Origin: an uncultured Rhodobacterales bacterium
GTDB taxonomy: Bacteria; Pseudomonadota; Alphaproteobacteria; Rhodobacterales; Rhodobacteraceae
DNA length: 64,000 nt
Assembly: GCA_903873585.1 (NCBI GenBank)
Contig: CAIQOV010000014.1
Coordinates: 1-64,000, forward strand
Direction: 5' to 3'
Within the stretch, counting starts at the first letter, position 1, and every line of letters begins with the position of its first letter. Shown here in pieces: positions 1 to 64,000 of the stretch. The notes beneath the pieces were generated by a model. It was not told the DNA's origin. It searched no databases and saw only the letters and a program-made list of their open reading frames with translations. The position numbers were made by a program, and so were the translations under genes.

Positions 1-313
1 AATGAGACTTGAAGCCCTCAGTCTCTGACGGGCGGGTTGGACCGCAAACCTGCGTAAACGCCTTTAAAAGTCAATTTTCGCAATTATACTAGGGACTTCA
101 CTTCTCCCCGCCCAGAGAGTTCGCTGCCAGGACCTCTCCCTCCGCCAATACACCTTTCAAACAACTGCCCCCCTCAATTGAAAATATGCCCCGCGACGGC
201 ACCTCACCTAAGGGGGCGCCCCGCAATCGCGGGCGGCACAGGGCGCTCTTGTTGAAGGGGGACATTTCATCAAAGCGCTGCGATGGGTCGCAAATCCCAA
301 CGGCGCTTGCGGT
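1..313. other. gene-free left edge of window
   Basis: I see no convincing coding region, tRNA or strong terminator here. The only listed ORF (186-395 +) has no recognisable product and runs into the 3' end of the photolyase gene on the other strand. A few short GC-rich inverted repeats occur around 218-236, but none is followed by a T-run. The upstream neighbour lies outside the window. Confidence 0.5.
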
Positions 314-1831
314 CTATAATCCCGCCAGAAAGAGGTCGGCAGATTGGGTGATCTGTGCGCGCTGCTCTTGCGGCATTTTTGACAGGGTTACATAGGGCAG
401 CGACATGCGTGGGTTGGGCTTTAACGTCGCTTCGTTCTTTATCAGAAAATTCCAGTACAGATAGTTGAACGGGCACGCCTTGGGCCCCAGTTTAACCTTG
501 GGGTCAAAAGCACAGCCTTGGCAATAATCTGACATGCGGTCGATATAAGCGCCCGAAGCGGCATAGGGTTTCGATCCGATCCGGCCGCCGTCAGCGTGCA
601 AGACCATGCCGTGCACATTGGGCAATTCAACCCACTCGAAGGCGTCGGCATAGACGGCCAGATACCACGCTTCAATCTGCGCTGGTGCAATTGCGGCCAG
701 CAGCGCGAAGTTGCCCGTGACCATCAGGCGCTGGATGTGGTGGGCATAGGCATGGCGGCGCGTGGTGCCAATACATTCGGCCATGCAGCGCATCGGTGTT
801 TGCCCCGTCCAATACAACGCGGGCAGATCGCGGGTGGCGTTCAGGTGGTTTGTTTGGGCGTAGTCGGGCATTTCCGCCCAGTAGATGCCGCGCACAAACT
901 CGCGCCAGCCAAGGATCTGGCGGATAAAGCCCTCAACCGCGTTGATCGCGGCCGCGCCCGCGTGATAGGCCGCTTCGGCCCGCGCACAGACTTCGCGGGC
1001 GGTCAGCAGGCCGATGTTCAGATAAGGCGAGATCAGGCTGTGATACATGAAATCCTCGCCCGCCTTCATCGCGTCTTGATAATCGCCGAAGTTGGGCAGG
1101 CAGTCGGTGATAAAATGGTCTAGAGCGTGCACGGCATCGCCGCGTGTTACCGCCCAGCCGAAGGGTTCAAGATCGCCGAAGTGATGGCCGAAACGGGCAG
1201 CGACAAGGGTTAGCACATCGCGCGTGATGGCGTCGGGTACAAAGCGGCGGCGGGGCGGTGGGCGCAGGCCGCGCGGCAGGGCCTTGCGGTTGTCGGGGTC
1301 AAAGTTCCATTGCCCGCCTTCGGGGCCATCGTCGCGCATCAAAACACCGGTGCGGCGGCGCATCTCACGGTAAAAGAACTCCATCCGGCCCGTCTTGCGA
1401 GCCTTGGTCAGGGCGGCAAAATCTGACCGCGCGCAGAAAAAGCGGTCATCCTGCCGGATATCAAGTGCTGCCCCCGTTTCCCACGTTTGCATCATCTGGC
1501 GCACCCGCCATTCGCTTGGCTCGGTCACGATGATGGATGCGGGCCTGTGGCGCTGCACGGCGCGCGCCAGTTCCGTGCCAAGGTCTTGGCTGTTTTCCGC
1601 CGCATCCATTTGCACGTAATCAACCTTCACCCCCTCATCGCGGAGGGATTGGGCGAAATGGCGCATGGCTGACAGCACAAAAGCGATCTTTTGCGGGTGA
1701 TGGGGCACATTGCTGGCTTCGGCCGCGGCTTCAACCATCAAAACAACGTCTTGCGCGGGGTCAAGATCGGTCAAGGCTGACACATCACGGGTCAACTGGT
1801 CGCCAAGGATAAAGCGCAGATGGCGGGTCAT
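314..1831 (-). CDS. phrB: iron-sulfur (6-4) photolyase / cryptochrome, PhrB/CryB type
   Basis: This 505-residue protein belongs to the deoxyribodipyrimidine photolyase-related (FeS-BCP, also called CryPro) family, light-driven flavoproteins that repair (6-4) photoproducts or act as photoreceptors. The start [11 protein letters not shown] is the Rossmann antenna domain and the C-terminal two thirds is the helical FAD domain. Four cysteines at about 349, 437, 440 and 453 have the 88-3-13 spacing of the [4Fe-4S] ligands of Agrobacterium PhrB and Rhodobacter CryB. Length equals the family norm. The start overlaps the stop of the upstream DUF2256 gene in an ATGA arrangement, so the two are probably translationally coupled. 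Whether it is mainly a repair enzyme or a sensor cannot be told from sequence. Confidence 0.93.
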
Positions 1832-1995
1832 GGCTTGGCCCTTGCGGGGGCGGCTTTGCCCCCTGCGCGGCAGCGGTCAGAGCAATGGGTGACATTTTCC
1901 CAATCGCGCTGCCACTTTTTGCGCCATGTGAACGGCAAACCGCAGACCACGCAGGTCTTAAAGGGAAGGTCGGATTTCTTGCGCATCTTGGGCAT
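1828..1995 (-). CDS. DUF2256 small zinc-ribbon-like protein (not in ORF track)
   Basis: Reading the complement gives a 55-residue ORF beginning [15 protein letters not shown] and containing [18 protein letters not shown] followed by CSDRC. This is the DUF2256 signature: two cysteine pairs (C15/C18 and C39/C43) with a basic, Trp-rich middle, suggesting a small zinc-binding domain. A second in-frame ATG at codon 4 (1986) is an alternative start. The stop overlaps the photolyase start (ATGA), so this is the first gene of a two-gene operon. DUF2256 has no established function. The link to photolyase suggests a role in cluster or cofactor loading, or in DNA or RNA binding, but that is inference. 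It was too short for the ORF track. Confidence 0.88.
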
Positions 1996-2125
1996 TGGTC
2001 GGTCCTGCGGCGTTCTGGTGCTAGGCTAGCTAGTGCAAGTTTCTTAAGCTGCCAGCCAATCCCTTGATATGGCAACTTTGCCTTGCGCGCTGCACCCGTC
2101 ATACTGCGCCAAACTGGAGGTGGCG

Positions 2126-2995
2126 ATGAACAGGCTTGGGCCAGAGCGGATGTTTCTAACGGTGGTCGAAACCGGCAGTTTTGCGGCGGCGGCGGCACGG
2201 TTGGGCACGGGATCGGGGCAGGCGTCAAAGCTGGTGGCGCGGCTAGAGGCTGACTTGGGCGTCAAACTGCTCAACCGCACCACGCGCGCCTTGTCTTTGA
2301 CCCAAGCAGGGCAAGCCTATGCCGACCGCCTGCGCACCTTGGTCGAAGCGTGGGACGATCTGCAAACCGAGGTGCAAAATGCCGCCGTCGCGCCGCGCGG
2401 GCTGATCCGGCTGACAGCGCCCTTAAGCTTTGGCACCACGCGCCTTGCGCCGCTGCTGGCCCGCTTTGCGACAGAGTTCCCCGAAATTGCGCTTGAGGTG
2501 CACTTTGCCGACCGCGTGGTGAATTTGGTGGAAGAGGGGTTTGATGCCGCCATCCGCGTTGGAACCCCCACTGACACAACCTTGACCGGACGTAAGCTGT
2601 GCACGGCGCGGGTGCTTGCGCTGGCCGCACCCGCCTACCTTACCACCCACGGCACGCCGCAGACGCCCCAAGATCTGGCCAACCACCCCTGCATCATCGA
2701 CCTGAACTTTCGCGAACCGCATCGCTGGCCCTTTCGCACGGGCAAGGTTGCTATCAGCGGGCGGCTGGCCTTTTCCAACGCCAGTGCCTGCCTTGCGGCG
2801 GCAGAGGCGGGATTGGGCATCGCATCAGTTCCCGATTTTGTGGCGGATGCGGCTTTGGCTGACGGGCGGGTTGTGGCGATCTTGACAGACTTTGATCCCC
2901 CGCCTTTGGGGGTTTTCGCCCTGTACCCGTCAGGCCGCCATTTGCCTGCCAAGGTCAGGGTGCTGGTGGATTTCATGGCAAAGGCTTTGCGATAA
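2126..2995 (+). CDS. LysR-family transcriptional regulator
   Basis: A 289-residue LysR-type regulator. The N-terminal winged helix-turn-helix covers roughly residues 5-63 (FLTVVETGSFAAAAARLGTG, then LLNRTTRALSLTQAG) and the rest is a periplasmic-binding-protein-like effector domain (residues 90-289). The ORF track begins at 2069, but the ATG at 2126 is preceded by a good AGGAGG-like site and starts exactly where family members start. It belongs to the CrgA/PA-type subgroup common beside quinone and aldehyde stress genes. It lies 101 bases upstream of and in the same direction as the DoxX operon, so it is the probable regulator of that operon. The inducer is unknown. Confidence 0.93.
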   Translation: MNRLGPERMFLTVVETGSFAAAAARLGTGSGQASKLVARLEADLGVKLLNRTTRALSLTQAGQAYADRLRTLVEAWDDLQTEVQNAAVAPRGLIRLTAPLSFGTTRLAPLLARFATEFPEIALEVHFADRVVNLVEEGFDAAIRVGTPTDTTLTGRKLCTARVLALAAPAYLTTHGTPQTPQDLANHPCIIDLNFREPHRWPFRTGKVAISGRLAFSNASACLAAAEAGLGIASVPDFVADAALADGRVVAILTDFDPPPLGVFALYPSGRHLPAKVRVLVDFMAKALR

Positions 2996-3022
2996 CTTCC
3001 AAAACGGAAGCAATAACCTTCC
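2992..3022. promoter_or_regulatory. candidate LysR operator upstream of doxX operon
   Basis: Two near-identical blocks, ATAACTTCC (2992-3000) and ATAACCTTCC (3013-3022), sit 21 bases apart, two helical turns. Between them lies GGAAG, which makes an inverted repeat CTTCC-N5-GGAAG. The element begins at the stop codon of the LysR gene and lies about 75 bases before the DoxX start, a plausible place for LysR-type binding. The assignment is inferred from position and symmetry only. Confidence 0.35.
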
Positions 3023-3096
3023 TTGATGCCAGATTGCGGTGCGAAATGGAAAGGCGCAAATTGGCGTCAGTCAAGATCACTGAAAGGATCAGCGCC

Positions 3097-3510
3097 ATGA
3101 CCACCGTCACCACCAATATTCCGTCCAAGAATTCTGAAACCGCCGCCGCCTTGTTGCGCGTTGTCAACGGCGGGTTGTTCACCTTCCACGGCCTGTTCAA
3201 GGCCTTTGTCTTCACCTTTGCAGGCACCGCTGCCTATTTCCAATCTATCGGCCTGCCAAGCTTTTTGGCCTATCTGACCATCGCGGTTGAGGTTGTGGGC
3301 GGTCTGGCGCTGCTTGCGGGCTATAAGACACGCCTTGTGTCGCTGGTGATGATTCCGGTTCTGCTGGGCGCTGCGTATTTCGGCCACGGCGCGAATGGTT
3401 TTGTGTTTTCGAACCCCAATGGTGGGTGGGAATATCCCGCGTTCTGGGCGGTTGTGATGGCGGTTCAAGCGCTGCTTGGCGCTGGTGCCTACGCGGTTGA
3501 CAACCGTTAA
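3097..3510 (+). CDS. DoxX-family membrane protein (CatD/MhqP-like)
   Basis: A 137-residue integral membrane protein of the DoxX/SURF4 superfamily, with four predicted hydrophobic helices; LLRVVNGGLFTFHGLFKAF is the usual first helix and YLTIAVEVVGGLALLAGY another. The start at 3097 is chosen over 3034 because it follows GAAAGGA and removes a basic leader absent from the family. DoxX proteins such as CatD and MhqP of Bacillus are induced by catechol and quinones and lie next to ring-cleaving dioxygenases, exactly as here. The biochemical role is unsettled: a redox or quinol-related membrane subunit has been proposed. It is the first gene of a tight four-gene operon. Confidence 0.85.
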   Translation: MTTVTTNIPSKNSETAAALLRVVNGGLFTFHGLFKAFVFTFAGTAAYFQSIGLPSFLAYLTIAVEVVGGLALLAGYKTRLVSLVMIPVLLGAAYFGHGANGFVFSNPNGGWEYPAFWAVVMAVQALLGAGAYAVDNR

Positions 3511-3564
3511 CCTGCACTTGGGGCGATGCGCCATGTGCCGCCCCTTCCTTTTTCGGAGACTGCC

Positions 3565-4371
3565 ATGTCCACCGCCTCTGCCCCTGTTGAAATCGCCTCG
3601 ATCACGCTGACGGTTCATGATCTGCCCAAGGTCGCCGCCTATTACGAAAAGCTTCTTGGCCTGCACCGGCTTTCCAGCGACGCGTCCGTGGTGCGCTTGG
3701 GGCTGGGAAGTGAGGTGCTGATCGAATTGCGCGCCGACAAAGCCGCCCGCCGCAGCGACCCGCGCGAGGCGGGGTTGTTTCACACCGCGTTCCTGATGCC
3801 CACGCGGGCGGCTTTGGGATCGTGGCTGATCCATACGGCTGACAGCAAGATCCAACTGCAAGGCGCATCTGACCATCTGGTGTCCGAAGCGATTTATCTC
3901 GCTGATCCCGAAGGCAACGGGATCGAGGTCTATGCCGACCGCCCCCGTGTGGCTTGGTACAACAAAGACGGCAGCATCAAGATGGCGACCGAGGGGCTTG
4001 ATCTGAACGATGTCGCCCGTGCGGCCCAAAAGCCCTATGCCAGCGCCCCTGATGGGCTGACGATCGGCCACGTTCACCTGCAAGTCGGCAATGTGGGCGA
4101 GGCGGAAAAGTTCTACCGTGACATCATAGGCATGCCCGTCACCTCGCATTATCCGGGTGCGGCCTTTTATGGATCGGGCGGGTATCACCACCACATCGCC
4201 ACCAACATCTGGAACAGCCGCAACGCCAAAGCGCGGGCCTTTCCCGCGACCGGCCTTGCCGAAGTGACGCTGCGGGCTGACGCGGGCGATTATGCCGCAA
4301 TTGTGGCGCGGGGCGGATCGGATCGTCTGACAGACCCTTGGGGCACGCCGATTGCCGTGGTCAGGAAATAA
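3565..4371 (+). CDS. VOC-family ring-cleaving dioxygenase (CatE/MhqO-like)
   Basis: A 268-residue protein made of two vicinal-oxygen-chelate modules (residues 8-125 and 165-268). The C-terminal module carries the metal ligand pattern of CatE-type catechol-2,3-dioxygenases: His in GHVHLQV (about 169-171), His in GYHHHIATNIW (208-210) and Glu in LAEVTLR (233). The expected reaction is extradiol cleavage of catechols or methyl-hydroquinones, Fe(II) or Mn(II) dependent, in the cytoplasm. The start at 3565 follows CGGAGA; the track start at 3526 is 13 codons too early. One base separates its stop from the next ATG, so it is co-transcribed with the GST-like reductase. The exact substrate is not readable from sequence. 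Confidence 0.88.
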   Translation: MSTASAPVEIASITLTVHDLPKVAAYYEKLLGLHRLSSDASVVRLGLGSEVLIELRADKAARRSDPREAGLFHTAFLMPTRAALGSWLIHTADSKIQLQGASDHLVSEAIYLADPEGNGIEVYADRPRVAWYNKDGSIKMATEGLDLNDVARAAQKPYASAPDGLTIGHVHLQVGNVGEAEKFYRDIIGMPVTSHYPGAAFYGSGGYHHHIATNIWNSRNAKARAFPATGLAEVTLRADAGDYAAIVARGGSDRLTDPWGTPIAVVRK

Positions 4372-4372
4372 C

Positions 4373-5311
4373 ATGCTGATCAACGGAATATGGCAAGAAG
4401 ACTGGCAACCGGTTCAAGCCAAAGACGAAAAGGGCGGCTTTGTGCGCCAAACTTCCAGCTTTCGCAACTGGGTCACATCTGACGGCAGCAGCGCCTTTGC
4501 GGCCACGGCGGGGCGGTATCATCTGTATGTCGCGCTGATCTGCCCTTGGGCCAGCCGCACGCTGATGGCGCGCAAGCTGAAAGGGTTGGAAAGCGTGGTG
4601 TCGATGTCCATCGTCGAACCGGCCCTAACCCCGCAGGGCTGGCGCTTTGGCACCTATCCGGCGGCCACGCTGGATGAGGTGAACGGCGCGACCTATCTGC
4701 ACCAGCTTTACACCGCCGCCGACCCCGCCTTTACGGGCCGCGCGACCGTGCCCGCGTTGTGGGATAAGCAGACCAAAACCATCGTTTCCAACGAATCCGC
4801 CGATATCGTGCGGATGTTCAACGCGGGCTTTGGCACACTTGCCTCTGGCCCCGATCTGTACCCCGCCGATCTGGCGACCGAGATCGACGCCCTGAACGAT
4901 GTGATCTATGCGGGCCTGAACAACGGCGTTTACCGCGCTGGCTTTGCCACCACTCAACTGGCCTATGACGAGGCTTTTGCCGCTGTATTTGCCACGCTGG
5001 ATTTGCTCGAAGCCCGCCTGTCTGACCAGCGCCCCTATCTGCTTGGCGCGTGCTTCACCGAAACCGACATTCGCACCTTTGTCAGCCTTGTGCGGTTTGA
5101 TGCCGCCTATCATGGGGCGTTCAAATGCAACCTGCGCCGGATTGTCGATTACCCGCATCTGCAAGCCTATCTGGAAAGGGTCTATGCCCTTCCCGATGTG
5201 GCCGCGACGGTGAACATTGACCATATCAAACAGGGCTATTATTCGATCAAAACGCTTAACCCCAACGGCATCGTGCCGGTCGGACCCGATCTGCCTTGGG
5301 TGAAAGCATGA
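4373..5311 (+). CDS. glutathionyl-hydroquinone reductase (Xi-class GST, YqjG/Ecm4 family)
   Basis: A 312-residue Xi-class glutathione transferase. The catalytic cysteine is in LICPWASRT (Cys57), the CPWA motif that replaces the usual GST Tyr/Ser; the C-terminal all-helical domain ends in the family-typical GYYSIKTLNPNGIVPVGP. These enzymes use glutathione to reduce S-glutathionyl-hydroquinones back to hydroquinones. The start ATG at 4373 lies one base after the dioxygenase stop; the track start at 4352 is inside the upstream gene. In this operon it would return glutathione-trapped quinones to hydroquinones for ring cleavage or export. Function is well supported; physiological substrate is inferred. 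Confidence 0.92.
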   Translation: MLINGIWQEDWQPVQAKDEKGGFVRQTSSFRNWVTSDGSSAFAATAGRYHLYVALICPWASRTLMARKLKGLESVVSMSIVEPALTPQGWRFGTYPAATLDEVNGATYLHQLYTAADPAFTGRATVPALWDKQTKTIVSNESADIVRMFNAGFGTLASGPDLYPADLATEIDALNDVIYAGLNNGVYRAGFATTQLAYDEAFAAVFATLDLLEARLSDQRPYLLGACFTETDIRTFVSLVRFDAAYHGAFKCNLRRIVDYPHLQAYLERVYALPDVAATVNIDHIKQGYYSIKTLNPNGIVPVGPDLPWVKA

Positions 5312-5886
5312 CAACGCTTGTGTTGATGCTGCACGGTGTCGGGTCAAACGGTGCGGATCTTGCAGGGTTGGTGCGGTATTTTCAGCCTGTCGTGCCAGAC
5401 AGCGTTTTTGAATCCCCCGATGCGCCGCATGTGTTCGGCACATCGGGAAACGCGCGGCAGTGGTTTTCGGTTTCAGGCATCACAGAAGCCAACCGCCCTG
5501 CAAGGGTCGTGGCGGCGCGGGCGGGGCTGGATGCGCTGATTGACGCAAGCGTGGCGCAGACCAAGGCGCGCGACGTGGTTCTGATCGGGTTCAGTCAAGG
5601 CGCTATTATGGCGCTTGATGCCTTGGCCCGTGGCAAGGTGGCAAAGGTGGTGGCATTTGCCGGACGATTGGCCTTTGACGGCACCCCGACCCCAGCCCTC
5701 AAAGCCCGCGCCCTTTTGATCGGCGGCACGGCTGATCAAGTCATGCCGCACCACTTCAGCTCCGAGGCGGGGGCAAGGCTTGCTGCGGCAGGCGTCAAAA
5801 CCCAAGTCGTGAGTCTTCCTGACGTTGCGCATACGATCACGGCCCAAGGCATCACCCTTGCGCAGGGGTTTCTGGCCAAGGATTGA
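5308..5886 (+). CDS. alpha/beta hydrolase, phospholipase/carboxylesterase family (MhqD/YpfH-like)
   Basis: A 192-residue alpha/beta hydrolase with nucleophile Ser96 in GFSQG, acid Asp143 in GTADQVMP and His175 in DVAHTIT, a complete triad. An oxyanion-hole stretch LMLHGVGSNGADL lies at the N terminus. The family includes YpfH and Bacillus MhqD, which sits beside ring-cleaving dioxygenases in quinone-responsive operons. Its ATG overlaps the stop of the upstream gene (ATGA), indicating translational coupling as last gene of the operon. The track start at 5296 is four codons early. The substrate is unknown; hydrolysis of a ring-cleavage product or a glutathione thioester are possibilities. Confidence 0.88.
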   Translation: MTTLVLMLHGVGSNGADLAGLVRYFQPVVPDSVFESPDAPHVFGTSGNARQWFSVSGITEANRPARVVAARAGLDALIDASVAQTKARDVVLIGFSQGAIMALDALARGKVAKVVAFAGRLAFDGTPTPALKARALLIGGTADQVMPHHFSSEAGARLAAAGVKTQVVSLPDVAHTITAQGITLAQGFLAKD

Positions 5887-6131
5887 TTCCCCTTTGCCCA
5901 AGCCCTGCCTGCGACCCATCGCGCGGATGCGTGACTTCGGTCGCCTTGCACAGTGCGCAACCTATCTTATGGCCGATTTTTTCGGCGAGCCTAACTGCGC
6001 CTTGCAGTCGCGGCCAATAAACCTTGGCAATACACTTTTAATCTTGATCAAAGCCATGAAAAACCCTGAACTTTCCTGCCTTTCGGCAAGCGAGTTCAAT
6101 GACTTAGCTTAATTTTGTGATTTTGCCGAAA

Positions 6132-6206
6132 TGGCAGCCCGTAGGGGAGTCGAACCCCTCTTACCTGGTTGAAAACCAGGTGTCCTAACCGATAGACGAA
6201 CGGGCC
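6132..6206 (-). tRNA. tRNA-Glu (anticodon TTC), CCA encoded
   Basis: The complement folds as a tRNA: acceptor GGCCCGT/ACGGGCT (first pair G-U), anticodon stem CCTGG/CCAGG with loop TTTTCAA giving anticodon TTC, and T-arm GAGGGGTTCGACTCCCC. Discriminator G73 and CCA are encoded. It lies 60 bases downstream of recJ in the same orientation. Confidence 0.96.
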
Positions 6207-6266
6207 ACTGTCGGTGAGGGGCTGTCTAATCAAGGTCTTCGCGGGGCGCAAGAGGAAATTTTCATC

Positions 6267-8003
6267 TTATGCAAAGGCCGCGTCTTCCAATCGGAATTGT
6301 GGTTTTGACTTGCCGTTCCAATGGTTGATCTCCAAGCGTCCCGCCAGATGCAGGTGGCGGTGGCCGGCCCCTTCCAACGCATCGCCAAGCGGCGTGTCAA
6401 AGGCGTTGAACAACACGCCGTCCACCCGCGCGCCAAGGCTATCGCCAAAGGTCACGCGCAGATGGCCCGTGCCCATGCGGCGGGTGGTGACGCTTTGGTC
6501 GGCAAAGGCAAAGCGCGGGGCAGGCGAGGATGCGCCAAATGGCCCTGCCTGTTCGATCTGTTCGATCAGCTCGACCGTGGCGGCGGTGGGCATCAAAAGC
6601 GCTGTGATGTCCAGATCACCCGCCCCTTGCGTGCCCGCCCCTTGGCGCGCCAACAGCGCCTCTAGCCGCTGCATGGCGGGCAACAGTTGCGCGCGCGTCA
6701 GCGTTAGGCCCGCGGCCATCTTATGCCCGCCGCCTTTCACAATCAGCCCTTCGGCCGCAAGGCGCTGGATGGCGGACCCCAGATCAACCCCCGTCACCGA
6801 GCGGGCCGAGCCTTTGCCAATATCGCCTTCAAACCCGATCACCACGGCGGGTTTGTGCAGCGCCTCTTTCACACGGGCGGCGACGATGCCGACCACGCCG
6901 GGGTGCCAGCCATCTTCGGCGGCCCATGCCAGCGCGCCTTGGGTTCCGTGCGCGTCAACCTGTGCAAGGGCAAGTTCGCGCACCTGCGCCTCGATCTCGC
7001 GCCGTTCGGTGTTGAGCGTTTCCAGCCGCGCGGCCAAGGCTGCGGCCTCGCTCTCTTGATCGGTGGCAAGCAGGCGCGCGCCCAGATCGGCTTGGCCGAT
7101 GCGCCCGCCCGCATTGATGCGCGGCCCCAGCACAAAGCCCAAGGCATAAGAGGTGGGGGCCTGATCCAGCCGCGCACAATCAGCCAGCGCGCGCAGGCCA
7201 ACACGGTCACGCCGCGCCATCACCTTAAGACCCTGCCGCACAAAGGCGCGGTTCACACCGATCAGGGGTGCCACATCGGCCACGGTGGCAAGGGCGACCA
7301 AATCCAGCAGCGCCATCAAATCCGGCCCTTGCTGGCCCTGCGCTTTTAGGCGGCGGTTGGCTTCCACCAAGGTCAAAAACACAACCGAGGCGGCGCACAA
7401 ATGCGCCAGATCGCCGCTTTCATCCTGTCGGTTCGGGTTCACCACGGCAAAAGCCTGCGGCAGGGTTTCGCTGCCCAAGTGGTGATCTAGCACGATAACA
7501 TCGCAACGGGCCGCGGCAATGGGTTCGTGGCTAAGCGTGCCACAATCGACGCATAAGATCAGATCATGTGCCGCGCCAAGAGACGCCATAGCGGGCACGT
7601 TGGGGCCATAGCCTTCGTCAATCCGGTCGGGGATGTACAGCGTGGGCGTCAGCCCAAAGTGCCGCAGCCACACGATCAGCAGGGCCGCTGACGATCCGCC
7701 GTCCACGTCATAATCGGCAAAGATCGCAATGCGTTGGCGCAAAGTGATCGCCTGCAACAGACGCACCGCCGCCCGTTCCATATCGCGCAGCGACAAGGGG
7801 TCGGGCAGCAAGTCACGCAACGCTGGCGACAGATAAGCGCCAGCCCCTTCGGGCGACACACCGCGCAACACCAGCGTCTGGCACAGGGCGGCGGGCAGGC
7901 GGGTGATTTGGCCCATAGCCTCGGCCAACCGCGCGGCCTGTGGTGCCGGGCCCGACCAGCGCCGCCCGGTGAGGGAGAGATCGACGTTCAAAAATGCGCT
8001 CAT
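6267..8003 (-). CDS. recJ: single-stranded-DNA-specific exonuclease RecJ
   Basis: A 578-residue 5'-3' single-strand DNA exonuclease that works in RecF-pathway recombination, mismatch repair and base-excision repair. It has the DHH-superfamily motifs: FADYDVDG (95-102), CVDCGT (about 151), VLDHHLGSE (DHH at 173-175), then the DHHA1 motif with GGHKMAAGLTLT, followed by the C-terminal OB domain. The start is taken at 8003 (MSAFLNVDLSLTG) rather than 8063, because the extra 20 residues are not conserved-looking. It is flanked by tRNA-Glu downstream and by a TauE/SafE permease whose stop is 87 bases upstream; that gene could be co-transcribed with it. Confidence 0.95.
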   Translation of the reverse strand: MSAFLNVDLSLTGRRWSGPAPQAARLAEAMGQITRLPAALCQTLVLRGVSPEGAGAYLSPALRDLLPDPLSLRDMERAAVRLLQAITLRQRIAIFADYDVDGGSSAALLIVWLRHFGLTPTLYIPDRIDEGYGPNVPAMASLGAAHDLILCVDCGTLSHEPIAAARCDVIVLDHHLGSETLPQAFAVVNPNRQDESGDLAHLCAASVVFLTLVEANRRLKAQGQQGPDLMALLDLVALATVADVAPLIGVNRAFVRQGLKVMARRDRVGLRALADCARLDQAPTSYALGFVLGPRINAGGRIGQADLGARLLATDQESEAAALAARLETLNTERREIEAQVRELALAQVDAHGTQGALAWAAEDGWHPGVVGIVAARVKEALHKPAVVIGFEGDIGKGSARSVTGVDLGSAIQRLAAEGLIVKGGGHKMAAGLTLTRAQLLPAMQRLEALLARQGAGTQGAGDLDITALLMPTAATVELIEQIEQAGPFGASSPAPRFAFADQSVTTRRMGTGHLRVTFGDSLGARVDGVLFNAFDTPLGDALEGAGHRHLHLAGRLEINHWNGKSKPQFRLEDAAFA

Positions 8004-8090
8004 ATCGCAGGGATGCCGCAAAGTGCTGGGGGGCGCAAGGGTGGGGGCGGGGCACTTTGCCAAAGTGCTTGCACGCCTGTCGGTGCCGGT

Positions 8091-8852
8091 TCAGAAATAG
8101 CGATAAAACGCCAGTCCGGTCAGCCCGCTGGCCCAGATCAAAATCGCCAGACGCACCCAAGCCGCTGGCAGGCGTTTGGCGATGCGCACCGCGATAAATC
8201 CGCCCGCCACCGCCCCCGCCATCATGATCAGCGATGGCACCCATCGGATCAATCCAGAGTGAATAAAGATCGCAATCGCCACCAAGCTTGACAGGCTGGT
8301 GGTGATATTGCGCACCGCATTGCCTTGGTGCAGCGTCATTTGCGAAAAAATGCCGTAGATGGCGAATAAGATAATCCCCATGCCAAGGCCGAAATAGCCA
8401 CTGTAGATGTAAACGCAAAACTCTAGCGTCAGTTGCAGCCATGCCCATTGGCTGCGCTCAAAATGCGGATAGGTTTCGATCTTGGCCTTTACGCGCGGCC
8501 CTAGGGCAAAGCTGGTGGTGGCAAACAGCAACAACCAAGGCACCGCCGTTTGGAACGAGGCTTGGCCCGTCAGCGTTAAGATCAACGATCCGATCAACCC
8601 GCCCGTGGCTGCCATCACAAGCCTTAGCCCCAGATGTTTTTGCACGGATTTCAGCTCTTGGCGGTAAAGATAGGTGCCCACCAGATTGGCCGGCAAAACC
8701 GCCACAAAGTTAGAAGCGTTGGCCTCGATCTCTGTCATCCCTGCCGCCATAAGCAGCGGAAAGGTCATAAACCCCGCGCCACCGACGATCACATTGATGA
8801 TCCCCGCCATCAGGCCGCCGCAAAACAGCAAGATGATTTCGCCTAAGCCCAT
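8091..8852 (-). CDS. TauE/SafE-family membrane transporter
   Basis: A 253-residue polytopic membrane protein with about eight hydrophobic segments and the duplicated TauE/SafE fold. The N-terminal half begins with GGLMAGIINVIVGGAGFMTFPLLM, a typical Gly-rich entry motif, and the second half contains the equivalent YSGYFGLGMGIILFAIY. Members export or import small organic or inorganic sulfur compounds (sulfite, sulfoacetate, taurine-derived products), but specificity cannot be assigned. It reads in the same direction as recJ and is divergent from the GH3 gene, with 131 bases between starts. Confidence 0.88.
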   Translation of the reverse strand: MGLGEIILLFCGGLMAGIINVIVGGAGFMTFPLLMAAGMTEIEANASNFVAVLPANLVGTYLYRQELKSVQKHLGLRLVMAATGGLIGSLILTLTGQASFQTAVPWLLLFATTSFALGPRVKAKIETYPHFERSQWAWLQLTLEFCVYIYSGYFGLGMGIILFAIYGIFSQMTLHQGNAVRNITTSLSSLVAIAIFIHSGLIRWVPSLIMMAGAVAGGFIAVRIAKRLPAAWVRLAILIWASGLTGLAFYRYF

Positions 8853-8983
8853 GATCGCCCCTTAGATGCCCGCGCGCACCATGAAAGCGTCCGAGGGCGT
8901 GCGCAAGGGCTGGGATGCCCTTTGCAAAAGCTGTCCGGCAGGGTCTATTACGGCGCAACATTCGCGATTCCAAAGGGGCTGTC

Positions 8984-10645
8984 ATGACCACCACCGACCT
9001 GTTGCGCAAAGCGCCCTTTGGCTTGGACCAAGCGGCGATGGATTGGGTGGTTGCCACCAAGGCCCAAATGACGCTGGCCGAAAAGATCGGGCAGTTGTTT
9101 GTCTTTCATTCGATGGGCCAAGACCCTGATGAGTTGGCGCGGTTGGCCCAACTGAAACCTGCGGGCATCACGCGCAATTTCTCGGCCGATGTGGCCTATG
9201 AGGCGCAGTTCATCGACACCCTACAGGCTACGGCCAAAGTGCCCCTGTTCATCTCGGCCGATCTTGAGGGCAGCCGGATGTCTTTGCCCCTTGGCACCGA
9301 AGTGCCCAATCCGCTGGCACTGGCTGCGGTGAATGATGTGCAAGCCAGCCGCACCATCGCCCGCATCATGGCGCAAGAGGCGCGGGCCATCGGGATCAAC
9401 TGGTCGTTCACGCCGGTGATTGACATCAACCACGCCTTTCGCAGCGCCATTGTCGCAACGCGCGGCTTTGGGTCGTCGGTTGATGCGATTGAAGCGCAAG
9501 CCCTTGCCCAGATTGATGAATTTCAGTCAGTAGGCGTTGCAGCCACCGTCAAACATTGGCCCGGTGAAGGCTATGACGACCGTGATCAGCATTTGGTCAC
9601 CACGATCAACCCGCTGTCGATGCCCGAATGGGAGGCGCATTTTGGCCGCCTTTACCGTGCCGCCATTGCCCAAGGGGTCATGTCGGTTATGTCGGCGCAT
9701 ATCGCCTTGCCCGCCTTCATTCTGGCGCAAAACCCTGATGCCGGGGTCGAGGCGTATCGCCCCGCCGCCGTGTCGCGGGCGCTAAACCTTGATCTTTTGC
9801 GCGGGCAGTTGGGCTTTAACGGGCTGATTGTGTCGGATGCCACACCGATGGCGGGCTTTGGCTCTTGGGCGTCGCGCGATGAAATGTTGCCTGAAGTGAT
9901 CGAAAACGGCTGCGACATCATCTTGTTTTCGCGCGATGCGGCGGCGGATGTGGCGTTGATTACGGCAGCGGTCAGTGATGGGCGCATCAGCGCTGCGCGG
10001 CTGGATGAAGCCTTGACGCGCATATTGGGGCTAAAGGCTTGGGCGGGGCTGCACAAAGGCGCGCCTAAGGTGAACAAGGCCGCATTGGCGCGGGCTGAAA
10101 ATGCGGTGGCCGCACAGGAAATCACCCAACGCGCGCCGACCTTGGTGAAGGATGTGCAGGGGCTGTTGCCGCTGTCGGTTGCCAAGCACAAGCGGGTCTT
10201 GGTGGTGACGTCGGGCATCGTGGTGCCCTTCTTCCCCCAGCCCATCCCGTTTGATCTGCCCGATATGCTGCAAGCCGAAGGCTTTGAGGTGACGCTGCAC
10301 ACCGCAGGCACACAGCCTTCGGCTAAGGATTACGACCTGATGATCTATCTTTTCGGCGAAGAAACCCTGCTAACGCGGGGGCGGATCTTCCTTGATTGGC
10401 TTAAGATCACCGGCAATTTTGGTGCAGCTATGGCGCGCCATTGGCATGAGATTCCAACCCTGATGGTGTCGTTTGGCTATCCCTACTACCTTTATGATGC
10501 CCCCCGCGCGCCGACTTACGTGAACGCCTATGCCACGATGCCCACGATGCAGCGCGCCGTGGTCGAGTGTTTGTTGGGCCGCAAGCCGTGGAACACGCAT
10601 AGCCCCGTCGATGCGTTTTGCGGCCTGCCTGACGCGCGGTATTAA
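8984..10645 (+). CDS. glycoside hydrolase family 3 (beta-N-acetylhexosaminidase-like)
   Basis: A 553-residue GH3 enzyme with the TIM-barrel domain (about 25-350) and a C-terminal alpha/beta domain. KHWPGEGYDDRDQH (190-203) matches the NagZ-type K-H-x-P-G-x-G...D-x-H loop carrying the acid/base His-Asp dyad, and LIVSDATPMAG supplies the nucleophile (Asp285). This favours beta-N-acetylglucosaminidase over beta-glucosidase. There is no signal peptide, so a cytoplasmic role such as peptidoglycan or chitin-oligomer recycling is likely. The start ATG at 8984 follows AAAGGGG; the track start at 8915 is 23 codons too long. NagZ of Gram-negatives is about 340 residues, so this longer two-domain form resembles Bacillus NagZ/Nag3. 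Confidence 0.85.
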   Translation: MTTTDLLRKAPFGLDQAAMDWVVATKAQMTLAEKIGQLFVFHSMGQDPDELARLAQLKPAGITRNFSADVAYEAQFIDTLQATAKVPLFISADLEGSRMSLPLGTEVPNPLALAAVNDVQASRTIARIMAQEARAIGINWSFTPVIDINHAFRSAIVATRGFGSSVDAIEAQALAQIDEFQSVGVAATVKHWPGEGYDDRDQHLVTTINPLSMPEWEAHFGRLYRAAIAQGVMSVMSAHIALPAFILAQNPDAGVEAYRPAAVSRALNLDLLRGQLGFNGLIVSDATPMAGFGSWASRDEMLPEVIENGCDIILFSRDAAADVALITAAVSDGRISAARLDEALTRILGLKAWAGLHKGAPKVNKAALARAENAVAAQEITQRAPTLVKDVQGLLPLSVAKHKRVLVVTSGIVVPFFPQPIPFDLPDMLQAEGFEVTLHTAGTQPSAKDYDLMIYLFGEETLLTRGRIFLDWLKITGNFGAAMARHWHEIPTLMVSFGYPYYLYDAPRAPTYVNAYATMPTMQRAVVECLLGRKPWNTHSPVDAFCGLPDARY

Positions 10646-10652
10646 GGGGGCG

Positions 10653-11351
10653 TTATACCGAGACTTCGGCCCGCAACGCCTCTTGCGGGATCTGCGCGCG
10701 TGATCCGTGCAGGGCCACGGCCCCGCGCCGCAGCACATAGAACTGGTCGGCCAAGGCGTAAGCAAAGTCGAAATACTGTTCGACCAGAACGATCGCGATG
10801 TCGCCCTTGGACTTAAGGTATTCGATCACGCGCCCGATTTGCTGGATGATGTTGGGCTGAATGCCCTCGGTCGGTTCATCCAGCAGCAAGACGCGGGGCT
10901 GCATGATCATGGCGCGCGCGATGGCCAGTTGCTGTTGCTGCCCGCCCGACAAATCGCCCCCCCGTCTGCGGGTCATGTCGGCCAAGACGGGGAACAGGTC
11001 ATAGATTTCATCGGGGATCTTGTGAGCTGATTTGGGCAGCAAGGCAAAGCCGGTTTCCAGATTTTCCCTCACCGTCAGCAAGGGAAAGATCATGCGGCCC
11101 TGCGGCACCACGGCCACCCCGCGCGCGGCCATGTCTTGGGGGCGCAAGCGGCCAAGGCTTTCGCCGTTCAAGATCACCTCGCCGCCTGATCGGATATGCG
11201 TGCCCGCCAGCGCCTTGAGCAGGCTGGTTTTGCCCACACCGTTTGTGCCCATGACACAGGTAACCTCGCCCAGTTTGGCTTCAAAATCAATCCCGTGCAG
11301 GATTTGGCTGCCACCGTAGTGCAGCGTTAGGCCCTTGGTTTGCAGCATCAT
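10653..11351 (-). CDS. urtE: urea ABC transporter ATPase UrtE
   Basis: A 232-residue ABC ATPase of the LivF class. Walker A is GTNGVGKTSLL (about 35-42), signature LSGGQQQQLAIARA and Walker B VLLLDEPTEGIQPNII, the last a stretch typical of UrtE. It energises uptake of urea through UrtB/UrtC. It is the last gene of urtABCDE; its start overlaps the urtD stop by four bases. It converges with the GH3 gene with only seven bases between stops, leaving no room for a separate terminator. Confidence 0.96.
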   Translation of the reverse strand: MMLQTKGLTLHYGGSQILHGIDFEAKLGEVTCVMGTNGVGKTSLLKALAGTHIRSGGEVILNGESLGRLRPQDMAARGVAVVPQGRMIFPLLTVRENLETGFALLPKSAHKIPDEIYDLFPVLADMTRRRGGDLSGGQQQQLAIARAMIMQPRVLLLDEPTEGIQPNIIQQIGRVIEYLKSKGDIAIVLVEQYFDFAYALADQFYVLRRGAVALHGSRAQIPQEALRAEVSV

Positions 11352-12091
11352 CCCCGCCCCAGATAAACGTCGATCACATCAGGATTCTTGGTCACATGGT
11401 CAAGCGAGCCTTCGGCCAGAACCGACCCTTCGTGCAGCACGGTGACGCGGCACCCTAGGCGGCGCACAAAGTCCATGTCGTGTTCCACCACCACGACAGC
11501 CCGCGTGCGCGCGATGTCAACCAGCATGGCGGTGGTTTGTTCGCGTTCGGCCAAGGTCATGCCTGCGGCGGGTTCATCGACCAGCAACAGGCGCGGTTCT
11601 TGGGCCAGCAGCATGGCAATTTCCAGCCATTGTTTTTGCCCGTGCGATAATTCCCCCGCCTTGCGGCTTAGGTGATCGGCCAGCCCCACGTTTTGGGCCA
11701 GCGCGTCCACCCGCCCGCGACCGGCGGCGGACAGCACAAAGAAAAGGGCGGCAAAAGGCCCACGCTTGGATTTCAGCGCCAAGATCAGGTTTTCGGCCAC
11801 GCTTTGGTCTTCAAACACCGTTGGCCGCTGAAACTTGCGCCCGATGCCAGCACGCGCAATCGCGGCTTCGGACATTTTTAGCAAGGATTGCCCCTTTTCG
11901 CCCCACAGCACCGTGCCGGAATCTGGTTTGGTCTTGCCGGTGACAATATCCAAAAAGGTGGTCTTGCCCGCCCCGTTCGGCCCGATGATGGCGCGCAACT
12001 CGGCCGGACCGATGGAAAACGACAGGTTGGTGATGGCCTTGAACCCGTCAAAGCTGACCGATACGCCCGAAACTTCTAACAACGCGCTCAT
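11348..12091 (-). CDS. urtD: urea ABC transporter ATPase UrtD
   Basis: A 247-residue ABC ATPase of the LivG class. Walker A GPNGAGKTTFLDI is near residue 40, the signature is the Urt-typical LSHGQKQWLEIAMLL rather than LSGGQ, and Walker B is LLLVDEPAAGM. It pairs with UrtE on the cytoplasmic face of the UrtBC channel. Start and stop overlap both neighbours by four bases, so the set is translationally coupled. Confidence 0.96.
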   Translation of the reverse strand: MSALLEVSGVSVSFDGFKAITNLSFSIGPAELRAIIGPNGAGKTTFLDIVTGKTKPDSGTVLWGEKGQSLLKMSEAAIARAGIGRKFQRPTVFEDQSVAENLILALKSKRGPFAALFFVLSAAGRGRVDALAQNVGLADHLSRKAGELSHGQKQWLEIAMLLAQEPRLLLVDEPAAGMTLAEREQTTAMLVDIARTRAVVVVEHDMDFVRRLGCRVTVLHEGSVLAEGSLDHVTKNPDVIDVYLGRG

Positions 12092-13410
12092 TCCACCGCC
12101 TCTTGCTCTTGCAAAGCGCCCTCGGCTGGCCCCAAGGGCGCGCCCTTGCGGTTGGGCGTGTGCAGGCCCAAGGCGCGGTCAAACAGCCCGCCGATGCCTT
12201 TGGGGGCCAACAGCGTGACCGCCACAAACGACAGGCCCAGCAGCACTTGCCACCAATCCACCCAGTCGATGGTGTAAAAGCCCAAAGGCACCGCAGGCGC
12301 GCGCCCACCTGTGAACCACGACGACAGCAGCGACACAAACGCCGCCCCGATCACCGCGCCGTAAAGCCGCCCCCGCCCGCCGATGGCGACCCAAACCGCA
12401 AGGTAGATTGACGCGATGGGGGCAAGTTCTGCGGGGTTGATGATGCCCGCCTGCGGATAATACAGCGCCCCCGCCAGCGCGCAGATCACCGCCGTCAGGG
12501 TAAAGACGAACAGCTTATACACCTCGACCGGATAGCCCAAAAACCGCACCCGCGCCTCGTCATCACGAATGGCGCGCAGGACCGATCCGAACTTGCCCGA
12601 GATGATCCACGTCAGGCCCAGATAGGCCAGCGCTAAAGCGAGGGCAGAGGCCCAAAAGAACCAGATCGACAGAACGTCTTGAGTAACAGCGCCCAACCCC
12701 GGCACGTTTTGCAACCCCGACAACCCGTTGTTGCCCCGCAACCCGCTGTCGTTTTGAAACAGATACAGCGACAGCGCCAAGGTCATGGCTTGGGTCAGGA
12801 TCGACAGGTAAACCCCCGTGACGCGGCTGCGAAAGGCCAGCCAGCCAAAGACCAGCGCCAGAAGGCCCGGCACCGCGACAACCAGCGCCAGTTGCAGGGG
12901 CAACGAATAGGCAAAGCCCCAGATCCACGGCATATCCGACCCGCCGACCACGCCGAAAATCTGGGTCGCAACGCCCTGCGCCACCTCTGTCGCGGTGGCA
13001 GGGATCGGGGCCGAGGACAGGGCCTGCACCACGATCTCTTCGGTGCGCGCATACATCAGCCATTGGCCGATCATATAGCCGCCAAGCGCAAAAAACGCCA
13101 TGTGCCCTAGCGACAAAATGCCGGTGTAGCCCCACACGATATCCATCGCCAAAGCAGCTAAGCACAGGCACAGCGTCTTGCCCAAGGTCTTAACGAACGA
13201 TGTCGACATCTCCCCCAAACCAAAGGCGGGGCTTAAGAGTGTCACCGCCACACTCAGGATCACCAGCACAGCCAGAACCCAAAATGTTGAGGGCAAACGG
13301 CTAAGGCGGCGGGTGGCCAAGATGCGGGGGCCAGACCCCGCACCGCCGGAGTGTTTAGACCCTGATGAACGGGCGGGGATTTGGTCGAAGGGATGTGTCA
13401 TATCAGTCAC
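12088..13410 (-). CDS. urtC: urea ABC transporter permease UrtC
   Basis: A 440-residue LivM-class permease with about ten membrane helices. After a roughly 30-residue polar N-terminus the core contains ALAMDIVWGYTGILSLGHMAFFALGGY and the branched-chain-type loop RAIRDDEARVRFLGY. The length is longer than LivM, as usual for UrtC because of an extra periplasmic loop (residues 115-165). It forms the translocation pore with UrtB. It overlaps urtB by eight bases upstream and urtD by four downstream. Confidence 0.95.
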   Translation of the reverse strand: MTDMTHPFDQIPARSSGSKHSGGAGSGPRILATRRLSRLPSTFWVLAVLVILSVAVTLLSPAFGLGEMSTSFVKTLGKTLCLCLAALAMDIVWGYTGILSLGHMAFFALGGYMIGQWLMYARTEEIVVQALSSAPIPATATEVAQGVATQIFGVVGGSDMPWIWGFAYSLPLQLALVVAVPGLLALVFGWLAFRSRVTGVYLSILTQAMTLALSLYLFQNDSGLRGNNGLSGLQNVPGLGAVTQDVLSIWFFWASALALALAYLGLTWIISGKFGSVLRAIRDDEARVRFLGYPVEVYKLFVFTLTAVICALAGALYYPQAGIINPAELAPIASIYLAVWVAIGGRGRLYGAVIGAAFVSLLSSWFTGGRAPAVPLGFYTIDWVDWWQVLLGLSFVAVTLLAPKGIGGLFDRALGLHTPNRKGAPLGPAEGALQEQEAVE

Positions 13411-15337
13411 CTGCCGCGCGGCCCTTAAGGGCGATGATCCCGCGCGGGCGGAATTGGATGAAAAGGATGATGAAGAGGATCATATAGGTTTGGGCGGCCA
13501 AGGTGTTTGACGGGTTCAACCACTCAATCGCCTTTTGCAGCCCGCCGATCATGGTGGCGCCCGCCAAAGCGCCCCAGATATTGCCAACGCCGCCCACGAC
13601 CACAGTCATGAAGGATTGCACAATATAGTCGGTGCCAAGTTCTGACGTGACCTTGGCAAACAGTCCGATGGCCACCCCCGCGATGCCCGCTATGCCAGAA
13701 CCTAGGCCGAAGGTCAGCATATTGATGCGGTCGGGATTGATGCCCATCGACGCCGCCATAGCAGGGTTTTGCGTGACAGCGCGCACTTCTAGACCAAGGC
13801 GGGTGCGCTTCATCAGGTATAAGAAGAAGGCCAGAAACATCAGCGCCAAGGCGAAGATGGCAATGCGGATGTAGCTGATTGACAAGACATCGTTGAACGT
13901 CAGCGCCCCGTCCAGCCACGGCGGAGAGGTCAGCGGGCGGGCTTGGGTGCCGAAGATGTTCTTGAACAGCTGTTGCAAGGCAATCGAGATGCCAAAGGTG
14001 GCCAGCAAGGTTTCCAGCGGGCGTTTGTACAGATGGCGGATCACCAACCGTTCCAGCGCCACGCCTGCCGCGAAGGTCAGCGCGAAAGCCAAGGGAAAGG
14101 CGACGACCAGCGACGCCGTGTAACCCGGCACGATTTGCTGCACGACATAGCCGGTATAAGCGCCCATGGTGATGAACTCGCCGTGCGCCATGTTGATCAC
14201 GCCCATCACGCCAAAGGTGATGGCAAGACCGATGGCGGCCAGAAAGTAGATCGCGGCCAAAGATAACCCATCCAGCGTCAGGTCAGCCACCTGCATGGCC
14301 CCCACCGCAAGCGAGATTTTGGCCAAGGCGGCTTGGGCGGCGGTTGTCACGCTGCGGTTGGGTTCGGCATAGACTTCGTAAAACTGATGCGCTGCGATGG
14401 CCGCTGCCACTTCATCATCGGTTGCGGCGGTCGGCACGGTGCCTGCCGCTTCAAGGTCTGTATAGGCGCGGTCGCGGGCGGATTGGTCGGTTAGATCGGC
14501 CACGGGCACAGTGCCGACTTTGCCGTCAACAATATGTGCCGCGAGCGCTTTTTTCTGCGCTTCGTGGGTCAGGCGGGCAGGGGCTGCACCTGCGGTGACA
14601 AGCAGATCATAGGCGTCAGCCGCCGCCAGATCATGGCCCGGATGCAGGGTGCGGGCGATGTTCAACTGGCTTGCGTCACCTGCGCTGGCCACAAGGGTTG
14701 TGGCAAGCAAGGGGTTCAACGCGCCGCGCAGATCAAGCCCAAGGTCAGCGCCAAAGCTTGCGATGGCTGCAACACGCGCCGCAGGGTCGGGGTCAAAGCG
14801 CAGGATCAAAAGCCGCTCTAGCCGCTGCTTTTGCGCCTTCAACTGCGGGTCGGTTTCGGTTTGAACTGAAGCGCGCAGAGGGGCCAGACTTTCGGCCTTG
14901 GGGTCTTGCGCGATAGAGTCCAGCGCTTGGGCGCGGCGCTGCGGGTCGGGGTCCGACAGGGTAAATTGCACCAAAGCCGAGGCGATCAGCCCGCGCACGC
15001 CGGCGTTGGGTTTCAATTCTGTAATCTCAGCCTTGGGGGCAGTGCCCGCATCAGCCCCCGTCAGATCGGTCAGGGCATAGCCTGCCGCATCGGGGGCCAA
15101 CACGAAGAACGCCTTGTCGGATTTGCGCTGGCCAAGCGCCTTGTTCCCCCACGCTTCCAACAGCTTTGCGGCCATCGGGTCGCCCGAGGCGGCAAGATCG
15201 GCAATCACCGGCCCGATGGTTTGGCGCGAGGGTTTGGCCAAATCCGCCGCATGGGCGTTGGCAATCTGGGCCACGGTGTCAGCATGGGTTTGCAGGCCAA
15301 AGCAGGCCAGTAAAACGGCAAGAAATAGGGCGCGCAT
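13403..15337 (-). CDS. urtB: urea ABC transporter permease UrtB with N-terminal periplasmic domain
   Basis: A 644-residue two-part protein. Residues 1-20 form a signal peptide (MRALFLAVLLACFGLQTHA), residues about 21-345 an Ala-rich helical extracytoplasmic domain with HEAT-like repetition, and residues 350-644 the LivH-type permease (LAAIYFLAAIGLAITFGVMGVINMAHGEF). The N-terminal extension is known in proteobacterial UrtB; its job is unclear. At 644 residues it is at the long end for the family. It lies 63 bases after urtA, long enough for a processing or attenuation site that would keep binding protein in excess. Confidence 0.94.
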   Translation of the reverse strand: MRALFLAVLLACFGLQTHADTVAQIANAHAADLAKPSRQTIGPVIADLAASGDPMAAKLLEAWGNKALGQRKSDKAFFVLAPDAAGYALTDLTGADAGTAPKAEITELKPNAGVRGLIASALVQFTLSDPDPQRRAQALDSIAQDPKAESLAPLRASVQTETDPQLKAQKQRLERLLILRFDPDPAARVAAIASFGADLGLDLRGALNPLLATTLVASAGDASQLNIARTLHPGHDLAAADAYDLLVTAGAAPARLTHEAQKKALAAHIVDGKVGTVPVADLTDQSARDRAYTDLEAAGTVPTAATDDEVAAAIAAHQFYEVYAEPNRSVTTAAQAALAKISLAVGAMQVADLTLDGLSLAAIYFLAAIGLAITFGVMGVINMAHGEFITMGAYTGYVVQQIVPGYTASLVVAFPLAFALTFAAGVALERLVIRHLYKRPLETLLATFGISIALQQLFKNIFGTQARPLTSPPWLDGALTFNDVLSISYIRIAIFALALMFLAFFLYLMKRTRLGLEVRAVTQNPAMAASMGINPDRINMLTFGLGSGIAGIAGVAIGLFAKVTSELGTDYIVQSFMTVVVGGVGNIWGALAGATMIGGLQKAIEWLNPSNTLAAQTYMILFIILFIQFRPRGIIALKGRAAGD

Positions 15338-15400
15338 CGGGGAACCTTGGGTTTGGAGGGGCCAGCCTTGGCCCCCCCAGTGAAATGAAAACGGCTGCGA

Positions 15401-16696
15401 TCAGTAGTTAGAGGTCAACTGGACGCAGGTTTTGGTTTCTTTGTTGTACATGCCGCATTTCAGGTCTTTCCAATCCGACTCCAGCACAGCCGACTCGGGC
15501 AGATAGTCTGTCCACGCATCGCCGGGGACCGGTTCGGTCTGGCTGATGATGTCAAACTGGCCATCGGCACGGATTTCGCCGATCAGCACCGGCTTGGTCA
15601 GGTGGTGGTTGGGCAGCATCTCGGCGACAGTGCCAGTCAGGTTGGGGAACTTCTGGCCGATCATCGCATCAGACACCGCATCCACATCAACCGTGCCTGC
15701 GGCTGTCACCGCGTTCACCCACATATTAAAGCCGATGTAATGGGCTTCCATCGGGTCGTTGGTGGTGCGTTTGTCGTTCTTGGTATAGGCGTGCCACTGG
15801 TCGATCCACGCTTTGTTTTCCGGCACATCCGCGCTTTCGAAATAGTTCCAAGCGGCCAAGTGACCCACGAGGTTCGAGGTATCAAGCCCCGACAACTCCT
15901 CTTCGCCAACCGAAAAGGCGCAGACGGGCAGGGTGTCGGCCTTAACGCCAGCGGCCGCGAGTTCTTTGTAAAAGCCGATGTTCGCATCGCCGTTGATTGT
16001 CGACAAAACGCCAACCTTCTTGCCATCAGCGCCCAAAGCCACCACGTCAGACACGATCTTGGACCAATCCGAATGGCCAAAGGGCGTGTAGTTGACGAAG
16101 ATGTCTTCTTTGGCGATGCCCTTCGAAATCAGATAGGCTTCCAAGATGTTGTTCGTCGTGCGCGGGTAAACATAATCGGTGCCCAAAAGCGCGAATTTCT
16201 GGATGCCCAGTTCGTTCAGGTAATAATCGGTCGCGGGAATCGCCTGTTGGTTCGGCGCAGCCCCCGTGTAGAACACGTTCTTGGACGATTCTTCGCCCTC
16301 ATATTGCACGGGGTAGAACAGCAAGCCGTTCAACTCTTCAATCACCGGCAGCACCGATTTGCGCGAAACGGAAGTCCAGCAGCCAAACATCACGGCGACT
16401 TTGTCGACCGTCAGCAATTCGCGGGCCTTTTCGGCAAACAGCGGCCAGTCAGAGGCGGGGTCAACCACCACGGCTTCCAGCTTCTTGCCCAAAACGCCGC
16501 CCTTGGCGTTTTGCGCGTCAATCAGCATCAGCATCGTGTCTTTCAGCGTGGTTTCCGAAATGGCCATGGTGCCAGACAGCGAATGCAAAACGCCGATCTT
16601 GATCGTGTCTTCCGAGGCAAAGACCGGACGGGTCAAAAGCGGGGCGGCAAAGGCGGCGACGCCTGTGGCCAAAAGCATGCGGCGAGATAGTTTCAT
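15401..16696 (-). CDS. urtA: urea ABC transporter substrate-binding protein UrtA
   Basis: A 431-residue periplasmic binding protein of the Leu/Ile/Val-binding superfamily, UrtA branch (SEDTIKIGVLHSLSGTMAISE is its mature start). The leader MKLSRRMLLATGVAAFAAP has a twin-arginine-like SRR and an AxA-type cleavage site near residue 27, so Tat export is possible. The track start at 16831 adds 45 unlikely residues; ATG 16696 is preceded by an AAAGGG site. It captures urea, and short-chain amides in some species, for UrtBCDE. A near-consensus NtrC box lies 80 bases upstream. Urease genes are not in this window. Confidence 0.95.
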   Translation of the reverse strand: MKLSRRMLLATGVAAFAAPLLTRPVFASEDTIKIGVLHSLSGTMAISETTLKDTMLMLIDAQNAKGGVLGKKLEAVVVDPASDWPLFAEKARELLTVDKVAVMFGCWTSVSRKSVLPVIEELNGLLFYPVQYEGEESSKNVFYTGAAPNQQAIPATDYYLNELGIQKFALLGTDYVYPRTTNNILEAYLISKGIAKEDIFVNYTPFGHSDWSKIVSDVVALGADGKKVGVLSTINGDANIGFYKELAAAGVKADTLPVCAFSVGEEELSGLDTSNLVGHLAAWNYFESADVPENKAWIDQWHAYTKNDKRTTNDPMEAHYIGFNMWVNAVTAAGTVDVDAVSDAMIGQKFPNLTGTVAEMLPNHHLTKPVLIGEIRADGQFDIISQTEPVPGDAWTDYLPESAVLESDWKDLKCGMYNKETKTCVQLTSNY

Positions 16697-16775
16697 GGGT
16701 CTAGTCCCTTTTTGGGCTGCCACTGGCCCTTTCCAAGCGGAAAGGAACCACCCATATTGGGCGGGCAGCGTATGT

Positions 16776-16792
16776 TGCACCCGTGCGGTGGG
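16776..16792. promoter_or_regulatory. NtrC-like box upstream of urtA
   Basis: TGCACC-CGTGC-GGTGGG matches 10 of 12 positions of the NtrC consensus TGCACC-N5-GGTGCA. It lies 80 bases upstream of the urtA start. Urea uptake genes are classically under nitrogen control, and in Rhodobacter capsulatus NtrC can activate sigma-70 promoters, so absence of an obvious -24/-12 element does not argue against it. Binding is inferred. Confidence 0.5.
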
Positions 16793-17122
16793 GGCTGGGT
16801 TCCAAAACAGGTCGCCACCGCACATCTTCACCCCGAGATCACCCGAGTGACTTCACAAGGCCGAATGTCGCGCGCCCCTGCAACGCTGCGCCGGTCGTAG
16901 CTTTAGGCTAACAGCGCATTTGCCTGAGAATTGAGCGGAAATTCATGCCGCAGCGCAGAAATTGAGCATGACACGCGCCGAATGGGGCAGGGCATGGCGC
17001 AAAGTGCATCAATTCTGGCGGAATCGCGGTGTTTGAACCCTTGACCGGCTCTTTCGTTGTCCATCGCCCCGTCTGGGGAATGAGATTCCAAAAACACGAC
17101 AAAAAAGACCGTTATTATTCCT

Positions 17123-17152
17123 TTGCAATACACGACAGACTGTGTCGATAAT
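17123..17152 (+). promoter_or_regulatory. candidate sigma-70 promoter of sbp-cysTWA
   Basis: TTGCAA, an 18-base spacer and GATAAT lie about 88 bases before the sbp start. The spacer holds a small inverted repeat CGACA-GACTG-TGTCG (17133-17147) that could be an operator for a sulfur regulator; it does not match a consensus I know. Confidence 0.4.
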
Positions 17153-17239
17153 AAGGGGTAATCAGGGCCAAAGCGCGGGGAAGGCAAGTGTTACGCCGCC
17201 GAAACTGCCAAAGGCCCCCATGTTCGAAAGGAACGACCG

Positions 17240-18268
17240 ATGCTGACAAAGATCAAACAGGCTGGACAGACCTTGGCCCAAGGTGGCCTTTTGGCCGCTG
17301 CGGTGGCGGGTGTCTTTGCCTTTGGCGCGGCCCCGCAAACGGTGCAGGCGCAAACGCTGCTGAACGTCAGCTATGATCCGACGCGCGAGTTGTACGAAGA
17401 CATCGACAAGGCTTTCGTCGACTTCTGGGTCGCGCAAGGCAATCCCGCGCCTGAAATTCAAGCCTCGCATGGCGGATCAGGCGCACAGGCCCGCGCGGTG
17501 ATCGAAGGGTTGGACGCGCAAGTTGTCACCCTTGCCTTGGCCGCCGACATCGACAAAATCGCCAAAGAGGGCAAGTTGCCCGCTGATTGGCAAAGCAAAC
17601 TGCCGCACAATGCCTCTCCTTACACCTCGACCATCGTATTCTTGGTGCGCCACGGCAACCCCAAGGGGATCAAGGATTGGGGCGATCTGGTGAAGGACGG
17701 CGTGGAAGTGATCACCCCCAACCCCAAAACCTCTGGCGGGGCGCGGTGGAACTATCTGGCGGCTTGGGCTTGGGCGGAAAAGAACGGGCAAGACCCGCAG
17801 GCGTTTGTGAAGTCGCTGTATGAACACGTTCCCGTGCTCGACAAAGGCGCGCGCGATGCCACCACCACCTTCACCCAGCGCGAAATCGGCGATGTTCTGC
17901 TGGCTTGGGAGAATGAGGCTTACTTGGCGCAAAAAGAACTTGGCGCTGATGCCTTTGACATCATCGTCCCGTCAATCTCGGTTCTGGCCGAACCCCCCGT
18001 TGCTGTGGTGGAAGCCAACATCCATGACGATGCGCAGCGCAAACTGGCCGATGCCTATCTGAACTTCCTGTATACAACTGAAGCCCAAGCGATCATCTTC
18101 AAGGATTTCTACCGTGGCTGGGATACATCCAAGGCTGATCCGGCCGATGTGGCGCGCTTCCCCAAGCTTGAGCTGGTCGATATCGCCCACTTTGGCGGCT
18201 GGGCCAAGGTTCAGAAAGAACAATTCGCCGATGGCGGGGTGTTCGACCAAATCTACACGGCGAAATGA
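17240..18268 (+). CDS. sbp: sulfate ABC transporter substrate-binding protein
   Basis: A 342-residue periplasmic sulfate or thiosulfate binding protein (Sbp/CysP). The signal peptide ends near [22 protein letters not shown], which is the family-typical mature start, and the conserved [20 protein letters not shown] sulfate-loop region follows at about residue 74. The ATG at 17240 has a GAAAGGAACGA site. It begins the sbp-cysT-cysW-cysA operon; the next start is seven bases after the stop. The sequence does not separate a sulfate from a thiosulfate preference. Confidence 0.95.
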
Positions 18269-18275
18269 CGCTGTG

Positions 18276-19112
18276 ATGCGCCAACCTTTCGTCCACAAAT
18301 CCCCCATTCCCGGCCTTGGGCTTTCGGCCGGGATTACCCTTTCCATGCTCAGCCTGATGGTGCTTTTGCCGATTGCGGGCTTGCTGGTGCAGGGCTTTTC
18401 GGCGGGTATTCCGGCGTTTCTGGCGGCGGTGAACACGCCGCGCACTTGGGCGGCGTTGTTCTTGTCGTTCCGGCTGTCGCTGGTGGCGGCCCTGTTCAAT
18501 CTGGTCTTCGGGCTGGTGCTGGCTTGGGTTTTGGTGCGCTACCGCTTCCCGTTTCGCAAAGTGCTCAACGCCGCCGTTGACCTGCCCTTTGCGCTGCCCA
18601 CCGCCGTGGCAGGCATTGCCCTAACAGCACTTTATGCCCCCAACGGGGCCTTTGGCCACATCGCCAAAGATTGGGGCTTCAAGATCGCCTATACCCAATG
18701 GGGCATTCTGATTGCGTTGATCTTTGTGGGCTTGCCCTTTGTCACCCGCACCGTGCAGCCCGTGATCGAAGAAATCGCGCGCGAGGTGGAAGAAGCCTCT
18801 GCCACGCTTGGGGCCACCCGTGCCTATACCTTGCGCCGTGTGATCTGGCCGATGCTGGCCCCTGCGGCGCTTACGGGCTTTGCGCTGTCTTTGGCGCGGG
18901 CGGTTGGCGAATACGGCTCTGTCATCTTCATTGCGGGCAATATCCCGTTGAAAACCGAAATCGCGCCCCTGCTGATCGTGATCAAGCTGGAAGAATACAA
19001 CGAACCCGGCGCTGCGGCGATCGGGATTGCGATGTTGGTCATGTCGTTCGGAATGCTGTTTGTCATCAACGCCGCCCAAGTGCTAAGCCGCAAAAGGAGG
19101 GGCAATGTCTGA
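18276..19112 (+). CDS. cysT: sulfate ABC transporter permease CysT (CysU)
   Basis: A 278-residue inner-membrane permease with six helices and the cytoplasmic EAA loop EEASATLGATRAYTLRRVIWP that docks the ATPase. The leader MRQPFVHKSPIPGLGLSAGIT is normal for CysT. The track start at 18114 lies inside sbp in another frame; ATG 18276 is seven bases after the sbp stop. It partners CysW, overlapping it by eight bases. Confidence 0.95.
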   Translation: MRQPFVHKSPIPGLGLSAGITLSMLSLMVLLPIAGLLVQGFSAGIPAFLAAVNTPRTWAALFLSFRLSLVAALFNLVFGLVLAWVLVRYRFPFRKVLNAAVDLPFALPTAVAGIALTALYAPNGAFGHIAKDWGFKIAYTQWGILIALIFVGLPFVTRTVQPVIEEIAREVEEASATLGATRAYTLRRVIWPMLAPAALTGFALSLARAVGEYGSVIFIAGNIPLKTEIAPLLIVIKLEEYNEPGAAAIGIAMLVMSFGMLFVINAAQVLSRKRRGNV

Positions 19113-19980
19113 CCTTTCCCACCCCGTGCCCGCAAGCCCCTTTCGCCCCGCAGCAACCGAAGCGCCGTGGCTGCGCATCACCCTGACCATCGCAGTCGTG
19201 GCTATCTTGGGCGTGCTGCTATTCGCCCCGCTGATCGCCGTGTTCTACGAGGCGTTGCGCGAAGGGGTAGGGGCATCCTTGGCCACCCTAGCCAACCCTG
19301 AATCGCAATCTGCCATCCGCCTGACGCTTCTGGTCGCCGCCTTTGCCGTGCCGTTGAACGCGGTGTTTGGCGTCGCTGCAGCGTGGTTGATCACCAAATA
19401 CAGCTTTCGCGGCAAGGCGATCTTGATCACGCTGATCGACATTCCCTTTTCCGTGTCGCCCGTGGTTGCGGGCTTATGCATCGTGCTAACCTTCGGCGCG
19501 AATTCTTGGGCCGGATCATGGCTTGTGGCCCATGGGTTGCCCGTGGTCTTTGCCGTCCCTGGCATCGTGATGGCCTCGATGTTCGTGACCTTCCCGTTTG
19601 TTGCGCGTGAACTGATCCCCGTCATGGTCGAACAAGGCCGCGCTGCCGAAGAGGCGGCCTTGACCTTGGGCGCATCAGGCTGGCGGGTGTTTTTCACCGT
19701 GACCTTGCCCAACATCCGCTGGGCGCTGCTGTACGGTGTGCTGTTGTGCAACGCCCGCGCCATGGGTGAGTTTGGCGCTGTGGCCGTGGTGTCGGGCAAG
19801 ATCCGTGGCCTAACCGCCACGATGCCCATCACGATCGAGATGTTGTATAACGAATATTCCTCGGTCGCGGCCTTTACCCTCGCGGCGGTTCTGGCCCTGC
19901 TGGCCCTTGTCACCCTTGCCCTGAAAACGCTGCTGGAATGGCGCTATGCCGACCAGTTGGCCGCAACCCATCGTCATTAG
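19105..19980 (+). CDS. cysW: sulfate ABC transporter permease CysW
   Basis: A 291-residue permease, second half of the sulfate channel. It has six hydrophobic segments and the EAA loop AAEEAALTLGASGWRVFFTVTLPNI, and the CysW-type motif NARAMGEFGAVAVVSGKIRG. A strong AAAGGAGGGG ribosome site lies inside the end of cysT, consistent with coupling. It is followed nine bases later by cysA. Confidence 0.95.
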   Translation: MSDLSHPVPASPFRPAATEAPWLRITLTIAVVAILGVLLFAPLIAVFYEALREGVGASLATLANPESQSAIRLTLLVAAFAVPLNAVFGVAAAWLITKYSFRGKAILITLIDIPFSVSPVVAGLCIVLTFGANSWAGSWLVAHGLPVVFAVPGIVMASMFVTFPFVARELIPVMVEQGRAAEEAALTLGASGWRVFFTVTLPNIRWALLYGVLLCNARAMGEFGAVAVVSGKIRGLTATMPITIEMLYNEYSSVAAFTLAAVLALLALVTLALKTLLEWRYADQLAATHRH

Positions 19981-19989
19981 GAACCCGAT

Positions 19990-20709
19990 ATGCAAATCGA
20001 GATTGATGAGATTTCCAAAGAGTTCGGCACAACGGCAGCCCTTACGCCTGTGTCACTGTCGATCCCCTCAGGCGCTTTGGTGGCGCTTTTGGGGCCATCT
20101 GGGTCTGGCAAAACCACCTTGCTGCGCATCTTGGGCGGGCTAGAATTTCCAACCGCGGGGCGGGTTCTTTTCGACGGGTCCGATGCCACGCGCCTGACCG
20201 TGCAAGAGCGCCGCGCAGGGTTTGTGTTTCAAAGCTATGCGCTCTTCGCCCATATGACGGTGTTTGAAAACATCGCCTATGGGTTGCGCGCCCGCAAACG
20301 CGCCACACGCCCCCCTGCGGCTGAAATCGCGCGGCGTGTTACCAAGCTGCTAGACCTGATCCAACTGCCCGACATCGGCGCGCGCTATCCCAGCCAGCTT
20401 TCCGGCGGCCAACGCCAGCGCGTCGCCTTGGCGCGGGCCTTGGCGATTGAACCGCGTATGCTGCTGCTGGACGAACCCTTTGGCGCGTTAGATGCCCGCG
20501 TGCGCAAAGACCTGCGCCAAGGTCTGCGCGATATTCACGACACCACCGGATTGACCACGATCTTTGTCACCCATGACCAAGACGAGGCGATGGAACTGGC
20601 CGATCTGGTCGTTGTCATGTCGATGGGCCGCATCGAACAAATCGGCCGCCCGCAAGACATCCGCGCCCGCCCCGCCAGCGCCTTTGTGCGCGACTTTATC
20701 GGGGCATAG
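19990..20709 (+). CDS. cysA: sulfate ABC transporter ATPase CysA, short form
   Basis: A 239-residue ABC ATPase. Walker [14 protein letters not shown] (about 36-43), signature [15 protein letters not shown], Walker [16 protein letters not shown] and the switch histidine in [12 protein letters not shown] are all present. Typical CysA is about 330-360 residues with a C-terminal TOBE-like regulatory domain; here the protein ends soon after VRDFIGA, so that domain is absent. The ending is a clean stop, not a frameshift I can see. The regulator gene begins four bases downstream. Confidence 0.92.
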
Positions 20710-20713
20710 GATC

Positions 20714-21181
20714 ATGGAAAAAGACCTAGACCAGATTGATCGCAAAATCCTGACCGAATTGCAGCGCGATGCGACCCTGCCCATCGCCACCTTGGCCGAT
20801 AAGGTGGGCCTAAGCCAAACCCCGTGCTGGAAGCGGGTGCAAAAGCTGGAAGCCGCAGGCATCATCACCAACCGTGTGGCGCTGGTCGATCCGCGCAAAG
20901 TGGGCCTTGGCCTGACCGTGCTGTGCGAGATAGAGGCCATGAACCACACCCCCGCGTGGCGCGACAAGTTCATGGCCGTGGTCGCAAGCTTTCCCGAAGT
21001 GGTCGAGGTTTTGCGCCTTGGCGGGTTGTCAGATTACATGCTGCGCGTCGTTGTGCCCGATATGACGGCCTATGACGCCTTTTATCAACGCCTGACCGAC
21101 GGGGTAGAGCTGAAAGGCGTGCGCTCTCGCTTTGTGATGGAAGTGGTGCACCGCAAGCTGGCCCTGCCCTTGGGCCGCTAA
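20714..21181 (+). CDS. Lrp/AsnC-family transcriptional regulator
   Basis: A 155-residue feast/famine regulator: an N-terminal winged helix (LDQIDRKILTELQRDATLPI through VGLSQTPCWKRVQKLEAAGII) and a C-terminal RAM ligand-binding domain. The start at 20714 is four bases after cysA; the track start at 20564 lies in cysA in another frame. Its place as fifth gene of the sulfate operon suggests it senses a sulfur-related amino acid such as cysteine or methionine, but such regulators often act elsewhere. Confidence 0.92.
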   Translation: MEKDLDQIDRKILTELQRDATLPIATLADKVGLSQTPCWKRVQKLEAAGIITNRVALVDPRKVGLGLTVLCEIEAMNHTPAWRDKFMAVVASFPEVVEVLRLGGLSDYMLRVVVPDMTAYDAFYQRLTDGVELKGVRSRFVMEVVHRKLALPLGR

Positions 21182-21186
21182 ACCCC

Positions 21187-21211
21187 GTAGGGTGCGTATT
21201 CACTACGCACC
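21187..21211. repeat. palindromic repeat (GTAGGGTGCGT family)
   Basis: GTAG followed by GGTGCGTA-TTCAC-TACGCACC, perfect 8-base arms and a 5-base loop. It lies in the 52-base gap between convergent Lrp/AsnC and purN genes, so it may act as a bidirectional transcript end. It shares its core with the repeats after rpoD (28134-28361). Confidence 0.75.
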
Positions 21212-21233
21212 GCTGTGCGCCAAATCCGCAGGT

Positions 21234-21824
21234 TCACCCCAAGTCTATCCTGTCGCGCTGCCCCAAAGCAAAGCGGCGCAAGACCTGCGGGTAAAGGCGA
21301 TGTTCTTGCACCAAGACCCGTGCGGCCAAGGTGTCTGCCGTGTCACCGGGCAAAACCGCCACACGGGCTTGGCCAAGGATCGGGCCTGCATCCAGCTCTG
21401 GCGTCACCTCGTGCACCGAGCACCCCGCTTGCGTATCCTCCGCCTCTAGCGCGCGTTGGTGGGTGTGCAGGCCGGGGTATTTGTGCAAAAGTGACGGGTG
21501 GATGTTCAGCTTCTTGCCCGTAAAGGGACCGATGAAAGCGGGCGACAAAATGCGCATGAAGCCTGCAAGGCATAGAATATCGGGTGCAGCCGCCAAGATC
21601 GGTTCCAGAAGTGCCGCTTCAAAAGCCGCACGGTCGCCCCCAAAAGCCCGATGATCAACCGCTGCGGTCGCAAGGCCCTGTTCTGCCGCCCAAACCAGCC
21701 CCGACGCCGTAGGGTCATTCGAGGCAACCAAGACAGTCCGGCACGGGTGATCCCCCTGCATCGACCCAACCAAGGCCCGCATGTTAGAGCCACCCCCCGA
21801 AATCAGGATGGCAACGCGGATCAC
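21234..21824 (-). CDS. purN: phosphoribosylglycinamide formyltransferase PurN
   Basis: A 196-residue GAR transformylase, third step of de novo purine synthesis using 10-formyl-tetrahydrofolate. [16 protein letters not shown] is the phosphate loop, the catalytic Asn/His/Asp set is in [14 protein letters not shown] and [15 protein letters not shown]. The start overlaps the purM stop by four bases. The length is a little below the E. coli enzyme (212). Confidence 0.96.
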
Positions 21825-22867
21825 AAAAGCTTACCTTGGTAGATCACGCCTTCTCCGGCGACGATTTGGCCCAACTGAACAACGGTTTCGCCCAACTCGG
21901 CCAGAAGCGCGCTGATCGCTTCAGCCCGTGCGGGGTTAACCACCAAGATCATCCCGATGCCACAGTTGAAGGTTTTCAACAGTTCCGCCTCGGCCATGTT
22001 GGCTGTGCTTGCCAGCCAGCGAAACACTGGCGGCAGGGCCCAAGCGCCAAGGTCGATCTGGCAGGCAAGGCCCTCTGGCAGAACGCGGGGCGGGTTCTCG
22101 GTCAGCCCGCCGCCGGTGATATGGGCCAGCCCATGCACCCCACCCGCCCTGATCGCCGCCAGCGCCTGTTTGACATACAGCCGCGTCGGCGTCAGCAGGG
22201 CCGCGCCCAAGGTGCCGTCGCCAAAGGGGCAGGGCGCGTCCCAGCCAAGGCCCGACAGCTCTACCACTTTGCGCACAAAGGAATAGCCGTTGGAATGCAC
22301 CCCATCCGAGGCAAGGCCGATCAGCACATCGCCCGCAGCCACCCCGCGCGGCAGATCGCAGCCCCGCTCCATAGCGCCCACGGCAAAGCCCGCCAGATCA
22401 AAGTCGCCGCCGTGATACATCCCCGGCATCTCAGCCGTCTCGCCGCCAACCAGCGCGCAGCCTGACCGCTCGCAGCCCACAGAAATGCCCTCGATGATCG
22501 CGGTCGCTTGGTCGACATCCAGCTTGCCCGTGGCGAAGTAGTCTAAGAACAGCAGCGGCTCGGCCCCTTGGCAGACCAGATCGTTCACGCACATCGCGAC
22601 AAGGTCGATGCCGATGGTCGATACATTGCCCGTGTCAATTGCGATGCGCAGTTTGGTGCCCACACCGTCGGTGGCGGCGACCAGAATAGGGTCGTTGTAG
22701 CCTGCGGCCTTGAGATCAAATAAAGCGCCAAAACCGCCCAAACCCCCCATGCTGCCCGACCGGAGGGTGCGCTTGGCGGCAGGTTTGATCCGATCGACCA
22801 AGGCGTTGCCTGCGTCAATGTCAACGCCCGCGTCTGCATAGGTCAAGCCGTTGTGCCCAGATGCCAT
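21821..22867 (-). CDS. purM: phosphoribosylformylglycinamidine cyclo-ligase PurM
   Basis: A 348-residue AIR synthetase, fifth step of purine synthesis. The start [21 protein letters not shown], then GGFGALFDL and [11 protein letters not shown] are family hallmarks. Two adjacent ATGs (22870, 22867) exist; the GGGGG stretch is better spaced for 22867. The ORF stays open upstream to 23023 through an 18-base tandem repeat, but that extension is Cys/Ala/Gln-rich, has no counterpart in PurM and is rejected. It is coupled to purN. Confidence 0.95.
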
Positions 22868-22942
22868 CATTTCCCCCGCGTTTCGGATTTGCCGCCCGCA
22901 TAAAGCATCCCGCCCCCCCCCGCAACCGCACTTGGGGCCCCC

Positions 22943-22996
22943 AGCCTGCCGGACTGCGCAAGCCTGCCGGACTGCGCAAGCCTGCCAGACTGCGCA
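22943..22996. repeat. three tandem copies of an 18-base repeat
   Basis: AGCCTGCCGGACTGCGCA occurs three times head to tail (22943-22960, 22961-22978, 22979-22996); the third has one change (CCAGAC), and a degenerate start of a fourth follows. It lies 76 bases upstream of purM. The 18-base period equals six codons, which is why the purM frame stays open through it. Confidence 0.9.
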
Positions 22997-23059
22997 AGGC
23001 TGCTTGACCCCAACCCCCACCATGGCCTAATCAAGCACAACGGTGGCCCCGTAAACGGC

Positions 23060-23135
23060 GGGCCTGTAGCTCAATGGTTAGAGCAGGGCGCTCATAACGC
23101 CTTGGTTGGGGGTTCGAGTCCCTCCGGGCCTACCA
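23060..23135 (+). tRNA. tRNA with CAT anticodon, probably tRNA-Ile2 (lysidine)
   Basis: It folds with acceptor GGGCCTG/CGGGCCT, anticodon loop CTCATAA (anticodon CAT), T-arm GGGGGTTCGAGTCCCTC and encoded CCA. The D-arm and anticodon stem (TCAATGGTTAGAGCAGGGCGCT...CGCCTTGGT) resemble E. coli ileX more than elongator tRNA-Met, so the likely identity is the isoleucine tRNA whose C34 becomes lysidine. It is not the initiator. Confidence 0.9.
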
Positions 23136-23173
23136 CTTCTTCGCAATTTCAGCAGATTAGGCGCAGCCCGCGG

Positions 23174-23728
23174 CTAATTTTGCAACTCTGGATAAAAGCA
23201 CGGCACCCAATGCTCGCGCAGCAGGGTTGTTGTGGCGGCATCCGGATTGTCAAGATTATAGGCCCCTTCGCACAGCCCGATGTCGTGCAGTTGCACCGTC
23301 AACAGGTTTCGCGCGCTGCACGCTTGTGGCCCCACCGCCGGATCGCTTGACTCGCGACATGTCGCGTTGGCCTCGGTCCAGTCGGCAATCAACCAGTCCA
23401 TCGCGTCCGCCTGATCCGACCGCGCCCCCGCTGCCCAATAGCTGTAAAGGGCCTGCATCAGCACGTCTGCGATACACTCCGCATCCGCCCCGCAATCGCG
23501 CCGCGCTTGTAGGGCAGGGCGGGCGATGGCTTTGGCCGCCGCCGCGTGGTCGATGCTGACCTGCGCAAAAGCCTCCGCCCCCGCCGCTTCGAGCGTTGAC
23601 AGGTCGGCGCTGTCGCAAATCGCCAGTTCATAGGGCTTTGTGGCCTGCGCGCAGTCAAAACTCGGCTCTTGCGCCCAAACGGGTTGTGCCAGCGACAGGG
23701 CCAAACCAAATATCCAAACGGCTTTCAT
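23174..23728 (-). CDS. secreted LprI-like (DUF1311) protein
   Basis: A 184-residue exported protein. Residues 1-19 (MKAVWIFGLALSLAQPVWA) form a signal peptide. The next part, FDCAQATKPYELAICDSADLSTLEA, matches the lysozyme-inhibitor LprI N-terminal pattern (F-D-C...E-x-x-I-C...L). Eight or so cysteines in the mature part suggest disulfides in the periplasm. The true start is 23728; the longer track ORF reads through the tRNA-Cys gene. An actual inhibitor function is not shown for most members. It stands between two tRNA genes. Confidence 0.75.
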   Translation of the reverse strand: MKAVWIFGLALSLAQPVWAQEPSFDCAQATKPYELAICDSADLSTLEAAGAEAFAQVSIDHAAAAKAIARPALQARRDCGADAECIADVLMQALYSYWAAGARSDQADAMDWLIADWTEANATCRESSDPAVGPQACSARNLLTVQLHDIGLCEGAYNLDNPDAATTTLLREHWVPCFYPELQN

Positions 23729-23846
23729 GATACGCTCGCAACTTAGGGCGCTTGATACAGGCGCAAATACTAACGCCGCCGAACCTTTTGGAAAAGATGA
23801 TTTACCCCTGCCGCAGCGCAATCCATCATTCGCATGATTTGGAAAG

Positions 23847-23920
23847 TGGAGGCGGGTATCGGAATCGAACCGATCTACATGGATTTGCAATCCAGCGCAT
23901 AGCCTGCCTGCCCACCCGCC
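23847..23920 (-). tRNA. tRNA-Cys (anticodon GCA), CCA encoded
   Basis: The complement has acceptor GGCGGGT/ACCCGCC, anticodon loop in GGATTGCAAATCC (GCA), T-arm GATCGGTTCGATTCCGAT, discriminator U73 as expected for Cys, and encoded CCA. Confidence 0.96.
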
Positions 23921-24105
23921 AGAGTGGTCGCATTCACCTAATCCAACAGCTTTGTCGGTGCAAGAGGGGAACGCCACAAAAGCCCGACGCACTCCATCCA
24001 GCCAACATAGGCCAATGGTTGGTCTGCGGGGGTGTGAAGCCCGCGCCGACGTTGGGCCCACGCGCGGTGCTGGACAGATGGGTGCGAAGGCCCGATATAA
24101 GCGTC

Positions 24106-26025
24106 ATGTCCCTACCGCCCGGCTTTCTTGATGAGGTACGCTTCCGTCTGACCCTGTCGCAGGTTGTCGGGCGCAAAGTCACGTGGGATGCGCGCAAGTC
24201 GAACATGGCCAAGGGCGACTATTGGGCGCCTTGCCCCTTTCACCAAGAAAAATCGCCTTCGTTCCACGTTGATGATCGCAAGGGGTTTTACTATTGCTTT
24301 GGCTGCCACGCCAAAGGCGATGCGCTGACCTTTGTGAAGGAAACCGAAAACCTGTCCTTCATGGAAGCGGTTGAACTTCTCGCCCGTGAAGCCGGCATGG
24401 TGATGCCCGCACGCGACCCGCAGGATGTGCAACGCACCGATACCCGCAACCAGTTGACCGATGTCATGGAAGAGGCGGTCAAGTGGTTCCGCCTACAGCT
24501 TAAGACCTCTGCCGCAGCCGAAGCCCGCGCCTATCTGGCCAAGCGTGGGTTGACTGAAGCGGCACAAGACCGCTGGCACCTTGGCTTTGCGCCTGACACC
24601 CGTCAGGGCCTGTTTCAGGCGCTGACCCAAAAGGGCATCGCCGCCGCCCGTGTCGTCGAGGCGGGCCTGTGCATTCAGCCCGAAGACGACACCGCCCCTT
24701 ACGACCGCTTTCGCGGCCGCATCATCTTTCCCATCCGTGACGGGCGGGGCAGGGCGATTTCGCTGGGCGGGCGCGCGATGGACCCGAACGCGCGGGCCAA
24801 GTATCTGAACGGCCCCGAAACGCCGCTGTTCGACAAAGGCCGCAACCTGTTCAACATCGGCCCCGCGCGCGAAGCGGCGGGCAAGGGCCAGCCTTTGATT
24901 GTGGCCGAAGGCTATATGGACGTGATTGCCCTGTCCGAGGCAGGTTTCACCGCCGCCGTCGCCCCCTTGGGAACGGCCATTACCGAAGATCAGTTGCGCC
25001 TGATGTGGCGTGTGTCGGATGAACCGCTGATTGCGCTTGATGGCGACACGGCGGGCATACGCGCAGCGTTGCGGTTGGTTGACCTTGCCTTGCCGCTGTT
25101 GGAAGCGGGCAAGGGCCTGCGCTTTGTGCTGCTGCCGGGGGGGCAAGACCCCGACGATCTGATCAAATCCCAAGGCGCGCCCGCCATGAAGGCGCTGCTT
25201 GAGGCCGCCCGCCCCATGGTCAACCTGTTGTGGCAGCGCGAGACTGAGGGGAAGGTGTTCGATTCCCCCGAACGCAAAGCCGCGCTCGACAAAACCCTGC
25301 GCGCCCTGATCGCCCGCATCGCCGATCCGTCGATCCGCAGCCATTACACCGAAGAAATCCGCCGCCTGCGCGCCACGCTGTTTGGCCCCGCTGTCAAACC
25401 CTTCCGCCCATGGACTCCGCGCACCAAGGGCCAAAAGGTCGAGGTTGATGCCCAGCCCCTATCTTCCACCCGCGCCTCATCTCTTGTGCGCGGCGATGAT
25501 GCGACGGACGAAGAACTGCGCGAGGCGGTTATTCTTGCCATCCTCATCACCCACCCCAGCCTGATCCGTCGCTTTGAATCTGATCTAGAGCGGTTGGATC
25601 TGTCAAACGAAGACCACCGCACCCTGCGCGCAACGCTTCTTACCTCGCGTCCTAATGAACTGCGCGCCAATCTTCAGGGCCTGAGTGCCCTTGAAGATGT
25701 GATGGCGCGCCCCCATGTGCTGATTGCACCCCCCGTGCGCAATCAAAAGGACACAGACCTTGCCCTGATGTGCTTGGCCGAAGAATTCGCCAAACTCGAC
25801 GCGCGTCGCGGTGCGCGGCGCGAGGTGGAAGAGGCGGTCGAAGACCTGACAGGCGTGGCCGATGAAGGGCTGACATGGCGCTTGGCCCAAGCCGCATCGG
25901 CCCGTCACCGCGCCGATCACCCCAACCGCGACGATACAGCCGATCTGGGCGAAGACCGCAACGCCCTGTCAAACCACCTGCAAAGCCTGATCGATTCGAA
26001 GGTCTGGGAAAAGAAACGTTCCTAA
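24106..26025 (+). CDS. dnaG: DNA primase DnaG
   Basis: A 639-residue primase that makes RNA primers at the replication fork with DnaB helicase. The N-terminal zinc domain has Cys43 and His46 (CPFH) and Cys64/Cys67 (CFGC); the catalytic core includes LAKRGLTEAAQDRWHLGFAP and the TOPRIM motifs LIVAEGYMDVIAL and LIALDGDTAG; the C-terminal 200 residues form the helicase-binding part. The length fits alphaproteobacterial DnaG. ATG 24106 opens with MSLPPGFLDEVRFRL, a standard start; the track start at 23752 passes through tRNA-Cys. It precedes rpoD, as in the macromolecular-synthesis operon, but without rpsU. Confidence 0.96.
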   Translation: MSLPPGFLDEVRFRLTLSQVVGRKVTWDARKSNMAKGDYWAPCPFHQEKSPSFHVDDRKGFYYCFGCHAKGDALTFVKETENLSFMEAVELLAREAGMVMPARDPQDVQRTDTRNQLTDVMEEAVKWFRLQLKTSAAAEARAYLAKRGLTEAAQDRWHLGFAPDTRQGLFQALTQKGIAAARVVEAGLCIQPEDDTAPYDRFRGRIIFPIRDGRGRAISLGGRAMDPNARAKYLNGPETPLFDKGRNLFNIGPAREAAGKGQPLIVAEGYMDVIALSEAGFTAAVAPLGTAITEDQLRLMWRVSDEPLIALDGDTAGIRAALRLVDLALPLLEAGKGLRFVLLPGGQDPDDLIKSQGAPAMKALLEAARPMVNLLWQRETEGKVFDSPERKAALDKTLRALIARIADPSIRSHYTEEIRRLRATLFGPAVKPFRPWTPRTKGQKVEVDAQPLSSTRASSLVRGDDATDEELREAVILAILITHPSLIRRFESDLERLDLSNEDHRTLRATLLTSRPNELRANLQGLSALEDVMARPHVLIAPPVRNQKDTDLALMCLAEEFAKLDARRGARREVEEAVEDLTGVADEGLTWRLAQAASARHRADHPNRDDTADLGEDRNALSNHLQSLIDSKVWEKKRS

Positions 26026-26044
26026 GACCCTGCAACTCCCCCGC

Positions 26045-26104
26045 GATTCGGAGTATTAGACCGAACCTGCGCCTGATTCGTAACTGATTCGCCCCCCTGA
26101 TTCG
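26045..26104. promoter_or_regulatory. cluster of GATTC sites and CTGATTCG repeats before rpoD
   Basis: The 99-base dnaG-rpoD gap has GATTC at 26045, 26075, 26086 and 26099. Three are within an identical octamer CTGATTCG (26073-26080, 26084-26091, 26097-26104), spaced 11 and 13 bases. GANTC is the target of the cell-cycle methyltransferase CcrM in alphaproteobacteria. The cluster could be a methylation-sensitive control or a direct-repeat operator; both are inference. Confidence 0.6.
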
Positions 26105-26124
26105 CATCCCTCATCGGAGTCCCC

Positions 26125-28128
26125 ATGGCCCCCAAAGACAATGACGACGTGAAGCCCGAAGGCGAAGAGCAAGATGTCTCGCTTGACCTAAGCCAAGCCG
26201 CCGTCAAACGGATGATCGCCGACGCCAGAGAGCGCGGCTATATCACCTATGATCAGCTGAACTCTGTCATGCCCCCAGAACAGGTGTCGTCCGAGCAGAT
26301 CGAAGATGTGATGTCGATGCTGTCGGAAATGGGCATCAACATTATTGAGAACGAAGAGGGCGAAGAGGCCGAGGTAGAGGGCGGCGAACTGGTCGAAACT
26401 TCCTCCTCTGCGCGCGATGTCGCCGTGGTTACCTCGACGACCGAGGCGCTTGATCGCACCGATGACCCGGTGCGGATGTACCTGCGCGAAATGGGTTCGG
26501 TTGAACTTTTGTCGCGCGAAGGCGAAATTGCCATCGCCAAGCGGATTGAAGCAGGCCGCAACACGATGATTGCGGGCCTGTGCGAAAGCCCGCTGACCTT
26601 TCAGGCCATCATCATCTGGCGCGATGAACTTCTGACCGAAGACATTTTGCTGCGCGATGTGATCGACCTAGAAGCCACCTTTGGCCGCAGCCTTGAGGGC
26701 GAAGAAGGCATCGTTGGCGCAGAAATCGACGGGCTGGATATTGACGGCGTCTCTGCCGCCCCGCGCCGTGCGGCGGGCGACGAACCCGAACTGGACGCTG
26801 ACGGCAACCCCCTGATGGGCGCTGTCGAAGATGACGAAGACGACGAAGACGGCGTGGCCATGTCTTTGGCCGCAATGGAAGCGGCGCTAAAGCCGCAGGT
26901 CTTGGAAACGCTGGACAAGATCGCCGAAGACTACGGCAAATTGGAAGAAATGCAAAACCTGCGCATGGATGCCGCTTTGACCGTGAAAACCCAGTTCTCG
27001 GCGGTTGACGAGGCGGCGTATCAGCAGCTGCGCTCGGAAATCGTTAAGCTGGTCAACGAATTGCACCTGCACAACAACCGCATCGAAGCGCTGATTGACC
27101 AGCTTTACGGCATCAACCGCAAGATCATGGTGATCAATTCCGGCATGGTGAAGCTGGCCGACGCCGCCCGCATCAACCGCCGCGAGTTTATCGACGAATA
27201 TCAAGGCTACGAACTTGACCCGACATGGGTTGACCGCATGGCCGCCAAAGCTGGCCGTGGCTGGCAGGTTTTGATCGAAAAAAGCCGTGCCGCGATTGAC
27301 GATCTGCGTGGCGAAATGGCCGACGTTGGCAAATATGTCGGCGTCGATATTTCCGAATTCCGCCGCATCGTGAACCAAGTGCAAAAGGGCGAGAAAGAGG
27401 CGCGGCAGGCCAAAAAGGAAATGGTCGAAGCCAACCTGCGTCTGGTGATCTCGATTGCCAAGAAATATACCAACCGTGGTTTGCAATTCTTGGACCTGAT
27501 CCAAGAAGGCAATATCGGCCTGATGAAAGCCGTTGATAAGTTTGAATATCGTCGCGGCTACAAGTTTTCGACCTATGCCACATGGTGGATCCGTCAGGCC
27601 ATCACACGCTCGATCGCCGATCAAGCCCGCACCATCCGCATTCCGGTGCATATGATCGAGACGATCAACAAACTGGTGCGCACCGGTCGGCAAATGCTGC
27701 ACGAAATTGGCCGCGAACCCACGCCAGAAGAATTGGCCGCCAAGTTGCAAATGCCTTTGGAAAAAGTGCGCAAGGTGATGAAAATCGCCAAAGAGCCGAT
27801 TTCCTTGGAAACCCCGATTGGCGATGAAGAAGACAGCCAACTGGGCGATTTTATCGAAGATAAAAACGCCATCCTGCCGCTGGATTCGGCCATTCAGGAA
27901 AACCTGAAAGAAACCACAACCCGCGTGCTGGCCAGCCTGACCCCGCGCGAAGAACGCGTGCTGCGGATGCGCTTTGGCATCGGCATGAACACCGACCACA
28001 CGCTGGAAGAGGTGGGCCAACAGTTCAGCGTCACCCGCGAACGCATCCGCCAGATCGAAGCGAAAGCGCTGCGCAAGCTAAAGCACCCCAGCCGCAGCCG
28101 GAAGTTGCGCAGTTTCTTGGATCAATAA
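26125..28128 (+). CDS. rpoD: RNA polymerase housekeeping sigma factor RpoD (sigma-70)
   Basis: A 667-residue primary sigma factor. Region 1.1 is near the N-terminus ([21 protein letters not shown]), region 1.2 around [21 protein letters not shown], a large acidic non-essential insert at about 190-290, region 2 with [20 protein letters not shown], region 3, and region 4.2 with [21 protein letters not shown]. It recognises -10/-35 promoters for most genes. ATG 26125 follows TCGGAGT. The gap upstream carries repeated GATTC sites, and its last 32 bases are repeated downstream next to palindromic repeats. Confidence 0.98.
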
Positions 28129-28133
28129 TGTGC

Positions 28134-28198
28134 GGTGCGTGCAAGCACGCACCCTACCAACGGGGATTGAGAAGGTAGGGTGCGTGCTTGCACGCACC
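28134..28198. repeat. 25-base inverted pair of GTAGGGTGCGT-family palindromes
   Basis: GGTGCGTGC-AA-GCACGCACCCTACC (28134-28158) is repeated as its exact reverse complement at 28174-28198 with a 15-base spacer. Each unit is itself palindromic (9-base arms), so the pair can fold as two small hairpins or as one large 25-base stem. It starts five bases after the rpoD stop. Confidence 0.9.
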
Positions 28199-28215
28199 GC
28201 CTCGCCCCCGCGCAA

Positions 28216-28245
28216 GGGTGCGTGAAATCACGCACCCTACCCACT
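28216..28245. repeat. GTAGGGTGCGT-family palindrome, type 2
   Basis: GGGTGCGTGA-AA-TCACGCACCC with perfect 10-base arms, followed by TACCCACT. A copy identical over 30 bases occurs at 28332-28361. Confidence 0.9.
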
Positions 28246-28261
28246 GAAGCATCCGATCAGA

Positions 28262-28293
28262 AGCCGGAAGTTGCGGAGTTTCTTGGATCAATA
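28262..28293. repeat. duplicated 3' end of rpoD
   Basis: These 32 bases match the last bases of rpoD (28096-28127) with a single difference (GCG-G-AG versus GCG-C-AG). The copy includes the codons for the RpoD C-terminal residues and is followed by another palindrome, as in the original. It is not translated in a usable frame here. Confidence 0.88.
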
Positions 28294-28295
28294 TC

Positions 28296-28361
28296 GTAGG
28301 GTGCGTGCTTGCACGCACCACCCCGCGCCATGGGTGCGTGAAATCACGCACCCTACCCACT
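28296..28361. repeat. second palindrome pair after the duplicated rpoD tail
   Basis: GTAGGGTGCGTGCTTGCACGCACC (28296-28319) equals most of the 28174-28198 unit, and 28332-28361 is a 30-base identical copy of 28216-28245. Together with 28262-28293 this is a shortened second copy of the region that follows rpoD. Confidence 0.88.
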
Positions 28362-28446
28362 AGATTTGTGGACGAAGTCCGCGAAAGGTTGGATCGCGCA
28401 ACAAACTGGAGGAGGTGGTAGGTACTCCTGCCCCCCCCTTGACTCC

Positions 28447-28466
28447 ATGTACGCAATCACGTACAT
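28447..28466. promoter_or_regulatory. yefM-yoeB operator palindrome
   Basis: ATGTACG-CAATCA-CGTACAT is a perfect inverted repeat with 7-base arms ending eight bases before the yefM start. YefM-YoeB complexes of E. coli autorepress by binding palindromes with TGTACA cores, so this is a likely operator for conditional autorepression of the pair. Confidence 0.65.
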
Positions 28467-28474
28467 TCCCCCTC

Positions 28475-28750
28475 ATGAAAACCCTCTCCTCCACCGAACT
28501 GCGCGCCAATCTTTCCGCTGTCATGGACCGCGTGAATGATGATCATGAACCCGTCATCGTCCACCGCGCCAAGGGCAAGCCTGTGGTCATGGTCAGTCTG
28601 GAAGACTGGGCCAGCATGGATGAGACGACTTATCTTACGTCGTCTCCCGCCAACAAAGCCGCCCTCGACGAGGCGATCCGCGGCCTGAGCGCGGGCGAGC
28701 CGGCCATCGTTAAGACGATGGAAGAGTTGGAAGCGATGGCGCGGGATTGA
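28475..28750 (+). CDS. yefM: antitoxin, YefM/Phd family
   Basis: A 91-residue antitoxin. The N-terminal half (MKTLSSTELRANLSAVMDRVNDDHEPVIVHRAKGKPVVMVSLEDW) is the Phd/YefM DNA-binding dimer; the C-terminal tail (LDEAIRGLSAGEPAIVKTMEEL) is the toxin-neutralising helix. The start at 28475 is chosen over 28415 because it matches the family start and sits behind the operator. It binds YoeB and represses the operon. Its stop overlaps the TTG start of yoeB. Confidence 0.94.
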   Translation: MKTLSSTELRANLSAVMDRVNDDHEPVIVHRAKGKPVVMVSLEDWASMDETTYLTSSPANKAALDEAIRGLSAGEPAIVKTMEELEAMARD

Positions 28751-29007
28751 ACATCGTCTTTCATGCCTCCGCGTTTGACCAATATGTCGAATGGCAAAGG
28801 ATTGATCGCACACTTCTGGCCAAGATCAACCGCCTGATTGCCGAATGCCAGCGCCATCCGTTTGAAGGCACGGGCAAGCCAGAACCGCTGCGCGGCGATT
28901 ATTCCGGATGGTGGTCGCGCCGGATCGACCGTGAGCATCGCTTGGTGTACCGTGTCTCAGGAAACGTGCTAGAAATCGCCCAGTGCCGCTATCACTACCA
29001 AGGTTAA
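28747..29007 (+). CDS. yoeB: toxin YoeB (Txe family mRNA interferase)
   Basis: An 86-residue RelE-fold endoribonuclease that cleaves mRNA in the ribosomal A site. Catalytic residues fall at the same numbers as in E. coli YoeB: Glu46 (GKPEPL), Arg65 (EHRLVY) and His83 before Tyr84 (CRYHYQG); the conserved SGWWSRRID is intact. So the toxin looks active. The start codon is TTG at 28747, overlapping the antitoxin stop (TTGA). The next in-frame ATG would remove the fold, so TTG is the credible start. A weak start codon would keep toxin below antitoxin. Confidence 0.94.
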   Translation: MNIVFHASAFDQYVEWQRIDRTLLAKINRLIAECQRHPFEGTGKPEPLRGDYSGWWSRRIDREHRLVYRVSGNVLEIAQCRYHYQG

Positions 29008-29016
29008 GGTGCCCCC

Positions 29017-29286
29017 ATGTCCCTGCTCTCTCGCCTCTTTTCCAAATCTTCCCCCAAGGCCCCCGAACCCATTGTGCACAAAGACTGCCGCATCTTTGCC
29101 CAGCCAGTGGCGGCATCGGGCGGCCACCGCATCGCGGCGCGCATTGAAAAAGACATTGCAGGCCAGACCAAGACCCACCTGATGCAGCGCGCCGATACCT
29201 GCACGTCGCTGCAAGAGGCGAGTGACCTGTCGATCGCCAAGGCCCGCCAAGCGATTGACCAGTTGGGCGACACACTCTTTGTCTAA
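29017..29286 (+). CDS. HlyU-family protein
   Basis: An 89-residue protein matching the HlyU family (PF10115): CRIFAQPVAASGGHRIAARIEKDIAGQTKTHLMQRADT, then EASDLSIAKARQAIDQLGD. The name comes from the Vibrio haemolysin regulator, but this short alphaproteobacterial group is a different fold from the ArsR-type Vibrio HlyU and has no proven function. It starts nine bases after yoeB and could ride on the toxin-antitoxin transcript. Confidence 0.8.
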   Translation: MSLLSRLFSKSSPKAPEPIVHKDCRIFAQPVAASGGHRIAARIEKDIAGQTKTHLMQRADTCTSLQEASDLSIAKARQAIDQLGDTLFV

Positions 29287-29351
29287 ACCCATAGACGCCG
29301 CGCGCCCATTGGCCTAAGGCCGTGCCATGCCCCCCCTTGCCGGAGCCTGCC

Positions 29352-29744
29352 ATGACCGAACCTGAAACCACCGTCACGCCCCTTACCGCCCAACGCGCCC
29401 GCGCCGCGATCCGCATCGTGGGCCAAGCCCTGCAAGCGGGTGAGATGGCTGTGACCTATTCCGAACTTGCCCGCCGCTTGGGCATGTCGAAGGTGAACGG
29501 GCAGGGGCTGAACGCCTATCTGATCGAAGCCGCAGCGATTTGTGCCGAACTGGGCCTGCCCAATATTGGTGTGCTGGTTGTATCACAAGACTCTTTGGCC
29601 GCAGGCACCCCGATGCCAGCCGAAGGGTCGCTTTCGGCCACGTTCTACGCCAAGACCGGCCTTGACCGCGAGGATGTTCCCGCCGAACAGGCTCGCCTGC
29701 GCGCGGTGGATTGGGCCGCCGCTTTGGCCCGCCTAGACGCCTGA
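29352..29744 (+). CDS. conserved hypothetical protein
   Basis: A 130-residue protein that I do not recognise. The first 60 residues (AARAAIRIVGQALQAGEMAVTYSELARRLGMS) look like a helical, possibly winged-helix segment; the rest alternates short strands and helices (LPNIGVLVVSQDSLAAGTPMPAEG). There is no signal peptide or membrane helix. ATG 29352 follows a GGAG site; the track start at 29322 is ten codons longer. Codon use resembles the neighbours, so it is probably a real resident gene. Confidence 0.6.
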   Translation: MTEPETTVTPLTAQRARAAIRIVGQALQAGEMAVTYSELARRLGMSKVNGQGLNAYLIEAAAICAELGLPNIGVLVVSQDSLAAGTPMPAEGSLSATFYAKTGLDREDVPAEQARLRAVDWAAALARLDA

Positions 29745-29890
29745 CCTGATCGCGTGCTGCCACAGTCTATATCTAGCGGGCGCATATTCCCCCTAGCCTA
29801 AGGCTGCGCTCTGCCCCTATACTTATCCACAAGGGGCGGGTGAGCCGCTATGACAAGCTTTGGCAGGTAACAACAAAAAGGTGCAAGCCC

Positions 29891-30358
29891 ATGCGCTGCC
29901 CATTCTGCGGCAATATTGACACGCAAGTGAAAGACTCCCGTCCAGCCGAAGATCACGTTTCGATCCGGCGCAGGCGCTTTTGTCAGGCTTGCGGCGGTCG
30001 CTTTACCACCTATGAACGCGTGCAACTGCGCGATCTGGTGGTGATCAAATCATCGGGCAAGCGCGAGGATTTTGACCGTTCCAAGCTGGAACGGTCCATC
30101 CGCATCGCGATGCAAAAGCGCCCGATTGATCCAGACCGGATAGATCAGATGATTTCCGGCATCGTGCGGCGTTTGGAAAGTTTGGGTGATACCGACATTC
30201 CGTCAAAAACGATTGGCGAGATTGTGATGGAAAGCCTCGCACGGATCGACACCGTCGGCTATGTGCGCTTTGCCAGCGTTTACAAGAACTTCCAAGCGGC
30301 AGATGACTTTGACCGCTTTGTTTCCGAACTGCGCCCGATGCCCAGCACCGATGACTGA
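29891..30358 (+). CDS. nrdR: transcriptional repressor NrdR
   Basis: A 155-residue ATP-cone repressor of ribonucleotide reductase genes. The N-terminal zinc ribbon has MRCPFCGN (Cys3, Cys6) and [12 protein letters not shown] (Cys31, Cys34); the ATP-cone ([20 protein letters not shown]) follows at about residue 47. It senses ATP/dATP and binds NrdR boxes; no such box is obvious in this window. ATG 29891 is the family start. It overlaps ribD by eight bases, the standard nrdR-ribD order of alphaproteobacteria. Confidence 0.97.
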
Positions 30359-31439
30359 CGACGACCACATGGCCCATTCCCTGCGCCTTGGGGCGCGAGG
30401 ATTGGGGGCCACTTGGCCCAATCCGGCGGTGGGCTGCGTGATCGTGAACGGCGCTGTGGTGGGGCGCGGCTGGACGCAACTTGGCGGCAGGCCCCATGCG
30501 GAAGCGATGGCCTTGGCCCAAGCGGGCGATGCGGCGCGGGGGGCTACGGCCTATGTCACGCTGGAACCCTGTGCGCATCACGGTAAGACCCCGCCCTGTG
30601 CGCAGGCGCTGATTGATGCGGGGGTTGCGCGGGTGGTGACAGCCCTAACCGACCCCGACGCGCGCGTGGCAGGCCGTGGTCACGCCATGCTGCGGGCGGC
30701 TGGCATTGCTGTGACAGAAGGGGTGCTGCATGACGCAGCCCGCCAAGCCAATGCGGGCTTTCTGAAGCGCATCACCCAAGGCCTGCCGCTGGTAACGCTG
30801 AAAATGGCCGCAACGCTTGATGGCCGCACGGCCACCGCCAGTGGTGAAAGCCGTTGGATCACCGGCCCCCAAGCCCGCCGCGCGGTGCACGCTTTGCGCC
30901 TGACCCATGACGCCGTGCTGGTGGGCGCAGGCACGGCGCGGGCGGATGACCCTGATCTGACGGTGCGCGACATGGGGGCCACCCGCCAACCCGTGCGCAT
31001 TGTTATCGACGCAGCGCTGTCCCATGCGCCCGACAGCAAACTTGGCCGCAGCGCTCAGCTTTCCCCCGTCTGGATGTTGCATGGCCCCGCCGCCGCCCAA
31101 GGCGCGCGCAAGGCTTGGGAGGCGACCGGCGCTAAGCTCATCGAACTGCCCGCCAGCCCCCACATCTCGCTGCGTTCAGCTCTTCAGGCGCTGGCCGCCC
31201 GAGGCATCACGCGTGTTTTGTGCGAAGGGGGGGCGACACTGGCTGCTCTAATGGTCGCAGACGATCTGGTTGACCGCGTGGTGCTGCACACCGCAGGCGC
31301 TTTGATCGGGGCCGAGGGTGCGCCTGTGTTTGGCCCCTTGCGCCTAACGCAGTTGTCCGACGCCTCACGCTGGGCCCGCCTATCGCTGCGCGCGCTTGGC
31401 GGCGATGTCGAAACCATCTGGCAGCGCTTGCCTGCCTGA
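30351..31439 (+). CDS. ribD: bifunctional riboflavin deaminase/reductase RibD
   Basis: A 362-residue two-domain enzyme catalysing the second and third steps of riboflavin synthesis. The deaminase domain (1-145) has zinc ligands in HAEAMAL (His49) and [11 protein letters not shown] (Cys74, Cys83); the reductase domain (about 150-362) begins at [24 protein letters not shown]. The start ATG 30351 lies inside the nrdR end. The usual next genes ribE, ribBA, ribH and nusB do not follow. Confidence 0.96.
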
Positions 31440-31498
31440 ACCCACCCCTTGTTCTGCTGGCCCACTTGCGCCATCGTGGCACAAACTTGGGGGGTGCT

Positions 31499-32422
31499 AT
31501 GCATATTCTGATCTTGGGCGCTGCGGGCATGATTGGCCGCAAACTGGCGCAGTCTTTGTCCGCCGACGGCCACCGCCTGACGCTGGCCGATGTGGTGCCG
31601 CCGCCCAACTTGCCCAACGCCACGGGCCTAACGCTTGACTTGACCGCCGCCGCCGCGCCAAGCCTGATCGTGGGGCGGCCTGACGCGATCATCCACTTGG
31701 CGGCGATTGTATCGGGCGAGGCTGAGGCCGATTTTGAAAAGGGCTACGCCACCAACCTCGATTCCACCCGCGCTTTGCTGGAAGCTATTCGCGCGACACC
31801 GGATTATGTGCCCAAGGTGATCTTCGCCTCGTCCATCGCGGTGTTTGGCGCGCCGTTTCCCGCCAAGATACCGGACGATTTTTTCACCACGCCGCGCACA
31901 TCCTATGGCACGCAAAAGGCCATCACTGAACTGCTGATTTCCGACTACACACGCCGTGGTTTCATCGACGGCGTATCTATCCGCCTGCCCACCATCTGCG
32001 TGCGACCGGGCCTGCCGAACAAAGCCGCCTCGGGCTTCTTTTCGAACATCATCCGCGAGCCTTTGGCGGGCAAGCCTGCCATCCTGCCCGTGGCAGACAC
32101 GGTGCGCCACTGGTTCGCCAGCCCCGGCGCTGCGGTGGGCTTTTTCCGCCACGCGCTGGCGCTGGATCTGACCCGCCTCGGCGACCGCCGCGCTGTGTCG
32201 ATGCCCGGCTTGTCGGCGACGGTGGCAGAGCAGATCGAAGCGTTGCGACGGGTGGCGGGGCAAAAGGCGGTGGATTTGATCACGCGCCAACCCGATGAGA
32301 TCATCACAAAAATCGTTGCCACTTGGCCCAGCGACTTTGACACGGCCCGCGCCAATGCTTTGGGCTTTGTGGCCGAAACCCGCTTTGATGACATTATCGC
32401 AGCCCACTTAAAGGACATCTGA
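31499..32422 (+). CDS. NAD-dependent epimerase/dehydratase-family protein, DenD-like (D-erythronate dehydrogenase)
   Basis: A 307-residue extended SDR. The Rossmann motif is ILGAAGMIGRKLA, the active site SSIAVFG with SYGTQKAITE (Y-x-x-x-K). The overall pattern (IIHLAAIVSGEAEADF, SIRLPTICVRPGLPNKAASGF) is that of DenD, which oxidises D-erythronate at C2 in four-carbon acid-sugar catabolism. The usual partners DenK/OtnK and OtnC are not next to it, so the substrate is unconfirmed. The start 31499 follows GGGGG. Its stop overlaps the SDR start by one base. Confidence 0.8.
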   Translation: MHILILGAAGMIGRKLAQSLSADGHRLTLADVVPPPNLPNATGLTLDLTAAAAPSLIVGRPDAIIHLAAIVSGEAEADFEKGYATNLDSTRALLEAIRATPDYVPKVIFASSIAVFGAPFPAKIPDDFFTTPRTSYGTQKAITELLISDYTRRGFIDGVSIRLPTICVRPGLPNKAASGFFSNIIREPLAGKPAILPVADTVRHWFASPGAAVGFFRHALALDLTRLGDRRAVSMPGLSATVAEQIEALRRVAGQKAVDLITRQPDEIITKIVATWPSDFDTARANALGFVAETRFDDIIAAHLKDI

Positions 32423-33093
32423 TGGCGCGCCCCATACATCCCACAGCCTTGGTCACCGGCGGCAATCGTGGCATTGGCTATCAAATCGCCCAAGGCCTGA
32501 TCGCCCAAGGTGTGGCCGTCACCATCGGCGCAAGGTCTGAAGCCGAGGGCCACACCGCAGCCGAGGCCTTGGGTTGCCGCTTCACCAAGATCGACCTGCT
32601 GAACCCCGACAGCTATTTTGACGCCTATGCCAAATCGGGTGGCTGGGATATTTTGGTCAACAATGCGGGCATCTTAAAGGATGTCTCGCTGCTCGACAAA
32701 GGATCCGACTTTGACGAGGCGATGGAGGTGATGGTGGCCGCCCCCCTAGACCTGATCCGCCTGAACACCCCGCATTGGCGGCGCACGGGCTGGGGGCGGA
32801 TTGTGAACCTGTCGTCCAGCCTTGGCGCGCATGAACGCGGGTTGCAGGGGCCGGGGGCCTATTCGGTGGCCAAGGCGTCTTTGAATGCGCTGACACGCGT
32901 TTTGGTGCGTGACCTGCCTGCGGGGGTGAAGATCAACTCTTGCGATCCGGGCTGGGTCGCCACCCGCATGGGCGGCCCGACAGCGCCTGTGACGGTAGAG
33001 GAGGGGGCCGACACCCCGCTTTGGCTGGCCCTATTGCCCGACGATGGCCCGACTGGCGGGTTCTTTCGCAAGCGCGAAGTTGCGGCGTGGTGA
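32422..33093 (+). CDS. short-chain dehydrogenase/reductase
   Basis: A 223-residue classical SDR. The coenzyme loop is TGGNRGIGYQIA, then NNAG, Ser in NLSSSLG and the catalytic YSVAK. It ends in a short C-terminal segment (GGFFRKREVAAW). Overlap with the upstream DenD-like gene suggests the two act in one pathway, perhaps on a sugar acid or aldehyde. The substrate cannot be assigned. Confidence 0.85.
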   Translation: MARPIHPTALVTGGNRGIGYQIAQGLIAQGVAVTIGARSEAEGHTAAEALGCRFTKIDLLNPDSYFDAYAKSGGWDILVNNAGILKDVSLLDKGSDFDEAMEVMVAAPLDLIRLNTPHWRRTGWGRIVNLSSSLGAHERGLQGPGAYSVAKASLNALTRVLVRDLPAGVKINSCDPGWVATRMGGPTAPVTVEEGADTPLWLALLPDDGPTGGFFRKREVAAW

Positions 33094-33156
33094 AAGCGGG
33101 GGGCCAGCCCCCCGCACCCCCCGGGATATTTGAGCACGTATGAAAGGAGAGGCGGG

Positions 33157-33603
33157 TCAGGCTTCGACGGGCACCGAATACAGGATGAAGTCTGATTTCG
33201 GGCGGTAGGTGTCGTACAGCCTGCGGCCGGCATAGTTGAACTCTTGCGTCAGCCAGCGGACGTTGGTGAAGCCGTTTGATTTGGCAAAGCCCATCACATG
33301 GTCAATCATCGCCCGCCCGATGCCGCCGCCACGCTGGCCGGGGCGCACGTAAAGGTCTGACAGGTAGACAACCTTGGCACCCGAAAGTGAGCGGTGCATC
33401 AGTTGGTATTGGCACAGCCCCACCACCTTGCCGTCTTGCAGGGCAAGGTCGGCCCAAAAATCTTCGGCGCTGAAAATCCACTCCCACGTGGCTTGCTTGC
33501 CTTCGGGCGTGGTGGTGGTTTTGTAAAAGGCGGCGTAGGCGTCAAACAGCTCTTCCCAGACGGCGCGGTCACTGGGGTGCAGGGGGCGGATTTCGATGGG
33601 CAT
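33157..33603 (-). CDS. GNAT-family N-acetyltransferase
   Basis: A 148-residue GNAT enzyme: [20 protein letters not shown] at the N-terminus, the beta-4 strand with [21 protein letters not shown] (acetyl-CoA pyrophosphate loop), then a C-terminal RRLYDTY. The start at 33603 removes 41 doubtful residues of the track ORF. It converges with the SDR gene and is divergent from murD, with 109 bases between starts. The acceptor substrate is unknown. Confidence 0.87.
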
Positions 33604-33712
33604 GGCGTTCTCCAAGGTTGCGCAACCCTCGCGCCCCAAGTGGTCAGCGTCAAGCGCTTGCGGATGGCCCCCGCCTTCAGGCATGGTCGCCGCTGCACAA
33701 GTGGGGGCGAAG

Positions 33713-35116
33713 ATGATTCCAGTCATTGGCTATAAGGGGCACAAGGTGGCCGTGTTGGGCCTTGGCCGGTCGGGCCTTGCCACCGCAGCAGCGCTTGTGG
33801 CCGGCGGGGCCGAGCCTTTGTTGTGGGACGAGTCTGCGCAGGCACGTGATAAGGCCGAAGCCGCGGGTTACACACTGACCGATCTGTCACGTGCTGCGGC
33901 CTTTGACGGTGTTGCAGCCCTGATCACCAGCCCCGGCATCCCGCATCTATACCCCGCCCCCCACCCGATCATCGCGCGCGCCATGGCGCTGGGCATTCCG
34001 GTGGATAACGACATCGGCCTGTTCTTTCGCAGCTACGCCACGCCGGAATGGGACAATTTCGAAACAGCCCCCCGTGTGATCTGCGTGACCGGATCAAACG
34101 GCAAGTCAACCACCACGGCGCTGATCCACCACATCTTGGAAGAATGCGGCCGCCCCACCCAGATGGGCGGCAACATCGGGCGCGGCGCGCTTGACCTTGA
34201 CCCCGCCACTGACGGCGAGGTGGTGGTGCTGGAACTGTCGTCTTACCAAACCGACCTTGCTCGCTGCCTGACCCCCGATGTCGCCATCTTCACCAACCTG
34301 TCGGCTGACCACCTTGATCGCCACCACGGCATGGGCGGCTATTTCGCCGCCAAGCGCCGCCTGTTTGCCGAAGGTGGCCCCGACCGTGCGATTATTGGCG
34401 TGGATGAGGTTGAGGGGCGCTATCTGGCCAACCAAATGGCCGAAGGTGCTGGCGATGATCGGGTGATCCGCATCTCGTCTGGCCAAAAGCTGGATGGGTT
34501 TGGCTGGACGGTCTTTGCCCGCAAAGGCTTTTTGTCAGAATGGCGGCGCGGTAAGCAGGCGGCCTCGATCGACCTGCGCGAGGTGGCGGGCCTGCCCGGC
34601 GCACACAACCACCAAAACGCTTGCTGCGCTTATGCCGCTTGCCGCACGCTGGGCTTTTCGCCCAAGCAAATAGAAGCCGCCCTGCACAGCTTTGCAGGCC
34701 TTGCCCACCGCGCCCAAGTGATAGGCCAGCGCGGCGGGGTGCGCTTTATCAACGACAGCAAGGCGACCAATGCCGATAGCGCAGCCAAGGCGCTGCAATC
34801 TTATCCCAAGATCCGCTGGATCGCGGGGGGCATGGGCAAAGAGGGCGGGATCACGGGGTTGGTGCCCTTCTTAGGGTCGGTGCAAAAAGCCTACCTCATC
34901 GGGCAATCCGCCGCCGACTTTGCCGCCGAACTGGGCGATACGCCCTTTGAGATTTGCGAAACGATGGACCGCGCCGTGACCGCCGCCGCCGCCGAGGCGC
35001 AAGAGGGCGAGGTGGTGCTGCTTTCCCCCGCCGCAGCCTCGTTCGACCAATACCCCAATTTTGAAAAACGCGGCGAGGATTTCACCGCCCGTGTCCAAGC
35101 CCTGATCGGAGGCTAA
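33713..35116 (+). CDS. murD: UDP-N-acetylmuramoyl-alanine-D-glutamate ligase MurD
   Basis: A 467-residue cytoplasmic ligase adding D-Glu to UDP-MurNAc-L-Ala. N-terminal UDP-binding domain [23 protein letters not shown] loop [16 protein letters not shown] near residue 125, central Mur ligase motifs ([11 protein letters not shown]), and C-terminal [20 protein letters not shown] 33713 gives the normal N-terminus; the track start is inside the divergent GNAT promoter region. It is the first dcw gene in the window: mraY and earlier genes are not upstream. Confidence 0.97.
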
Positions 35117-35117
35117 G

Positions 35118-35585
35118 ATGGAAGGTTCGTGCACCTGCGGCGCTGTCAGCTATCAGCTGACCCAACGCCCCCTTTTCACCCATTGCTGCCACTGCACATG
35201 GTGCCAACGCGAGACGGGCAGCGCCTTTGCGCTGAACGCGATGATCGAAACCGAAAACCTGCAAGTGTCGGGCGTGGTCGAGGAAATGGCGATCCCGTCA
35301 AACTCTGGCAAGGGCCAGACCATTGCGCGCTGCCCCACCTGCAAAGTGGCGCTTTTTAGCCATTATGCGGGCGCTGGGCGGCTGATGGCCTTTGTGCGCG
35401 TGGGCACGCTGCGCGACCCCGCCGCTTGCCCGCCGGATATTCACATCTTCACCTCGACCAAACTGCCGTGGCTGGTTTTGGATGATAAGGTTCCCGTCTT
35501 GCCAGAGTATTACGACCGCAAAGCCCATTGGCCGCAAGCAAGCCTTGACCGCCGCTTGGCGCTATTGGCAAAACACGCCAAATAA
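35118..35585 (+). CDS. GFA-family (glutathione-dependent formaldehyde-activating-like) zinc protein
   Basis: A 155-residue protein with three cysteine pairs typical of the GFA/CENP-V fold: CTCGAVSYQL, HCCHCTWCQRETGSAF and CPTCKVALF, which bind two zinc ions. Family members spontaneously or catalytically join glutathione with formaldehyde in a few species, but most have no known substrate. It begins one base after murD, so it is co-transcribed with wall genes, although nothing ties it to wall synthesis. Confidence 0.87.
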   Translation: MEGSCTCGAVSYQLTQRPLFTHCCHCTWCQRETGSAFALNAMIETENLQVSGVVEEMAIPSNSGKGQTIARCPTCKVALFSHYAGAGRLMAFVRVGTLRDPAACPPDIHIFTSTKLPWLVLDDKVPVLPEYYDRKAHWPQASLDRRLALLAKHAK

Positions 35586-35776
35586 CCCTTACCCTTTGCC
35601 TTAGGGCGCGCGCCGCAGGCAAAGGCTGGCCAAGGGCGACCCGGTCTTGTGTCGATGCGCGCCGTGGTTTGCAAGACCGTGCAAATCTGGCTAGCCAGCC
35701 CACCGCATTTGGGCTAGTCTTGCTTTTGATCCGGGATCAACCCGGACACATCGGCAGTCAGGCAAGCAGGCGATCC

Positions 35777-36940
35777 ATGACAGAAATGGTTTACGGTTCG
35801 ATGCCCGCACGGGTGCAAGAGCCGGTTCTTTCGCGTTGGTGGCGCACCATCGACAAATGGTCTTTGACAGCGATTTTGGTGCTGTTTGGCATCGGGTTGC
35901 TGCTGGGGCTTGCGGCCTCGGTGCCCTTGGCGTCACGCAACGGGTTGCCGCCGTTTTATTATGTGCAGCGCGAGGCGGCCTTTGGCGTGATGGCGCTGAT
36001 CGCGATGTTTGGCTTTTCGCTGTTGTCGCCCAACGCCATCCGGCGGGCGGGGGTGATGGGCTTTGGGCTGGCCTTTGTGGCCTTGGTGTGCTTGCCGGTT
36101 TTGGGCACGGATTTTGGCAAAGGCGCTGTCCGCTGGTATTCTTTGGGATTTGTCTCCTTTCAGCCGTCAGAGTTTCTCAAGCCCGGTTTTATGATCGTCG
36201 CCGCATGGCTTATGGCCGCCTCGACCGAGGTGGCGGGGCCACCGGGCAAGTGGATCTCGTTTGGGGTGCTTTTGGTGATCGTGGGCTTTTTGGCCACCCA
36301 GCCCGACTTTGGCCAAACCATGCTAGTGATCTTTGGCTGGGGGGTGATTTACTTTGTCGCGGGCGCGCGGATGACATGGATCGCCCTGATCTTCGGGATC
36401 ATCGGCGTTTGCGGCAATTTCGCTTATCACCATTCGCAACACTTCGCCCGCCGCATTGACGGCTTTTTGAACGCCGATGTCGATCCGCGCAGCCAGATCG
36501 GCTACGCCACCAATGCCATTCAAGAGGGCGGCTTTTTTGGGGTGGGCGTGGGCAATGGTCAGGTCAAGTGGACCCTGCCCGATGCGCATACCGATTTCAT
36601 CATTGCGGTGGCGGCTGAAGAATACGGGCTGATCTTGGTGCTGGTGATCTTGTCGCTGTATGGACTGGTCGTGATCCGGTCGCTGCTGCGGTTAACCAAA
36701 GAGCGCGACCCTTTCGTGCGCTTGGGTGGCACGGGGTTGGCGTGCATCTTTGGCGTGCAAGCCATGATCAACATCGCCGTCGCGGTGCGCCTGCTGCCCG
36801 CCAAGGGCATGACGTTGCCCTTTGTGTCTTATGGCGGATCGTCGGTCATTGCGGCTGGCATCACGGTGGGGATGCTGCTTGCGCTGACCCGCAGCCGCCC
36901 GCAGGGGCAGATCAGCGACTTGTTCCGGCGGGGGCGCTGA
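35777..36940 (+). CDS. ftsW: peptidoglycan glycosyltransferase FtsW
   Basis: A 387-residue SEDS-family protein with about ten membrane helices, polymerising lipid II at the septum with PBP3/FtsI. Conserved elements: [15 protein letters not shown], the periplasmic loop with [15 protein letters not shown], and [17 protein letters not shown]. The start at 35777 is chosen since the track start at 35669 adds a non-membrane leader. The 191-base gap before it has an inverted repeat CCTTTGCC/GGCAAAGG (35593-35625) without a T-run. murG follows after one base. Confidence 0.96.
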
Positions 36941-36941
36941 C

Positions 36942-38039
36942 ATGGCCAAGCGCCCTTATCTTTTGATCGCAGCCGGTGGCACCGGCGGCCATATGTTCCC
37001 CGCCCAAGCCTTGGCCGAGGCGATGGTGGCCAAAGGCTGGCGCGTGCGTCTTTCGACCGATACGCGCGGCGCACGTTATGCGGGCGGCTTTCCGGCACAG
37101 GTCGAACGGATTGTGGTGTCATCTGGCACCTTTGCGCGCGGTGGTGTGGCCGCACGGATTTTGGTGCCGTTCCAGATTGTCGGCGGTGTGCTGTCGGCGC
37201 TGGTGCGCTGTGCGTGGGATAGGCCCTCGGTCGTCGTGGGGTTTGGCGGCTATCCGTCTATTCCCGCGCTTACGGCGGCGTGGATGCTGCGCGTGCCGCG
37301 CATGATCCACGAACAAAACGGCGTTTTGGGCCGGGTGAACCAGATCTTCGCCCGACGTGTCGCCCATGTGGCCTGCGGCACTTGGCCCACCAAGCTGCCC
37401 TCTGGCGTGCAAGGCCAGCCCGTCGGCAACCCTGTGCGCCAAGCCGTGCTTGACCGCGCCTCTGCCCCCTATATGCCGCCCGGAGATTACCCGATGAGCG
37501 TTCTGGTCATCGGCGGCAGCCAAGGCGCGCGTGTGCTGTCAGATGTCGTGCCCGCCGCCCTTGCAGCGCTGCCTGCGGCGTTGAAATCTTTTCTGCGCAT
37601 CGCCCATCAAGCCCGCGACGAAGACCATGCCCGCGTGGTCGCGGCCTACGATGCGGCGGGCCTGAAGGCCGAGGTTGCCGCCTTTTTCACCGACATCCCC
37701 CGCCGCTTGGCCGAGGCGCAGTTGGTCATCTCACGCGCGGGGGCGTCATCGGTTGCCGATATCTCGGTCATCGGTCGCCCTGCCATTCTGATCCCCTTTG
37801 CCGCCGCGACCGGCGATCACCAAACCGCCAACGCACACGGCTTGGGCGAGGCGGGTGCCGCCGTTCTGTGCGCCGAAAATGGCCTTGATGTGGCCCGCCT
37901 GTCGCGTGAGATCGAGGCCATCCTGTCTGCCCCCGAACGCGCCGAACACATGGCCGCCGCAGCCCACGCCCAAGGCCGCCCCGACGCCACCATCCGCCTT
38001 GCCGCCATGGTAGAGGCCCTTGCCGGACCGAAAACATGA
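36942..38039 (+). CDS. murG: UDP-GlcNAc:lipid I transferase MurG
   Basis: A 365-residue GT28 glycosyltransferase making lipid II at the inner membrane. [19 protein letters not shown] is the acceptor-side Gly-rich loop; [17 protein letters not shown] and [24 protein letters not shown] are donor-site motifs. It overlaps murC by four bases. Confidence 0.97.
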
Positions 38040-39451
38040 ACGCTGCTGCGACCAAACTGCCGATGGAACTGGGGCCGATCCACTTTGTGGGCATCGGCGG
38101 CATCGGCATGTCGGGCATTGCCGAGGTTTTGATGACCTTGGGCTACGCCGTTCAAGGATCAGACGCGCGCGCGTCTAAGATCACCGAGCGGTTGGTGTCG
38201 TTGGGCGCTACTTTCTTCGAAGGGCAGGCGGCCGCCAACATCGCCAATGCGGCTGTGGTTGTGATCTCTTCCGCCATCAAAAAGGGCAATCCCGAACTGG
38301 AGGAAGCCCGCCGCCGCAAATTGCCTGTGGTGCGCAGGGCCGAGATGCTGGCCGAATTGATGCGGCTGAAATCCAACATCGCCATTGCCGGAACCCATGG
38401 CAAAACCACCACAACCACGATGGTCGCGACCTTGCTGGATAAGGGCGGCTTTGACCCAACCGTGATCAACGGCGGGGTGATCCACGCCTATGGGTCCAAC
38501 GCGCGCGCGGGCGCTGGTGAGTGGATGGTGGTTGAGGCGGATGAATCTGACGGCTCGTTCAACCGCCTGCCTGCCACGATTGCCATCGTCACCAACATCG
38601 ACCCCGAACATATGGAGCATTGGCACACCTTCGATGCCCTGCGCAAAGGCTTCTTCGATTTTGTGTCCAACGTGCCCTTCTACGGGCTGGCCGTCTGTTG
38701 CACCGACCACCCCGAGGTGCAAGCCTTGGTGGGCCGTGTCACGGATCGCCGCATCGTGACCTTTGGCTTTAACGCCCAAGCCGATGTCCGCGCTGTGAAC
38801 CTGCGCCACGATCCGGGCCGCACGACCTTTGATGTGGTGCTGCAAGGCGAAGCGGGCGCACCCGTGATCGAAAACTGCACCCTGCCGATGCCGGGGGATC
38901 ACAACGTATCCAACGCTTTGTCGGCCATCGCCGTGGCGCGGCATCTGGGCATGAAGCGTGCCGAAATCCGCGATGCTTTGGCAAGTTTCGCCGGTGTGAA
39001 CCGCCGCTTTACCACCGTGGGCACTGTGGGGGGCGTGACGATCATCGACGATTACGGCCACCATCCTGTCGAGATTGCCGCTGTTCTCAAAGCCGCCCGC
39101 CAATCCATCGCCAAAGTGCCCGGCGCCAAGGTGATCGCCATCCACCAACCCCACCGCTACACCCGCCTTGCCAGCCTGTTCGAAGACTTCTGCACCTGCT
39201 TTAACGAGGCCGACGTGGTCGCCATCGCCGACGTCTATGCCGCAGGCGAAGACCCCATCGCAGGGGCTGCCCGCGACGATCTGGTCGCCGGCCTGATCGC
39301 CCACGGCCACCGCCACGCCGAGGCTTTGATGGGCGAAGCCGATCTAGCCCGCCTCGTGCGCCAAAACGCCCGTCCGGGGGATTTGGTGGTATGCTTGGGG
39401 GCAGGGTCAATCTCGGCTTGGGCCAACGCGCTGCCGGGGAAGTTGGAGTAA
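38036..39451 (+). CDS. murC: UDP-N-acetylmuramate-L-alanine ligase MurC
   Basis: A 471-residue Mur ligase adding L-Ala to UDP-MurNAc. It shows the N-terminal [20 protein letters not shown] loop [18 protein letters not shown] near residue 120 and [14 protein letters not shown]. It overlaps murG and is followed by murB after 42 bases. Confidence 0.97.
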
Positions 39452-39493
39452 GCCCATCTTGCACCCGATTTGCCCGCCCTATACCACCCCCTC

Positions 39494-40426
39494 ATGACCT
39501 TGCTTCCCACCCCTCGCGGTACGCTTACGCCGCAGCGGTCCTTGGCGGACCTGACTTGGCTGCGCGTGGGCGGGCCGGCGGATTATTTGTTTCAGCCTGC
39601 GGATGAGGATGATCTTGCACAGTTTCTGGCGGCACTTGACCCCTCGGTTGCGGTGTTTCCCATGGGTGTCGGTTCGAACCTGATCGTGCGCGATGGGGGT
39701 ATTCGGGCTGTCGTGATCCGGCTGGGGCGGGGGTTTAATGATATTGCGGTGCAAGGTGACCGTGTGGTGGCGGGGGCGGCGGCCCTTGATGCCCATGTGG
39801 CGCGCCGCGCGGCAGAGGGTGGGTTGGACCTGACCTTTTTGCGCACCATCCCCGGCACAGTGGGCGGTGCTGTGCGGATGAATGCGGGCTGTTATGGGTC
39901 TTATGTGAAGGACCATCTGATCGAGGTGCGCGCGATCACGCGGCAGGGGCAGGCGGTGACGATCCAAGCCGAGGATTTGCATCTCGCCTACCGCCAATCG
40001 ACCCTGCCTGACGGCTGGGTGATCGTGCAGGCCACCTTTGGCGCGCACCCCGCTGACCCCGCAGCGCTAGAGGCCAAGATGGCCGACCAAATCGCCAAGC
40101 GCGATGCCAGCCAGCCGACCAAAGACCGCTCGGCCGGATCAACCTTTCGCAACCCGATCGGGCATTCATCGACCGGTCAGGCCGATGACAGCCACGAATT
40201 AAAGGCGTGGAAGGTGATCGACGATGCCGGTTTGCGCGGCGCGACCCTAGGGGGGGCGCAAATGTCGCCCAAACATTCCAACTTCCTGATCAACCTTGGC
40301 CACGCCACCGCCGCCGATCTGGAAAATCTTGGCGAAGACGTGCGAAAGAGGGTTTTGCAAAACGCTGGGATCAGGTTAGAGTGGGAAATCATGCGCGTCG
40401 GCGAACCGGCGGCAGAGAAAAAATAA
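39494..40426 (+). CDS. murB: UDP-N-acetylenolpyruvoylglucosamine reductase MurB
   Basis: A 310-residue FAD enzyme of the short (type II) class. It shows [16 protein letters not shown], the FAD motif [21 protein letters not shown] and the catalytic Ser in [11 protein letters not shown] 39494 (MTLLPTPRG) is the family-like start; an in-frame ATG at 39470 would add eight residues. No strong ribosome site precedes either. Confidence 0.96.
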
Positions 40427-40455
40427 TAAACCGGCAAAGTCCGGATGAGGCAGTG

Positions 40456-41376
40456 ATGGTGGGCAAGCTTGCAGGCGCAGGCTCTCGCGTGGTGGTGTTG
40501 ATGGGGGGGCTTTCCGCCGAACGGGAAGTGTCGCTGTCATCGGGGCACGAATGTGCCAAAGCCTTGCGGGTGGCCGGTTATGACGTGGAGGCGCTAGACG
40601 CTGGCCGCGATCTGGCCGCACGTTTGCACGAGATTAAGCCCGACTGTGTGTTCAACGCCTTGCATGGCCGTTTTGGCGAAGATGGCTGTGTGCAGGGGAT
40701 GCTGGAATGGTTGGGCATTCCCTATACCCATTCGGGGGTTTTAGCCTCAGCCCTTGCGATGGACAAAACCGCCACCAAGGCGGCTTATGCCGCGGCGGGG
40801 TTGCCGGTGGTGGCTTCGGTTCTGGCAAGTCGCGAAGATGTTGCGCGCGGCCATGTGCTGCCGCCGCCCTATGTGGTGAAGCCCAACAACGAAGGTTCCT
40901 CGGTCGGGGTTTACATGGTGCGCGCGGGCGAGAATGCGCCGCGCTTGGCGCAAACGATGCCGCAAACCGTGATGGTCGAAGCCTATGCTCCGGGGCGTGA
41001 GATGACCGTGGCGGTGATGGGCGAGCGTGCTTTGGCTGTCACCGATATTGTGACTGACGGCTGGTATGACTTTGATGCGAAATACAAACCCGGCGGCAGC
41101 CGCCACGAAATCCCCGCCCGCTTGCCCGATGAGATTGCAGCCGCCTGCATGGATTACGCCCTGCGTGCGCACCGCACCTTGGGCTGTCGGGGGCTAAGCC
41201 GCACCGATTTTCGCTGGGACGAAAGCAAGGGTTTGGCGGGGTTGATCTTGCTGGAAACCAACACGCAACCCGGCATGACGCCCACATCGCTTGCCCCCGA
41301 ACAGGCGGCGTATTGCGGCATATCCTTTGCCGAGCTGTGCGACTGGATTGTAAAGGACGCCTCATGCAATCGTTAA
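40456..41376 (+). CDS. ddl: D-alanine-D-alanine ligase Ddl
   Basis: A 306-residue ATP-grasp ligase. [16 protein letters not shown] is the N-terminal signature, [16 protein letters not shown] and [16 protein letters not shown] the ATP-grasp parts, [20 protein letters not shown] the metal and product site. The start at 40456 follows GATGAGG; the track ORF begins inside murB. It overlaps ftsQ by 13 bases. Confidence 0.97.
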
Positions 41377-42254
41377 GCCGCGCCGCGCCCTATCGCCGCG
41401 ATCCGGCCCCGTCGCGCTGGGCCTACAAGATGCAGCGCTTGTGGCTGACACCGGCGTTTCGCGGCTTTATGCGCTTTGGGGTGCCCCTGTTGATGGTGGC
41501 GCTGGCTGTGGGTATTTTCTTGGCCAGCCCCGCGCGGCGCGAAAGCCTGTGGGGCATGGTGGCTTCGGCCAAAGAACAGGTGACAGAGCGGCCGATGTTC
41601 ATGGTCAATCTGGTGTCGATTGACGGCGCCTCGCCCGAATTGTCTGACGCGGTGCGCGCCAAGTTGAACCTGCGTTTGCCACAATCGGCGCTGAAACTTG
41701 ACTTGGATGCGATCCGCGTCACCGCCGAGAATTTTGACGCTGTGGCGCGGGCCGTGGTGCGGTTGGGTGCGGCCAATGTGTTGCAAATCACCATCACCGA
41801 ACGCCAACCCGCTTGGGTTTGGCGCACCGAGGGCGGGTTGATTTTGCTGGATGACACCGGCCACCGCATCGCAGGCTTGGCCGCGCGCGCTGACCGTGCT
41901 GATCTGCCGTTGATAGCGGGCGAGGGGGCCAACCAAGCCATCGCCGAGGCGCAAGCCGTGCTGCAAGCCGCCAACCCCTTTGCCAACCGCCTGCGCGGGC
42001 TGGTGCGCATCAGCACCCGCCGCTGGGATCTGGTGCTAGACCGCGACCAACGCATCTTGTTGCCAGCCGAAAATCCTGTCGCGGCGGTTGAAGGGCTGAT
42101 TGCCCTGAACACCGCCGAAAACCTGCTTGCGCGTGATCTGACCTCCGTTGATCTGCGCAACCCGCAACGTCCCGTCCTTCGCCTTGCCCCGGCAGCCCTT
42201 GATGCCATGCGCGCCGCACATGGCATCACCGTTCCCACGGAGACAAAATCATGA
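41364..42254 (+). CDS. ftsQ: cell division protein FtsQ
   Basis: A 296-residue bitopic divisome protein. A short cytoplasmic tail (1-35) is followed by a membrane helix ([18 protein letters not shown]), a POTRA domain beginning at [20 protein letters not shown], and the FtsQ domain. It links FtsB/FtsL to the ring. ATG 41364 lies inside the end of ddl; ftsA overlaps its stop by four bases. Confidence 0.95.
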
Positions 42255-43585
42255 CCGACCTGTACCAGTCCCAACGCACCATGCGCCACCTGCGCAAGAC
42301 GGCCCTGCAACGAGGCATGATTGCGATTTTGGATGTGGGAACGTCAAAAATCGCCTGTTTGATCCTGCGCTTTGACGGAATTGAAGAACCCGGAGAGGCG
42401 GATGGCATGGGCTCTATGGCGGGGCAATCGAACTTTCGCGTGATCGGCGCTGCCACCACCCGTTCGCGCGGGGTGCGCTTTGGCGAGATCAGTGCGATGA
42501 ACGAAACCGAACGCGCCATTCGCACGGCGGTGCAGGCGGCGCAGAAAATGGCCAATGTGCGGGTGGATCATGTGATCGCCTGTTTCTCGGGCGGTGAACC
42601 GCGCAGCTATGGCTTGGCGGGCGAGATTGAATTGCAAGACGCCTTAGTGCGCGAAAACGACGTGGCGCGGGTTCTGGCCGCCTGCGATGCGCCCGACATC
42701 GGCGAAGGCCGTGAGGTGCTGCACGCCCAACCCGTCAACTTCGCCCTAGATCACCGCACAGGTCTGGCCGACCCGCGCGCACAAAGCGGCAACCGCTTGG
42801 CCTGTGATATGCACCTTTTGACGGTGGATGCCGCTGTGGTGCAAAACCTGCTCTATTGCATCAAACGCTGCGACCTTGATCTGGCGGGCATCGCCTCGTC
42901 AGCCTATGCGTCGGGCATCGCGTCGCTGGTGGAAGATGAACGCGAGTTGGGGGCCGCCTGTATCGACATGGGCGGCGGGTCGACCGGCATGTCGATCTTT
43001 ATGAAAAAGCACATGATCTTTTCGGATTCAGTGCGCCTTGGCGGCGATCATGTCACCGCTGACATCGCGCAGTGCCTGCACGTGCCCTTGGCCGTGGCGG
43101 AACGGATCAAAACCAAACACGGCGGGGTTCACGCGACCGGCATGGACGACCGCGAGATGATCGAGATCGGCGGCGACAGTGGCGATTGGGAAAAAGACCG
43201 CCGCCAAGTCAGCCGCACAGAATTGATTGGCATCATCCGCCCGCGGGTTGAGGAAATCTTGGAACAAGCCGCCGAGCGACTGGACGCAGCAGGTTTTTCG
43301 CACTTGCCCAGCCAGCAAATTGTGCTGACAGGCGGGGCCAGCCAGATTCCCGGCCTCGACGGTCTGGCCAGCCGCATTCTTGGCCAACGCGTGCGCATGG
43401 GCCGCCCCTTGCGCGTGCAGGGCCTGCCGCAGGCCGCCACGGGGCCATCTTTCGCATCCACCGTGGGCCTGTGCCTGTTCGCCGCCCATCCGCAAGACGA
43501 ATGGTGGGATTTTGACATTCCCGCCGAACGCTATCCGGCGCGGTCAATCAAACGGGCGCTGAAGTGGTTCAAAGACAACTGGTGA
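42251..43585 (+). CDS. ftsA: cell division protein FtsA
   Basis: A 444-residue actin-like ATPase that tethers FtsZ to the membrane. IAILDVGTSKIACLIL is phosphate-1, AACIDMGGGSTGMSIF phosphate-2 and IVLTGGASQIPGLDGLA the adenosine motif; the SHS2/1C domain lies between the first two. The basic C-terminus RSIKRALKWFKDNW is the amphipathic membrane helix. A perfect hairpin sits three bases after its stop, before the ftsZ promoter region. Confidence 0.97.
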   Translation: MTDLYQSQRTMRHLRKTALQRGMIAILDVGTSKIACLILRFDGIEEPGEADGMGSMAGQSNFRVIGAATTRSRGVRFGEISAMNETERAIRTAVQAAQKMANVRVDHVIACFSGGEPRSYGLAGEIELQDALVRENDVARVLAACDAPDIGEGREVLHAQPVNFALDHRTGLADPRAQSGNRLACDMHLLTVDAAVVQNLLYCIKRCDLDLAGIASSAYASGIASLVEDERELGAACIDMGGGSTGMSIFMKKHMIFSDSVRLGGDHVTADIAQCLHVPLAVAERIKTKHGGVHATGMDDREMIEIGGDSGDWEKDRRQVSRTELIGIIRPRVEEILEQAAERLDAAGFSHLPSQQIVLTGGASQIPGLDGLASRILGQRVRMGRPLRVQGLPQAATGPSFASTVGLCLFAAHPQDEWWDFDIPAERYPARSIKRALKWFKDNW

Positions 43586-43587
43586 TC

Positions 43588-43607
43588 CCCAAATCTCGCG
43601 ATTTGGG
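43588..43607. repeat. hairpin immediately after ftsA
   Basis: CCCAAATC-TCGC-GATTTGGG, perfect 8-base arms with a 4-base loop, begins three bases after the ftsA stop. There is no T-run, so it may be an RNA-stability or partial termination element setting the ftsA to ftsZ ratio. Confidence 0.6.
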
Positions 43608-43623
43608 CGAGATGACGGGCTTA

Positions 43624-43652
43624 GGTGAAATTTATTCACCACATTTTGTGGT
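43624..43652. promoter_or_regulatory. two overlapping inverted repeats upstream of ftsZ
   Basis: GGTGAA-ATTTA-TTCACC (43624-43640) and ACCACA-TTT-TGTGGT (43638-43652) are both perfect and share three bases, so the two hairpins exclude each other. They lie about 160 bases before the ftsZ start in an AT-richer patch. They could be protein operators or an RNA switch; neither is proven. Confidence 0.5.
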
Positions 43653-43809
43653 CAGGATGCGGTTTTTTAGTGACGTTTGTGCGCAGTGGGTCTAGGTTTA
43701 TCGTTAAGCCTAATTGCGGCACGGCAATAACAAAGCGCCGCTGCGACAGGCTAAACGGTCAAGGCAGCGCGGGGCCGCTGCTTCACAACTAAAAACGGCG
43801 GGACGTGAT

Positions 43810-45339
43810 ATGGCTTTGAACCTTACACTCAATGCAGAGCGCGAAGACCTTAAGCCGCGCATAACAGTGTTTGGCGTCGGCGGCGCTGGGGGCAATGCGG
43901 TCAACAATATGATCGACAAGAAACTCGAAGGGGTCGAGTTTGTTGTGGCCAACACCGATGCCCAAGCGCTGCAACAAAGCCGCTCGGAACATAAAATCCA
44001 GATGGGCATGAAAGTCACCGAAGGGCTGGGGGCGGGGGCGCGCCCCTCGGTCGGGTCAGCGGCTGCGGAAGAATCCATTGAACAGATCGTCGACCATCTG
44101 GCCGGCGCGCATATGTGCTTTATCACCGCCGGCATGGGCGGTGGCACGGGCACGGGCGCTGCCCCCGTCATCGCGCAAGCGGCGCGTGAATTGGGTGTGC
44201 TGACAGTCGGCGTGGTGACCAAGCCCTTCCAGTTCGAGGGCAACAAGCGGATGCGTCAAGCCGAAGAGGGGATTGAGGCGCTGCAAAAGGTTGTCGACAC
44301 GCTGATCGTCATTCCCAACCAGAACCTGTTCCGCCTTGCCAACGAACGCACCACCTTTACCGAAGCCTTCGCCATGGCTGACGATGTGCTGTATCAAGGC
44401 GTTAAGGGTGTCACCGACCTGATGGTGCGCCCCGGCCTGATAAACCTTGATTTCGCCGACGTGCGCGCCGTGATGGACGAGATGGGCAAGGCGATGATGG
44501 GCACGGGCGAAGCGTCGGGCGATGATCGCGCCGTTCAGGCCGCCGAAAAGGCGATTGCCAACCCGCTGCTGGATGAAATCAGCCTGCACGGTGCCAAGGG
44601 CGTGTTGATCAACATCACCGGCGGCTATGATCTGACCCTGTTTGAACTGGATGAAGCCGCCAATATCATCCGCGAAAAGGTTGATCCTGATGCGAATATC
44701 ATCGTCGGGTCTACCTTGGATACCACGATGGAAGGCGTTTTGCGCGTGTCGGTTGTGGCTACCGGCATCGACATCAAGAATGCCCGCGTTGAACCGCCAC
44801 ACGCGCGCCGCTCAATGCAAGAGCCGCTGAAACCCGCGCCGGTTGTGCAAGCCACCGCAGCGCCGGTGGCAGCACAGCCAGACCCTGCGCCTGCGGCCCG
44901 GCGTGCGCAATTCGAACAACCCCGCGCCTTCACGCCCCAGGTGGATGACGTGCCAGCGCCCGTCTACCGCCCCGCGGCCGCAGAAGCACGCCCCGCGCAA
45001 GCCGCGGCCCCTGCGGGTGCTGATGCGGCAAGCTTCATTGCGCCGCGCCCCCGCCCCATGGGTGCCCCCTCGCCCGAGGCTATGGCCCGCCTGCAAGCCG
45101 CCGTCAGCAAAACGCCTGCCCAAACGCCCGTAGCGCGGCCCGCAGCCCCCGCCGCAAAACCCGCGCGCTTTGGCATCGGGTCGCTGATCAGCCGCATGTC
45201 GGGTGGCGGCAGTGCTGCCGAAGCCGCCCAACCGCAACGCGCCCAGCCCCCCGTCACCAGCTATGACGACGAGGCTGAACCAGCATCGGATGCAGACAGG
45301 TTGGAAATCCCCGCATTCCTGCGCCGTCAAGCCAACTGA
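43810..45339 (+). CDS. ftsZ: cell division protein FtsZ
   Basis: A 509-residue tubulin-like GTPase that forms the division ring. [13 protein letters not shown] (about 18-30), [13 protein letters not shown] (about 102-114) and the T7-loop region with [12 protein letters not shown] are intact. Residues about 320-490 are an Ala/Pro-rich disordered linker, and the end [12 protein letters not shown] is the conserved C-terminal peptide bound by FtsA. The long linker is usual in Rhodobacterales. ATG 43810 begins MALNLTLN; the 96 bases added by the track are not coding. An intrinsic terminator follows. Confidence 0.98.
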
Positions 45340-45357
45340 TCCTTTCGCTACAATTGC

Positions 45358-45387
45358 AAAAGCCCAAGCACAGCGCTTGGGCTTTTT
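45358..45387 (+). terminator. intrinsic terminator after ftsZ
   Basis: AAAAGCCCAAGC-ACAGC-GCTTGGGCTTTT with a T-run (TTTTT) 19 bases after the ftsZ stop: a 12-base stem, 5-base loop. It ends the division operon ahead of lpxC, which then needs its own promoter. Confidence 0.88.
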
Positions 45388-45429
45388 GCATTCATAACAA
45401 GGCGTTGCGCCGATATTGCCATTGTTACA

Positions 45430-45437
45430 TGACGTCA
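45430..45437. promoter_or_regulatory. small palindrome upstream of lpxC
   Basis: TGACGTCA is fully self-complementary and sits in a longer imperfect palindrome TTGTTACATGACGTCACAA (45423-45441), about 90 bases before the lpxC start in the stretch that must hold its promoter. The binding protein is unknown. Confidence 0.3.
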
Positions 45438-45526
45438 CAAAGCGTGAATTGAGCTTGGGCGGTCGGATCGTTAGATCATTCTCAAGAGTGGGGCTTTACG
45501 CCTTGCGTGATTTTTCAGAGGTCTTG

Positions 45527-46447
45527 GTGCAAAACACAGTCAAATCGGCGGTTAGCTTTAAGGGCACGGGCTTGCACAGTGGCAAACCGGTGCGCTTGGT
45601 TGTGCGCCCCGCCTCGGCTGACTATGGCATCTGGTTTCGCCGCACCGACCTGAACGGCGTTGACCCTTTGGTGCCCGCGCGTTGGGATGCGGTTGTGCCC
45701 TCAAAGCTGTGCACCCAGATTGCCAATGAGGACGGCGTGCAGGTCTCGACCATCGAACATCTGATGGCGGCTTTGGCTGGGTTGGCGATAAACAACGCCC
45801 TGATCGAGATTGACGGGCCTGAAGTGCCGATCCTTGACGGCTCTGCCGCGCCCTTTGTTGCCGCGATTCTGGCCAAGGGCATTCAACCCCAAGCCGCCCC
45901 CGCCCGCGCGCTGCGCGTTCTTCTTCCGGTGGAAGTGCAAGACGGCGCGGCAATCGCCCGCCTAGACCCTGCCGAGATGCTTGAGATTGATTTCCGAATC
46001 GACTTTGCTGAAGCCAGCATTGGCCAGCAATCGCGCCACCTGAACATGTCAAACGGTGCCTTTGTGCGCGAGTTGTGCGATTCGCGCACCTTCTGCCGCC
46101 AGTCAGATGTCGATGCGATGCGCGCTGTGGGCTTGGCCCAAGGTGGTACTTTGGACAATGCCGTGGTGTTTGACGGCGATAAGGTGCTGTCACCGGGTGG
46201 TCTGCGCTATGCCGACGAACCTGTCCGCCACAAGATGCTTGACGCTTTGGGCGACCTTTCCTTGGCTGGCGCGCCGCTTTTGGCCCGCTACACCGGCGTT
46301 CGCGCCGGTCATGCGCTGACAAATCGGCTTTTGCACAAGCTTTTCACCACGCCCGGTGCCTTTGTGATGGACAATTGCGATGCTTTGGCCGGTGGCAAGC
46401 TGCCCGGCGTTGGCGTGCACCGTGGCGATCTGCCGCTTTACGTCTAA
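45527..46447 (+). CDS. lpxC: UDP-3-O-acyl-N-acetylglucosamine deacetylase LpxC
   Basis: A 306-residue zinc deacetylase, the committed step of lipid A synthesis. I choose GTG at 45527 (VQNTVKSAVSFKGTGLHSG) because family members begin there and CAGAGG lies six bases before; the track ATG at 45416 adds 37 non-conserved residues. His78 in STIEHLMAAL, the His/Asp pair in RHKMLDALGDL and the catalytic His in GHALTNRLLHKL are all present. Between ftsZ and bamD, as usual for alphaproteobacteria. Confidence 0.95.
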   Translation: MQNTVKSAVSFKGTGLHSGKPVRLVVRPASADYGIWFRRTDLNGVDPLVPARWDAVVPSKLCTQIANEDGVQVSTIEHLMAALAGLAINNALIEIDGPEVPILDGSAAPFVAAILAKGIQPQAAPARALRVLLPVEVQDGAAIARLDPAEMLEIDFRIDFAEASIGQQSRHLNMSNGAFVRELCDSRTFCRQSDVDAMRAVGLAQGGTLDNAVVFDGDKVLSPGGLRYADEPVRHKMLDALGDLSLAGAPLLARYTGVRAGHALTNRLLHKLFTTPGAFVMDNCDALAGGKLPGVGVHRGDLPLYV

Positions 46448-46565
46448 GTTGGCCCTAAGCGGTGAAAGCCGTTTTGCGCAGCCGATTTTTATGTGTTAGG
46501 AAACGCTCAAGGATAGCGGGGCACGGGTTGTGTCTTGCTGCGTTTGGTTGGGGATAGGCAAGACG

Positions 46566-47423
46566 ATGGCAATCGCAAGATCAAGCTTACGGCGCGGTCT
46601 GGGAATTGCGCTGATATTGGCCACGATGGCCGCTTGCAGCCCAAAGACCCCGGAAGCCAATCCGTTAGACGGGATGACGGCCGAACAAATCTATATGAAG
46701 GGCGAATTGGCCTTGGATGGCAAAGGCGATGCCAAGACCAATGCCAAAGAAGCGCTGACCTATTTCCAAGATGTCGAACGCCTGTATCCCTACACCGAAT
46801 GGGCCAAGCGCGCCGTGATCATGCAGGCGTTTACGCTGCATAAAAGAAAGAACTATGACGAATCGCGGGTGGCAGCCCAACGCTACATTGATTTTTATCC
46901 CGCTGGCGAAGACATGGCCTATGCGCATTATCTTGTCGCCCTGTCATATTACGACCAGATCGACGAGGTTGGCCGCGATCAGGGCCTGACCTTCCAAGCG
47001 CTGCAAGCCCTGCGTGTGGTGATAGAACAATATCCTGACAGCGAATATGCCAAATCGGCCATGCTCAAGTTTGACTTGGCCTTTGACCATTTGGCCGCCA
47101 AAGAGATGGAAATCGGGCGATATTACCTCAAAAAGCGGCAATACAGCGCCGCTTTGAACCGGTTCCGCAACGTGGTGCAAGATTACCAAACCACTGCCCA
47201 GACCGCCGAAGCGTTAGAGCGTTTGGTGGAATGCTACCTTGCCCTTGGTTTGCCGCAAGAAGCGCAAACCGCTGGGGCGATTTTGGGCTATAACTACAAA
47301 TCCAGCCCCTTCTATGTCGATGCGTTTAACCTGCTTAAAAAGCAGGGTCTGGCACCCGAGGCGAAGGGCACGGGCTTTTTGTCCACGATCTACCGCCAGA
47401 TGATCAAGGGCCAGTGGCTGTGA
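46566..47423 (+). CDS. bamD: outer membrane assembly lipoprotein BamD
   Basis: A 285-residue lipoprotein of the BAM complex that inserts beta-barrel proteins. The signal ends in the lipobox LATMAAC, then five TPR-like repeats (KEALTYFQDVERLYPYTEWAKRA, ARYIDFYPAGEDMAYAHYLVA-type) follow. ATG 46566 gives the shortest sensible signal peptide; the track start at 46530 is 12 codons longer. It precedes recN by 24 bases. Confidence 0.95.
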   Translation: MAIARSSLRRGLGIALILATMAACSPKTPEANPLDGMTAEQIYMKGELALDGKGDAKTNAKEALTYFQDVERLYPYTEWAKRAVIMQAFTLHKRKNYDESRVAAQRYIDFYPAGEDMAYAHYLVALSYYDQIDEVGRDQGLTFQALQALRVVIEQYPDSEYAKSAMLKFDLAFDHLAAKEMEIGRYYLKKRQYSAALNRFRNVVQDYQTTAQTAEALERLVECYLALGLPQEAQTAGAILGYNYKSSPFYVDAFNLLKKQGLAPEAKGTGFLSTIYRQMIKGQWL

Positions 47424-47447
47424 TCGCACGGCCCTGCGGATGGCGTG

Positions 47448-49091
47448 ATGCTGCGCAGTCTTGAAATTCGCGATGTGCTGATCATTGATCGGCTTGACCT
47501 GTCGTTTCAACCGGGCCTGAATGTGCTGACGGGGGAAACGGGGGCGGGCAAGTCGATTTTGCTGGATGCCTTGGGCTTTGTGTTGGGCTGGCGCGGTCGG
47601 GCTGATCTGGTGCGCACAGGTGCCGCACAGGGCGAAGTGACCGCCGTGTTCGATCTGCCCGAAGGGCACGCCGCCCGCGCTGTGCTGGATGCGGCGGGCC
47701 TGGAACCGGCGGACGAGCTGATCTTACGCCGCACCAACAGTGCCGATGGCCGCAAAACCGCCTATATCAACGACCGCCGCGCCTCGGGCGAAGTGTTGCG
47801 CGATCTGTCCGACACCTTGGTTGAATTGCACGGCCAGCATGACGACCGTGGCCTGCTCAACCCGCGCGGCCATCGCCAGTTGCTGGATAGTTACGCAGCC
47901 CTTGATCTGTCTGGCCTGCGCAGCGCATGGCGTGCGCGCTCTGATGCGCTGCGCGATCTGTCGGTGGCCGAAGCCGCCCTTGCCGCCGTTCGGGCCGAGG
48001 AAGACTTTCTGCGCCACGCCGTGGCCGAACTGAACAAGCTTGATCCCAAAGCGGGAGAGGAAGCGACCCTAGATACCCAACGCCGCGCCATGCAGGGCGC
48101 AGCGCGCATCCGCGAAGATATAGCGCGCGCGCTTCAGGTGTTAGGGCAGGGGGCCGACCCCGCCATGCAAGACGCGCTGCGGTGGCTGTCTGGTGTCTCA
48201 GACAAGGCCGAAACCCGCCTTGATGCACCCTTGGCCGCGCTAGAGCGTGCCATCTTGGAACTGGGCGAGGCGCAATCCGGTGTGGAAGCCTGCCTTGATG
48301 CGCTGGATTTTGACGACTCCGCGCTGGAACGCTTGGAAGAACGCCTTTTCGCCATCCGCGCCCTTGCCCGCAAACACGGCGTTTTGCCCGATGACTTAGG
48401 CCCCCATGCCGATGTGCTGCGCGCAAGGCTGGAAGCTTTGGACGGTGGCGAGCGTGGCTTGATCCGCCTGCGCCAAGCCGCCGGCATGGCCGAGGCCGAT
48501 TACACCCGCCGCGCCGAAGCGATGACCCAAGCGCGCCGAGTTGCAGGCTTGCGGCTGGATGCCGCGATGCAGGGCGAACTTGCCCCCCTTAAGATGGAAC
48601 GCGCGGTGTTTCGCACCGATCTGGCCCCGCAACAGCCCGGCCCTGACGGCCAAGACGAAGTGACCTTTACCGTCGCCACCAACCCCGGCGCGCCTGCGGG
48701 GGCTTTGAACCGCATCGCCTCGGGCGGGGAACTCAGCCGGTTTTTGTTGGCGCTGAAAGTGTGCTTAACCGGTCAAACCCCCGGCCTGACGATGATCTTT
48801 GACGAGATTGACCGCGGTGTGGGCGGGGCCACCGCCGATGCCGTGGGCCGCCGTTTGGCGCATCTGTCGCGTGAAGCGCAGGTGCTGGTTGTCACGCACT
48901 CTCCACAGGTGGCAGCGCTTGGGGCGCATCATTGGCGGGTGGAAAAGCGGGTGGAAAACGACGTCACCCTGTCAACCGTGGTGGCGCTGAACCCGCAAGC
49001 GCGGGTCGAAGAAATTGCGCGGATGCTGGCGGGCGATACGATCACCCAAGCCGCCCGCGACGCCGCCCGCGCCCTATTGGCCGGTGGCTGA
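47448..49091 (+). CDS. recN: DNA repair protein RecN
   Basis: A 547-residue SMC-like ATPase of double-strand break repair. Walker A GETGAGKSILLDALGFVLG is near residue 30, a coiled-coil middle (about 155-360) and a C-terminal ABC signature and Walker B (ASGGELSRFLLALK, LTMIFDEIDRGVGG). ATG 47448 is preferred over the in-frame GTG one codon earlier. Its last 18 bases overlap the convergent NTF2-like gene. Confidence 0.96.
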   Translation: MLRSLEIRDVLIIDRLDLSFQPGLNVLTGETGAGKSILLDALGFVLGWRGRADLVRTGAAQGEVTAVFDLPEGHAARAVLDAAGLEPADELILRRTNSADGRKTAYINDRRASGEVLRDLSDTLVELHGQHDDRGLLNPRGHRQLLDSYAALDLSGLRSAWRARSDALRDLSVAEAALAAVRAEEDFLRHAVAELNKLDPKAGEEATLDTQRRAMQGAARIREDIARALQVLGQGADPAMQDALRWLSGVSDKAETRLDAPLAALERAILELGEAQSGVEACLDALDFDDSALERLEERLFAIRALARKHGVLPDDLGPHADVLRARLEALDGGERGLIRLRQAAGMAEADYTRRAEAMTQARRVAGLRLDAAMQGELAPLKMERAVFRTDLAPQQPGPDGQDEVTFTVATNPGAPAGALNRIASGGELSRFLLALKVCLTGQTPGLTMIFDEIDRGVGGATADAVGRRLAHLSREAQVLVVTHSPQVAALGAHHWRVEKRVENDVTLSTVVALNPQARVEEIARMLAGDTITQAARDAARALLAGG

Positions 49092-49460
49092 GAAGGTCAG
49101 GCTGACCGCCTGCCACCCCGTGCTGCGCGCCGTTAAGACCGCCGTCAGCACCGCGCTAAATCGCGGCAGTTCTGCGCCCTGCTCATCGCGCGCGCCGCTG
49201 ACAACAAAGCGCTGTGTGACAATCGCCGCCCCCGGCCCCAGCACGCGCAGACGGTTTCGGCCCGAAACCAAGCGTGCCGTGGCAAAAATGCCGGAAAATT
49301 CTTCCGCAAAACTCGCCTCTGCCAAAGCGGCACTGTCGACCATAGAGCCGGTCAGCGTCAGCACATCGGCATCTTCGGCCAGAAACTGCGCCATTTCGGC
49401 GGCATCTTGCCGCCCGAAGGCACCGGCAAATTGTTTGGCAAACTCTTCTGGGCCGGTCAT
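49074..49460 (-). CDS. NTF2/SnoaL-like protein
   Basis: A 128-residue single-domain protein with the cone-shaped NTF2 pattern: EEFAKQFAGAFGRQDAAEMAQFLAEDADVLTLTGSMVDSAALA, then mixed strands. Related SnoaL/DUF4440 proteins bind small ligands or act as steroid-isomerase-like enzymes; none is suggested here. Its start overlaps the DUF1638 stop by four bases, making it the third gene of the corrinoid-protein operon. Confidence 0.78.
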   Translation of the reverse strand: MTGPEEFAKQFAGAFGRQDAAEMAQFLAEDADVLTLTGSMVDSAALAEASFAEEFSGIFATARLVSGRNRLRVLGPGAAIVTQRFVVSGARDEQGAELPRFSAVLTAVLTARSTGWQAVSLTFSATGQ

Positions 49461-50098
49461 TGCGCGAAACGCTCCATCGTTGTGGCCAGATCGCCGTATC
49501 CAGTGAAACGGCGTTCATAGGCAAGGCCAAGCCGCTGTGCACAGTCTGCGGCTTTAATATCCAAGGCAGGGTCATTCGTTTGCGCTTGATAAACCAATTT
49601 GGTGTAATTGGCAAAGTATGTGTCGCGCAATTGCGGATAGCGGTCTAACCCCATTGGCTTCCAAACAAAGGCGTCAAACTGGCGCACCAGAAAGTCGGTC
49701 AGATAAAAGGCGGTGATTTCACTATCAAGATGCGTGGCAAAGGTCGCGTTGCCTTCGAAGAACGAATAGCAATGCGGGCCTGCGATCATCTCTACCCCCA
49801 ATTGCGCGCATTTGGCGGCAAGCAACCCACCCGTGCCACAATCGGCATACAGCACGAAGATCGACTGATATTGGTCGCGGTGGTCTTCCACGGTGCGCGC
49901 CACCTCGGCGGTGATCTTTTCGGGGTACAGATGCAGCTTGGCGGGCAGGCATTGCACATCCATGTGCTGCCAATTGTTGACCTTGATCAGGGCCAACACC
50001 TCATGCGCCAAAGCGCCGCAGGCGATCAGCAGGACTGATCCGCTATGGCGCGGGGCAAGGCCGGTTTCGGTCAGGTCCGTGTCGTTTGGCTGTTCCAT
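49457..50098 (-). CDS. DUF1638 protein (corrinoid-associated)
   Basis: A 213-residue DUF1638 protein. It has conserved cysteines in LLIACGALAHEVLALIKVNNW (near residue 29) and VLYADCGTGGLLAAK, and an acidic/aromatic C-terminal half. DUF1638 genes commonly lie beside corrinoid methyltransferase proteins, as here, and have no known activity; a role in handling cobalamin, methyl groups or a metal would be guesswork. ATG 50098 (MEQPNDTDLTE) is chosen; 50125 would add nine basic residues. Confidence 0.85.
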   Translation of the reverse strand: MEQPNDTDLTETGLAPRHSGSVLLIACGALAHEVLALIKVNNWQHMDVQCLPAKLHLYPEKITAEVARTVEDHRDQYQSIFVLYADCGTGGLLAAKCAQLGVEMIAGPHCYSFFEGNATFATHLDSEITAFYLTDFLVRQFDAFVWKPMGLDRYPQLRDTYFANYTKLVYQAQTNDPALDIKAADCAQRLGLAYERRFTGYGDLATTMERFAQ

Positions 50099-50146
50099 GC
50101 GCCCTCTTAGATGGCCGCGCGCCAAAGCCCAAGGCGCAAATGCAAA

Positions 50147-50167
50147 CCCCGGGCACTTGGCCCGGGG
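50147..50167 (-). terminator. hairpin between corrinoid gene and DUF1638
   Basis: Minus-strand CCCCGGGC-CAAGT-GCCCGGGG with TTTGC following: an 8-base GC stem 22 bases after the corrinoid gene stop. The short T-run suggests partial termination, leaving DUF1638 and the NTF2-like gene at a lower level. Confidence 0.55.
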
Positions 50168-50188
50168 CTGCGCGTGGTTCCGAAGCGA

Positions 50189-50887
50189 TTAGGCCGAGGC
50201 GCGGTTGTGCTTGCGCAGCATAAACGCCTTGGCGGTTTCCACAGCTACGGCCGCATCGCGGCAATAAGCATCAGCGCCGATCGCCTTAGAGAATTCTTCG
50301 TTCAAGGGCGCACCGCCCACCAGCACGATGTAATCATCGCGCATACCCTTTTCTTTCATCGTGTCGATCACGACTTTCATATAGGGCATTGTGGTGGTCA
50401 GCAGGGCCGACATGCCCAAGATATCGGGCTTGTCGGTTTCAATCGCTTCAAGATACTTCTCGACCGAGTTGTTGATACCAAGGTCGCGCACTTCAAAGCC
50501 TGCGCCTTCCATCATCATGCCGACAAGGTTTTTGCCGATATCGTGAATGTCGCCTTTAACGGTACCAATCACCATCTTGCCCATGCGCGGCGCGCCGGTC
50601 GCAATCAGCAGCGGTTTTAGAATGGCCATGCCACCCTTCATCGCGTTTGCGGCCAGCAGCACTTCGGGCACAAACAAAATGCCGTCACGGAAGTCAGCGC
50701 CCACAATCGTCATGCCCGCCACCAAGGCTTTGGTCAAAACGTCATAGGGCGTCCATTTGCGGGCGATCAGGATATTGACGCCTTCTTCGATCTCTTCTTT
50801 CAGACCGTCATAAAGGTCGTCGTGCATTTGCAAGACAAGTTCATCGTCAGACAGTTCAGACAGGATGATATCTTCGTCGTCGGCCAT
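50189..50887 (-). CDS. B12-binding corrinoid protein (MetH-like cobalamin module)
   Basis: A 232-residue stand-alone cobalamin carrier. Residues 15-95 are the helical cap domain with GADFRDGILFVPEVLLAANAM; the Rossmann-like B12 domain has the histidine-on motif GDIHDIGKN (Asp113-His115-Gly118), SALLTTT and GGAPL. It resembles MtbC-type corrinoid proteins of archaea and the cobalamin part of MetH. With a homocysteine methyltransferase of the BHMT type 1.4 kb away, the likely role is carrying a methyl group for methionine synthesis. ATG 50887 has AGAAGGAGC before it. Confidence 0.93.
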   Translation of the reverse strand: MADDEDIILSELSDDELVLQMHDDLYDGLKEEIEEGVNILIARKWTPYDVLTKALVAGMTIVGADFRDGILFVPEVLLAANAMKGGMAILKPLLIATGAPRMGKMVIGTVKGDIHDIGKNLVGMMMEGAGFEVRDLGINNSVEKYLEAIETDKPDILGMSALLTTTMPYMKVVIDTMKEKGMRDDYIVLVGGAPLNEEFSKAIGADAYCRDAAVAVETAKAFMLRKHNRASA

Positions 50888-51128
50888 GCTGATGCTCCTT
50901 CTCGCGTTTCTTCGTCAATGGGGCCAAAGCCCGATTTGCACTTTTCCTTTAGCGACATGCCCCGCATGAAAGCCGACAGCAAGGGAAATTGAAAGGGCGA
51001 AATTGCGAAGGATTTTGGCGGTTTGGCTTTGTGGGCGGGTTTGGGGTGTTCGGGGGGGAATGCCGCGTTTGCGACAGGTCGTGGCAAAGTCCTCTTGCGA
51101 TGTTCCTAATATGTTCTAAATTGGCGGC

Positions 51129-52220
51129 ATGGATTCGCCCAAGCCCCACCCCAACCCGCGTCAAAAACTGCGTGCGCGCGGCGCTGTCAGCAATGACGCG
51201 GGGCGGTTTGAACCCACCGCGCGGATGGCTTTTGATGACGGTTGGGATTTGGCCGAAGACCCCCGCCTTTTGCGCACCGAGGTGCGTGTGGAAGAGCCGC
51301 GCTCTGCCATCACCTATAACACCTCGCCCGACCTGCCCTTTGACCGCTCGATCAACCCCTATCGCGGCTGCGAGCATGGCTGCATCTATTGCTTTGCGCG
51401 CCCGACCCATGCTTTTTTGAACCTGTCACCGGGTCTAGATTTTGAAACCAAACTCATCGCCCGCCCCGGCATTGCCCAAGTGCTTGACCGCGAACTTAGG
51501 GCGCGGTCTTACAAGGTCGCCCCCATCGCGCTTGGCACCAACACCGACCCTTACCAACCGATAGAGGCAGAACACCGCGTGATGCGCGATGTTTTGACCA
51601 CGCTTTTGGCCTTTCGCCACCCTGTCGCGATCACCACCAAAGGCACTTTGGTCGAGCGGGATTTAGACCTGCTTGTCCCCCTCGCCGAACAGGGGCTGAC
51701 TCGGGTGGGCATTTCGATCACCACGCTGGATCCCGTCTTGTCGCGCAAGATGGAACCGCGCGCCCCTAGCCCTGCACGGCGGTTGGCGGTCATTGCCAAG
51801 CTCGCACAGGCGGGGGTGTCGGTGCGCGTGATGGTGTCGCCCTTGGTGCCGGGCCTGTCGGATCATGAGCTAGAGCCGATCTTGGAAGCCGCAACCGCAG
51901 CAGGGGCCACGGGCGCAAGCTACATCAACCTGCGCCTCCCGCGTGAGGTGTCTGCGTTGTTTCAAGACTGGCTCGCCACCCATTACCCCGACCGCGCCGC
52001 CAAGGTCATGGCGCGGGTGCGCGAAATGCACGGCGGGCAGGATTATGATGCCGATTGGGGCAAACGCTTTCGCGGCACAGGGCTTTGGGCCAACCTGATG
52101 CAGCGCCGCTTTGCCGTGGCCGTGGCGCGCCTTGGCCTAGACCAACCGCTGCCCGCCCTGCGCTGCGATCTGTTTCGTCCACCGACGTCAAACGGGGCGC
52201 AGATGGGCTTTGACTTGTAA
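51129..52220 (+). CDS. radical SAM protein (PA0069 / SPL-like family)
   Basis: A 363-residue radical SAM enzyme of the PA0069/Rv2578c group. The [4Fe-4S] motif CEHGCIYC (Cys81, Cys85, Cys88) follows SINPYRG, the group signature; the TIM-barrel part continues with GTNTDPYQPIEAEHRVMRDVLTTL. These resemble spore photoproduct lyases in sequence but their substrate is unknown. It lies between the corrinoid and homocysteine methyltransferase genes on the opposite strand. Some starts of the family use a later Met. Confidence 0.9.
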   Translation: MDSPKPHPNPRQKLRARGAVSNDAGRFEPTARMAFDDGWDLAEDPRLLRTEVRVEEPRSAITYNTSPDLPFDRSINPYRGCEHGCIYCFARPTHAFLNLSPGLDFETKLIARPGIAQVLDRELRARSYKVAPIALGTNTDPYQPIEAEHRVMRDVLTTLLAFRHPVAITTKGTLVERDLDLLVPLAEQGLTRVGISITTLDPVLSRKMEPRAPSPARRLAVIAKLAQAGVSVRVMVSPLVPGLSDHELEPILEAATAAGATGASYINLRLPREVSALFQDWLATHYPDRAAKVMARVREMHGGQDYDADWGKRFRGTGLWANLMQRRFAVAVARLGLDQPLPALRCDLFRPPTSNGAQMGFDL

Positions 52221-52238
52221 GGGCGCGAAAGCGCGCCC
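52221..52238. terminator. shared hairpin in a convergent gap
   Basis: GGGCGCG-AAAG-CGCGCCC starts immediately after the radical SAM stop and lies eight bases before the stop of the convergent homocysteine methyltransferase gene. It has no strong T-run on either side. Confidence 0.5.
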
Positions 52239-52245
52239 CGCCAGA

Positions 52246-53262
52246 TCAGCCCCGCTTATTGCGCCGTTCGCGTGTTGGCTGGCCCGAGGTGTCACCCGTG
52301 CCGTCATTGGCCGATGAAAACGCGCCAAGCTTAGCCTGAATATCATCCGGCGAGGGTTTCGGCCCCTTGGGGCGCGTTTCCAAAGCGTGGCGCATGGCTT
52401 TAAGATGTTCCGGCATCGTGCCGCAGCATCCGCCGATGATCTTCACCCCCGCATCCCGCGCCAGAACGGCATATTCTGCCATCAGTTCGGGCGTGCCGTC
52501 ATAATGGATGTGGCCATCGTGATACTTTGGAATGCCCGCATTGCCCTTGGCAATGATCGGGCGGCTGGTGTTTGTCATCTCAAACCCCAGAACCGTGCGC
52601 ATCAAATCAGCAGCCCCGACACCACAATTCGCCCCAAAGGCCAGCGGCGGATGCGCCATCTTTTCGACCAGTGCTGCCATTTTGGTCGATGTCAGGCCCA
52701 TCATCGTATGCCCTGCGGTGTCAAAGCTCATCGTGCCGCACCACGGCAGGCCCGCCAAGGTCGCGGCTTCGGCGGCAGCGGCGTATTCTTCAAAGGCTGA
52801 CATGGTTTCAATCCACAACACATCCGCGCCGCCAGCTTTCAGCGCCGCCGCCTGTTCGTGGAAAATCTCGACCGCAAGGGCATGGGTCATCGTGCCCATC
52901 GGTTCAAAAATCTCACCCGTCGGCCCGATGGATCCTGCCACCACCACAGGGCGGCCTGCGGTATCGGCAATCTCGCGGCCCAAGCTGGCCGCCACACGGT
53001 TCAACTCGCCCACGCGCCCTTGGGCGTTGTGCAGTTTCAACCGCGCAGCATTGCCGCCAAAAGAGTTGGTCAGGAACAAATCCGACCCCGCCTTAACCGC
53101 GCTGCGGTACAAGGTGCGGATGTTGTCGGGCTGTTCAATGTTCCAAAACTCGGGCGGTTCACCCGAAGATAGGCCCATGTTAAACAGGTTCGTGCCGGTG
53201 GCCCCATCCGCCAAAAGCCAGTCTTGCGTCGCCAGCAGGCGGGACAGAAGGTCTTGTGCCAT
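52246..53262 (-). CDS. bmtB: homocysteine S-methyltransferase (BHMT/BmtB-type, MetH module)
   Basis: A 338-residue zinc TIM-barrel methyltransferase that transfers a methyl group to homocysteine. LLADGATGTNLFNMG is the N-terminal homocysteine loop; zinc ligands are Cys213 (FGANCGVG) and Cys279/Cys280 (GGCCGT). It is usually annotated as betaine-homocysteine methyltransferase, but it is equivalent to the first module of MetH. With the nearby stand-alone B12 protein I favour a cobalamin-dependent, split methionine synthase over betaine use. The last 40 residues are basic and likely disordered. It follows the zeta-subunit gene by 13 bases. Confidence 0.9.
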   Translation of the reverse strand: MAQDLLSRLLATQDWLLADGATGTNLFNMGLSSGEPPEFWNIEQPDNIRTLYRSAVKAGSDLFLTNSFGGNAARLKLHNAQGRVGELNRVAASLGREIADTAGRPVVVAGSIGPTGEIFEPMGTMTHALAVEIFHEQAAALKAGGADVLWIETMSAFEEYAAAAEAATLAGLPWCGTMSFDTAGHTMMGLTSTKMAALVEKMAHPPLAFGANCGVGAADLMRTVLGFEMTNTSRPIIAKGNAGIPKYHDGHIHYDGTPELMAEYAVLARDAGVKIIGGCCGTMPEHLKAMRHALETRPKGPKPSPDDIQAKLGAFSSANDGTGDTSGQPTRERRNKRG

Positions 53263-53275
53263 GGGGCCCCCTAGG

Positions 53276-53590
53276 TCAAAGTTCGGTCAGAAGTTGCGCT
53301 TTGGCTTCGGGCAGCAGGGCTGCCAGCTTAGCGCGCACCGCTTCGGCGCTGGAATGTGCACCCAGATCGCCCGCGACCTTTGCCACCAAATCCTCGGTTC
53401 CCGCTTTCACAAGGTCAGAATTGACCACCTCTAGCGCATAGGCCTCGGCCTCGGCGCCAGATTTGCCCAACAGACCCGCGGCCCACAGGCCCAAAAGCTT
53501 GTCGCGCCGCGCTTCGGCGCGAAACTGCATTTCAGAATCATGGGCGAATTTGGCTTCAAAGGCTTTTTCGCGGTCATTGAACGTGGTCAT
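53276..53590 (-). CDS. F1-ATPase inhibitor zeta subunit (DUF1476)
   Basis: A 103-residue four-helix protein of the DUF1476 family, shown in Paracoccus to be the natural zeta inhibitor of F1-ATPase. MTTFNDREKAFEAKFAHDSEMQFRAEARRDKLLGLWAAG is the conserved inhibitory N-terminal region. ATG 53590 is the family start; 53629 would add 13 residues. It is the first gene before bmtB on the minus strand and divergent from purC. Confidence 0.93.
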   Translation of the reverse strand: MTTFNDREKAFEAKFAHDSEMQFRAEARRDKLLGLWAAGLLGKSGAEAEAYALEVVNSDLVKAGTEDLVAKVAGDLGAHSSAEAVRAKLAALLPEAKAQLLTEL

Positions 53591-53805
53591 GCTATGGCCC
53601 TCGGCTGCACGTTGCTTTTCCCCCTCCATATGCCTTTCCCAAGGCTTTACCGCAAGGGCCCCTTAGCACTTTCCGCCCGATGCCCCTGCAAGGGCCGATG
53701 CGTCTTGCCGCAGCGCGGGCCATGGCGTATAGCGCGCTGAATGGGTCGGTGCCCACGGTGCCGCTTATGGCCCGCAGCACCCCCTAGAAGGTTTTCGGAG
53801 CTTTC

Positions 53806-54567
53806 ATGGCACGGCGCAAAAAGATCTACGAGGGCAAGGCGAAGATCCTGTACGAAGGGCCAGAACCGGGCACCTTGGTGCAGTATTTCAAGGACGATGG
53901 GGCCGCAGGCCCGACGGCTACGGAAGGCGAAAACCTGTCTTCCGAAGGCAAGGGCGTGTTGAACAACCGCCTGTCAGAATTCTTCATGTCGGGCTTGAAC
54001 TCTATCGGCGTGCCCACCCACTTCATCCGCCGCATCAACATGCGCGAGCAGTTGGTGCGCGAAGTTGAAATCGTGCCGCTAGAGGTTGTCGTGCGCAACT
54101 TCGCCGCAGGTGATCTGTCAGCACGCCTTGGCATTCCCGAAGGCACCGCCCTGCCGCGCCCGATTGTTGAATATTTCTACAAAGACCCGCGCCTGAATGC
54201 GCCCTTGGTCAGCGAAGAACATATCATCGCTTTTGGCTGGGCCAGCCAGCAGGATTTAGACGATATCATCGCCCTTGCCCTGCGGGTGAACGACTTTTTG
54301 TCGGGCGTTATGCTGGGTGTTGGCATCCGCCTCGCTGATTTTCGCATCGAGGTGGGCCGTGTCTGGGAGGGCGATTTCATGCGCCTGCTTCTGGCCGATG
54401 AAATCAGCCCCGACTCGTGCCGCCTGTGGGATATGCGCCGCCCCGAAAGCTCTGCCGCTGTGGCCGAACCCGGCCCCTTGGCTGATGTTTACACCGAACT
54501 CGCACGGCGTTTGGGGGTTTTGCCTTCCAACGTCACCCACGCGCCCAAACCATCCCTGATCAACTGA
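53806..54567 (+). CDS. purC: SAICAR synthetase PurC
   Basis: A 253-residue phosphoribosylaminoimidazole-succinocarboxamide synthase. [18 protein letters not shown] is the ATP-loop start, [20 protein letters not shown] and [31 protein letters not shown] are family motifs. It has the alphaproteobacterial length. purS follows after 18 bases. Confidence 0.97.
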
Positions 54568-54585
54568 TCCTGCAAGGAGCCTGCC

Positions 54586-54825
54586 ATGAAAGCCCGTGTC
54601 ACCGTCATGCTGAAAACCGGCGTTCTGGATGTGCAAGGTGAAGCCGTGCGCTTTGCCTTGGGCACTTTGGGCTTTGCCGGTGTGAACGGCGTGCGCCAAG
54701 GCAAGGTGATCGAACTGGACTTGGCCGAAACCGATGCTGCGGCGGCTGAAACCGCCGTGAAAGCCATGTGCGAAAAGCTTTTGGCCAATACGGTGATTGA
54801 AAGCTACAAGGTCGACATACTCTAA
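54586..54825 (+). CDS. purS: FGAM synthetase subunit PurS
   Basis: A 79-residue small subunit of formylglycinamidine synthase: MKARVTVMLKTGVLDVQGEAVRFALGTLGF is the family start, and the dimer forms the scaffold between PurQ and PurL. AAGGAG precedes the ATG. purQ, which normally follows purS in related genomes, is absent; an alcohol dehydrogenase gene is next. Confidence 0.96.
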   Translation: MKARVTVMLKTGVLDVQGEAVRFALGTLGFAGVNGVRQGKVIELDLAETDAAAAETAVKAMCEKLLANTVIESYKVDIL

Positions 54826-54882
54826 GCTGCTTGACCTTCGCGCCGCCCTGCGCCACCCCTTAGGCGCTAAGGGAGAATGACC

Positions 54883-55920
54883 ATGCGCGCAGCCGTTATC
54901 CGACAGTATCGGGCCGATCTCAGCCTTGAAACCGTGTCCGATCCGGTATGTGAGCCCGACGGCGTGGTGGTCAAAGTGCTGGCCTGCGGCATTTGTCGCA
55001 GCGATTGGCACGGGTGGGTTGGCGAACATGCCAAGGTCAAACCCGGCGCAATTCCCGGCCACGAATACTGCGGCGAAGTGGTCGAGGCTGGCCCTTTGGC
55101 GCGCTGGAACGTGGGCGAGCGGATCATCGCGCCCTTCATCCTCGCTTGCGGGGAATGCCCCGAATGCCGATCAGGCCAAACCACCACCTGCCGCGCCCAG
55201 CGTGTGCCGGGCTTTGGTGAACCGGGCGCTTATGCGGAATATGTATCCGTTCCCCACGCCCATAACCTGACGCGCTTGCCCGATTTTCTAACCCCCGCGC
55301 TGGCAGCGGGCCTAGGCTGCCGTGTCACCACCGCCTACCACGCCCTAACCGGTCGGGCGGGGTTGCAGGCGGGCGAGTGGCTTGCCATTCACGGCACGGG
55401 TGGCATTGGCTTATCGGCGCTGCTGATCGGCAAAGCCCTTGGCGCGCGGATTGTGGCGGTGGATGTGGTGGCGGGCCGCTTGACCCATGCCCTGTCTTTG
55501 GGCGCTGAACACGTGATCAACGCCGCCGAAGGCGACACCGCTGCGCGCATCCGCGAGGTGACAGGGGGTGGCGCGCATGTATCCATCGAAGCCTTGGGGA
55601 TCGAGGCGACGGCGAACGCCTCAATCGAATGCCTGCGCCCCTTGGGGCGGCATGTGCAGGTGGGCTTGCCCACGGGGCACACGGCCACGATGCAGATCAA
55701 CATGAACGCCGTTTACATGAAGCAATTGGCGCTGTTTGGCACGCGCGGGATGCCCGCTTGGCGCTATCCATCGCTGCTGTCGCTGATCGAAACCGGCCGT
55801 GTCGATGTGCGCCCGATTGTGGCGCGCCATGTGGGCCTGTCACAGGCCAGCGCCGAACTGCGCGCCTTTGACGGCCCCATGCCCCCCGGTGTGGCGGTGA
55901 TCACCGATCTTTTGGGTTGA
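54883..55920 (+). CDS. zinc-dependent alcohol dehydrogenase (MDR family)
   Basis: A 345-residue medium-chain dehydrogenase/reductase. Catalytic zinc ligands are Cys in CGICRSDWHGW, and HE in GHEYCGEVVEA; a structural zinc lobe has CGECPECRSGQTTTC; the NAD fold shows HGTGGIGLSALLI. I use ATG 54883 (MRAAVIRQY), eight bases from GGGAG; the ATG at 54877 is too close. It converges with the CRTAC1 gene with one base between stops. The substrate is unknown; a role with purine genes is not suggested. Confidence 0.92.
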   Translation: MRAAVIRQYRADLSLETVSDPVCEPDGVVVKVLACGICRSDWHGWVGEHAKVKPGAIPGHEYCGEVVEAGPLARWNVGERIIAPFILACGECPECRSGQTTTCRAQRVPGFGEPGAYAEYVSVPHAHNLTRLPDFLTPALAAGLGCRVTTAYHALTGRAGLQAGEWLAIHGTGGIGLSALLIGKALGARIVAVDVVAGRLTHALSLGAEHVINAAEGDTAARIREVTGGGAHVSIEALGIEATANASIECLRPLGRHVQVGLPTGHTATMQINMNAVYMKQLALFGTRGMPAWRYPSLLSLIETGRVDVRPIVARHVGLSQASAELRAFDGPMPPGVAVITDLLG

Positions 55921-55921
55921 C

Positions 55922-57469
55922 TTAGCGCGCTTTGGGCGCATGCCCCTTGGTCAGGTCATAAAACCCATCGCCCGCCACCTTGGCCCAGTCCGATGCGCTG
56001 CCATCGGGCCAAATCACCCGCACTTCGGCTTGCGGGTCAGCCCCTAGGCCAAAGTGCCACCAGCCCAACTGCCCGCCCGCATGGCCGCCGCCGGATGTGA
56101 TCTCACGCTGTTGCACGCGCGCGCCTTGGCGCAGTTCAATCCAAGCGCCAATCGCATCACGGTTGGCCCCGTCTTGATGCAGCGCCAGTTGCAGCCAGTG
56201 GCCCTTGGGAGCGCCTTCATTGCGCCACACCTCGGCCCCTGTGTTGCGGTTCACCACCACGATGTCCAACTGCCCGTCGCCGTTCAAATCCACCACCGAA
56301 GCGCCCCGCGCTTGGGCAAAGCTTGCGATCCCCGTCTTATCCCCCGCCTCGGTAAATGTGCCATCGCCCAAGCCCAACAGCAGGTTGTTGGGGTCTTTCA
56401 TCGCGAAATCTGGCATGGCCGACACATTGCCTTTGGCCACAAACAAATCCTGCACCCCATCGTTGTTCACATCCTGAAATTCGGCGTGCCATCCGGTCGA
56501 GGGGCGAAAATCGCCGCCCGTGTAGGGGCGCTGCGCAATGGCATGGCTGGCAAAGGCGATGTCTTTGTAAGTGGCCTTTTCCGGCCCCGCCGCCAGCACT
56601 TGCAACTTGCTGTCTGACATCGAGGTCATGAAGTAATCGGGAAAGCCGTCGCCATTCACATCGGTGCTGGCAATGCCCATTCCCCAGATTTTCAAGGGTT
56701 TCCACCCCTCTGCCGCCGTGTAAAGCGCGGGCGCTTGGTTGGGGGCAATGTGCCACATCTGCTCGCTGCCGCCCTTGTAATACTCGCGGTCGTTTGACAC
56801 CCGCAGCGATGGCGTGCCAGAGCGGTTCCAGTCGGTGAACAGCATCGACAGGCTGCAAAAGCTGGGCTTCAACTCTAACGGCGCGGCAAATCCCTGACCC
56901 TTGGGGCGGTACAGCGCATTGGGGGTACACGATCCCCACGGGAAAGCATCCTGCGTGCGGTCAATATAGGTGCCGATGGCAAGTGTCGGCCAAGCCTGCC
57001 CCTTTTCCCACGTCGCGGCAAAGGCGGTTGACCACAGATCGCGCCCGTCAAAGCCCCAATCCTCGTTGGCGCGGCTGAATTGGCAATGGCCCAGACCGCG
57101 CATCACCACATCTTCGCCCGACCGCAGCAGAACAAGGTCAAGGATGCCGTCGCTGTCAATGTCCAACGGATAGGCCCCCGTCACGCGGTCAAGCTCAACC
57201 CCAGCGGTCAGCGCGGTAAACTTCAACGCCCCGCCGGTCAGGCTGTCATTGCTGTATAACGTGGCCTTTTGCGTGCCCCCCGCCATCAGCAATTCTGGCT
57301 TGCCGTCGCCCGAACAATCAAAGGCCGCAACCCCGCCGCCGGTCATAAACTCCCACTCGCCGGCATAAACGCTTGCAATGCCAGCGCTGGCGGTTTCGTT
57401 GACATAGCGCGGAATTTCGACATCCGCGAAAGCAGGGGACGCCAGCAAAGCCAAGGCAAACCAACGCAT
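55922..57469 (-). CDS. exported CRTAC1-family FG-GAP/VCBS repeat protein with ASPIC/UnbV tail
   Basis: A 515-residue secreted protein. Signal peptide MRWFALALLASPAFA; then an integrin-alpha-like beta-propeller of calcium-binding repeats (DCSGDGKPELLMAGG, DIDSDGILDLVLLRS, DVNGDGFPDYFMTSM, DVNNDGVQDLFVAKG, DLNGDGQLDIVVVNR); the C-terminal part (IELRQGARVQQREIT ... HFGLG ... VRVIWPDGS) is the ASPIC/UnbV domain. It is presumably periplasmic or surface-located. It follows the haloperoxidase-like gene by one base, implying joint function. Confidence 0.9.
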   Translation of the reverse strand: MRWFALALLASPAFADVEIPRYVNETASAGIASVYAGEWEFMTGGGVAAFDCSGDGKPELLMAGGTQKATLYSNDSLTGGALKFTALTAGVELDRVTGAYPLDIDSDGILDLVLLRSGEDVVMRGLGHCQFSRANEDWGFDGRDLWSTAFAATWEKGQAWPTLAIGTYIDRTQDAFPWGSCTPNALYRPKGQGFAAPLELKPSFCSLSMLFTDWNRSGTPSLRVSNDREYYKGGSEQMWHIAPNQAPALYTAAEGWKPLKIWGMGIASTDVNGDGFPDYFMTSMSDSKLQVLAAGPEKATYKDIAFASHAIAQRPYTGGDFRPSTGWHAEFQDVNNDGVQDLFVAKGNVSAMPDFAMKDPNNLLLGLGDGTFTEAGDKTGIASFAQARGASVVDLNGDGQLDIVVVNRNTGAEVWRNEGAPKGHWLQLALHQDGANRDAIGAWIELRQGARVQQREITSGGGHAGGQLGWWHFGLGADPQAEVRVIWPDGSASDWAKVAGDGFYDLTKGHAPKAR

Positions 57470-57470
57470 C

Positions 57471-58787
57471 TTACGCCCTCGTCTTCAAAGCTATGGCATA
57501 GGCGGCAATGCAGCGCCCTTGGTCTTGGCCGTGTTTGATGGCAGGCATAAAGTGAATGCCGCCGTAAAGCCGCGATATCGCCGCCTCATCCGCCGCAGCC
57601 CAGAAGCTGGCAAAACTGCGGGTCGGCACGCCGTCAGGGGTGGGGCTTTCATCGGTGAAGTTGTAACTGTCGCCAAACAAGGCCGTCAAAACCGAAGCCG
57701 CCGCCGCCGATTGGGTGGAATGGCCCGAGGGGTATTCCGGAAACGGCGGGGTGTTCAGCAGCGGTTCCCACTTGGGGTCGATCACCTTTTTGATATAGCT
57801 GATCGGGCGGATCAGGTCGTATTGAAACTTGGCCGACCAGCAGCCAATGAAGGCATCCGCCATCGCCACACCCATCCGGGCCAAGGCTTCGACTTGGGCG
57901 GTCAGGTCCAGCCCCTTTTCAACCGCCACCTGCGTCATAATGGCGATCCAATGGCCGGGCGGGGTGTAAGACAGCATCGCATCATCCGACCAGAACCGCG
58001 CGATTTGCTTTTGTGCGTCGGTCAGGGACCCGCTGGTTGTGTAAACCTCCATCGCTTCGGCGTAGAACGGCGAGGCTGGGTCTTCGGAATAGTCTGTCGG
58101 CGGGGGCAGGGTGCAGGTCTCGCCTGCGGGCATGGCAAAGGGGCGGTTCTTGCCCCAATCGGGCAGCAGGGGCGCCTGTTGCAGCACGATTTTCGATGTT
58201 GGCACCCAATGCCCCGGCGCGGGGTTCAGGGTGTAGGTGGCAGGGAAACCCATGTTGTCGATCACAGCGCCGCCATCGCTGCGGGCCCAGTCCAAAACCG
58301 CCGCCGCCAAAGTCGCCCCGTAAGAGCGGCTGGCAGCCACCACATCCGCAGCCAAACCCGTCGCCGCCTGCTCGGCCAAGCGTGCGCTCAAGGTTTGCAC
58401 CGCGTGCTGGCCTGTTGGGCCGGTGTTGGCGAAAAGGTCGCGGATCAACCCTTCCATCACTGCGGTTAAGATCACCGCCGTGTCATAGCCTTGCCCCGTT
58501 GCGCGGTCGGGCAGGGCGGACAGCCCGTTCAACTGCCCGATCAGGCTGTGCAACCGCGCATCGCCACTTGCCAGCGCTTCAAAGGCCGCAACCCCCATAT
58601 AGGCCAAGGTGCGGCTGGCCACGGGCGGGGTATAGGTGGGCGTATGGCGCACCAGTTCCAGCGCCAAGCGGTACCACGTCGCAAGCACCTCGGCGGCCAC
58701 CGTCTCACGGTTGTCGCCTGACGCCTGTGCCGTGCCCCCCAGCAGCGCCAAAGCGACCCCTGCCGTCAAAAACGTGCGCCGTTGCAT
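57471..58787 (-). CDS. vanadium-dependent haloperoxidase / PAP2-superfamily protein
   Basis: A 438-residue exported protein. The leader MQRRTFLTAGVALALLGG is twin-arginine-like, pointing to folded, cofactor-loaded export. The vanadate/phosphate site is complete: Lys320 and Arg327 in AKFQYDLIRPISYI, PSGHS (353-357, His356) and SRLYGGIHF (Arg406, His412). The set fits haloperoxidases or acid phosphatases of one superfamily; activity with vanadate cannot be read. ATG 58787 is chosen over 58811 since AGGAG precedes and the Tat leader starts there. It is paired with the CRTAC1 gene and follows xylA by 84 bases. Confidence 0.88.
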   Translation of the reverse strand: MQRRTFLTAGVALALLGGTAQASGDNRETVAAEVLATWYRLALELVRHTPTYTPPVASRTLAYMGVAAFEALASGDARLHSLIGQLNGLSALPDRATGQGYDTAVILTAVMEGLIRDLFANTGPTGQHAVQTLSARLAEQAATGLAADVVAASRSYGATLAAAVLDWARSDGGAVIDNMGFPATYTLNPAPGHWVPTSKIVLQQAPLLPDWGKNRPFAMPAGETCTLPPPTDYSEDPASPFYAEAMEVYTTSGSLTDAQKQIARFWSDDAMLSYTPPGHWIAIMTQVAVEKGLDLTAQVEALARMGVAMADAFIGCWSAKFQYDLIRPISYIKKVIDPKWEPLLNTPPFPEYPSGHSTQSAAAASVLTALFGDSYNFTDESPTPDGVPTRSFASFWAAADEAAISRLYGGIHFMPAIKHGQDQGRCIAAYAIALKTRA

Positions 58788-58871
58788 CCCCGCATCTCCT
58801 ATTTGCCCCAATCCTTCGGGGTCGGGGGCTGGCCCCGATCTTGGCTGTTCACCCTGCGCGTCGTTTTCAGA

Positions 58872-60173
58872 TCAAACGAAGCGGTTCCACAGGTTTTCCA
58901 GCCGCTCTTGTCGGCCAGATTTCGGCTGCGGTTCCAGCCCTTCGGCGGTGACACGCGCGGCAGCCTCGGCAAGGCCGCCTTTTAGCATCGCTTGCGCTTT
59001 GGGGGTTGCCCAACCGGCGTAACGCTCTGCCCGCGCCTTTTCCAAGCCGCCATCTTCCAGCAAAGCCGCAGCAGCCTTCAAAGCCCGCGCGCAGGTATCC
59101 ATCCCGCCCACATGGCCTAAGATCAGATCTTCGGCATCAAGGCTTTGACGGCGGATTTTGGCGTCAAAGTTTGTCCCACCCGTGTGCAAACCGCCGCCCT
59201 TCAGGATCTCGTAATAGGCCAGCGCCATTTCGGGGGTGTTGTTGGGGAATTGGTCAGTGTCCCAGCCTGATTGGTAATCGTTGCGGTTCATGTCGATCGA
59301 CCCAAGGATCCCCAACGAGGTCGCCAGTGCGAGTTCATGTTCAAACGAATGGCCCGCCAAGATCGCGTGGCCCTGTTCGATGTTGACCTTGACCTCTTTT
59401 TCCAAGCCAAACTGCACCAAGAAGCCATAAACCGTTGCGACATCATAGTCATACTGGTGCTTTGAGGGTTCTTGCGGCTTCGGTTCGATCAGGATCGTGC
59501 CCTTAAAGCCGATCTTGTGCTTGTACTCGACCACCTGCTGCAAGAAGCGTCCGGCGTGTTCGCGTTCGGCCTTAAGGTCGGTGTTGAGCAGCGTTTCATA
59601 GCCTTCGCGCCCGCCCCACAGCACATAATTGGCCCCGCCCAGCTTGTGGGTGGCATCCAGATTGGCTTTCACCATCGCCGCTGCGTAAGCGTAAACGTCA
59701 GGGTCGGGGTTGGTGGCAGCGCCGCTCATCCAGCGGCGGTTGGAAAACATGTTGGCGGTGCCCCACAGCAGCTTGGCCTTATGGGTCGCCTGTTTCTCGG
59801 CCAGATAGTCGACAATCGCTTCAAGGTTGCGATTGCTTTCGGCAAAGGTGGCACCTTCGGGGCGCACATCGGCATCGTGGAAGCAGTAAAAGGGCACGCC
59901 CAAGATATCAAACATCTCAAAGGCGGCGTCGGCTTTCAGCTTGGCCAGTTCCATCGTCTCGCCAAACCACGGGCGCAGCAGGGTTTGGCCGCCGAAGGGG
60001 TCGTGGCCCTGATAGGCGAACGAATGCCAGTAGGCGACGGCAAAGCGCAGATGGTCTTCCATCCGCTTGCCCATGACCATTTCGTCGGGGTTGTAGTGGC
60101 GAAAGGCGAATTCGTTGGAGGAATTGGGGCCTTCGTACTTCACGGCGGGGATATTTTTGAAAAAGTCGGTCAT
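58872..60173 (-). CDS. xylA: xylose isomerase XylA
   Basis: A 433-residue class II xylose isomerase converting D-xylose to D-xylulose. It has the catalytic His in YCFHDADV, the signature [18 protein letters not shown] and metal ligands in [18 protein letters not shown]. It follows xylB by eight bases and is the last clear xylose gene of the operon. Confidence 0.97.
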
Positions 60174-60181
60174 GATGGGCC

Positions 60182-61621
60182 CTAGTGTGAGAGTTTCTGG
60201 ATCGCCGCCGCAGCGGCGCGGTAGCGGGCGTGAGCGGCATCAAAGGCGGCGGTCAGTTTAGGGTCGGGGTCGATCGTGCGGGCAATCGGGGGCATCGTGG
60301 CAATCTCGGCCCCTGCACCCGTCGCGGCCATCATCCCCAAGCGGGCCGCCCCCAAAGCGCCGCCAAAGTCACCCGCTGCGGGCACCAGAACGGGGCAATC
60401 AAGGGCTGTCGCAATGGCTTTGAGCCAATAATCCGATTTGGCCCCCCCGCCCACGGCAAGCAGGCTTTCCAGCTTGGTGCCGGTGGCGGCCAGCGCATCG
60501 CGGCTGTCGCGGAAGGCGAAAGTCACACCTTCCAGCACAGCGCGGGTGCCTGCGGCGCGGTCGGTTTGGTGTTCAAGCCCCAAGAAAGCGCCGCGAATGG
60601 CGGCATCGTTCAAGGGCGTGCGCTCTCCGCCAAGATAGGGCAGGAACAGCGCCTTGCCGGGGGATTGCAGCGCGCCAAGTTCACCGGTCAGGGTCGCGGC
60701 AGCTTGGCCCACCAACCCCGCATACCAGTTCAGCGCATCGGTCGCGGCCAGCACCACACCCATCTGGTGCCAAGTGTTGGGCAAGGCGTGGCAGAATGTA
60801 TGCACAGCGGTCGCAGGGTCAGGCTGATAGCCATCATTGGCCGCAAACAACACGCCCGAGGTGCCAAGGCTGACAAAGGCTTGCCCCGCCTTCACCACAC
60901 CCACGCCCACGCCAGCGGCGGCATTGTCACCCGCACCACCCGCCACAACCACACCGGCGGGCAGGCCCCAGCGACCGGCCAATTCGCCGCGCACTTGGCC
61001 CGAAACCTGCGAACCTTCGACCAGCCTCGGCATTTGCGCGCGTGTTGAGCCCGTTGCGGTAAGCAGATCATCCGACCAATCGCGCAGGCCCGTGTCAAAC
61101 CACGCCGTGCCCGCCGCATCCGACATTTCGCTGACATGCTCACCCGTCAGCCACAGACGCAGGTAATCCTTAGGCAGCAGCACTTTGGCAACCTTGGCCC
61201 AAACGGCGGGTTCGTGCTTTTGCACCCATGCCAGTTTCGGCGCGGTGAAGCCCGGAAAGACGATGTTGCCCGTCACACGGCGAAAGATCGGGTCGCCGTC
61301 CATCTCGGCCGCTTCTTCGTGGCTGCGCGTGTCGTTCCACAAGATGCAGGGCCGCAGCACGTCATCGGCCTTGTCCAGCAAGGTCGCGCCGTGCATATGG
61401 CCCGACAGACCAATGCCGCGCACCCCGCCCAAACCGCGGGCGGAGAGCTTGTCAAACACGGCCTCGGCGGCGGTGATCCAGCTGTCGGGGGCCTGCTCGC
61501 TCCACCCGTCATGGGGGCGTTGCACGGTCAGGGGGGCTGTGGCCTCGGCCACAATTTTCTGATCGGCGTCGATCAGAATGCCCTTTAACCCCGAGGTTCC
61601 CAGATCAAGCCCGATGTACAT
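60182..61621 (-). CDS. xylB: xylulokinase XylB
   Basis: A 479-residue FGGY kinase. [18 protein letters not shown] is the phosphate loop, [27 protein letters not shown] the sugar site, and [19 protein letters not shown] the C-terminal ATP motif. It phosphorylates D-xylulose for the pentose phosphate pathway. Its ATG overlaps the xylG stop by one base. Confidence 0.96.
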
Positions 61622-62382
61622 TACGCAGCCTTTGCGGGTTTCTTGCCAAGAATGATCATCGACAAGATGTCTTCGTCTGTCACTTGGTTCACATCGACCG
61701 TGCCAACCAACTGCCCGTTTTTCATCACCGAAGCCCGATCACACAGCTTCATCACGTTGTGAATGTCATGTTCGATCAGGAAAATGCCCAAGCCTTGCGC
61801 CTTTAGCTCTTGGATCAGTTCGGAAACCATTTGGGTTTCTTGCGGGCCAAGGGCGGCGGTGGGTTCATCCATGATCAGGATCTTGGCGTTGAAATAGACC
61901 GCGCGCGCAATGGCGACCGATTGGCGTTGCCCACCCGACAGGGCTGACACCGGCACGTTGAACTTGCGAAAGTTCGGGTTCAGGCGGCCCATGATCTTGC
62001 GTGTTTCGGCCTCCATCGTGCTTTCGTCAAGAAACCCGCGCGAGGATACCAATTCGCGGCCCAAAAACAGGTTTTGGGCGGCGGTCAGGTTATCGGCCAA
62101 GGCCAGCGTCTGATAGATCGTTTCGATGTTTTGCGCGCGCGCATCGCGGGGCGAGTTGATCGAAACCGCTTGCCCGTTGATCAGGATCTGCCCGCTGTCG
62201 GCATGATAGGCCCCCGACAGGCATTTGATCAGCGTCGACTTGCCAGCACCGTTGTGGCCCAAAAGGCCCACAACTTCACCGGGGTGCAGGTCGACCGAAA
62301 CGTGGTCAACAGCCTTGATCCCCCCGAAGGCAATCGAGATGTCACGCATCTCGACCAGAGGTGTTCCCTTGTTCATGGTCAA
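61621..62382 (-). CDS. xylG: xylose ABC transporter ATPase XylG, single-domain form
   Basis: A 253-residue sugar ABC ATPase: Walker [17 protein letters not shown] (about 39-46), signature [14 protein letters not shown], Walker [14 protein letters not shown]. coli XylG fuses two ABC domains (513 residues); here there is one, so it must act as a homodimer, as FrcA-type transporters do. It is four bases after xylH and coupled to xylB. Confidence 0.9.
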
Positions 62383-62386
62383 AACC

Positions 62387-63709
62387 TCACTTTGTCCGCT
62401 TGCGGTAGATGATGTCTAGATAGACGGCGACGATCAGAACAAGGCCTACGACGATGTTTTGCACCGCCGTGTCAAAGCCGATCAGCACCATGCCGGTGCG
62501 CAGGCTTTCCATGACCAAAGCGCCCAGAACCGCGCCGTAGATCGTGCCCACGCCGCCCGCCAATGACGTGCCGCCGATCACGGCAGCGGCGATAACGTAC
62601 AGCTCGTCAGTCTGCCCCAAAGCGTTGGTGGCCGAGGTCAGGCGTGCCGAAGAGATCACCGCCGACAGACCGGCCAGCATCCCCATCAGCGCATAAATCT
62701 TAACCGTCATCCAGCGCACGTTAATGCCCGACAGCGCCGCAGCTTCTGGGTTGCCGCCAATGGCAAAGACATAGCGCCCAAAGCGGGTGCGGGTCATCAA
62801 GACCGTCATCAGCAGGGCCACTGTCACCAAGATCAGCACCGGATAGGCAAAGCCAAGGCTGATGAACAGGCCTTCTGGGGGAACGATGATGTTGTTCGCC
62901 TCGGCATAGGCTTTCACGATGCCCTTGGGCCAATAATAGCTGTCAACCACCAAAACCGCGCCAAGGATCAGCGCGCAGCCAAGCGCGCCCATGAACACCT
63001 CGGCCCAGATCGGGCGTTGGGGAAAATCATGTTTCTGGCGGTTCTTGCGGCCCGCAAGCAGGCCGTACAGCACCGCAGCGCAGGCGATGATCCCGATGAT
63101 CCACGATCCCGTCGACCCGATTGATCCGTAAGGCCCGCCGCCCAACAGTTGGAAATTCGTATCCACTGGCGAAATCGTGCGCCCGTTCGCCATCAAGAAG
63201 GCCGCACCGCGCCACGCCATCAGGCCGCCCAGCGTGACGATGAACGACGGAATGGCAAGATAGGCGATCAGCACGCCGTTCAAGGTGCCAATCAGCGCGC
63301 CCAACGACAGGCCCACCGCCACCGTGATGATCCAAATCGCCGGATGCCCCAGCCCCATCGAGGGTGGCAACCATTCGACCTGCAACAGGCCCATCACCAT
63401 GCCGATGAAGCCCAGTAAAGAGCCAACCGACAGGTCAATATTGCGTGTGACGATCACCAGCACCATGCCCGTGGCCATCACGCCAATCGAGCACATCTGG
63501 ACAGACAGGTTCCACAAGTTGCGCGGCGTCAGGAAAAAGCCTTCGCCGTTAAAAACAACGCCGTAAAAGTGAAAGCCGAACCAAATCAGCAGCAAAGCAC
63601 CGGCCATGCCCATCAGGCGGGTGTCAATTTCGGTTGCCGCAACAAAGCGGGCAAAGGGGCTGCCCTTCAGATCATGGCTGGCATGAGCGGGGCGGGGGGC
63701 TGTGGTCAT
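62387..63709 (-). CDS. xylH: xylose ABC transporter permease XylH
   Basis: A 440-residue ribose/xylose-type permease with about ten membrane helices and a roughly 30-residue cytoplasmic leader. [20 protein letters not shown] and [20 protein letters not shown] are family hallmarks. It is longer than E. coli XylH (393), mainly because of a loop at about 210-290. Expression is likely reduced relative to xylF by the terminator upstream. Confidence 0.93.
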
Positions 63710-63794
63710 GTGGTCAACCCTTGGAATGTCGGAGGGAAACGCATTGCGCGCAAAAGCCGGACCTTGGCCCTATGCCGGATCGGCAAGACGAAAA

Positions 63795-63820
63795 GGGCCG
63801 GCGAGGTGTCTCGCCGGCCC
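63795..63820 (-). terminator. terminator/attenuator between xylF and xylH
   Basis: Minus-strand GGGCCGGCGAG-ACAC-CTCGCCGGCCC followed by TTTT: an 11-base GC stem just after the xylF stop. It would end most transcripts after xylF and let a fraction reach xylHGBA, giving binding protein in excess. Confidence 0.85.
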
Positions 63821-63828
63821 GATTTAGC

Positions 63829-64000
63829 TTATTGGCAGGCTGCGACGTCAGCCAAAGCGCCTTCACAGGCTTGCTCTTTGGTGATGTGGCCGCCGTCAAT
63901 CGCCAGATTGATGGTTTCCTTGGTGATCGCTGTCGGCGTCATCAGGATAGCGTTCATTTCAACGCCTTTTTCGCCACCAGAGAACTTGGCCGCGCCTTCG
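63829..64000 (-). CDS. xylF: xylose ABC transporter substrate-binding protein XylF, 3' part
   Basis: The last 57 residues of a periplasmic sugar-binding protein, open past the right edge of the window: GVEMNAILMTPTAITKETI and NLAIDGGHITKEQACEGALA are the typical XylF C-terminus (residues that close the sugar cleft), ending DVAACQ. The start lies outside. It is the first gene of the leftward xylose operon and is followed by the terminator-like hairpin. Confidence 0.9.
   Translation of the reverse strand, partial: EGAAKFSGGEKGVEMNAILMTPTAITKETINLAIDGGHITKEQACEGALADVAACQ

Follow-up and report, generated by a model that had tools for sequence, protein, structure and literature searches.

Does this locus of an uncultured Rhodobacterales bacterium encode the homocysteine and corrinoid subunits of a cobalamin-dependent methionine synthase, or a betaine–homocysteine methyltransferase beside a corrinoid protein of another pathway? 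The window, i.e., the whole 64,000-nucleotide stretch analysed, contains two genes that had been read as a split methionine synthase, with the B12 domain (GDIHDIGKN) and the zinc homocysteine domain on separate proteins 1.4 kb apart and without the folate and reactivation domains of MetH. The coordinates, motifs and domains were all confirmed, and both the pterin-binding (PF00809) and activation (PF02965) domains are absent from the two reading frames. The two genes are named below after the Ruegeria pomeroyi parts MtgC, MtgD and MtgE (Mausz et al. 2025, PMC12478193). The features of the locus are:

49074..49460, minus strand: small DUF4440/SnoaL-like ORF, with a Pfam score barely over the cut-off
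49457..50125, minus strand: DUF1638 gene (PF07796, E 2.6e-30)
50189..50887, minus strand: mtgC, predicted free corrinoid-binding subunit of 232 aa (PF02607 and PF02310)
51129..52220, plus strand: PA0069-family radical SAM gene between mtgE and mtgC (NF033668, 476 bits)
52246..53262, minus strand: mtgE ("bmt"), predicted homocysteine/zinc methyltransferase subunit of 338 aa (PF02574, E 2e-60)

The distance between the mtgC and mtgE ORFs (1358 bp) agrees with the initial annotation, yet the two are not simple operon neighbours, as the local order is DUF1638–mtgC–radical SAM–mtgE with the radical SAM gene on the opposite strand. Left out of that description was the DUF1638 gene, which lies directly downstream of mtgC, likely starts at the ATG at 50098, and has a Phaeobacter orthologue with a methionine phenotype. 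The neighbourhood is widely kept among the 80 loci of other genomes that are closest to this one, with DUF1638 downstream of mtgC in most of them and the radical SAM gene a conserved neighbour of mtgE/mtgC. The latter was rejected as a member of the system, its Phaeobacter inhibens orthologue being unimportant in minimal medium and not needed for methionine (PMC5764234). The SnoaL-like ORF, suggested as a partner by its 4-bp overlap with DUF1638, is probably not part of the system either, since elsewhere it is mostly separate from DUF1638 and near recN. An Rfam scan detected no riboswitch near the genes, three tRNAs being its sole matches in the window. Further along (55922-58811), translations indicate an FG-GAP-repeat-like secreted protein adjoining a PAP2/haloperoxidase-like protein.

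A methionine synthase in separate pieces with a RamA-like reactivator is indeed on record for marine Rhodobacterales. Price et al. (2018, PMC5764234) described a three-part methionine synthase in P. inhibens (PGA1_c13370, c13350 and c16040) together with two reactivation proteins, the RamA-like PGA1_c15200 and the DUF1638 protein PGA1_c13340. Fitness data show that its homocysteine, corrinoid, pterin, RamA-like and DUF1638 genes are needed for methionine, and methionine rescues mutants in all five gene types. In R. pomeroyi, MtgC and MtgD have a second role in the demethylation of glycine betaine; mutants in either gene require methionine and fail to grow on betaine (PMC12478193).

The family matches of MtgC and MtgE are strong and far above chance. 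MtgC combines a B12 cap domain (PF02607, E 1.6e-16) with a B12-binding domain (PF02310, E 1.5e-26), bears the axial-histidine motif GDIHDIGKN at residues 112-120, has 1y80, 7xcn and MetH fragments as solved relatives, and keeps 83-93% identity across the 80 loci. The remaining B12-binding matches in the genome, judged from their translations, are two acyl-CoA mutase-like proteins and one regulator-like protein, leaving MtgC as the sole candidate for a free corrinoid methyl carrier.

In MtgE, the PF02574 domain spans residues 16-294. Alignment with human BHMT (reference sequence identical to PDB 8d45) places Cys213, Cys279 and Cys280 on the zinc ligands Cys217, Cys299 and Cys300, and the conserved Asp19 and Glu152 on the homocysteine residues Asp26 and Glu159. 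These zinc ligands and homocysteine residues are common to MetH and BHMT and hence not diagnostic of BHMT. The counterparts of Trp44, Tyr77 and Tyr160, which we take to be the betaine site of human BHMT, are missing from all 62 MtgE relatives compared: Tyr77 is replaced by Gly and Tyr160 by Thr in 62/62, as in Thermotoga maritima MetH, and Trp44 by Pro or Ala. Among solved structures, T. maritima MetH is the best match (E 2.6e-34 versus ~1e-11 to 1e-14 for BHMT). Because MtgE has none of the betaine-pocket residues and is closer to MetH than to BHMT, "BHMT" is only an annotation name here. Judged by its sequence, MtgE is MetH-like, and the "BHMT-type" label in the initial annotation is wrong at this level; its companion warning, that an annotation as betaine methyltransferase would be misleading, probably holds, also for the name betaine--homocysteine S-methyltransferase of the NCBIfam model that MtgE matches (PRK07534, 591 bits). 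A similar argument has been made by Mausz et al. (PMC12478193).

The name of that model, with its high score, nonetheless favours an alternative in which MtgE is a stand-alone betaine/DMSP:homocysteine methyltransferase and mtgC serves only corrinoid-dependent demethylation of betaine or methylamines. In agreement with it, purified P. inhibens Bmt forms methionine in vitro from either betaine or DMSP when neither folate nor cobalamin is supplied (PMC12366255, 2025), five MTTB-family proteins are encoded in the genome, and in Azoarcus mtgC, DUF1638, mtgD and the RACo gene lie beside betaine transporters, with no bmt in the 16.6 kb examined. However, the substituted pocket residues and the better match to MetH speak against it, mutants in the corrinoid and pterin genes of P. 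inhibens share the methionine requirement of the bmt mutant (PMC5764234), and the authors of the in vitro study state that Bmt is no substitute for DmdA in vivo (PMC12366255). We therefore regard this alternative as improbable. B12-independent betaine activity, which the initial annotation had named as an observation that would speak against a split synthase, is thus on record for the orthologous P. inhibens enzyme only, in vitro; given the direct use of betaine and DMSP by that purified enzyme, such use is possible as a side activity of MtgE.

A split synthase calls for further parts, and families were searched one by one in the 3.2-Mb, 95%-complete genome assembly. The stand-alone pterin-binding methyltransferase and the DUF4445/RamA-like protein that the initial annotation had proposed to look for are both present. 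PF00809 occurs in two proteins, folP and MtgD, the latter a 327-aa methyltransferase of the methyltetrahydrofolate:corrinoid type on contig C2 (L002 1300-2283) that, among solved structures, best matches the folate half of T. maritima MetH. Adjoining mtgD is a metF2-like gene, missed by PF02219 but matching a solved methylenetetrahydrofolate reductase. Next to this pair on C2 stands a small PF13769 "Virulence_fact" gene (L129:6484-6861, minus strand), and "virulence factor" genes hold the equivalent place in Sinorhizobium meliloti pSymB and Azoarcus pAZKH (L127 8627-8962 and L128 16982-17284); the gene probably has an accessory role in the methyl-folate branch, its name being misleading, and a literature search combining this family with methylenetetrahydrofolate reductase returned nothing relevant. 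The genome has one RACo/RamA-type protein (contig C28), closest to the solved structure 3zyy, with a 2Fe-2S ferredoxin-type cysteine motif in its N-terminal sequence.

The MetH activation domain PF02965 was detected nowhere in the genome (control positive in 7 genomes), and with mtgD and folP as the only PF00809 matches, the assembly yielded no intact metH; one hidden in the missing part is possible though unlikely. Nor does the genome encode a canonical MetE, its only such candidate being a weak 379-aa Meth_synt_2 protein (C22) that scores 88 bits against a cut-off of 406 for its best match and falls far below all curated methionine synthase cut-offs. A second PF02574 protein (302 aa; C23, L005:1471-2379, minus strand) comes nearest to the MmuM-type model, below its cut-off. 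Five MTTB-family (PF06253) methyltransferases lie on C36, C46, C23, C7 and C41 (L007-L011), and both of those scanned fall well short of the NCBIfam trimethylamine cut-off. The genome contains the membership set of a split methionine synthase, namely separate PF02574 and PF02607+PF02310 proteins, a stand-alone PF00809 protein other than folP, and RamA-like/RACo and DUF1638 proteins with PF02965 absent, and likewise that of the MtgBCD glycine betaine methyltransferase, namely mtgC and mtgD together with one or more PF06253 proteins. The layout of classical MetH, which unites homocysteine, folate, B12 and activation domains on one or two chains, is not found.

Our survey, an extension of the published profile of Price et al. 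(PMC5764234), covered 198 genomes sampled from the order, each at least 90% complete and bearing the same family label. DUF1638 and RACo are present in the same 183 genomes and missing from the same 15. PF02965 occurs in all 15 genomes without the pair; among the 183 with it, 22 also carry PF02965 and 161 do not. No genome of the sample lacks both routes. The 15 genomes span six genus labels, three of which also hold genomes with the system, pointing to several separate joint losses or gains. In addition, mtgC was found at 80-91% identity in 25/25 tested genomes with DUF1638 and in 0/15 without it, where the sole strong match is the MetH B12 domain at 33-37% identity. The open frame carrying PF02965 is 910-997 aa long in 23 of the 37 genomes that have it and 1243-1297 aa in 14, which suggests that many of them encode a two-part MetH without the N-terminal homocysteine domain.

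That methionine comes mainly from another enzyme (the MmuM-like C23 protein, the MetE-like C22 protein or an unassembled metH), with the window genes serving methyl-group catabolism, is highly improbable: the second PF02574 protein and the weak Meth_synt_2 protein do exist and could supply some methionine, and 22/198 relatives have PF02965 alongside DUF1638/RACo, but the C22 score is far below its cut-off, the genome has neither PF02965 nor any PF00809 protein beyond folP and mtgD, and the core-MetE homologue of P. inhibens does not spare that bacterium its methionine requirement when these genes are mutated (PMC12478193).

With domains, residues, the full gene set, the absence of PF02965 and the co-occurrence all observed, we are highly confident that the window genes encode MtgE and MtgC, two of the three subunits of the cobalamin-dependent methionine synthase found in Rhodobacteraceae, working as follows. 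MtgD would methylate Co(I) on MtgC with 5-methyl-tetrahydrofolate as the donor, and MtgE would then use the resulting methyl-Co(III)-MtgC to methylate zinc-activated homocysteine, yielding methionine. Should Co(I) become oxidised to Co(II), the RACo/RamA-type 2Fe-2S ATPase, assisted by DUF1638, would re-reduce it, the two replacing the MetH activation domain. MtgC and MtgD probably also run in reverse, accepting methyl groups that MTTB-family proteins bring from betaines and passing them to folate; this dual role, like the methionine phenotypes, is taken from orthologues. We infer the order of methyl transfer and the action of DUF1638 on reactivation. Collectively, the observation is confirmed and its interpretation as a split synthase supported, by the gene order shared with P. 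inhibens as well as by the predicted gene set.

The three-part synthase is an already published system, and the new scientific value of the locus is confined to DUF1638, whose Phaeobacter orthologue has a methionine phenotype, which in the sample co-occurs perfectly with RACo and mtgC, and which has no solved relative. A sequence search of the PDB gave no match up to E = 5. Its AlphaFold2 model is confident (pLDDT 90.3) and alternates strands and helices as in a Rossmann-like fold; with E <= 0.001 as the limit, Foldseek found no match to it among solved structures, and its top hits, to generic alpha/beta hydrolases and carbamoyltransferases (TM ~0.3), were not taken as homology. Cys36, Cys59, Cys96, Cys119, His65 and His118 are invariant in 76/76 sequences, one of them from Betaproteobacteria. 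In the model, Cys36 and Cys59 sit at strand ends and Cys96 and Cys119 in loops after strands, a placement that makes a shared metal site plausible. In Azoarcus and S. meliloti, too, DUF1638 comes after the corrinoid gene, as part of clusters in which mtgD and RACo are also encoded. We tentatively propose, as an idea that may well prove wrong, that DUF1638 is a metal-site protein, with four invariant Cys and two invariant His edging a Rossmann-like sheet, and that the RACo-type reactivase needs it as an obligatory partner when acting on MtgC-type corrinoid proteins, e.g., for an electron-transfer or scaffold step undescribed in other corrinoid reactivation systems.

More broadly, genes named "betaine--homocysteine methyltransferase" in Rhodobacteraceae most likely encode the homocysteine subunit of a B12-dependent methionine synthase, and should be treated as such when needs for methionine and B12 are predicted from genomes.

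Among known systems, that of P. inhibens has the same domains, the same order (PGA1_c13340-c13370), pterin and RamA-like genes elsewhere and no PF02965; it differs in nothing of substance, and the genetic evidence comes from P. inhibens. R. pomeroyi MtgBCDE shares orthologous MtgC and MtgD, metF2 beside mtgD and several MTTB-family proteins, whereas its mtgE (SPO1884) is far from mtgC (SPO2160). Human BHMT (1lt7/1lt8) has the PF02574 domain, zinc cysteines and homocysteine residues in common with MtgE, but its Tyr77, Tyr160 and Trp44 are not conserved there, and MetH is the closer relative. With MetH (E. coli; T. maritima, 1q7m) the locus shares the domain types and presumably the chemistry; here, in contrast, the domains reside on separate proteins, PF02965 is absent, and reactivation would fall to a RACo-type ATPase.

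Follow-up and report, generated by a model that had tools for sequence, protein, structure and literature searches.

Two genes for exported proteins lie side by side on the minus strand of the window (the whole stretch of DNA analysed, 64,000 nucleotides). The upstream gene encodes a vanadium-haloperoxidase-like protein of the Zobellia-iodoperoxidase type (VHPO; 438 aa, 58787-57471), which begins with an ATG codon and has a possible alternative TTG start at 58811. The downstream gene encodes a CRTAC1-type FG-GAP propeller protein with a Sec-type signal peptide (515 aa, 57469-55922). As the first-pass annotation had noted, a single base, 57470, makes up the whole gap between the stop codon of the former and the start codon of the latter.

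The pair forms the end of a one-strand gene run with the order xylF-H-G-B-A-VHPO-CRTAC1. Directly upstream of VHPO, at a distance of 84 bp, lies xylA (xylose isomerase, 58872-60173; 660 bits to TIGR02630), followed by xylB (xylulokinase, 60182-61621; 542 bits to TIGR01312), both exceeding their NCBIfam cut-offs. The run goes on with genes for an xylG-like sugar ABC transporter ATP-binding protein (61621-62382), 81% identical to its counterpart from a sister locus, and an xylH-like sugar ABC transporter permease (62387-63709), all on the minus strand. Beyond the window it continues with xylF (minus strand, contig positions 63829-64947), whose counterpart in the sister locus matches TIGR02634 above cut-off, and past xylF stands a divergent ROK regulator gene on the plus strand (contig 65068-66342). 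No promoter or terminator signal rose above the chance level in scans around the pair. Elsewhere in the window, the translations from 49457-53629 read as a DUF1638-like protein and one of corrinoid type, together with a protein resembling homocysteine methyltransferase and another that is small and conserved, a run resembling a corrinoid methyl-transfer locus.

The VHPO enzyme

PAP2 is the only Pfam family scoring above its cut-off on VHPO (E 1e-9), with VCPO_2nd falling just below (24.5 bits against 27). The vanadate-site residues are complete, comprising K320 (codon 57828-57830), R327-P328 (R327 codon 57807-57809), P353-S354-G355-H356 (57720-57731), S405-R406 and H412 (R406 to H412, 57552-57572, within the motif SRLYGGIH), where positions are on the minus strand and were computed from the translation. 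By sequence, H356 is the acid-base histidine, R406 the vanadate-site arginine and H412 the vanadium ligand. These residues are invariant in 91/91 clade members, the sole deviation being one Ala at P353, so that the full Lys/Arg/PSGH/His site of the first-pass annotation is borne out.

The nearest solved relative of VHPO is the iodoperoxidase VIPO1 of Zobellia galactanivorans (4cit, 4usz), with E-values against 4cit of 2.9e-72 for the single sequence and 9.8e-102 for the family profile. An AlphaFold2 model built from 22 relatives (pLDDT 83, pTM 0.85, residues 174-207 of low confidence) matches 4cit along the full-length VHPO helical fold at 36% identity (TM 0.81/0.86, E 8e-25), and other VHPOs rank after 4cit in the structure search. 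Both proteins contain the complete vanadate site and share the motifs PPFPEY-x-SGHS and SR-x-YGGIH. What sets the clade described here apart is its association with a CRTAC1 gene and, in many cases, with a xylose locus.

The leader of the window's VHPO (MQRRTFLTAGVALALLGG) is Tat-like, as had been noted. However, a crude twin-Arg pattern was found in only 54/94 VHPO relatives, with the remainder looking Sec-type. This indicates that the relatives keep export without keeping the Tat pathway, and the idea of conserved Tat export was rejected.

Other VHPO domains turned up in different settings. Another alphaproteobacterium contains a VHPO domain within a 3433-residue open frame (locus L065, G621:C38:7712-8581), which may be part of a giant secreted fusion protein. 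Annotations of VHPO-like regions on Rhizobium and Nostoc plasmids (H2-H5, H8, H10), which sit in genes containing Ig-like or CARDB domains, likewise suggest VHPO domains within multidomain secreted proteins.

The CRTAC1-type propeller

The first-pass annotation had described five or more calcium-loop repeats and an ASPIC/UnbV tail in the second protein. We located DxDxDG-type loops in five places (residues 51, 103, 270, 333 and 394), together with FG-GAP_3 in five stretches and a UnbV_ASPIC domain at residues 439-501 (minus strand, 55967-56155; E 1.8e-12), in agreement with both statements. A structure model (pLDDT 87, pTM 0.89) adopts a propeller fold, with mouse CRTAC1 (9etn) as the best match by sequence and by fold (TM 0.74/0.69, E 2.4e-21). 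The two proteins have the FG-GAP propeller and the ASPIC/UnbV domain in common, the significant sequence match lying for the most part in the final repeats of the propeller and the ASPIC/UnbV domain; unlike the mouse protein, the one described here is bacterial and linked to a peroxidase.

Conservation of the pair

In a Rhodobacteraceae sample of roughly one genome for each genus (298 in all), a close VHPO occurred in 25, the window's genome included, and a CRTAC1 gene directly followed VHPO in every locus whose contig continues. A second set contained 80 contig loci from Rhodobacterales, Rhizobiales and unclassified Alphaproteobacteria, two of which end inside or at the VHPO gene. Here the two genes were adjacent in 77 of the 78 testable loci, a result far beyond chance that answers the gene-pair survey proposed in the first-pass annotation. 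The lone exception (L129) has no CRTAC1 gene within the 538 bases left on its contig. Spacing is also tight: the distance from VHPO stop to CRTAC1 start is -4 in 38/91 cases, a four-base overlap, and lies between -4 and +8 in 88/91. The distance matrices of the two proteins correlate (r = 0.72, to which shared organismal history contributes), and two Rhodobacterales loci (L033 and L141) fall among Rhizobiales in the CRTAC1 tree, a placement compatible with transfer of the pair.

No such pairing was seen among the more distant enzymes checked. A class-wide VHPO profile search returned only distant VHPOs besides the window's own, and six distant VHPOs (L057-L062) have no CRTAC1 neighbour. Plasmid VHPOs of two Bacteroidota, Adhaeribacter and Hymenobacter, were both checked and have no annotated CRTAC1 alongside, giving no support for wider pairing outside Alphaproteobacteria.

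Alternative partners of the propeller

CRTAC1 homologues were present in 151/298 Rhodobacteraceae genomes, with coordinates listed for 150. Most of those from VHPO-free genomes have as partner a tail-to-tail gene for a two-CxxCH protein of the CCP_MauG family. The solved relatives of this di-heme peroxidase include the 'Di-heme enzyme' 6e1c, which we take to be MbnH, and MauG; it also matches the MbnH, MauG and His-Xaa-Ser MauG-like models, below their equivalog cut-offs. Among the 150 genomes, 23 carry VHPO, 117 the MauG/MbnH-like peroxidase and one carries both. One or other enzyme is thus found in 139/150, leaving 11 with neither at the thresholds used, two of which carry a third, DHOR-like partner. 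Fisher p-values for this count overstate independence because they ignore tree structure.

The MauG-like gene is adjacent to CRTAC1 in 101 of the 117 genomes and tail to tail with it in 100 of those 101, an arrangement that is not one operon. It was absent from 25/26 further genomes with the VHPO pair, the exception (G679) having two CRTAC1 genes, one next to each peroxidase. The window's own genome gave no match to the MauG-like gene, and the CRTAC1 neighbour there is VHPO. In Rhizobiaceae, CRTAC1 occurred in 60/139 genomes and VHPO in 20. A DHOR-like di-heme gene lies directly upstream of CRTAC1 in 20/20 sampled Rhizobiaceae loci without a VHPO or MauG-like neighbour, occupying the VHPO position; Pfam DHOR scored above cut-off in two of three such proteins tested.

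A CRTAC1 tree, rooted only at midpoint, groups by partner. VHPO-linked rows (plus one contig-edge row) form one group and DHOR-linked rows mostly a second, while MauG-linked rows form a grade around both. This sorting suggests that the partner changed perhaps twice, and only about two swaps support exchangeability. Approximately 19 of the retrieved CRTAC1 loci have no recognised peroxidase alongside, some having one elsewhere or ending at a contig edge. A CRTAC1 subclade in three genomes (L212, L213 and L214, from G008, G017 and G057) is divergent from xylF, followed by a ROK regulator, with or without one gene between. No recognised peroxidase adjoins CRTAC1 in these loci, where the partner may be of a fourth kind or encoded at an unlinked site.

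Xylose context

Among loci with enough flank, a xylose context lies near CRTAC1 in 15/16 MauG-linked, 20/20 DHOR-linked and 33/79 VHPO-linked cases. In the other 46 of the 79 VHPO loci no xylose locus is nearby, and even there the pair is intact, as after a joint relocation. Given these fractions, the xylose context looks ancestral but dispensable, unlike the peroxidase link.

Discussion

The reading that we consider probable is a two-protein periplasmic (or secreted) oxidation module with a constant CRTAC1 core and an exchangeable peroxide-using enzyme, ancestrally situated in a xylose locus. The best candidate for the constant part is the propeller rather than the haloperoxidase. This assignment, and the finding that the pair closes a run of genes for taking up and breaking down xylose, go beyond the first-pass annotation, which had proposed a periplasmic or surface oxidation system. 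The idea of a paired, exported oxidation system gains support from the VHPO fold and site, conservation over two orders and the pairing with heme peroxidases elsewhere, but its Tat leader is not a conserved element.

In the proposed mechanism, the operon would be expressed in the presence of xylose and both proteins would be exported. VHPO would then bind vanadate and, with H2O2 as its oxidant, act on iodide, bromide or some other small nucleophile. The propeller would be a dedicated binding partner in contact with it, either positioning the target of the oxidant or being that target; scaffold, oxidation target and enzyme may all be considered as its role. In relatives, the exchangeable enzyme would be the MauG/MbnH-like di-heme peroxidase or the DHOR-like di-heme protein.

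A specific form of this reading is oxidative maturation, in which the peroxidase acts on the propeller, where conserved Trp, Tyr or Cys side chains would be turned into a cofactor or become halogenated or cross-linked. MauG oxidatively matures pre-MADH, and MbnH does so for MbnP. These systems likewise tie a periplasmic peroxide-using enzyme to one partner protein, and by analogy oxidative maturation has precedent in them. The resemblance of the di-heme partner of sister CRTAC1 proteins to 6e1c and MauG also favours it. Some 105 positions of CRTAC1 are the same whichever of the three partners it has. Many lie away from the calcium loops (as in the stretches NDRxY, WGMG, STxWH and KGNV), and the conserved set includes Trp39, 146, 239, 256, 262, 327 and 487, Tyr168 and 230 and four Cys. 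Such residues could, however, serve folding, as mere core packing or disulfides. Furthermore, CRTAC1 relatives pair with MauG/MbnH-like proteins in sister loci only, whereas the enzyme here is of the vanadate type by sequence and the window's genome has no MauG-like gene; VHPOs are not known to mature partner proteins. We regard oxidative maturation as unlikely, though worth keeping in view.

Somewhat less plausible still is that VHPO and CRTAC1 share no more than a transcript and export, each doing its own work, with VHPO making hypohalous acid for defence or consuming H2O2 alone. Bacterial VHPOs in general act alone, and the distant members of the same family that lack a CRTAC1 neighbour fit this account. 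Near-universal adjacency over two orders, joint relocation and alternation with other peroxidases speak against it.

That the enzyme is a PAP2 phosphatase without haloperoxidase activity would agree with the Pfam result, with vanadate-site motifs common to both enzyme types and with the ability of apo-VHPOs to dephosphorylate (3bb0), but the fold and full-length similarity to 4cit disfavour it, acid phosphatases aligning to only about half of the VHPO model (TMq near 0.34, with E no better than 3e-4), and we find it very improbable. We give equally little credence to a sugar-acting propeller, an oxidase or dehydratase beside which the peroxidase would consume H2O2 or use it for activation, much like the oxidase-peroxidase pairs of fungi: the xylose locus and the second-ranked fold match, aldos-2-ulose dehydratase (4a7k, E 9.5e-10), offer a weak lead, but any FG-GAP propeller would match about as well (10% identity, with similar scores for integrins), and there is no known cofactor site.

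Returning to the module with a constant propeller, VHPO and CRTAC1 are both known families. In the open-licence literature searched, we found no description of the VHPO-CRTAC1 pair, of CRTAC1 with MauG or of xylose with VHPO; the stable pair, its place in a xylose operon and the alternation of partners are not found described there. In one published survey (PMC12758564), CRTAC1-family FG-GAP genes of Planctomycetota and others flank hydrazine synthase beta-gamma homologues and stand beside propeller, cytochrome-c-peroxidase-like and peroxidase-like di-heme proteins. Those systems differ from ours in their phyla and in involving multiheme proteins, and the passages on them report neither a VHPO nor a xylose locus. 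It is conceivable, and we advance it tentatively, that the module represents an undescribed alphaproteobacterial system, controlled by xylose, in which any one of three peroxidase-like enzymes of the periplasm (one using vanadate, the others di-heme) activates, modifies or supplies a CRTAC1 core, the metal chemistry being exchanged while the partner stays the same.

For bacterial vanadium haloperoxidases from outside the sea, physiological roles are for the most part still to be established. The tie to a fixed partner and to xylose catabolism gives one of them a testable role, with cultivable named relatives. If true, a switch from a heme to a vanadate peroxidase next to an unchanged propeller would be an unusual exchange of metal cofactor, and the module would provide a handle on the function of CRTAC1 proteins in bacteria, whose vertebrate homologue belongs to the extracellular matrix.
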